Positions 1-32,582 of a stretch of DNA of 32,582 nt are shown in pieces; within the stretch, counting starts at the first letter, position 1; each line of letters begins with the position of its first letter. The stretch covers positions 1 through 32,582 of the forward strand of contig JAJQCH010000028.1 of assembly GCA_021202795.1 (NCBI GenBank), in the 5' to 3' direction. The notes under the pieces are model-generated. The model was not told the DNA's origin. It saw nothing but the letters and a program-made list of their open reading frames with translations, and did not search any database. This DNA comes from Oscillospiraceae bacterium. GTDB taxonomy: Bacteria > Bacillota > Clostridia > Oscillospirales > Oscillospiraceae. A program made the position numbers and the translations under genes.

Positions 1-577
1 AAGGTTCATAAATTCATTCTACCGAGTGTCCAACTTGCACTTGCAATTTGCGTCTCAATCTTATCTAATTCTCTCCCTATATAGTGACGGAAAGCCAAAT
101 GTTTTCTCTTTTTAGTATTCTGTTATGACTGTATCTCAGTTACGTTGCGGAATATGACCGTGGTTTCCTGCTTCTTTGCTGACTGTGATGACTCCACCAC
201 GCTTACTCAGAGTGCGCTGTCAAATTCTTGGATTGCACCGTTCTGGGCTTTTAGCGTTTTCGTAAAATCTGCCAGTCGCTCACTCTGTGCCTGCTCATAA
301 AATTCGGATCCGATAACGTACCAATGTCTTGCCAAGCCAGGGGAACCTGCTACCATCTTAGTAAAACCGGCTACCATGCTAATCACTATGTTTTATCATA
401 TCAAACTTCTAGTTCTAAATACTTCTGGAGTAAAGCCAAAATTAAAAACGTCGGCGCAGGTCGGCGTTTTTTTGGCTCATGGAGGGTACACTAAATGTGT
501 GCTTCACCCTTGCAGGAGGCAAAACGGTGTGATACAATATAATGGTTCGACAAGAATTTTGTGGAAGGATGTACCCT

Positions 578-624
578 ATGAGCGGACAGGCCTATGACAT
601 TTTCATCCTGGGCGGCGGCCCGGC

Positions 625-628
<4 letters not shown>
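578..628 (+). pseudogene. 5' fragment of thioredoxin reductase-like flavoprotein (MSGQAYDIFILGGGPAG), broken after the Rossmann glycine motif
   Basis: ATG at 578; the N-terminal GGGPAG dinucleotide-binding motif is followed by loss of frame and homology. Confidence 0.6.
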
Positions 629-2400
<1,772 letters not shown>

Positions 2401-2460
2401 TCACGGACATAATAAAATAATAAGCACTTTAGCATTTTACACCATATATCTGCATTTAGC

Positions 2461-2503
2461 AAGGCCCAGCTAAAAAAGTTGTCGGCTTTTTTAGCTGGGC
2501 CTT
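2461..2503. terminator. Perfect 17-bp inverted repeat, candidate terminator/regulatory hairpin between ECF S component and gdhA
   Basis: AAGGCCCAGCTAAAAAA-GTTGTCGGC-TTTTTTAGCTGGGCCTT. Confidence 0.6.
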
Positions 2504-2520
2504 GGATATTGTCCGAACTG

Positions 2521-3060
2521 TCACGCGGCGTGAATTTTCAGGATTTTTGTCTCAAAGAGCTTTTTCAGCCCGCACTTGTAGGTCAGCAGCACGCCGGCCA
2601 CTGCGCCGATGCCCGCCTGGAGTATTTCGTAGGGGAGCTTGATGACCGCATATTCCCAGGTGCTGTATACGAATGTACGACCCAATGTGTAGCCCACGAC
2701 CATGATTACGCATCCCAGAAGGACGCCCACGATGGCGCCCAAAATGGACTTGTGCCGAAACAGCCGATGGGCACAGAGGGAGATAACCACCGCCTGTAAG
2801 CCGTGCGTCACAAGGGACACGAACATGGGCGCGGGATAAAAGAACAGGTCGCCCAAAAAGGAGCCGACGCCGCCCACCATAAAGGCGGCCAGCGGATCCA
2901 GCAGAATGGCCGCCGTACAGATGATTACGTCGCACAGGTAAAAATGTCCCCCCGGAACAGGGATGCCGAAAGAGCTGACGGCTACGTTCATGGCCATAAA
3001 CACGGCGGCGGAGGTCAGCCAGAGAGCGTTATATCTGGAGCTGCGTTTTGTATTTTCCAT
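2521..3060 (-). CDS. ECF transporter S component (vitamin uptake, substrate unknown)
   Basis: Hydrophobic multi-TM 179 aa; 'PVPGGHFYLCDVIICTAAILLDPLAAFMVGGVGSFLGDLF' resembles ECF S components. Confidence 0.75.
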   Translation of the reverse strand: MENTKRSSRYNALWLTSAAVFMAMNVAVSSFGIPVPGGHFYLCDVIICTAAILLDPLAAFMVGGVGSFLGDLFFYPAPMFVSLVTHGLQAVVISLCAHRLFRHKSILGAIVGVLLGCVIMVVGYTLGRTFVYSTWEYAVIKLPYEILQAGIGAVAGVLLTYKCGLKKLFETKILKIHAA

Positions 3061-3152
3061 GATAAGTTTTCCTTTACCTAAGCTTTTCTTATATAGTATA
3101 ATGTTCTTGGACTCGTTTAAATAACCAGAAAAGGAGTTTTAAACCATACCAG

Positions 3153-4238
3153 ATGCTTATATATGATTTACAAAACCTGGCGGGGGAACGGAAATATTAT
3201 GCCTTATATCAGCATATCAAGGAGGATATTGTCTCCGGCGTAGTGAAGCCGGGGGATAAGCTGCCCTCCAAGCGGGCGTTGGCCGCTCATCTTGGCGTCA
3301 GTACCGTTACGGTGGAATACGCTTACCGTCTGTTGATAGATGAGGGGTATATCTATGCGCGGGAACGCAGCGGCTATTATGTATGTCAGCTTCAGGTTAT
3401 GGCCTCGCCCCCCGCCGGACAGCGGGAGCCGCTTCACCCGTTGCCGGAGGAGCCTCCCATCCCGGAGAATTCTCACTTTCCCTATTCCCTGTGGTTCAAA
3501 ACGCTGCGCCATGTGATGAGCGAACACGGTCAGCGCCTGGTCAGCCGTTCTCCCAACCAGGGCTGTGCCGTGCTGCGCAACGCCATTGCCGCCTATCTTC
3601 TTCGCTATCGGGGAATGTATGCCCAGCCGGAACAAATCATTGTCGGCTCCGGCTCCGAGCAGCTATACGAGACGGTGGTTCGTATGCTTGGCAACGACAG
3701 GATATATGGCATTGAGTCCCCGTCATACGGACAGATACAGGCTGTCTATCAGGGGGCGGGTGCGCAGGTAGAGATGCTTCCTATGGGGCCAGAAGGCATT
3801 ATCAGCGCGGCCCTGACCATGTCAAAAGCGCAGGTGCTTCACGTCACGCCCTTCCACAGTTACCCCTCCGGCGTTACGGCTCCTGCCGCAAAGCGATATG
3901 AATACCTGCAATGGGCCGCTCAGCTTGGGCGGTATATTGTAGAGGACGATTTCGACAGCGAATTTTTTATGCCGGGAAAGCCGCTGGAATCCCTGTACTC
4001 TATGGACAAGAGCGGCTCGGTCATCTATTTAAATACCTTTTCCAAAAGCCTGGCCCCTTCCATGCGCATGGGATATATGATCCTGCCGCCTGCTCTGCTG
4101 TCGGTGTACGCCCAGCGGGCGGGTATGTATTCCTGCTCCGTTCCGGTTTTGGAGCAGTACGCCCTGGCAGAGTTTTTAAACAAGGGTTATTTCGAACAGC
4201 ATTTGAACCGGGAAAGGAGAAGAAATCGGGAAGTGTAG
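3153..4238 (+). pseudogene. MocR-type GntR-HTH/aminotransferase regulator, C-terminally truncated
   Basis: N-terminal GntR winged helix (DIVSGVVKPGDKLPSKRALAAHLGVSTVTVEYAYRLLIDEGYI) plus type I aminotransferase fold ending abruptly at HLNRERRRNREV. Confidence 0.75.
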
Positions 4239-4322
4239 AATAAATACTGCAAAAGAGGGAAACTGTCTTCCTCTGCGTTTCCTTTGATTTTCGGGCTTTC
4301 CGACCTCCTCCATGTCATATTT

Positions 4323-4349
4323 TGTCGAAAGGCGTAAATTTATGTCAAC
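4323..4349 (+). promoter_or_regulatory. Candidate Spo0A boxes upstream of spo0A
   Basis: TGTCGAA at 4323-4329 (exact 0A-box core) and 0A-like TGTCAAC at 4343-4349, in the spo0A leader. Confidence 0.45.
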
Positions 4350-4483
4350 AAAAAATTGTTCCGTTTTCACCGTTTTTTGTTGCAATGGCCGATTAGATGT
4401 GATACATTGTAAAAGCTGATGCTTACGGCGTTGTGCGAGATAAAGAATATGCCGGCGCGGAATATAATTACGGAGGAGAATTT

Positions 4484-5302
4484 ATGGAAACCACAATAAG
4501 AATTCTGCTTGCCGACTCCGGCGAAGATTTCCGAACTATGTTGCAGGATGTCATCGCCGCCGAAGAGGACATGGAGCTTATTGGCTCTGTGGAGGACGGC
4601 GTGGAGGCCCTGCACATGATCGAGACCCGGCACCCGGACATACTGGTGACGGAGCTGGTACTTCCTCGGCTGGACGGACTAGGACTGCTGACAGCCCTTT
4701 CTCAGCAGGAGGATGCGCCTGCCTCCATCGTTCTTTCCAGCTTTTACAATGACCGGGTGATTGCCGCCTGCGCGGGGCTTGGCGTCCACTACTTCATCCC
4801 GAAGCCCTGCGATATTCAGGCGCTGATTACCTGCATCCGCCAGACGGCGGTTCTGTGCAACCAGGCTCCCGTGCCTGTCAGCGCCGGCATTGCCATGCCG
4901 TCCGCCGGGCCTAAGACACCCAGTCTGGAATCCGTAGTGACGGAAATCATCCACGAAATCGGCGTCCCCGCCCATATCAAGGGTTATCAATATCTGCGGG
5001 AGGCCATTATTTTGACGGTGAACGATATGGACTCCATCAACGCTGTGACCAAGGTTCTCTATCCCGCTGTGGCGAAGAAGTTTGGCACAACGCCCAGCCG
5101 GGTGGAGCGGGCTATCCGCCATGCAATCGAGGTGGCTTGGGATCGGGGAGACATCGAGACGCTGCAAAAGTTCTTCGGCTATACAGTTTCAAATGTCAAC
5201 GTCATTTTTTGTAAAGTTTCAGCGCAAAGAAAAATCCGCAATGCTGTTGTTGTCGAGCGTGATTGTGTCAATGCAGCTCCTCCAAAACGTGCGGCGGCTT
5301 GA
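4484..5302 (+). pseudogene. spo0A: Spo0A sporulation master regulator, C-terminus replaced by prophage sequence
   Basis: Receiver domain [20 protein letters not shown]...; effector domain [19 protein letters not shown]...[35 protein letters not shown], then unrelated [23 protein letters not shown] at 4472. Confidence 0.9.
5180..5218. other. Left prophage attachment junction (attL region)
   Basis: Spo0A homology ends about 5195; recombinase stop codon at 5219; composition changes from GC-rich to AT-rich at about 5182. Confidence 0.7.
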
Positions 5303-6523
5303 CTTGCTTAGACCGTCATAGACATCCCGCCAGTTGCCGACAAACATATTGACGGCCTCCAGCTTTTTGGGCTTGATGTCTTCCGGCACTGCCGCCAGCT
5401 CTGCGTTTAGGGCGGCATACTTGCGCTTATAATCATCCATATCAATCATATCGGCCATGTATAGCTCTGACAGCTTTTCCAGCTTGCGCTTTATCGCGTC
5501 ACGCTGGGGCTTGTAAGAGATTGCATGGCTGTTCTCTTGCGCGGATGTTTGGGAGGCGATTTTACTGTCTACATGCTCCAATAAGTACGCCTCGATTTTT
5601 ACCTCCGAGTAGTGCTTTTTATTCTCGCAGAGGCCGTCCCGTGTTTTTTTTGGACAGACGTAATAATAATTTTCCTTCCCTCCGGGGTGGCAGATCACCT
5701 TACTTCCCAGCCTCCGCCCGCAGTATGGGCAGGTCAACAAGCCGGAAAACAGATACACGCGGTTATCCTTTGTCTTGCGGACTGTATGCCCGTGCATTGC
5801 CAGCGCCCGCTCATGCTCCTCCACGCTGATTATTGGCGGGATGGTTATGCCATAATAGTCGCCCATATATGCGGGGTTATCAAACATATACCGGCTGGAG
5901 CGATAGGTCAGGCCCAGCTTCGGACAGGCGCGGGATGCTGCGGACAGGGAACCAGTCTCCAAGTACACGTCAAACGCCTTGCGGACTAACGGGGCTGTTT
6001 CCGGGTCTATCACTATTTTTTTATTCTCTCGCTTGTAACCTCGTGGGATTCTCCCGCCCGCCGGTTCCCCGCGCTCACGCTTGCCCTCAAACACAAATTT
6101 GATGCGCTCAGATGTTCGGTCGGCTTCGTCTTGCGCCACGGCCAACATTATGTTGACCTTAAACCGGCCTGATGCGGTGACGGTCTCGTAATCCTCTTGT
6201 GTAGCCCGCCAGGTGACGTTGTGGGCGTCAAGGATTGTTTGCACCTCGTAATAGTCGCCCACGTTGCGGAACCAGCGGTCGAGCTTGATAAACAGGATGG
6301 TGTCGAGCTTGCCCGCCTCCACGTCCGACAGGAGCCGCATAAACTCTGGCCGCGTGGTGTACTTTTTCCGGGCGCTCTTGCCGCCGTCGATATACCGGCC
6401 CACGATCTGCATATTATGGGCGTTGGCGTAATCCTCCAACGACTTTTCCTGCTCTGTTAAGGACAGCCCCCGGCGGTGCTGCTCCTCCGTGGACACTCTC
6501 GCGTATAATGCTACTCTTTCCAT
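5219..6523 (-). CDS. Large serine site-specific recombinase (phage integrase)
   Basis: [33 protein letters not shown] resolvase N-terminus; recombinase zinc ribbon '[14 protein letters not shown]...YYYVCPKK'; coiled coil. Confidence 0.95.
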
Positions 6524-6524
6524 A

Positions 6525-7226
6525 TTATTTCCCGCTTGGAATTAACTTTGTTGCAATGTCATCATGGCCAGTGGCATAAGCTACAATAATGCATACAGTC
6601 TCTTTGACGGAGCATCTATCATGCATGGGTGGCAGGCCGGTCAACCTATCAGTCAGCATATCAATCATATCATTTTCCGACATTGCACATTGCTTGGATA
6701 GCTCTTTTATGCCCCTGACTATGCCCTTCGGCATAATTGGGGAGCTGTCCCAGTTAATGTCATAATATACAACCTCCGACAGCATTGCCAAGGCGTCTTT
6801 ATATCGCCCCTCCTCGCGGAGGAATTGGGACATTGTATATCTAACATTGCGATATAGGCCGAGCTGGCCTTGCCTTATGTACTCGCCGCATAAACGATTA
6901 TACTCAGCCCACATAATATCACGATATGAGCGCCCTGGGTTTGCGGCTACAAGCTTCGCCATGGTGTCCAAAGTTATATCCTGCGCGTTGTGCTGATGTA
7001 TATATAGGACATATTCGTTTTCGGCAATCATCTCGCGCCCTTTTGCTGTCAATTTTCCGCCAGATGCATAACCTCTCTGTTCCAGGGAGGCTATCATCTC
7101 TGGGACGTCTTCAACGTTATATTTCTGCGACCAAAATCGGGCCGGTTCTGTTCCTGCGGCGTATTTCTCAAGGTAGGACAGCATTAATATTTCCTGTGGA
7201 GTCAATTCCTGGCCGGACTTTTCCAT
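6525..7226 (-). CDS. Phage protein of unknown function with SAP-like N-terminus
   Basis: ATG at 7226 preceded by GGAGGGATAACA; 'LTPQEILMLSYLEKYA'. Confidence 0.6.
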   Translation of the reverse strand: MEKSGQELTPQEILMLSYLEKYAAGTEPARFWSQKYNVEDVPEMIASLEQRGYASGGKLTAKGREMIAENEYVLYIHQHNAQDITLDTMAKLVAANPGRSYRDIMWAEYNRLCGEYIRQGQLGLYRNVRYTMSQFLREEGRYKDALAMLSEVVYYDINWDSSPIMPKGIVRGIKELSKQCAMSENDMIDMLTDRLTGLPPMHDRCSVKETVCIIVAYATGHDDIATKLIPSGK

Positions 7227-7249
7227 TGTTATCCCTCCAATAATCGCGG

Positions 7250-7468
7250 TTATCCTTTGACTTCCCATCTATGTCCGCAGTTTTGGCAGATGGCATAGTT
7301 TACCGTCTTTGTCTTCCGACCACGGAGCAGGAAAAACAGGATTACCCAGCCGATGCCGACAAACGCTATCAGGATGATATACAGCAAAATTGTAAAAAAT
7401 CCCCGGCGCTTTGCCTCCGATACAACTTGCACCTGCACGTTGTTCCCCTTACATTTTGGACACGTCAT
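7250..7468 (-). CDS. Small membrane protein with split zinc ribbon
   Basis: MTCPKCKGNN ... TM helix ... CQNCGHRW. Confidence 0.7.
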   Translation of the reverse strand: MTCPKCKGNNVQVQVVSEAKRRGFFTILLYIILIAFVGIGWVILFFLLRGRKTKTVNYAICQNCGHRWEVKG

Positions 7469-7501
7469 AATAATTATCTCCTTTTTATAATTTTCCCCCT
7501 G

Positions 7502-8254
7502 TCAGTCGAGTGGCAGGGGGAATTTTTTTTCCATAAGTATAACGCCGAAGCACTGCACCGCCCGGCCACTGTCGGCCCAGATGGTTTCGTCCGCGTCCCT
7601 GCGGGCGCGGTTTAAAGAGAACAGGTGTAGGTTGCGGAAGGAATCGCGGCATATCTGCTTCACGCGGTATTCTCCATCTACCAACAGGGCGGCCACTTCC
7701 CCATCCGCCGGGTCACGCTTGATGCCAAATGCTATAGACCCATCGTGCAGATACGGCTCCATGCTGTCCCCGTTAATGGGGATGGCAAACTCCGCCGCGC
7801 TGTCTGCGGGGACTTCGTAATCCGTCCACATATTGCCAAAATCAGGTTCTCCGCGTCCGGCGGCGAAGCTGTTGCCAAACAGGGGGATAGTCTTTGTTGC
7901 GGGCGCTTCCTCCTCCGCCGTATCATCCACCCGGCGGCGCTCCTCTGTGATGATAGCCTTGACGGCAGACTGCCCATAGTTGTCCAGGCTCACATAATCG
8001 CGGGCCACCTGTAGGGCGTCGGCAGAGAGAGCGGGAGCGGGCTTTTTATGGCCTTCCGGCATCCCATTAAGGCGCTCCAAAGACACGCCCAGACCGTCCG
8101 CAAGTTTGAAGGCCACATTCAGTGCAACCTTTTTCTGCTTACGGTCGAAGATACTGCGGACGGTGGAATCAGTCAGGCCGCTGGCCTTTGCTACGTCTGC
8201 AACTTTTAATCCTTTTTCTTCCATAATGTTTTCCAGGATTTTGTAAAACTCCAC
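7502..8254 (-). CDS. CI/LexA-like repressor: XRE HTH plus S24 peptidase
   Basis: HTH 'GLKVADVAKASGLTDSTVRSIFDRKQKKV'; 'FAAG' cleavage-like site; 'INGDSMEPYLHDG' catalytic Ser; GTG start. Confidence 0.92.
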   Translation of the reverse strand: MEFYKILENIMEEKGLKVADVAKASGLTDSTVRSIFDRKQKKVALNVAFKLADGLGVSLERLNGMPEGHKKPAPALSADALQVARDYVSLDNYGQSAVKAIITEERRRVDDTAEEEAPATKTIPLFGNSFAAGRGEPDFGNMWTDYEVPADSAAEFAIPINGDSMEPYLHDGSIAFGIKRDPADGEVAALLVDGEYRVKQICRDSFRNLHLFSLNRARRDADETIWADSGRAVQCFGVILMEKKFPLPLD

Positions 8255-8300
8255 GCTGTCCGCCTCCCTTATCTTTTGGTAACACTATCATATCATAAAG

Positions 8301-8389
8301 TATCGTGCAATGCAAGAAAAATTTTTAAAAAACCTCTTGACTTTTAACGCAATGCGTTGTATTATAATAGTGCAATCACGCAAAGCGTT
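8301..8389. promoter_or_regulatory. Divergent promoter/operator region between repressor and Cro-like gene
   Basis: Rightward TTGACT-17-TATTAT; leftward TTGCAT-17-TATGAT; operator-like AACGCAATGCGTT (8346-8358), CACGCAAAGCGTT (8377-8389), and CGTGCAATGCAAG (8304-8316). Confidence 0.7.
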
Positions 8390-8410
8390 ATTTTTGGGAG
8401 GTGAAGCGAT

Positions 8411-8638
8411 TTGAAGCAAAGCCATATTGTCTACCCTAACCTCCGGGCGGAGATGGGCCGAAAGAATATAGGCATTGTAGAGCTGGCAAAGCTCACGAAT
8501 TACAACCGGGACACGCTGGCGCGGAAGCTGTCCAAAAAGTCCCCGATTAATCTCGATGATGCTTTTGCCATCCAGCAGGTTTTCCCAAATGTTGACATCC
8601 GCGACCTGTTCCAGGAGGACGCGGCTGGGCAGGGGTAA
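8411..8638 (+). CDS. Cro-like HTH phage regulator
   Basis: MGRKNIGIVELAKLTNYNRDTLARKLSKKSPINLDDAFAIQQVF; TTG start after GGGAGGTG. Confidence 0.75.
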   Translation: MKQSHIVYPNLRAEMGRKNIGIVELAKLTNYNRDTLARKLSKKSPINLDDAFAIQQVFPNVDIRDLFQEDAAGQG

Positions 8639-8760
8639 AACCAAAAAGCCCCCGCCCCGGATGGGAGCCGGGAACGAGGGCCGCGGAACCTGATGTGTAC
8701 GCAACAGGCCCGCGAGGACGATTATAACACTCCTCCGGGCGAGAAATCAAGGAGGAAACC

Positions 8761-8928
8761 ATGAAAGAGACAGATACCATCAAGAGCCTGGAAGACCAGG
8801 CGAAGAACACCAAGTACCTGATGGACAGGCTAAACCGGGCGCTGTACGGACGGACTATGGACGAGACCATCAAAATTTTAGGAGGTAATCACGATGGAGG
8901 ACAAGACCGGGAAAAAGACGCTGAGTGA
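8761..8928 (+). CDS. Small phage protein, 55 aa
   Basis: AAGGAGG RBS then ATG; MKETDTIKSLEDQAKNTKYLMDRLNRALYGRTMDETIKIL. Confidence 0.5.
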   Translation: MKETDTIKSLEDQAKNTKYLMDRLNRALYGRTMDETIKILGGNHDGGQDREKDAE

Positions 8929-9031
8929 GGAGGCTTACAGGTTCCTGTTGGAACTGTGGGCGCGTGAGCGGGGGCTGGTTATCACGGACATCAAGTTTGT
9001 GGAGCCGCAGGAAGAACAAGAGACTGCTTAA
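8894..9031 (+). CDS. Small phage protein, 45 aa
   Basis: GGAGG RBS; MEDKTGKKTLSEEAYRFLLELWARERGLVITDIKFVEPQ. Confidence 0.5.
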   Translation: MEDKTGKKTLSEEAYRFLLELWARERGLVITDIKFVEPQEEQETA

Positions 9032-9051
9032 TTTTAAAGGAGGAAATCACA

Positions 9052-9342
9052 ATGGAACACGAGACCTATTACATTATCCGGGCAGACCGGGCCGGTGTAT
9101 TTGCCGGAAACATCAAGAGCCGCGAGGGCGACGAGGTGACGCTGACCAACTGCCGCCGCCTGTGGTATCGGGCCGGAGCCGCGAGCCTGTCCCAGGTTGC
9201 GATGGAGGGTGTGAAGGAGCCGCAAAACTGCAAATTTACGGTTACGGTGCCGGAAATCACAGTTATGGGCGTGATAGAGATTATCCCCTGCACCGCCGAG
9301 GCAGAGCGCAATATTAAGGATGTGCCAGTATGGCGGATGTAA
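9052..9342 (+). CDS. Conserved phage hypothetical protein
   Basis: AAAGGAGG RBS; 96 aa MEHETYYIIRADRAGVFAGNIKSREGDEVTL. Confidence 0.75.
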   Translation: MEHETYYIIRADRAGVFAGNIKSREGDEVTLTNCRRLWYRAGAASLSQVAMEGVKEPQNCKFTVTVPEITVMGVIEIIPCTAEAERNIKDVPVWRM

Positions 9343-9860
9343 GAGCGTGGGTTAAGGATAACCGGCCCGGCGACGGTTCGGGCTACGGTTCGGGCTACGG
9401 CCTAAAAACAATCAACGGCCAGACCATATATCAGCTCGATGCCGTTGCAACGCTTATTGATACAATCTGCGGTAATATTGCCAAAGGCCGGATGCTCAAC
9501 AGCGACCTAACATTTGCGTCATGCTATATCGTCAAACAGGCCGGATATTGGGCGCACGGAAAGACGGTCAGAGATGCGCAGGCCGACTTACTTGACAAGC
9601 TATTTGACGATATGCCAGAGGATGAGCGCATAGCCGCATTTTGGGAGCATTTCCGGCGCGGGCAGAAATACCCCGCCATGGACTATTTTGACTGGCACCA
9701 TAATCTTACCGGCTCCTGTGACATGGGGCGGCGACAATTTGCGCGAGACCATGACATCGACCTTGAGGCCGCCGAATATACGCCAGAGGAGTTTGTGGAG
9801 CTGACCAAAAATGCTTATGGCGGCGGAATTATCAAAAAACTGTTGGAGGTAGAGGCATGA
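9330..9860 (+). CDS. Phage hypothetical protein with Gly/Tyr-rich segment (GSGYGSGYG)
   Basis: 176 aa, overlaps upstream stop. Confidence 0.7.
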   Translation: MADVRAWVKDNRPGDGSGYGSGYGLKTINGQTIYQLDAVATLIDTICGNIAKGRMLNSDLTFASCYIVKQAGYWAHGKTVRDAQADLLDKLFDDMPEDERIAAFWEHFRRGQKYPAMDYFDWHHNLTGSCDMGRRQFARDHDIDLEAAEYTPEEFVELTKNAYGGGIIKKLLEVEA

Positions 9861-10039
9861 CACACGGGCAGTTGATTACCCGGCTATGCAAGATACGGGA
9901 CGACCTGACGGATACGGTGGTGCAGCTCAAGGACGCGCCGGTCGAATGGATTAAGGAGAACCCGGAGGGGTGCGACTTTTGCCGGGGAGAGGAACTCTCG
10001 GTAGGCGACGATTTAAAAAAGCGCCATGCTCTTGTATAA
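9857..10039 (+). CDS. Small phage protein with C-x2-C motif
   Basis: ATGA overlap with upstream gene; 60 aa. Confidence 0.6.
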   Translation: MTHGQLITRLCKIRDDLTDTVVQLKDAPVEWIKENPEGCDFCRGEELSVGDDLKKRHALV

Positions 10040-10160
10040 GCGCACGGTCTATGATGATGGCCGACCGAGGACTCTCTGGGCTTTGGCGGTGCAAGGAATT
10101 AGTGACACTTTTAAGGTAAGCTTCTGCCCCTTGTGTGGCCGCGACCTGCGGGGGACGTGA
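10026..10160 (+). CDS. Small zinc-knuckle protein, 44 aa
   Basis: MLLYKRTVYDDGRPRTLWALAVQGISDTFKVSFCPLCGRDLRGT, ATGA overlap with next gene. Confidence 0.45.
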   Translation: MLLYKRTVYDDGRPRTLWALAVQGISDTFKVSFCPLCGRDLRGT

Positions 10161-10777
10161 TGGACTGGTGGAGGACGCAGCACGGGCAGCACATCCGGAG
10201 ATACATCGGCATCATCGGGCTGGAGCTGGTAATCATCATGGTGCTGGTGGCGGTCAACAACCGGCCCGAACGCGAGACGGCAGAGCCGGAGGCGACCGCC
10301 ACCTATGAGCCGCTGGTGCTATACGCCACCGTGGACGCCCACGCAACGGACGCGGAGCCGGTGACTACTTATTACGATGTCCCCCTGTCGGAGGATGTGC
10401 AGGATGAGCTGTTTGCCCTGTGCGAGGAATACGACCTCGACCCGTCCCTGGTGCTGGCGATCATCGAGGTTGAGAGCGGCTTCGACGCGGATGTCATATC
10501 ATCCACCGATGATTATGGTCTGATGCAGATCAACAGCTCCAATTTTGAGTGGCTGGCGGAGGAGCTGGGCATCATTGATTTTTTGGAGCCGACCCAGAAT
10601 CTCCGGGCCGGGTGCTATATCCTGTATCAATGTTTGCAGATGACGGACGGAGAGACGGACAAGGCCCTGATGATCTACAACATGGGCCTTTCCGCCGCAT
10701 CCGAGGCGTGGGAGCTGGGCGTGACAGGGACGAGCTACACAAGGGCAGTATTGGAGGTGATGGAGGATTATGCTTAG
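10160..10777 (+). CDS. Membrane-anchored lytic transglycosylase (SLT domain)
   Basis: N-terminal TM (IIGLELVIIMVLVAV) then 'YDLDPSLVLAIIEVESGFDADVISSTDDYGLMQINSSNFEWL'. Confidence 0.85.
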   Translation: MDWWRTQHGQHIRRYIGIIGLELVIIMVLVAVNNRPERETAEPEATATYEPLVLYATVDAHATDAEPVTTYYDVPLSEDVQDELFALCEEYDLDPSLVLAIIEVESGFDADVISSTDDYGLMQINSSNFEWLAEELGIIDFLEPTQNLRAGCYILYQCLQMTDGETDKALMIYNMGLSAASEAWELGVTGTSYTRAVLEVMEDYA

Positions 10778-10868
10778 GCGATTGATAGACACCGCCGCAT
10801 TTTTCGCTGCGCTGGGGCTGGCGGCTTGGGCCGCTGAAACGCTGTGCCGTCTGTTTGGAGCGGCGTAA
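10770..10868 (+). CDS. Hydrophobic 32-aa peptide
   Basis: MLRRLIDTAAFFAALGLAAWAAETLCRLFGAA; start overlaps upstream gene. Confidence 0.4.
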   Translation: MLRRLIDTAAFFAALGLAAWAAETLCRLFGAA

Positions 10869-10974
10869 AAAGAGCCGCCCCCGGTGTGCGGAACACCAGA
10901 GACGGCAAAAGGTAATAACGATGTACGCATATTATAGCACACAAAATTTTAAAAATCAACTGGAGGTAAAAACG

Positions 10975-11568
10975 ATGAAAACCATGAAAGTGCGGCTGAC
11001 GTTTGTGGAGGGGTTGCTTGGGACAAGCCCCGCCGACCAGGAGGTATACACCACTTATGTCGGGTCGAAGGCCCCGGACGCGGCAACGCTGGAGGAAGAA
11101 GTGGCCGCGTTGGGTGCGGATGAGGTTGTTGAGAACACCATGACGGTATTTCCCCGCGATGTAGATGGCAGGCCCTTTTTGTACGATTATCAGATTAAGG
11201 GATTTTTTAAGGACACCTGCGGCGGTTTGCGGCGAGTAAAAAGCACCAAGAGCGCGGGGCTAAAGGCGTTTAAAAAAGAAATCGACAAGCTGATATTCCC
11301 GTTCCCGCGCCAGATACCAATTAACTTTGTGGGGGAGATAGGCCACTGCCAGCGCCCGCTCCGGGCGTCAACTGCACAGGGCGACCGGGTGGCACTCGCC
11401 AACAGCGAGGAAGTACCAGCGGGTGCGACAGTAGAATTTGAAATCAAGATGTGGTCAGACGACCACGAGGCGTTAGTCCGAGAATGGCTGGACTACGGGA
11501 TTTACTCCGGCATCGGCCAATGGCGCAACAGCGGCAAAGGCCGGTTTGTGTGGGAGGAAATCAGCTAA
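10975..11568 (+). CDS. Conserved phage hypothetical protein
   Basis: GGAGGTAAAAACG RBS before ATG; MKTMKVRLTFVEGLLGTSPADQEVY...GIGQWRNSGKGRFVWEEIS. Confidence 0.75.
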   Translation: MKTMKVRLTFVEGLLGTSPADQEVYTTYVGSKAPDAATLEEEVAALGADEVVENTMTVFPRDVDGRPFLYDYQIKGFFKDTCGGLRRVKSTKSAGLKAFKKEIDKLIFPFPRQIPINFVGEIGHCQRPLRASTAQGDRVALANSEEVPAGATVEFEIKMWSDDHEALVREWLDYGIYSGIGQWRNSGKGRFVWEEIS

Positions 11569-12356
11569 GGCGCTGGGTGGCAATACAGAGCAGGGACGGG
11601 CAATGGCAATGACCTGTAATGACCCACAACGATCCGCAACGGCTTGGCCAGGACTGGAATTGATTCGCAACGGAGTGGCACGGAAATGTCCAGCGGCGCA
11701 AAGGATTGGCAATGTAATGTAATGCGATGGCAAGGCGGCACAATGAGCAGCCCAGCAAAGGATCTGCGGTGATTGGCGGCGCGATGGAAACGCGAAGCCA
11801 GGCCGGGCGTAGCGATGGCGAAGATAAGCTCAGAGGTGCAATGGCAGAGACACGAAAAGCAATGCGAAGGTTATGCATGGCTACGACGAGCTACGCCGAA
11901 GCAACGGAGGTGCGTTGAGTCGCAACGCCCAGAAGTTCTAAGGCAGGGAACGGCATGGAGGATATGCGCATAGCAACGGAATTGCCCGGCATGGTGCTGA
12001 GTGGCACAGTGATGCGGTGGCAAGGCCCGGCTGGGCCGCGCGATGGCATCGGATAGCTTAGACTGGTATGGCCACGCAACGGCAAAGAATCGATGTGCGG
12101 CGGAGGGCAATGGCGTGGCATGGAAAAGCATTGCGAAGGTATAGCGCTGGTAAGGCTTGCGATGGCAATGCGCAGAATCGCTAAGCGTTGAAATGCAAAG
12201 GTTTAGCGAAGCCGAGACGAGTAACGCGACGGACTTGCACAGCGTTGATGCGCAACGGTTATGCTTTCCCCGGCCCAGCAATGGAACTGCTAGTCGATGA
12301 TAAGCAACGGCGCTGCTCTGCGCCGCCCAGTAACGCAGTGGAATACTTAATCAGGA
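11569..12356 (+). repeat. Apparently non-coding array of degenerate GCRAYGG-type words
   Basis: Hand count: GCAA 23 times on + versus TTGC 4; ATGG 14 versus CCAT 0; no RBS-supported ORF. Confidence 0.7.
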
Positions 12357-12366
12357 GGTAATACAG

Positions 12367-12690
12367 ATGGAGAGCAGATTTGACAGGGCGTCACCGTCAA
12401 GGTCGGCGTGTACAATCAGAGGCGACGCCAAAATCGACCAATGCGCATTAAAAAGCTACTGCCCGACCTGCGGATTTAGCGCGGGAGAGGTGGAGCGGCG
12501 CAAGGCGATGATACGGGCCGGGAAAATGCGCATAGACCCCAACGGCGGAGCGAGAGTTATAAAAGAGTGGCCGACATCCCGATACGGGCAGATGAGTGCG
12601 GAGACGGCAGCGCTCCTTCGCGAGCATCCAAGTCTAAAGACCCTGTTTGTGCGGGAGATACAGAGGGAGGAAAACCATGACAATCTATGA
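12367..12690 (+). CDS. Phage zinc-finger hypothetical protein
   Basis: AGGAGGTAATACAG RBS; CALKSYCPTCGFSAGE. Confidence 0.6.
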   Translation: MESRFDRASPSRSACTIRGDAKIDQCALKSYCPTCGFSAGEVERRKAMIRAGKMRIDPNGGARVIKEWPTSRYGQMSAETAALLREHPSLKTLFVREIQREENHDNL

Positions 12691-13153
12691 TATTGACCAA
12701 CAGATGGCGGCGCTGGTAGACCCGGAAACGGGGGAGCTGCTGGACTATGACGCATTTGACGCGCTGCAAATGGAGCGGGAAACCAAAATCGAGGACATGG
12801 CGCTATGGTACAAAAACGAGATGGCAGAGGCCGCCGCGATCCGGGCGGAGGAAGAGGCCCTTGCAGAGCGTCGAAAGCGGACGGAGAACCGGGCCGAACG
12901 GCTCAAGGGCTACATTGACACCGCCCTGGCCGGGGAGAAATTTAAGACCTCCCGCGTGGTGTGCAGCTTCCGGGCCTCCAGCGCCGTGGAGGTGGACGAT
13001 GAGTTTGTGACGTGGGCGGAACAGTACGGAGACACGTTTCTGCGGTTTAAGACCCCGGAGGTCAACAAAGCGGCGATAGCTGCGGCTATCAAGGACGGCC
13101 AGACTGTGCCACACGCTACGATGGTGCAGCGGCAAAATCTGAGTATCAAGTGA
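12677..13153 (+). CDS. Siphovirus Gp157-family protein
   Basis: MTIYDIDQQMAALVDPETGELLDYDAFDALQMERETKIEDMALWYKN... typical Gp157. Confidence 0.85.
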   Translation: MTIYDIDQQMAALVDPETGELLDYDAFDALQMERETKIEDMALWYKNEMAEAAAIRAEEEALAERRKRTENRAERLKGYIDTALAGEKFKTSRVVCSFRASSAVEVDDEFVTWAEQYGDTFLRFKTPEVNKAAIAAAIKDGQTVPHATMVQRQNLSIK

Positions 13154-13162
13154 GGTGTAACG

Positions 13163-13807
13163 ATGGCAGAAGTATTTGATACGCTCAGCGCAATCAACGT
13201 CAACGACCACACGGACAAAAAGGGCAAGTTTACCTACCTGTCCTGGCCGTGGGCCTGGGCAGAGGTCAAAAAGCGTTACCCGGCAGCGCATTATGAGGTG
13301 CGACGGGATGACGGCGGCCTCCCCTTTGTCCGCGCCCCCGGCATTGGTTACATGGTGTCAACTCAGGTAGCAATCGAGGGAGTAACACATGAGATGTGGT
13401 TGCCAGTCATGGACGGACGCAATCAGGCGATACAGGAGCCGTCTATGATGGACATCAACAAGGCCATTATGCGCTGCCTTGTAAAAAATCTTGCTATGTT
13501 TGGGCTGGGCCTGTACATCTACGCCGGGGAGGATTTGCCGGACGTGGAGGACGGGCAGAAGCCAAAACAGCCCGCGCCGCGCCCATCCTCTGTGGTGTTT
13601 TGCGCCGATTGCAAGCGGGATATTAAGCCGGTAGTCAAAAAGGACGGTACAGTTTGGGAGGTGTCCGACATGGCGGCATACTCCAACAGGCGTTATGGCC
13701 GCGCCCTCTGCGGGCCGTGCATGAAGCGGGCGGAACAGAACCTCCGAGAGGTCGGCGCCGACGCAGCACAGTACGCATCACAGCCCCTGATGGAGGGTGC
13801 TACATGA
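13163..13807 (+). CDS. DUF1071 (Sak3-like) single-strand annealing protein
   Basis: VFDTLSAINVNDHTDKKGKFTYLSWPWAWAEVKKRYPAAHYEV...IMRCLVKNLAMFGLGLYIYAGEDLP. Confidence 0.85.
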   Translation: MAEVFDTLSAINVNDHTDKKGKFTYLSWPWAWAEVKKRYPAAHYEVRRDDGGLPFVRAPGIGYMVSTQVAIEGVTHEMWLPVMDGRNQAIQEPSMMDINKAIMRCLVKNLAMFGLGLYIYAGEDLPDVEDGQKPKQPAPRPSSVVFCADCKRDIKPVVKKDGTVWEVSDMAAYSNRRYGRALCGPCMKRAEQNLREVGADAAQYASQPLMEGAT

Positions 13808-14313
13808 ACGTCATATCCGCGAAGCTGGAGGGCAACGCCCTGACGCTGGGCCTTGATACTGCGTCGAGGCAAGAGGCGGCCCGGTGGGTATATAAGTTTA
13901 AGCCGGGCGGCTGGGACTTGATACGGGGGCGGAAAAAGCGCTCCCTGGACGCCAACGCCTATTGCTGGTCTTTGTGCCAGCAGATAGGCGCGGAGCTGGG
14001 AATCAGCAAAGACGAGGTTTATCGCTCGGCCCTGTCCGATGGGAATGCCTTTACGCAGATTTTTATGATGGACGATGCCCTGGCGGACTTTGAACAAAAG
14101 TGGTGTTCTAACGGGCTGGGCTGGTTTGTCAAGCTTTCCTCCCGCTCCAACGGCGGGACATGGGTGCATGCCTATTACGGCTCCCATGTATTTGACACCC
14201 GCGAGATGTCCGCGCTGATTGACCGGCTGATAGAGGATGCGCGGGCGCTAGGAATCGACACGCTGACGGAGCGGGAGAAATCGTTGCTATTGGAGGATTG
14301 GGGCTGTGAGTGA
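13804..14313 (+). CDS. NinB-like recombination protein
   Basis: KKRSLDANAYCWSLCQQIGAELGISKDEVYRSAL; ATG overlaps upstream stop. Confidence 0.65.
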   Translation: MNVISAKLEGNALTLGLDTASRQEAARWVYKFKPGGWDLIRGRKKRSLDANAYCWSLCQQIGAELGISKDEVYRSALSDGNAFTQIFMMDDALADFEQKWCSNGLGWFVKLSSRSNGGTWVHAYYGSHVFDTREMSALIDRLIEDARALGIDTLTEREKSLLLEDWGCE

Positions 14314-14539
14314 TTGGATAAGCGTTGATGACAGACTGCCAGAGGACGGCGACGAAGTGCTGTGCTGGTATGAATATTTCCGATATGGAAGATATAATCG
14401 GTTATTCCAGACCTATGGGCTTGGGTTTTATTGGCATGGATCTTGGGGTGGAGAGGTCTCCAACGGGGAACAAACAAGGGTAATCGCGTGGATGCCACTA
14501 CCAGAACCGCCGAAAGGCGGCAAAAGGAGGCAAAAGTAA
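14306..14539 (+). CDS. DUF551 protein (copy 1)
   Basis: SDWISVDDRLPEDGDEVLCWYEY. Confidence 0.75.
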   Translation: MSDWISVDDRLPEDGDEVLCWYEYFRYGRYNRLFQTYGLGFYWHGSWGGEVSNGEQTRVIAWMPLPEPPKGGKRRQK

Positions 14540-14856
14540 TGACCATAGACCGTGCGATTGAGATACTCGACCCGGAACACCGGGAATGGTACGACAGCAT
14601 AGAGACCGTCAACGAGGCGTGCAGGATGGGGATGGAGGCGCTAAAGACGCTGAATGATATGTGGATTAGCTGCAAAGACCGGCTGCCAGAATCCCCCGGA
14701 AACTATTTGGTGGCGATGAAAGACGGCGATAGATACCATGTCACCACCCGCAAATGGGCTAACGGCGGGTATTGGGAACGTCAAACCGGCGGCATAAGGT
14801 TTTGGAACTATTTACCGCCCCCGCCCCCTCCCCCAAAAGATTGGTGGAATCTATGA
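14539..14856 (+). CDS. DUF551 protein (copy 2, with N-terminal extension)
   Basis: DMWISCKDRLPESPGNYLVAMKDGDRYHVTTRKWANGGYWE. Confidence 0.7.
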   Translation: MTIDRAIEILDPEHREWYDSIETVNEACRMGMEALKTLNDMWISCKDRLPESPGNYLVAMKDGDRYHVTTRKWANGGYWERQTGGIRFWNYLPPPPPPPKDWWNL

Positions 14857-15167
14857 AAAGCAAGCGGACTAAAGCCCTGGAAATATCCCCGGAAACCAAA
14901 CACCGGGTATATATGCGGGATGGCTGCCACTGTGTATGGTGCGGGTCAACGGACGCGCTGCCGGAGGCGCATTATATACGCCGCTCATGGGGTGGTCTGG
15001 GCGTGGAAGAAAACATCCTGACCCTCTGTCGGGCCTGTCACTATCGCTTTGACAGCGGCCCAGCGCAGGAGCGGGAGGAAATGACCGAGTTCTTCCGCCG
15101 GTATCTAAAGGGGATATACGGCGAGGACTGGGACGAGGAAAAACTATATTACGGGAGGACAAAATGA
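14853..15167 (+). CDS. HNH endonuclease
   Basis: RVYMRDGCHCVWCGSTDALPEAHYIRRSWGGLGVEENILTLCRACHYRFD. Confidence 0.85.
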   Translation: MKSKRTKALEISPETKHRVYMRDGCHCVWCGSTDALPEAHYIRRSWGGLGVEENILTLCRACHYRFDSGPAQEREEMTEFFRRYLKGIYGEDWDEEKLYYGRTK

Positions 15168-15574
15168 GCCTAAACCACATTGACATCATGGGTCGCCTGA
15201 CACGAGACCCAGAACTGCGATATACGCAGACGAACACGCCGGTTGCCAGCTTCACGCTGGCGGTTGACCGGGACTTTACGGACAAGGCCACGGGCCGGAG
15301 GGACACGGACTTCATCGACTGTGTAGCCTGGCGGCACACCGGGGAATTTGTCTCCAAGTATTTCTCTAAGGGCAGCATGGCTGCCGTTTCGGGTCGTCTC
15401 CAGATAAGGGACTGGACGGACAGGGACGGAAACAAACGCCGGTCAGCGGAGATCGTGGCGGATAACGTCTATTTTGGCGAGAGCCGAAAAAAGGACGCAG
15501 CCCCGGCTGCGGTGGAGTTTGAGGAGTTTGACGACTCCGACGGAGACGATTATGGCCCGCTCCCATGGGAATAA
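15164..15574 (+). CDS. ssb: Single-stranded DNA-binding protein
   Basis: OB-fold signature MGRLTRDPELRYTQTNTPVASFTLAVDRDF; C-terminal DYGPLPWE. Confidence 0.93.
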   Translation: MSLNHIDIMGRLTRDPELRYTQTNTPVASFTLAVDRDFTDKATGRRDTDFIDCVAWRHTGEFVSKYFSKGSMAAVSGRLQIRDWTDRDGNKRRSAEIVADNVYFGESRKKDAAPAAVEFEEFDDSDGDDYGPLPWE

Positions 15575-15899
15575 GTACCACGCCAAAAAGGTACAGGTTG
15601 ACGGCCTGACCTTTGACAGCCAGCGCGAGTATAAGCGCTGGCGGGAGCTGCAATGGATGGAGCAGCGGGAGGGGGCAATATCTGACCTGCAACGACAGGT
15701 GAGGTTTTGCCTCATCCCCGCCCAGCGGATAGACGGCAAACTGGTAGAGCGGGCGTGTAACTACGTGGCGGATTTTGTGTATACAACCTCTGACGGTACG
15801 GTAGTGGTGGAGGACTGCAAGGGTCACAGAACGCCAGAATATATTATCAAGCGCAAGCTGATGTTGTATGTACACAATATCAGGGTTTTAGAGACATAA
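15552..15899 (+). CDS. DUF1064 nuclease-like protein
   Basis: GNKYHAKKVQVDGLTFDSQREYKRWRELQWME...VVVEDCKGHRTPEYIIKRKLM. Confidence 0.85.
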   Translation: MARSHGNKYHAKKVQVDGLTFDSQREYKRWRELQWMEQREGAISDLQRQVRFCLIPAQRIDGKLVERACNYVADFVYTTSDGTVVVEDCKGHRTPEYIIKRKLMLYVHNIRVLET

Positions 15900-15912
15900 G
15901 GAGGATATAACG

Positions 15913-16680
15913 ATGGCACAGAGCTTTACGGCAATCCCGGCGGAGTATCTGGAGGAAATGGAGGAACTGACCGACGAAGAATACGGGCGGCTTATCCGCG
16001 CCCTCCAGCGGTACAGCATGACCGGCGAAGCGATAACGGCAGAAGGGAATGAACGCTTTTACGCGAAGCGGGTCATGGCCCAGGAAGACCGCTACCAGGC
16101 GAACTATTACGAAGCGGCTCAGAAGCGGGCAAATGCCGGGAAAAAAGGTGCCGCGTCCAGATGGAAAGCAGAGGAAAACTCGCCCGCAGAGGATAGCACC
16201 GCCATATCTGCCAATGGCAAAAATAGCACCGCCATATCTGCCAATGGCAAAAATGGCAATATAGAAACCGAAACCGAAACCGAAATAGAAACTGAAACCG
16301 AAACCGAAACTGATATTACCCCCCTAAAGCCCCCCAAGGGGGGCAAGCGGGGGGAGCGCGACGCGGACTTTGACCGTTTTTGGGCGGCCTATCCTCGCAA
16401 AGTGGGGAAAGAGGCAGCTCGAAAGGCATTTGCAAAGGCTGATGTCCCCATCGATACCCTCCTGACAGCGATAGCAGCCCAGAGGGCCAGCCCCCAATGG
16501 CGAAGAGATGACGGGCAATATATCCCCCAGCCTGCTACATGGCTTAATCAAGGCCGGTGGGAGGATGAAATCACTGCGCCGTCCACGCCAATACAGTCGG
16601 CGGGGCAACCTCCGACCACCAGCGCACGGGCGGAGCTGGAGCGGATGCAGAAGCTGCGTGAGCAGATACGGAGGGGGTAG
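15913..16680 (+). CDS. DUF6291-like phage replication-associated protein
   Basis: EYLEEMEELTDEEYGRLIRALQRYSMTGE N-terminus; 'FDRFWAAYPRKVGKEAARKAFAKA' replication-initiator-like C-terminus. Confidence 0.7.
   Translation: MAQSFTAIPAEYLEEMEELTDEEYGRLIRALQRYSMTGEAITAEGNERFYAKRVMAQEDRYQANYYEAAQKRANAGKKGAASRWKAEENSPAEDSTAISANGKNSTAISANGKNGNIETETETEIETETETETDITPLKPPKGGKRGERDADFDRFWAAYPRKVGKEAARKAFAKADVPIDTLLTAIAAQRASPQWRRDDGQYIPQPATWLNQGRWEDEITAPSTPIQSAGQPPTTSARAELERMQKLREQIRRG
16193..16311 (+). repeat. In-frame 30-bp tandem repeat (x2) followed by GAAACC-type hexamer repeat (x8)
   Basis: AGCACCGCCATATCTGCCAATGGCAAAAAT twice (16195-16254); GAAACC/GAAATA/GAAACT x8 (16264-16311). Confidence 0.95.
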
Positions 16681-16682
16681 AT

Positions 16683-17063
16683 ATGTCCAACAAGCGATAC
16701 CTGGATTACAACGGGGAGTGCCACACAATCGCAGAGTGGGGAGCTATCACGGGGATTAATGCCAACACGATAAGCAACCGTCTCCGTAGCGGCTGGAGCG
16801 TCAAGGACACGCTCACCACACCGTCAGGAGTAGTACCTGGAGGACGCAAAATAATCCCCTGCACCGGGTGCAAATACTGGAAACGCCTATATAGCGGATC
16901 CGGGTATGGTACGGGGATGTTTTGCTGTGACTATGCCAACTCTCGCGCCAATGCAGGACTTCCAGGGACGCGGGGCAAGAAGGTAGACGGGCGGTTAGTG
17001 TTCCCTCCGGCGGGGAAGGACTGCCCGTATTGGACATGGGAGGAAAAAACCGGGCAGGAATAA
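16683..17063 (+). CDS. Phage protein with HTH-like N-terminus and Cys-rich centre
   Basis: HTIAEWGAITGINANTISNRLRSGWSVKDTL; CTGCKYWKRLYSGSGYGTGMFCCDYA. Confidence 0.65.
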   Translation: MSNKRYLDYNGECHTIAEWGAITGINANTISNRLRSGWSVKDTLTTPSGVVPGGRKIIPCTGCKYWKRLYSGSGYGTGMFCCDYANSRANAGLPGTRGKKVDGRLVFPPAGKDCPYWTWEEKTGQE

Positions 17064-17074
17064 TTCTGCCCGGT
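17044..17074 (-). terminator. Rho-independent terminator for the minus-strand cassette
   Basis: Minus strand reads ACCGGGCAG-AATTATTC-CTGCCCGGTTTTTTCC; 9-bp stem plus U run, 10 bp past the stop at 17084. Confidence 0.85.
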
Positions 17075-17083
17075 GCTGTCGTG

Positions 17084-17308
17084 TTATATTTCCTGACCTG
17101 TGCCAACAGATTTTTTAGCGTGTGTTTCGCTCCAGCCGGTATATTCGCCGGTCTTCACACGGTGGTCTGGGTAAGGCTCCTGGTCATCTATCACCCAGTC
17201 ACGCCCTATTTTGCGAGCTGTCTGGAACCCTCCGCGCTGTGCCATTTGCCTGGCGGAAACAGGTTCCCGCCCGTGCTGTCTGGCATACTCAGCAAGTGAT
17301 ATTAGCAT
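17084..17308 (-). CDS. Small HTH/excisionase-like DNA-binding protein
   Basis: MLISLAEYARQHGREPVSARQMAQRGGFQTARKIGRDWVIDDQEPYPDHRVKTGEY; GGAGGACTCCCAC RBS. Confidence 0.7.
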   Translation of the reverse strand: MLISLAEYARQHGREPVSARQMAQRGGFQTARKIGRDWVIDDQEPYPDHRVKTGEYTGWSETHAKKSVGTGQEI

Positions 17309-17661
17309 GTGGGAGTCCTCCGCCACCGATCAGCGTCAGCTTGCAAGAGGCCGATAGTATAATCATCCATCCCTTGCGCTTGTGCGTCTGCTAGATATTG
17401 GATCGCCTGATCGTGCGCGTCTGCTATCGCATCGGCTATAGCTTGGGCGGACATGTGGCACCTGTTACGACATACGCATATAACATACGGATCGCGGGAT
17501 TGTGTCCAGCCGTTGCGGTCAATTGGGTGTGTCCATACATTCCCCGTCACCCTATCATACATAACCTCATTGGTGTATCCGCTGCCCCCGTCCCAGGTGG
17601 TCATGTCCTTGCTGGCCTCCTCCAGTCCTGTTATTTTTAATCCATGTGTATTAATTGCCAT
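17302..17661 (-). CDS. Unknown small phage protein, 119 aa
   Basis: GGAGGGAATAACG RBS before ATG; MAINTHGLKITGLEEASKDMTTWDGGSGYTNEVMYDRVTGNVW. Confidence 0.6.
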   Translation of the reverse strand: MAINTHGLKITGLEEASKDMTTWDGGSGYTNEVMYDRVTGNVWTHPIDRNGWTQSRDPYVICVCRNRCHMSAQAIADAIADAHDQAIQYLADAQAQGMDDYTIGLLQADADRWRRTPTC

Positions 17662-17694
17662 CGTTATTCCCTCCAAAATTTGGGTTTTGTGTTT

Positions 17695-17766
17695 CCCCAT
17701 GAGCGCCGCCCCCGTGAGGGGGCATCGGACTTGCACCGATCACGCTGTGGCGTGGGCCTTGCGGGG
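17695..17766 (-). ncRNA. Candidate structured RNA: cloverleaf-like four-way junction
   Basis: Three abutting perfect hairpins (17708-17723, 17724-17740, 17741-17754) enclosed by GCC/GGC, GC/GC and CCCC/GGGG pairings. Confidence 0.4.
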
Positions 17767-17777
17767 CTTATCTATCC

Positions 17778-18155
17778 TTACTTCAGGACACAAATAACAG
17801 TGCCATTAGGGATGATGTATTCGCCGGAGTCGGTGCCATATTCTACGCTGTGGCCACCGATGAGGTAGGTGTGAGACCCTGGATAATAGCAGTTTTGGAA
17901 CCCAAACATTTCTTTGTCCCGGATGTGATATTTCAAGCACTTTTTAACATCGGATTCTTCCGGGAACATCGGGAGACCGGTGCAGCACACACCATTGAGT
18001 TCCTCGTCTGTCCAATCGCCATCGTCCCAAACATAAGAGTTGTCACAGATATCACCGACGCGGTAGTCCTTGTTGCAAGTGCGAACCCAGTAAACGCTAT
18101 AATCGCCTTCCTCGACGATCTCCATAACCTTTTTAATCATTTCGCTGGTTGTCAT
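17778..18155 (-). CDS. Acidic small phage protein of unknown function, 125 aa
   Basis: AAGGAGATAATAACG RBS; MTTSEMIKKVMEIVEEGDYSVYWVRTCNKDYRVGDICDNSYVWDDGDWTDEELNGV. Confidence 0.65.
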   Translation of the reverse strand: MTTSEMIKKVMEIVEEGDYSVYWVRTCNKDYRVGDICDNSYVWDDGDWTDEELNGVCCTGLPMFPEESDVKKCLKYHIRDKEMFGFQNCYYPGSHTYLIGGHSVEYGTDSGEYIIPNGTVICVLK

Positions 18156-18179
18156 CGTTATTATCTCCTTTTTTGTTTT

Positions 18180-18234
18180 AGGGGTTATCCCCTCTTCATG
18201 GTTTTATTATACACCCTTAAAGATGTAATGTCAA
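18180..18234 (-). promoter_or_regulatory. Perfect consensus sigma-A promoter with downstream inverted repeat
   Basis: Minus strand TTGACA (18229-18234) - 17 bp - TATAAT (18206-18211); AGGGGTTATCCCCT inverted repeat at 18180-18193. Confidence 0.85.
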
Positions 18235-18284
18235 TAGTTTTTTGAGATTTTTTTAAAAAATTTTTTGGAGGGCCGAAACTACTG

Positions 18285-18322
18285 GAAATACTGGTCAAAA
18301 ACCAGTCGAAATACTGTATAAT
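18285..18322 (+). promoter_or_regulatory. Promoter/operator region upstream of the methylase
   Basis: TATAAT at 18317-18322; GAAATACTG direct repeat (18285-18293, 18308-18316) flanking palindrome ACTGGTcaaaaACCAGT (18290-18306). Confidence 0.6.
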
Positions 18323-18326
18323 ATAA

Positions 18327-18447
18327 GGGGCGTCCAGATAGGGCGACGGGCTACCAATCTTTTCCGCTCGCACTGTTGCTTCTTGCTTTCCTTTCGTTGT
18401 GATTTTCTCCTCCCGTCTGATGGCCGTTCAAATCGGCCAGCGCCCCC
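18327..18447 (+). ncRNA. Candidate structured leader/ncRNA with tRNA-like acceptor and T-arm
   Basis: GGGGCGT/GCGCCCC closing stem, GACGGG/CCCGTC stem, GGCCG-TTCAAAT-CGGCC T-arm-like hairpin. Confidence 0.35.
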
Positions 18448-18457
18448 GAAAATAAAA

Positions 18458-19657
18458 ATGGAGCTAAAAATGGAAATAATCAAACGCAAATTAATCGATA
18501 TACGCCCTTACCCAAACAATCCCCGCGTAAATGACAGCGCGGTGGACGCAGTGGCGGAGAGCATCCGGCAATGCACATATATCTCCCCGATAATCATCGA
18601 TGAGGACGGCGTAATCCTCGCGGGCCACACGCGGTACAAGGCCCTGCAAAAACTGGGCGAGACCGAGGCGGAGGTCGTAGTCAAGGCCGGGCTGACCGAG
18701 GAGCAGAAACGGAAATACCGGCTGCTGGATAATAAGACCGGCGAACTTGCGGACTGGGACTCCGACCTGTTAGAGCAAGAGTTAGCCGGCTTAGATTTTG
18801 GCGATTTGGAACTTGACTGGGGGATTGACTTGGACGATGAACCCACAGAAGCAGTCGAGGATGATTACGACGCTGAACCGCCAGAAGAACCACGGGCAAA
18901 GATGGGTGACATCTATCAGCTTGGCAGACATCGGTTGATGTGCGGGGATAGCACAAACGCAGAGGATGTTAAAAAGCTGGTAGGGGGGGTGGCTGTGGAC
19001 ATGCTTCTTACAGACCCGCCTTACAATGTTGCCTTGGGTAACGGCGGCAGTAAAGACGATGCCAGAAAGAGACATAGACGCACTGATGGCTTGGTGATTG
19101 CAAACGATAGTATGCCGCCAGAGGAGTTTCGGAAATTCCTCCAGACAGCGTTTGAGAATGCAAAGAGCGTGATGAAATCGGGAGCGGCATTTTATATCTG
19201 GCATGCAGATAACGAATCATATAATTTCCGTGGTGCTTTGGCAGACGCAGGATTCCAACTGCGGCAGACGCTAATCTGGCTCAAGCAGAGTTTCACGCTT
19301 GGGCGGCAGGATTATCAATGGATTCACGAGCCTTGCCTGTATGGATGGAATGATGGGAGTCACGTTTGGTACTCTGACAGAAAGCAAAGCACGGTTCTGA
19401 AATTTGACAGACCGACAGTGAGCAAAGAACACCCAACGATGAAGCCTGTTGCACTGTTCGATTACCAGATGCGGAATAGCACAAAAGGCGGTGACATCGT
19501 GCTTGACCTGTTTGGCGGTTCTGGCACGACAATCATAGCGGCAGAGCAGAATGGACGCACAGGATATGTTATGGAATACGACCCACGTTATGTGGACGTA
19601 ATCATAGACCGCTATGAGAAATTCACCAACCAAAAGGCGGTAAAGATAGGGAGCTGA
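18458..19657 (+). CDS. ParB-like N-terminal domain fused to N4/N6 DNA methylase
   Basis: IDIRPYPNNPRVNDSAVDAVAESIRQ...VILAGHTRYKAL (ParB-like); TDPPYNVAL and DLFGGSGTTIIAAEQNGRTGY methylase motifs; start could be 18470. Confidence 0.92.
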   Translation: MELKMEIIKRKLIDIRPYPNNPRVNDSAVDAVAESIRQCTYISPIIIDEDGVILAGHTRYKALQKLGETEAEVVVKAGLTEEQKRKYRLLDNKTGELADWDSDLLEQELAGLDFGDLELDWGIDLDDEPTEAVEDDYDAEPPEEPRAKMGDIYQLGRHRLMCGDSTNAEDVKKLVGGVAVDMLLTDPPYNVALGNGGSKDDARKRHRRTDGLVIANDSMPPEEFRKFLQTAFENAKSVMKSGAAFYIWHADNESYNFRGALADAGFQLRQTLIWLKQSFTLGRQDYQWIHEPCLYGWNDGSHVWYSDRKQSTVLKFDRPTVSKEHPTMKPVALFDYQMRNSTKGGDIVLDLFGGSGTTIIAAEQNGRTGYVMEYDPRYVDVIIDRYEKFTNQKAVKIGS

Positions 19658-19661
19658 TGGA

Positions 19662-20009
19662 ATGGCGCGACCGCGAAAAGAGATTGATAAAAAACAATTT
19701 GAAAACCTGTGCGGTCTGCAATGCACGAAAGAGGAAATCTGCTATTTCTTTGATGTGACGGACAAGACCCTTGAGAACTGGTGCAGACGAACGTATAAAG
19801 CAGGTTTTTCCGAAGTATTTGGAATAAAAAGGGGTTCTGGGCGAATTTCGCTCAGACGGTCACAATTCAGACTGGCAGAAAAGAACGCCACGATGGCTAT
19901 CTGGCTTGGCAAACAGTACCTTGGACAGCGTGATTTGCCAGAGGAAAATATCGACATGGAGGATAGTGACGCATATTTTGAAGCGGCGGAAATGGAGGGG
20001 AAAGAATGA
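19662..20009 (+). CDS. Terminase small subunit
   Basis: RPRKEIDKKQFENLCGLQCTKEEICYFFDVTDKTLENWC... preceding TerL. Confidence 0.85.
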   Translation: MARPRKEIDKKQFENLCGLQCTKEEICYFFDVTDKTLENWCRRTYKAGFSEVFGIKRGSGRISLRRSQFRLAEKNATMAIWLGKQYLGQRDLPEENIDMEDSDAYFEAAEMEGKE

Positions 20010-20245
20010 GGCTGATTGACGCTGACGCATTATGGGAGAAAGTTGAAAATGCAGAATGGGAAGTCAATGCGGATAGAGACATGGTAGAAGACCTGATTGT
20101 AAACGCTCCTAATGCTGGAGGCTTCGATGTTCGGATGGAAACGGAAAAAGACAAGATGGAACGTGAAGCATTTGAACAGTTTATGAAAAAGATAGAAGCG
20201 GCAAAGAAAATCAGTGGCATGGAAGTAAAAAGGGTTGTTGTATGA
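20006..20245 (+). CDS. RLIDADAL-type small protein between terS and terL
   Basis: MRLIDADALWEKVENAEWEVNADRD, ATGA overlap. Confidence 0.65.
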   Translation: MRLIDADALWEKVENAEWEVNADRDMVEDLIVNAPNAGGFDVRMETEKDKMEREAFEQFMKKIEAAKKISGMEVKRVVV

Positions 20246-21504
20246 AAACCTCAACAATTAATCCCGTTTTTTCCGACAAACACAAAGCCTACATATCCCG
20301 CGCTGAATCCGCCACTGTATCAGTCGCAGAGGGCGCAGTAAGGGCAGGAAAGACGATTGACAATGTTCTGGCGTTTGCAAAGGAAATCAACCGAGGAACG
20401 CCAGACAGAATCCATCTTGCGACAGGTTCAACCTCTGCCAATGCAAAGCTGAACATCGGAGACGCAAACGGATTTGGTTTAGAGTACATCTTCCGTGGGC
20501 GGTGCAAGTGGACAAAGTACCGAGGGAATGAAGCACTGGTAATCAATATCCGTAACCGACAGTATATCGTGATATTCGCAGGCGGCGGCAAGGCAGACAG
20601 CAACAAGCGCATCCGTGGTAACAGCTACGGGATGTGGATTGCAACGGAAATCAACCTCCACCACGAGAATATGGTGCAGGAGGCATTTAACCGTCAGCTC
20701 GCGGCCAAAAACCGCAAAATATTTTGGGATTTAAACCCGTCGTCCCCAGCGAGCTGGATATATAAAAATTATATCGATAGATTCCCGGAGCAGTTTGGGG
20801 CGCGCTATAATTACGAGCATTTTACTATCTCCGATAACGCCGTAATATCCGAGGAGCGGCTAAAGGAGATTGAGGCGCAATATACGCCCGGCTCCATTTG
20901 GTATAGACGGGATATTCTGGGCGAGCGATGTAATGCTGAGGGGCTTGTCTATCCCATGTATGATAATACGGTGCCGACGGAGGAGCGGGAGTATGAGCAA
21001 TATTATATATCCGTAGACTTTGGCGTGCAAAATCCGACAGCTATGTTGCTATGGGGCTTGTGCAATGGCGTGTGGTATCTAGTGCGGGAGTATTATCACA
21101 GCGGACGCGAGACCAACGACCAGCGGACAGTCGGGCAATACTATGACGCGCTGGACGAGCTTGCGGACGGACTGCCGATAAAAAGCGTAATAATCGACCC
21201 GTCAGCCGCGCCGTTAGTATCTGAGATCAACAGCCGCCGGAAATACAAGGTCTGGAAGGGGAAAAATAATGTAATCAGCGGCATCCAGCACACGGCGCAA
21301 TGCCTGAGCGATAAGACGATAATGATTAACGACTGCTGCGAGCGGACGCTGGCAGAGTTTGGGCTATACAGATGGGATGATGACGCCACAGAGGATAAGG
21401 TCATCAAGGAGGACGATCACAGCATGGACGCAATACGGTATTTTGTGGAGACCGTGGGCGTCTGGCGGAAAAAACAAGCCCGGCCAGTGCCGTGGCTGCT
21501 ATGA
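20242..21504 (+). CDS. Terminase large subunit (PBSX-like)
   Basis: VAEGAVRAGKTIDNVLAFA Walker A; FWDLNPSSPASWIYKNYID; YISVDFGVQNPTAMLLWG nuclease motif. Confidence 0.95.
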   Translation: MKTSTINPVFSDKHKAYISRAESATVSVAEGAVRAGKTIDNVLAFAKEINRGTPDRIHLATGSTSANAKLNIGDANGFGLEYIFRGRCKWTKYRGNEALVINIRNRQYIVIFAGGGKADSNKRIRGNSYGMWIATEINLHHENMVQEAFNRQLAAKNRKIFWDLNPSSPASWIYKNYIDRFPEQFGARYNYEHFTISDNAVISEERLKEIEAQYTPGSIWYRRDILGERCNAEGLVYPMYDNTVPTEEREYEQYYISVDFGVQNPTAMLLWGLCNGVWYLVREYYHSGRETNDQRTVGQYYDALDELADGLPIKSVIIDPSAAPLVSEINSRRKYKVWKGKNNVISGIQHTAQCLSDKTIMINDCCERTLAEFGLYRWDDDATEDKVIKEDDHSMDAIRYFVETVGVWRKKQARPVPWLL

Positions 21505-21513
21505 GGTGAGAGC

Positions 21514-22914
21514 ATGAGGACATATCAAGATTTGGAGGCGCTGGGGGAAAATGAGGCCTCCCGCATGAGCTTTATACGGGCGTTTGCGGCAGAGCATTGC
21601 GGGACGCCGGAATACCGGGTGGCAATGGACGCGGAGGAATACTACGCAAAACGAAACGTCACCATCCTGAAATACGAAAAGATCGTGATGAATGCCATGG
21701 GCCAGGCCGTGCCTGATGTGTGGAGCAGCAACTACAAGCTGACGCACGGATTTTTCCGCCAGTTTGTACTCCAGCAGGTGCAGTATGTGCTTTCCAACGG
21801 CGTTGTGTTCCAGGATGACGCCACGAAACCAAAATTGGGGGCGGATTTTGATAACAAGCTCCAGACGCTCGCTAAAAAGGCAATGGTCGACGGCGTGGCA
21901 TTTGGATTTTGGAATTATGACCATTTGGATGTCTTTAGTTTTGTGGGGACGCCGAAGGAGCCGGGGTTTGCGCCGCTGTACGACCAGGACACGGGTCTCC
22001 TGCGGGCGGGTGTGAGATACTGGCAGCCCACGGCAGAGACAAAGCGATGGACGCTGTACGAGCAGGACGGCTATACCGATTACATCGAGCGGCAGGGTGA
22101 CAATATGCAGCCGATGGCGGACAAGCGGCCATACATGACAACGGTCACGGCGACGGAGGCGGGCGGCATCGAGGAGATACAGGGGGCCAATTATCCCGGT
22201 TTCCCGATTATCCCTATATACGCCAACGATTTGCGAGAGTCTGAGATTGTCGGCATCCGCCCATCAATAGACTGCTATGATTTTGTCATGTCCGGCATGG
22301 CCAACAATATCGACGAGACCAGCGTGTTTTACTGGACGCTCCAGCAGACCGGCGGCATGGACGACGCCGATTTAGTCCAGTTTGTAGCTCGAATGAAACA
22401 GCTGCACGCCGTCGTTTTGGGGCCGGACGTGTCCGCAGAGGCGCACACGCTGTCAATCCCGGTCGAGGCAAACAAGGTGCTACTGGACTACCTTAAGGAC
22501 GACATGTATGAGAATTTCATGCTCATGAATCCGTCCCAGGTCTTGAGCGGGAACCTGACGGCCACGGCTATCCGCATGGCCTATCAGCAACAGGACGACA
22601 AATGCGGCGATTTTGAATACTGCATCCGGGATTTTATCACAAAGCTTTTCCGCCTCCTGGGAATCGACGATGAACCGTCGTTTAAATGGAATCGGGTGGC
22701 GAACTACCAGGATGAGACTAATATGGTCATGACGGCCTCCAGCTATCTGGACGATGAGGCGGTGCTTAACCATCTGCCGTGGTTGACGCCGGAGGAAGTG
22801 GACGATATACTCAAGCGCAAGGATAATGATACAGTTGGCCGGATAGCCTCGCTGGAGCAGCAGCTTGCCAAGAAAAACATGGAGGATATAGACGCCGAGG
22901 AGCCTGAAGAGTGA
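21514..22914 (+). CDS. Portal protein (SPP1-like)
   Basis: Size, position and 'VPDVWSSNYKLTHGFFRQFVLQQVQYVLSNGV...NPSQVLSGNLTATAIRMAYQQQDDKCGDFE'. Confidence 0.92.
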   Translation: MRTYQDLEALGENEASRMSFIRAFAAEHCGTPEYRVAMDAEEYYAKRNVTILKYEKIVMNAMGQAVPDVWSSNYKLTHGFFRQFVLQQVQYVLSNGVVFQDDATKPKLGADFDNKLQTLAKKAMVDGVAFGFWNYDHLDVFSFVGTPKEPGFAPLYDQDTGLLRAGVRYWQPTAETKRWTLYEQDGYTDYIERQGDNMQPMADKRPYMTTVTATEAGGIEEIQGANYPGFPIIPIYANDLRESEIVGIRPSIDCYDFVMSGMANNIDETSVFYWTLQQTGGMDDADLVQFVARMKQLHAVVLGPDVSAEAHTLSIPVEANKVLLDYLKDDMYENFMLMNPSQVLSGNLTATAIRMAYQQQDDKCGDFEYCIRDFITKLFRLLGIDDEPSFKWNRVANYQDETNMVMTASSYLDDEAVLNHLPWLTPEEVDDILKRKDNDTVGRIASLEQQLAKKNMEDIDAEEPEE

Positions 22915-23831
22915 TGGCGGACGCGGGGCGGAAAAAGACCGATGAGGAACTGGCGGCCCTGGAAAAGCGGATTGCCAGTGTATACCAAGAGGCGGCGGCA
23001 GACATGGAGGAGACCGTCAAGTCATACTTTGCCAGCTTCACCGCCCGCGATCTGGAGCAACAGGCAAGGCTTGAGGCGGGAGAAATAACGGAGGCAGAGT
23101 ATACGCAATGGCGGCTTACACAAATAGGCCGGGGACAGCGATATGAGGCGATGCGGGACGCCCTCGCGGAGAGGTACACTAACGCCAATGAGATAGCAAT
23201 AGCCTATGTCAATGATGATATGGCGAGCATCTACGCTCTTAATCGTACGTACACCATAGACACGGCGGTGGCAGGCGCGGAGAGCATAATCGGGGGCGTC
23301 AATTTTATCCGCTATGACGAGGCCACGGTCAAGCGGCTGCTGACGGAGGCCCCGTCACTTATGCCACACTACCCGGAGGCGCGAGCTGTGCAGCGGGGCA
23401 TTGACCTGGCCTATGGCAAGCAACAGATAACGGCATCCGTCACAAGCGGGATATTGCAGGGCAACAGCGCCGGCAAGATAGCCAATGACCTGATGACGCG
23501 GATGACGGACATGAGCAGCACAAGCGCGGTCAGGGCGGCCAGAACTGCAATCACCAATGCAGAAAATGCCGGGCGGCAGGATGGCGCGGAGGAACTAGCA
23601 TCCAAGGGCTGTATCATGCAAAAGACGTGGATTGCGACCCATGACGACAGGACGAGGCCGGAGCACCTGGAGGCTGACGGCCAGACCGTCCCGCTGGCTG
23701 AGCCTTTTGACGTTGGCGGGGAGGCTATGATGTACCCCGGCGACAGCAGCGGGAGCGGGTGGAACGTGTACAACTGCCGATGCTCCCGGAAAGACACGGT
23801 GGTGGGGTTTAAATCCATCTTGGAGGACTGA
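22914..23831 (+). CDS. MuF-like minor capsid/head morphogenesis protein
   Basis: ARTAITNAENAGRQDGAEELASKGCIMQKTWIATHDDRTRPEHLEADGQTVPL...NCRCSRK. Confidence 0.93.
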   Translation: MADAGRKKTDEELAALEKRIASVYQEAAADMEETVKSYFASFTARDLEQQARLEAGEITEAEYTQWRLTQIGRGQRYEAMRDALAERYTNANEIAIAYVNDDMASIYALNRTYTIDTAVAGAESIIGGVNFIRYDEATVKRLLTEAPSLMPHYPEARAVQRGIDLAYGKQQITASVTSGILQGNSAGKIANDLMTRMTDMSSTSAVRAARTAITNAENAGRQDGAEELASKGCIMQKTWIATHDDRTRPEHLEADGQTVPLAEPFDVGGEAMMYPGDSSGSGWNVYNCRCSRKDTVVGFKSILED

Positions 23832-23832
23832 C

Positions 23833-24255
23833 ATGGGTATTACTATTGACTTTACAGACAACAGCGCGGAAATTTTGCGGGTTTTTGACAATGCCGCTAT
23901 ACGCGGGCTTGAGGCCTGCGGCTCTGCTGGCGAGGGCTACGCCAAGGACAACCTGACCGCCAGCGGCGCTGTGGACACGGGACGGCTCCGAAACAGCGTA
24001 AATTACGGGCTTGTCGATGACAGGACGGTACAGATAGGGACAAATACAGAGCATGGCCCTTATATCGAGCTTGGCACCGGCAAATATGCTACCACCGGCG
24101 GCGGAACGCCTAAAGAGCGCTGGGTGTATATGGGAGACGACGGCAAATTCCACATGGCTTTTCCGCAGGTCGCCCGGCCTTATCTCAAGCCCGCCGTGTC
24201 AGACCATGGTAGCGATTACCAGCGGCTCATAAAATCCAGCATGGAGAACGCATAA
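23833..24255 (+). CDS. HK97 gp10-like protein
   Basis: DTGRLRNSVNY...GPYIELGTGKYA...RPYLKPAV. Confidence 0.88.
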   Translation: MGITIDFTDNSAEILRVFDNAAIRGLEACGSAGEGYAKDNLTASGAVDTGRLRNSVNYGLVDDRTVQIGTNTEHGPYIELGTGKYATTGGGTPKERWVYMGDDGKFHMAFPQVARPYLKPAVSDHGSDYQRLIKSSMENA

Positions 24256-24256
24256 A

Positions 24257-24415
24257 ATGGACAAAAAAAGCAAGGAGCCGCCCGCGATAAATATTGACGC
24301 ACAACAGGCAATATATGATATAATAAGACGTGGGAACGATGCGCAAATACGACGCAAGGGTAACGGATACATCATCCTGGAAGTAAAAAAATCAATCAAA
24401 TATAGCTCCGGCTGA
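24257..24415 (+). CDS. Small phage protein, 52 aa
   Basis: MDKKSKEPPAINIDAQQAIYDIIRRGNDAQIRRKGNGYIILEVKKSIKYSSG. Confidence 0.5.
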   Translation: MDKKSKEPPAINIDAQQAIYDIIRRGNDAQIRRKGNGYIILEVKKSIKYSSG

Positions 24416-24438
24416 ATTGGCAGCCGGGAAGGGCAATA

Positions 24439-24481
24439 GGAGCCAGTAGTCAAGTATATCTTGACCGCTGGCTCCATTTTT
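24439..24481 (+). terminator. Strong intrinsic terminator inside the head operon
   Basis: GGAGCCAG-ta-GTCAAG-TATAT-CTTGAC-cg-CTGGCTCC-A-TTTTT. Confidence 0.85.
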
Positions 24482-24563
24482 GATATTTCCCGCGAAGGAC
24501 TGCGGATAATATACAACATTCTCCCCGAAGCACCGGGGCCGAAGAACTGGAGGAATGTATAAC

Positions 24564-25157
24564 ATGGCAATCACACGCAAGCTACTCAAGGGGATGGGGC
24601 TGACCGAGGAACAGGCAGATACCATCATCGAGGGCCACACCGAGACCGTGGACGCGCTGAAGGAGCAGATAGCTACTTACAAGGCGGACGCGGACAAGCT
24701 CCCCGGCGTACAAAAGGAACTGGACGCATTGAAGGCCGCAGGGAATGACGGCTGGGAGGAGCGTTACAACAGTGTCAAGAAGGATTTTGACGATTACAAG
24801 GCCGAACAGGCTGCGAAGGAGACCCACCGGGCGAAGGAAACCGCATACAGGGCGCTCCTGAAAAATGCCGGTATCACGGAGCGGCGGATTGATACTGTGC
24901 TGAAAGTGTCCGATATTGACGCGATCGAGCTTGACAGCAAAGGCGCTATAAAGGGCGCGGACAAGCTGACCGAAAGCGTAAAAACGGAGTGGGCGGATTT
25001 TATCGCTACCTCCGAGACTAAGGGCGCAGAGACCTCGACGCCCCCGACCAACGGAGGAAAGACCATGACAAAGGACGAGATCATGGCGATAGCTGACCGG
25101 GGCGAGCGGCGTCAGGCGATAGCCGCAAATCTTGATTTGTTCAAAGGAGCTAATTAA
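24564..25157 (+). CDS. Scaffold protein
   Basis: Coiled-coil acidic protein directly upstream of capsid; GGAGG RBS. Confidence 0.85.
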   Translation: MAITRKLLKGMGLTEEQADTIIEGHTETVDALKEQIATYKADADKLPGVQKELDALKAAGNDGWEERYNSVKKDFDDYKAEQAAKETHRAKETAYRALLKNAGITERRIDTVLKVSDIDAIELDSKGAIKGADKLTESVKTEWADFIATSETKGAETSTPPTNGGKTMTKDEIMAIADRGERRQAIAANLDLFKGAN

Positions 25158-25159
25158 TT

Positions 25160-26023
25160 ATGGCAGATGCTAACCTGATTACCAAGGCTGACCTTGCACA
25201 GGCAAGGGAGGTAGAGTTTGTAGAGACCTTCGGTTACAGCGTCAAAAAGCTGCTGGAGGCCCTGGGCGTGACCCGCAAGATTGCAAAGCAGGCGGGAACC
25301 CTGCTTAAGACTTATAAGGCCACCGGCACCCTGGAGGACGGCGAGGTCGCAGAGGGCGAGACCATCCCCCTGAGCAAGTACACCGTGGAGGCCGTCGATT
25401 GGGCGGAAATTACCCTCAAGAAATGGCGCAAGGCCACCTCTGCTGAGGCTATCATCGAGCGCGGCTATGACCAGGCCGTGAGCAAGACCACCGACGAGAT
25501 GCTGCGGGACGTGCAGCGGGGCATCCGCTCCGACTTCTTCACCTTCCTGGCGACCGGCACCGGCACCGCGAGCGGCGACACCTTCCAGGCGGCCCTTGCG
25601 CAGGCTTGGGGACAGCTCCAGGTGCTGTTTGACGATGATAACGTTGACGCGGTGTATTTCATCAACCCGCTGGACGTGGCTGATTATCTGGCAACCGCCA
25701 ATGTCACCCTTCAGACCGCCTTTGGCATGTCTTACCTGGAGAACTTCCTGGGCCTGGGAACCGTGTTTATGAACTCCAACGTTCCCCAGGGGACTATCTA
25801 CGCCACGGCCAAGGACAACCTTGTGCTGTATTACGTCCCCGTCAATGGCGCTGACCTGAGCGAGGCATTCACTTTCACATCCGATTCCACCGGCTACATC
25901 GGCATCCACGAGGTACCTGATTACACCAACATGACCGCCTATGATACCGTTGTCAACGGCATGGCCCTGTTTGCAGAGCTGATTGACGGCGTGGTCGTGG
26001 CGACCATCGGGGCAGCCGCGTAA
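25160..26023 (+). CDS. Major capsid protein
   Basis: Position after scaffold; MADANLITKADLAQAREVEFVETFGYSVKKLLEALGVTRK. Confidence 0.9.
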   Translation: MADANLITKADLAQAREVEFVETFGYSVKKLLEALGVTRKIAKQAGTLLKTYKATGTLEDGEVAEGETIPLSKYTVEAVDWAEITLKKWRKATSAEAIIERGYDQAVSKTTDEMLRDVQRGIRSDFFTFLATGTGTASGDTFQAALAQAWGQLQVLFDDDNVDAVYFINPLDVADYLATANVTLQTAFGMSYLENFLGLGTVFMNSNVPQGTIYATAKDNLVLYYVPVNGADLSEAFTFTSDSTGYIGIHEVPDYTNMTAYDTVVNGMALFAELIDGVVVATIGAAA

Positions 26024-26026
26024 CCT

Positions 26027-26191
26027 ATGAGGCTGCTAGCAACAGCCTCGCCGGAAGAAGATACCGTTGACCTCGACAGCATGACAAAGGCACAGCTTTT
26101 GGAGTATGCGGAGGCCAACGGTATAACAGGGGTCAGCGCGTCAATGCGCAAGGCTGACATTCTGACCGCGATCAAGGAGGTGACGGCGTAA
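26027..26191 (+). CDS. SAP/HeH-like 54-aa protein
   Basis: LDSMTKAQLLEYAEANGITGVSASMRKADILTAI. Confidence 0.75.
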   Translation: MRLLATASPEEDTVDLDSMTKAQLLEYAEANGITGVSASMRKADILTAIKEVTA

Positions 26192-26613
26192 TGCTAGAGG
26201 AGATACTGCGATATTTGCGCAACTGGTTCTTGTTGCCGGATGGCGTCCATATAGACACCTACACGGTGGAGGACGACGCTATCACGCTGTCATTTCTGCA
26301 GCCTGACCAATATTTCCGCGTCATTGGCAGCGTGTACAACGATGGAGTATATCAATACAACGATGATTTAAAGCTGACGGATGAGACGTTCACCGGGGCG
26401 ATCTGGGCGCTGGCAATCCCTCCGTCGGTTATATCACTGGTGGCGGAAATAGAGGAGTGGCAGACCAAATATGGCGGGACTGTAGCCGGGCCGTACACGT
26501 CGGAGAGCTTCGGCGGCTACTCCTACACCAAGGCCAGCGATGCAGACACCGGCGGCGCGGTGACATGGCAGACAGCGTTTAAGGCCCGGCTTGCAATCTG
26601 GAGGAAAATATGA
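26191..26613 (+). CDS. Head-tail connector protein
   Basis: Position; 140 aa; TAATG overlap with upstream gene. Confidence 0.8.
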   Translation: MLEEILRYLRNWFLLPDGVHIDTYTVEDDAITLSFLQPDQYFRVIGSVYNDGVYQYNDDLKLTDETFTGAIWALAIPPSVISLVAEIEEWQTKYGGTVAGPYTSESFGGYSYTKASDADTGGAVTWQTAFKARLAIWRKI

Positions 26614-26960
26614 GCTTGCTAGATGATTTTGCCCGTCCCTGTGTGCTGCTGGAAAAGACGCGAGTATATGGCGATGAGGGCGGCTGGGAGACTACGTGGA
26701 CAGACGGGGCCACATTTGACAACTACCAGGCCCTTGATACCTCAATGGAAGCCCGGCGAGCGGAACAGGAGGGCGTAACCAGCGTGTATAGCGCCCTTGT
26801 GTTGCAGGATGTCCCAATAGAGTACAATGACTATTTCCGGGACGCGGCGACTGGCCAGACCTATAGGGTAACATCTGACCCGGCGGACAAGCAATCCCCG
26901 GCATCCGCCACGTTCGTCCTTAAATACTTCACCGCCGAAAGGAAGGTGCCTCCGACATGA
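26610..26960 (+). CDS. Head closure protein
   Basis: MSLLDDFARPCVLLEKTRVYGDEGGWETTWTDGATF; position. Confidence 0.75.
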   Translation: MSLLDDFARPCVLLEKTRVYGDEGGWETTWTDGATFDNYQALDTSMEARRAEQEGVTSVYSALVLQDVPIEYNDYFRDAATGQTYRVTSDPADKQSPASATFVLKYFTAERKVPPT

Positions 26961-27328
26961 CAAAAGAGGCGGCGCTGCTAGATTTTTTCAGCGGGTTTGG
27001 CATCCCGGCTTATCCGTCCTCTGCCGTTCCTGATGATGCGGTGTTCCCCTGGTTGACCTATGACCTGGTAACGGGTGCGTGGGGCGATGGGGAGCTGAGC
27101 ATAACCGTTAACCTGTGGTATTACACCACGGACGAGGCGATACCAAATGCCAAAGCGCGGGAGATTGCGACGGCTCTGGGTCTGGGCGGAAAGCGGATTG
27201 AGTGCGACGAGGGCGCAATATGGCTCAAACGCGGGCAGCCATGGTGCCAGGCGTTGCAGGATGACGCGGACGCAACCATCAAACGCCGATATATCAACAT
27301 ATCGGCAGAATTTGACACTCTATATTGA
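26957..27328 (+). CDS. Tail completion/terminator-like protein
   Basis: FGIPAYPSSAVPDDAVFPWLTYDLVTGAWGDGELSITVNLWYYT; position. Confidence 0.75.
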   Translation: MTKEAALLDFFSGFGIPAYPSSAVPDDAVFPWLTYDLVTGAWGDGELSITVNLWYYTTDEAIPNAKAREIATALGLGGKRIECDEGAIWLKRGQPWCQALQDDADATIKRRYINISAEFDTLY

Positions 27329-27347
27329 CGAGAAAGGATAATGGATT

Positions 27348-27947
27348 ATGAAATATACGAAAATCCCGGAGGCGGCGTTCCAGGAACTCCAGCTCAACGC
27401 TGGTGTGCTGCTGTCCGATTTTGATACCACCGACGGCATGAGCGAGGAGGAGATTCTCGCCGCTATCATCGGGGCGACCTCCGGCGGCACCAATTTTGAG
27501 GCAACCCCGGAGTATACCGACTTTGGCGAGGACATCGACAACTGCCCGGTCAACGTCAAGGAGTTAAAGCGCCTGGATAACTGGACGGTTACAATGACCG
27601 GCACGTTTATCACGGTCAACACCGCCATGGTCAAGCGGCTGGTTGGCGCGGCTGACATCGACAGCACCGACACGACCAAAATCGTCCCCCGGAATGATGT
27701 TGACGCAGACACCGATTTTGAGGACATCTGGTGGGTTGGCGACTATTCCGACAAAAACGGCGACACCAACGGCGGCTATGTCGCAATCCACATGATGAAC
27801 AGCCTGTCTACCGGCGGATTTTCCCTCCAGAGTGGCAACCGGGAGAAAGGCACCTTCGATTTTGAGTTTACGGGACACTACACCATTACTGACCAGGACA
27901 CCGTGCCGTTTGAGGTGTTTGTCAAGACCGGCACCGCTGAGGCGTAA
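27348..27947 (+). CDS. Major tail tube protein
   Basis: MKYTKIPEAAFQELQLNAGVLLSDFDTTDG...GGTNFEATPEYTDFGEDIDNCPVNVKELKRLDNWTVTMTGTF. Confidence 0.88.
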   Translation: MKYTKIPEAAFQELQLNAGVLLSDFDTTDGMSEEEILAAIIGATSGGTNFEATPEYTDFGEDIDNCPVNVKELKRLDNWTVTMTGTFITVNTAMVKRLVGAADIDSTDTTKIVPRNDVDADTDFEDIWWVGDYSDKNGDTNGGYVAIHMMNSLSTGGFSLQSGNREKGTFDFEFTGHYTITDQDTVPFEVFVKTGTAEA

Positions 27948-27958
27948 GGAGGGCATAT

Positions 27959-28357
27959 ATGAGACTATCCGACATTAAGGGGGAGCGGACGCTTGATGTT
28001 ATCGCCGACCTGCTAGACCCGATTTACAGCATCGCGGAAGACCCGGAGGCGGCGGCGTTGTTCCAGCGGCAAAAGCTGCCGGACGGGATGACTAGCCGCG
28101 AGTTTGGCGCTCAGTGGCTCAAAAAGGCGGCGGTCACGCTCCTAAAGGGCCATAAGGCCGATTGCATCGCCATCCTGTCCGCTATCGAAGGTGTTACACC
28201 CGCTGAGTATACGGATAGCCTCGACCTCACAAAGCTGCTGACCGATGTCAGTGACCTAATCTCCGATAGCACGTTTACGACGCTTTTTTTCTCGACGGCG
28301 CAGAGCGGCAATTCCTCTGGCTCTGCGTCGGAGAGTACAGAGGCCCACAAAGCGTAA
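27959..28357 (+). CDS. Tail assembly chaperone, gpG-like (unshifted product)
   Basis: Position between tail tube and tape measure; slippery T TTT TTC near 3' end. Confidence 0.85.
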   Translation: MRLSDIKGERTLDVIADLLDPIYSIAEDPEAAALFQRQKLPDGMTSREFGAQWLKKAAVTLLKGHKADCIAILSAIEGVTPAEYTDSLDLTKLLTDVSDLISDSTFTTLFFSTAQSGNSSGSASESTEAHKA

Positions 28358-28602
28358 CGGCATTTATACGATTTGCACAAGCCCAGTTGGCGGAGCGCCG
28401 CCGGGCTAACGCATATCAGACCTACGTCACGGACGCGCTGCAAATTATCGCCGAGAACACCGCCAAAATCGGCGGTGGGAAATACCTAAAGGGCCGGTAT
28501 ATCGACCTTATAACCCCGCATAAAGCGCCGGTAAAGGACACGCGGACGGGCGAGGAGATAGCGGCGGACATCATCCGCAAAATTGCGAGGGAAGGAGGGT
28601 AA
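27959..28602 (+). CDS. Tail assembly chaperone gpGT-like -1 frameshift fusion
   Basis: -1 frame open from the slippery site: ...FF|LDGAERQFLWLCVGEYRGPQSVTAFIRFAQAQLAERRRANAYQTYVTDALQIIAENTAKIGGGKYLKGRY...; ORF track lists only the 28387-28602 part. Confidence 0.82.
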
Positions 28603-28603
28603 T

Positions 28604-31261
28604 ATGGACTTATTTGACCTGTATGCATCGATAACGCTAAAGACTGATGATTACGAACAGGGGATAAACAATGCTATGTCCAGCGCGTCCTCTGTGGCGG
28701 AGGCGCTAGAGGGTATAGGCGACGCGGCAAGCACCGCAGAGGACGGCCTTGGCGCAACTGGTGCCGCTGGCGACGACGCGGCCAGTGGGCTGGACTCTGC
28801 CGGAGATTCTGGCAGTGATGCGGCTGGAGGAATCGGCGAAGTTGGAGACGCCAGTAATGATGCGGCGGATAGCTTAACCGCAGCGGGAGAAGCGGCGGAA
28901 GACGCTGACGGAAAATTTAGCGCGTTGGATTTGACCGCGGCCTCCCTGGCGGCAAACGGGCTAACGTCTATTATTAGCTCCCTCGGCGATGTAATTACCG
29001 ACAGCGTGACCGCCGGGGACACAATAGATAAGCAATCACAGGCCGTCAATATGTCCGCCGAGAGCTACCAAAAATGGGTGTATGTCATGGAGCTTTGCGG
29101 CGGAAGCTCTAGCACATTAACAACTGCGACGCGTACACTGTCCAACGTTATAACCGACGCAGGCGACGACAGCGAGACAGCAAACGACAAACTGGCCGCG
29201 ATTGGCCTCACTTACGAGGACTTAGCAGATTTAAGCCCTGAAGACCAACTATATGAGGTCGTGACCGCGTTGCAAAAAATGGAACCGTCGGCGGAGAGGA
29301 CGGCGGCGGCACAGGACTTGCTTGGGCGGTCGTCCCAAACTGTGGCGGCGCTGCTAAACTCTACGGCTGACGAGCTGGATAGTATGATGGATGCCTGCGA
29401 CGAGTATAACCTCATTGTCAGCGATGACACCGTTGCAGCATCGGCAGAATTAAATGACTCAATCACCACATTAAAAACGGCGTTCTCAACATTAACGTCC
29501 AACTTAGCGGGTGAGGTCATGCCTGGCCTGTCAGACCTCATAGATTTTATAACTGGGGATGTTCTGGGCGGCTTTTCGGACGTAATCAACGGTACGGCGG
29601 AAGTTGACGAAGTGCTGACGAATATATTTTCTGGATTGACTGAAATCGCCGGTGATGCGCTTGCGTCTATAGTTGATGCTGTGGGAGAGATTATCCCCGG
29701 ACTGGTGGAGGCGTTACCAGAGATAATCACAACTATAGTTGATTTTTTGACCGACAGCGTTCCGGATATTCTGGACGCGGCGTTGGAAATGCTGATGGGC
29801 ATTGTTGACGCCATCCCGGAGGCAATAACCGGGATAATCGAGGCATTGCCGGATATTATCTCCAGCATAAGCGATTTTATAACCAATTCCAGCGGGTCTA
29901 TTATGGACGCGGCCATAGAGATGCTTAACGGCATTATAGATGCTATCCCAGACATAATATCCGCACTTATCGAAAATCTCCCGGACATCATCGAGAACAT
30001 TGTGTCGTTTTTGGGCAACAATGTCGGCACGATATTGGAGGCCGGAGTCGAACTGCTGTGGGCCATAATCGATGCTATCCCGGAGATTGTAACGGGGCTG
30101 GCCGAGGCTGTCCCCGACATCATCAGCGGGATTGTCGAGGGTCTTTTGGCGGGCGTGTCCGATGTGTGGGACGCGGCCAAAGAGCTTGGAAGTAGCATAC
30201 TGGACAGCGTCAAGTCCTTTTTCGGCATTTCCAGCCCCTCCACAGTGATGGAGAAGCAGGGCGAATATATTGTCGAGGGCCTTATCAACGGCATGGAAGA
30301 TATGCCGGAGGAATCTGACGAGATATTGCAGGACACCCTGGACAAGGTGGTGGAGTTTGGCGATGATGGTGGGGACGAGGCGACAACAGGCGGAAACAAA
30401 ATCCTAACAAATCTCAAAAACGCAATATCCGGCCTGCCGTCGACCATGAGTACAACCTCCGGCAATGCCATGAGTAATTTTATTGGCAAGATAACTGGCA
30501 ATCTATCTAATGTGACGTCCTCGGCCAAGTCGGTATACACCAAGGTCAAGGATGCCGTGTCCGGGTTGCCGGAGACGCTAAACAATACCTCTAGCAGCGC
30601 TATGAGTAAGTTTATTGCTCAGATTAACAGCAACCTGAGCAATGTTACTTCGGCTGCAAAGACGATATTTAACAACGTGAGCGGGGCGCTTGAGACGCTA
30701 CCTGATACTTTGGGGACAACCGCGGGAAACGCAATGATTGATTTAAAAAATGCGATTACGGGGGCCGCGTCAAGCGTATCATCGGCGGCCCAGGACATCG
30801 CGTCCAGGGTGTCCAGCCCGTTGTCGGGCCTTAAGTCCAGCGCGTCAAGCTGGGGGACAGATTTGATGTCCAATTTTATCAGCGGCATTAAAAGCAAATT
30901 CAGCGCGTTGTCGAGCGCGGTGTCCAGTGCTGCCAGCACGGTTAAGTCTTACCTCGGATTCTCCGAGCCGGACGAGGGGCCGTTATCTAATTTCCATACG
31001 TTTGCGCCGGATATGATGGAGCTATTCGCAGAGGGCATCTATGATAACCAAGGGCTTATAACGGACGCAATAGATGACGCTTTTGACATTTGCGACCGCG
31101 TAAGCACGGCGACGGCAAGCACCTCCAAGGCGGCAGGTGCCGGGATGACGATTAACATTACCGTCAACGGAGCGCAATATGATAACGTGGACGAGCTGAC
31201 AGATCAAATTGCGAACAAGCTACAAAAGATTTTGACCAGGAAGGAGGCAGTCTTTGCATAA
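28604..31261 (+). CDS. Tail tape measure protein
   Basis: Long protein with repeated hydrophobic/helical segments; position; GGAGGGTAAT RBS. Confidence 0.95.
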   Translation: MDLFDLYASITLKTDDYEQGINNAMSSASSVAEALEGIGDAASTAEDGLGATGAAGDDAASGLDSAGDSGSDAAGGIGEVGDASNDAADSLTAAGEAAEDADGKFSALDLTAASLAANGLTSIISSLGDVITDSVTAGDTIDKQSQAVNMSAESYQKWVYVMELCGGSSSTLTTATRTLSNVITDAGDDSETANDKLAAIGLTYEDLADLSPEDQLYEVVTALQKMEPSAERTAAAQDLLGRSSQTVAALLNSTADELDSMMDACDEYNLIVSDDTVAASAELNDSITTLKTAFSTLTSNLAGEVMPGLSDLIDFITGDVLGGFSDVINGTAEVDEVLTNIFSGLTEIAGDALASIVDAVGEIIPGLVEALPEIITTIVDFLTDSVPDILDAALEMLMGIVDAIPEAITGIIEALPDIISSISDFITNSSGSIMDAAIEMLNGIIDAIPDIISALIENLPDIIENIVSFLGNNVGTILEAGVELLWAIIDAIPEIVTGLAEAVPDIISGIVEGLLAGVSDVWDAAKELGSSILDSVKSFFGISSPSTVMEKQGEYIVEGLINGMEDMPEESDEILQDTLDKVVEFGDDGGDEATTGGNKILTNLKNAISGLPSTMSTTSGNAMSNFIGKITGNLSNVTSSAKSVYTKVKDAVSGLPETLNNTSSSAMSKFIAQINSNLSNVTSAAKTIFNNVSGALETLPDTLGTTAGNAMIDLKNAITGAASSVSSAAQDIASRVSSPLSGLKSSASSWGTDLMSNFISGIKSKFSALSSAVSSAASTVKSYLGFSEPDEGPLSNFHTFAPDMMELFAEGIYDNQGLITDAIDDAFDICDRVSTATASTSKAAGAGMTINITVNGAQYDNVDELTDQIANKLQKILTRKEAVFA

Positions 31262-31964
31262 TCGGGATTATTTTGTGTTTGACGGTGTTGACAGCCGGAG
31301 CATTGGCCTCCGGCAGCAGGGGCCGATGGAGTTTGACGGCGCGGAGCCGGTTGTAACATCTATAGAGGTTCCCGGACGCAATGGCGACTTGCACTACTTT
31401 GATGGCAATTACAGCAACGTTGGGGCAGAGGTGAGCTGCTATGTGTTGCGCAAGGACGTTGACAAGGCTCTAGCGGCGATTAACCGCTGGCTCATGATGG
31501 GGTTTGGTTACAAGCGCCTGGAGGTGTCCTCCGAGCCAGATTATTACCGCATGGCAAGAGTTGCAGAGGGGCCAGGAACCGAGATACGGGTTAACCTCCT
31601 CGCGCCGTTTGACATCACCTTTGACTGCAAGCCGCAGAAGTTTTTGAAATCCGGGGAGGAAACAATCACCATCACAGAGGCGACCACGCTGCAAAATGAG
31701 TGGTTCCCGGCGCTCCCCCTGTTGAAGGTATACGGTGATTCTGCCGCTGTTTTGGCAGTCGGTTATACATCTATCAGCATATCGGAGATAGATGATTATA
31801 TCGTCCTGGACTGCGAGCTGCAGGACGCATACAAAGGGACAGCCAACAAAAATAGCACAATCACGGCTCCGGAGTTTCCCCGGCTGGAAAACGGGGAGAA
31901 CGCTATATCCTGGACGGGCGGAATAACCAAAATCGAGATCACACCGAGGTGGTGGACGCTATGA
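31254..31964 (+). CDS. Distal tail protein (Dit)
   Basis: Position; 'SIEVPGRNGDLHYFDGNYSNVGAEVSCYV'; 'ITPRWWTL'. Confidence 0.88.
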   Translation: MHNRDYFVFDGVDSRSIGLRQQGPMEFDGAEPVVTSIEVPGRNGDLHYFDGNYSNVGAEVSCYVLRKDVDKALAAINRWLMMGFGYKRLEVSSEPDYYRMARVAEGPGTEIRVNLLAPFDITFDCKPQKFLKSGEETITITEATTLQNEWFPALPLLKVYGDSAAVLAVGYTSISISEIDDYIVLDCELQDAYKGTANKNSTITAPEFPRLENGENAISWTGGITKIEITPRWWTL

Positions 31965-32582
31965 GGCCGATATTATACGAGAGCACGGAGTCGGCATTTG
32001 ACACCAACGGCCTGGGCGTGCTGACGGACGCAATATCCTGCACCGTCACCGAGGAACGCAACGGAGCCTATGAGCTGGAGATGAAATACCCCATCGACGG
32101 CATACACTACGAGGATTTGGCACTCCGGCGGATAATCACAGCACAGCCAAACCCCACGGCCAACGTCCAGCCGTTTAGGATTTACGAGATCACGCGGCCT
32201 ATTGGCGGCAAGGTCACGGTGTCGGCGGAGCATATCAGCTATGACCTGTCCGGCATCCCACTGGACACATTTACCGCCACCACCGCAGCGGCGGCTATGA
32301 CGATGCTGTCCGACAAGTCTGTGACCGATAACCCGTTTACATTCTGGACGGACTTAGAGACAGCCGCCACCATGAACCACTCCACACCGTCGTCCGTGCG
32401 GGGCATCTTGGGCGGCGTGGACGGCAGTGTTATTGATGTATATGGTGGCGAGTGGGAGTTTGATGGGTACACTTGCAAGCTCCACAAGGCCAGAGGCGAG
32501 GACAGAGGCGTAACAATACGCTACGGGAAAAACCTGACCGACCTGGAGCAGGAGGAGAACTGTGCCAATGTGTATACCGGCG
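31961..32582 (+). CDS. Phage tail protein/endopeptidase (Tal-like), truncated by window edge
   Basis: MRPILYESTESAFDTNGLGVLTDAISCTVTEERNGAYELEMKYPIDGIHYEDL... Confidence 0.88.
   Translation, partial: MRPILYESTESAFDTNGLGVLTDAISCTVTEERNGAYELEMKYPIDGIHYEDLALRRIITAQPNPTANVQPFRIYEITRPIGGKVTVSAEHISYDLSGIPLDTFTATTAAAAMTMLSDKSVTDNPFTFWTDLETAATMNHSTPSSVRGILGGVDGSVIDVYGGEWEFDGYTCKLHKARGEDRGVTIRYGKNLTDLEQEENCANVYTG

Follow-up and report, generated by a model that had tools for sequence, protein, structure and literature searches.

A putative VIPR-type RNA-guided system with a pentanucleotide array beside a Cas7-like gene in an Oscillospiraceae prophage

The stretch of DNA analysed here (hereafter the window) comprises 32,582 nucleotides of an Oscillospiraceae bacterium (contig JAJQCH010000028.1 of assembly GCA_021202795.1), and very probably carries on a prophage an RNA-guided system of the VIPR type, in which a Cas7-like protein and a tandem-pentanucleotide guide RNA act against competing mobile elements. 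VIPR (Viral Interference Programmable Repeat) systems consist of phage RAMP proteins and of vrRNAs with 9–16 repeats of YNNGG, whose NN bases pair with DNA while one target base per repeat is left out, and are used against satellites and rival prophages, as described in a preprint (PMC13142463). We place the window system with VIPR because the RAMP protein of Escherichia phage SUSP1 aligns over its full length with the RAMP family of the window, and because the arrays share a G-pyrimidine core. The array of the window follows a 5-nt lattice that is conserved among its relatives, is obligately linked to a RAMP gene on the same strand, and turns over fast in its variable bases and in whole groups.

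A pentanucleotide lattice punctuated by hexamers

The initial annotation of this DNA had described a strand-asymmetric array of short related words between two early genes, and its counts are exactly reproduced at positions 11569–12366, where GCAA occurs 23 times against 4 for TTGC, and ATGG 14 times against 0 for CCAT. The word GCRAYGG is found 17 times on the forward strand and 0 times on the opposite strand of this region; the forward count is 17-fold the expected 1.0 and was reached in 0 of 1000 dinucleotide shuffles, which bears out the claim that the array is not noise. The first canonical punctuating word is GCAATGG at 11600–11606, followed by words starting at 11636, 11667, 11698, 11724, 11755, 11781, 11812, 11838, 11864, 11901, 11973, 12040, 12076, 12107, 12133, 12159, 12195, 12226, 12252, and 12278, and the last is GCAACGG at 12304–12310 (all on the forward strand).

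The successive spacings of GCRANGG are 26, 31, or 36 nt, i.e., 5n+1, in 18 of 21 cases, and the remaining three are 37, 67, and 72 nt, each with a hexamer variant inside according to the model segmentation given below. Autocorrelation, a check that the initial annotation had proposed, revealed a 5-nt order that it had not described: the unsupervised peaks lie at 5, 10, 26, 31, 36, 41, 52, 57, 62 nt, and so on, a 5-nt series broken by +1 steps. When read in register, each GCRANG is followed by 4–6 pentamers with an initial G, the unit being G-Y-N-N-N with Y mostly C. The relatives show the same order, with G at each fifth base in 83–97% of cases and then mostly C (76, 128, and 71 units of 26, 31, and 36 nt, respectively).

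For segmentation, we used a two-module hidden Markov model (HMM) trained on the relatives by Baum-Welch, which yielded a pentamer of G(.91)-C/A/T-N-N-N and a hexamer of G-C-A-A-N-G. Because its starting point was weakly seeded with G then C, the independent support for the lattice comes from the unsupervised autocorrelation. The trained model divides the putative guide-RNA (vrRNA-like) array of the window, at 11564–12345 on the forward strand, into 123 five-nt and 28 six-nt units in 28 groups, and places the start of the lattice at the stop codon of the gene at 10975–11568. The mean pitch derived from the spacings of 26, 31, and 36 nt is 5.17 nt, near half a turn of B-DNA.

The array has no match in Rfam, in agreement with the earlier view that it corresponds to no named element. 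Nucleotide BLAST gave no convincing match to it among deposited phages and no second copy in its own genome. The gene after the array has a ribosome-binding site, AGGAGG, at 12353–12358 on the forward strand, and since a scan found no clear terminator between the two, the array is probably co-transcribed with this gene.

The adjoining gene encodes a predicted Cas7-like protein

The gene directly upstream of the array (10975–11568, forward strand, preceded by a ribosome-binding site GGAGG at 10962–10966 on the same strand) lay outside the finding of the initial annotation. Based on a 57-row alignment, profile comparison, AlphaFold2, Foldseek, and hhalign, its 197-aa product is a stand-alone RAMP, or Cas7-like, protein resembling Vipr, with a C-terminal G-loop motif (GIGQWRNSGKGRF) that is conserved in the 57 sequences. 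Searches of this protein against Pfam, PHROGs, and NCBIfam returned weak Csm4 and Cas6 hints and nothing stronger, and the NCBIfam csm4 model is weakly matched by 13 members of the family (best E 0.0016). The profile of 57 sequences matches PDB entries of a type VII Cas7 (E 0.001; an identity that rests on how Foldseek describes the same entries) and of Csm4 (E 0.016). The AlphaFold2 model (pLDDT 88, pTM 0.82) was compared with the PDB using Foldseek, and each of the best 50 matches is a CRISPR RAMP protein, in most cases Cas7/Csm3 (best E 4e-8), with a probability of 1.00 and TM of about 0.5–0.6 for Cas7 and Csm3 chains. The protein is therefore predicted to have a Cas7/Csm3 fold.

The locus lies in a prophage with a serine recombinase and an S24 repressor. 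The RAMP gene is present in 2 of 35 genomes of the window's own genus; in the second of these, 12 of 12 array groups are common to L199, a locus of an uncultured Oscillospiraceae MAG, and, the contigs being of equal length, it looks like the same contig, which hints at the host family. Elsewhere in the window, a gene resembling phage transglycosylase families is found directly upstream of the RAMP gene (10133–10777), an early-region position that is unusual for lysis or tail enzymes. A gene containing DUF6291 includes tandem repeats at 16193–16310 (a 30-nt unit repeated 2.2 times, then eight copies of GAAACC) that probably form a linker, and a fusion of a ParB-like N-terminal domain to a DNA methylase is encoded at 18383–19657, just before the packaging genes.

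Linkage of the array to the RAMP gene

Relatives of the RAMP protein are encoded on 68 viral contigs, and a profile scan of GTDB contigs added 63 further loci, mostly from Clostridia MAGs, and also from Coriobacteria, Synergistaceae, Saccharibacteria, and others, the odd host taxa being uncertain owing to MAG binning. An array adjoins the RAMP gene on the same strand in 144 of the 151 RAMP loci collected from viral contigs and bacterial and archaeal assemblies, and on the opposite strand in 0. It lies downstream in 96 loci, upstream in 30, on both sides in 18, and is missing in 7, of which five are cut by a contig end and the others are L255 and L249; by eye, a degenerate GY-type array is visible upstream of the gene in L255. 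The arrays are 73–1641 nt long (median 540), and the median distance from the RAMP stop codon to the array is 3 nt. On the RAMP gene tree, the position of the array relative to the gene switches at least 38 times (by parsimony on a quick gene tree) and its strand never does, a pattern that fits an RNA read together with the RAMP gene.

The reverse comparison gave the same association, as an array was found in 0 of 88 loci without a RAMP gene (about 1.3 Mb of phage, prophage, and host DNA). Two loci fetched for another gene (L330 and L332) happen to carry the RAMP gene, and both have an array; three more array-positive loci were left out of this test, having been fetched because of their RAMP gene. 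Among the matches listed in a scan for the array pattern alone, nearly all strong ones adjoin a RAMP gene.

The initial annotation had suggested an origin of replication or recombination linked with the downstream Gp157/annealase module. This suggestion does not agree with the wider comparison, in which the constant partner across the 151 relatives is the upstream RAMP gene, and neither Gp157, Sak, NinB, nor SSB is constant. No other constant neighbour family was found among these loci, SSB as the commonest real neighbour being near 29 and NinB near 10 of them. Gp157 used as an anchor led to one distant viral locus, and no array is present there.

Some arrays were seen apart from a RAMP gene. 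A long one with 31 hexamers (L111:606-1563) lies upstream of portal-side genes on a piece that has no RAMP gene and whose contig may end before it. Short arrays with the same lattice occur at L110:2787-2880 (-) and L180:5744-5852 (-), with no RAMP gene on the fetched stretch, and are possible orphan guides; after the L180 array come a terminator-like hairpin and a T run. An array-like match without a RAMP gene in L135 proved to be a simple repeat.

Sequence turnover and array variants

Between orthologous arrays (seven pairs), the first pentamer position, which holds the invariant G, changes in 0.8% of cases vs. 3.0–4.6% at the other four positions, which thus change 4–6 times faster, and the first and sixth hexamer positions change in 0% and 0.6%, respectively. 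Gain and loss affect entire groups, near relatives alone have identical groups in common, and each phage lineage has arrays of its own. Two loci with divergent RAMP relatives (L251 and L221) have units of GTNNN rather than GCNNN as judged by eye, the second base being C or T by lineage, which implies that the second unit position is pyrimidine-like and that the common core is G-Y. Very regular arrays, with nearly all units GCNNN, are found at L116:3349-4165 (-) and L157:6256-7178 (-), and would lend themselves to structural studies or to work on the code. The arrays of L073, L116, and L157 appear by eye to end before a GC-rich hairpin.

Target searches and alternative explanations

We searched 2.2–3.2 Mb of DNA from related phages and prophages for natural targets, using all arrays decoded with codes of 2, 3, and 4 bases at target periods of 2–7, and found none, with no convincing excess over a control of shuffled pentamers. 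Exact searches with 20 two-base decoding rules, BLAST of decoded triplets, and mismatch-tolerant decoded BLAST likewise gave no target, the one high match in the last being A-rich low complexity. A wider grid of 2–4-base rules with three hexamer treatments reached a best z of 3.8 in about 180 tests, and the matches do not extend. Exact scans of IMG/VR for three guides gave no match, and a scan of 301 genomes gave 2, the same as the control. Because the databases of the decoded searches were small, the failure to find a target counts only weakly against a guide role.

The lack of a target match, together with continuous arrays of up to 1.6 kb and short groups, would also suit an array RNA that is coated by the RAMP protein without acting as a guide and instead forms a scaffold, a decoy, or an RNA sponge, such as an anti-CRISPR bait for host Cas7 or an RNP serving titration or storage, and the linkage to the RAMP gene fits this equally well. 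We consider it unlikely, as a scaffold needs no hypervariable bases, whereas here the lattice stays and the variable positions, like the groups as a whole, are replaced quickly, and RNA of this kind serves as a guide in the closest characterised relatives described in the preprint (PMC13142463). Still less likely is an array of sites in double-stranded DNA, bound every half helical turn by a repressor or by a ParB-like, origin, or recombination protein. Its best point is that the mean step corresponds to 10.3 bp per turn with the hexamers keeping phase, and its early-region location beside Gp157 and Sak would be suitable; however, the array keeps the orientation of the RAMP gene in all 144 loci despite its many changes of position, its constant partner is a Cas7-fold protein from an RNA-binding family, and the hexamer has a conserved sequence of its own rather than being a neutral spacer.

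Two further explanations have very little chance of being correct. ORFs of 50–136 aa overlap the array of the window on both strands, as might be expected of a decayed or repetitive coding region or of compositional noise, but the 5- and 6-nt units shift every reading frame, which upholds the original description of the array as non-coding and implies the absence of a conserved reading frame with low dN/dS; further, the lattice and not the codons is conserved across very distant loci, and dinucleotide shuffles never reach the observed word counts. A self-folding structural RNA or riboregulator, also raised in the initial annotation, would suit a non-coding array between genes, but in addition to the lack of an Rfam match, no inverted repeats were found, and array RNA is no more stably folded than shuffled sequence (z -0.15 +/- 0.15, n = 51).

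Proposed function and comparison with known systems

We favor a guide RNA of the VIPR type, and propose its mode of action by analogy with the systems in the preprint (PMC13142463). The array would be transcribed in the same direction as the early genes and processed, and the Cas7-like protein would polymerise on the RNA, each subunit taking up one 5-nt unit, holding its invariant G-pyrimidine, and leaving the variable bases exposed for pairing. The GCRANG hexamer separates groups of usually 4–6 pentamers and may delimit individual guides. The resulting RNP would recognise the DNA of a competing phage or satellite by interrupted base pairing and repress it. The protein-coating array of the initial annotation was thus the nearest guess, in that there is most probably a coat, formed by the Cas7-like protein on RNA that serves as a guide.

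The system can be defined anatomically by its 5-nt lattice, GCRANG punctuation, the rule of 26, 31, or 36 nt, and its obligate RAMP neighbour, over more than 140 loci. These belong mostly to phages and MAGs of gut and rumen Clostridia, and would extend RNA-guided inter-phage warfare to gut and rumen communities. A more specific and tentative possibility, which we hold to be somewhat improbable, is a VIPR variant with a code and an architecture of its own, in which as many as three bases of each pentamer vary and short guides, set apart by hexamers, follow one another in a single long precursor. If true, the variant would add a second rule for reading such RNA, and its array, a multi-target counterpart of pre-crRNA that changes one group at a time, would resemble CRISPR more closely than the published vrRNAs do. 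The hexamer-delimited groups make the origin of many-guide arrays before CRISPR testable in a small two-part system.

Among the VIPR systems, the preprint describes seven types, RAMP proteins with an RRM core, a G-loop, and a thumb, a consensus of YNNGG "or a related consensus", the inclusion of staggered arrays, and an accessory vap gene that is "typically" present; type II includes Escherichia phage SUSP1 and a Pseudomonas fulva prophage, with vrRNAs of ~100 nt and a structured 3' tail (PMC13142463). In SUSP1, the RAMP gene at 28474–29061 is flanked by YNNGG arrays, and we took it as Vipr from the layout that the preprint describes. In a single hhalign comparison, the window family aligns with this candidate over the full length (E 6e-5, at a probability of only 64%). 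Like type II as described there, the window system has a stand-alone phage RAMP protein of about 20 kDa with a C-terminal G-loop, a tandem-pentanucleotide array adjoining the RAMP gene upstream and/or downstream on the same strand, and a conserved G-Y plus hypervariable bases. Unlike type II, its unit is GYNNN (one invariant G plus Y/H) rather than GGYNN, it has one continuous array instead of separate RNAs with a structured tail, a GCRANG hexamer recurs every 26, 31, or 36 nt, and the groups contain 4–6 pentamers instead of 9–16 repeats, with no tail between them; moreover, it has no constant accessory gene comparable to vap. We did not file it as type II because of its continuous arrays, short groups, and missing tail, which concern features of type II rather than of the whole family, and it may be one of the seven types of the preprint.

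Compared with the Cas7 backbone of class 1 CRISPR systems (type VII Cas7, Csm3), the protein is alike in its predicted fold and C-terminal G-rich loop. Cas7 steps 6 nt per subunit, whereas the unit here is 5 nt; further, no palindromic CRISPR repeats were seen, and none of the neighbouring genes examined could be recognised as a cas gene. TIGR-Tas (tandem interspaced guide RNA) systems also have phage-associated arrays with short variable segments, and their partner is a Nop-domain protein instead of a RAMP protein.
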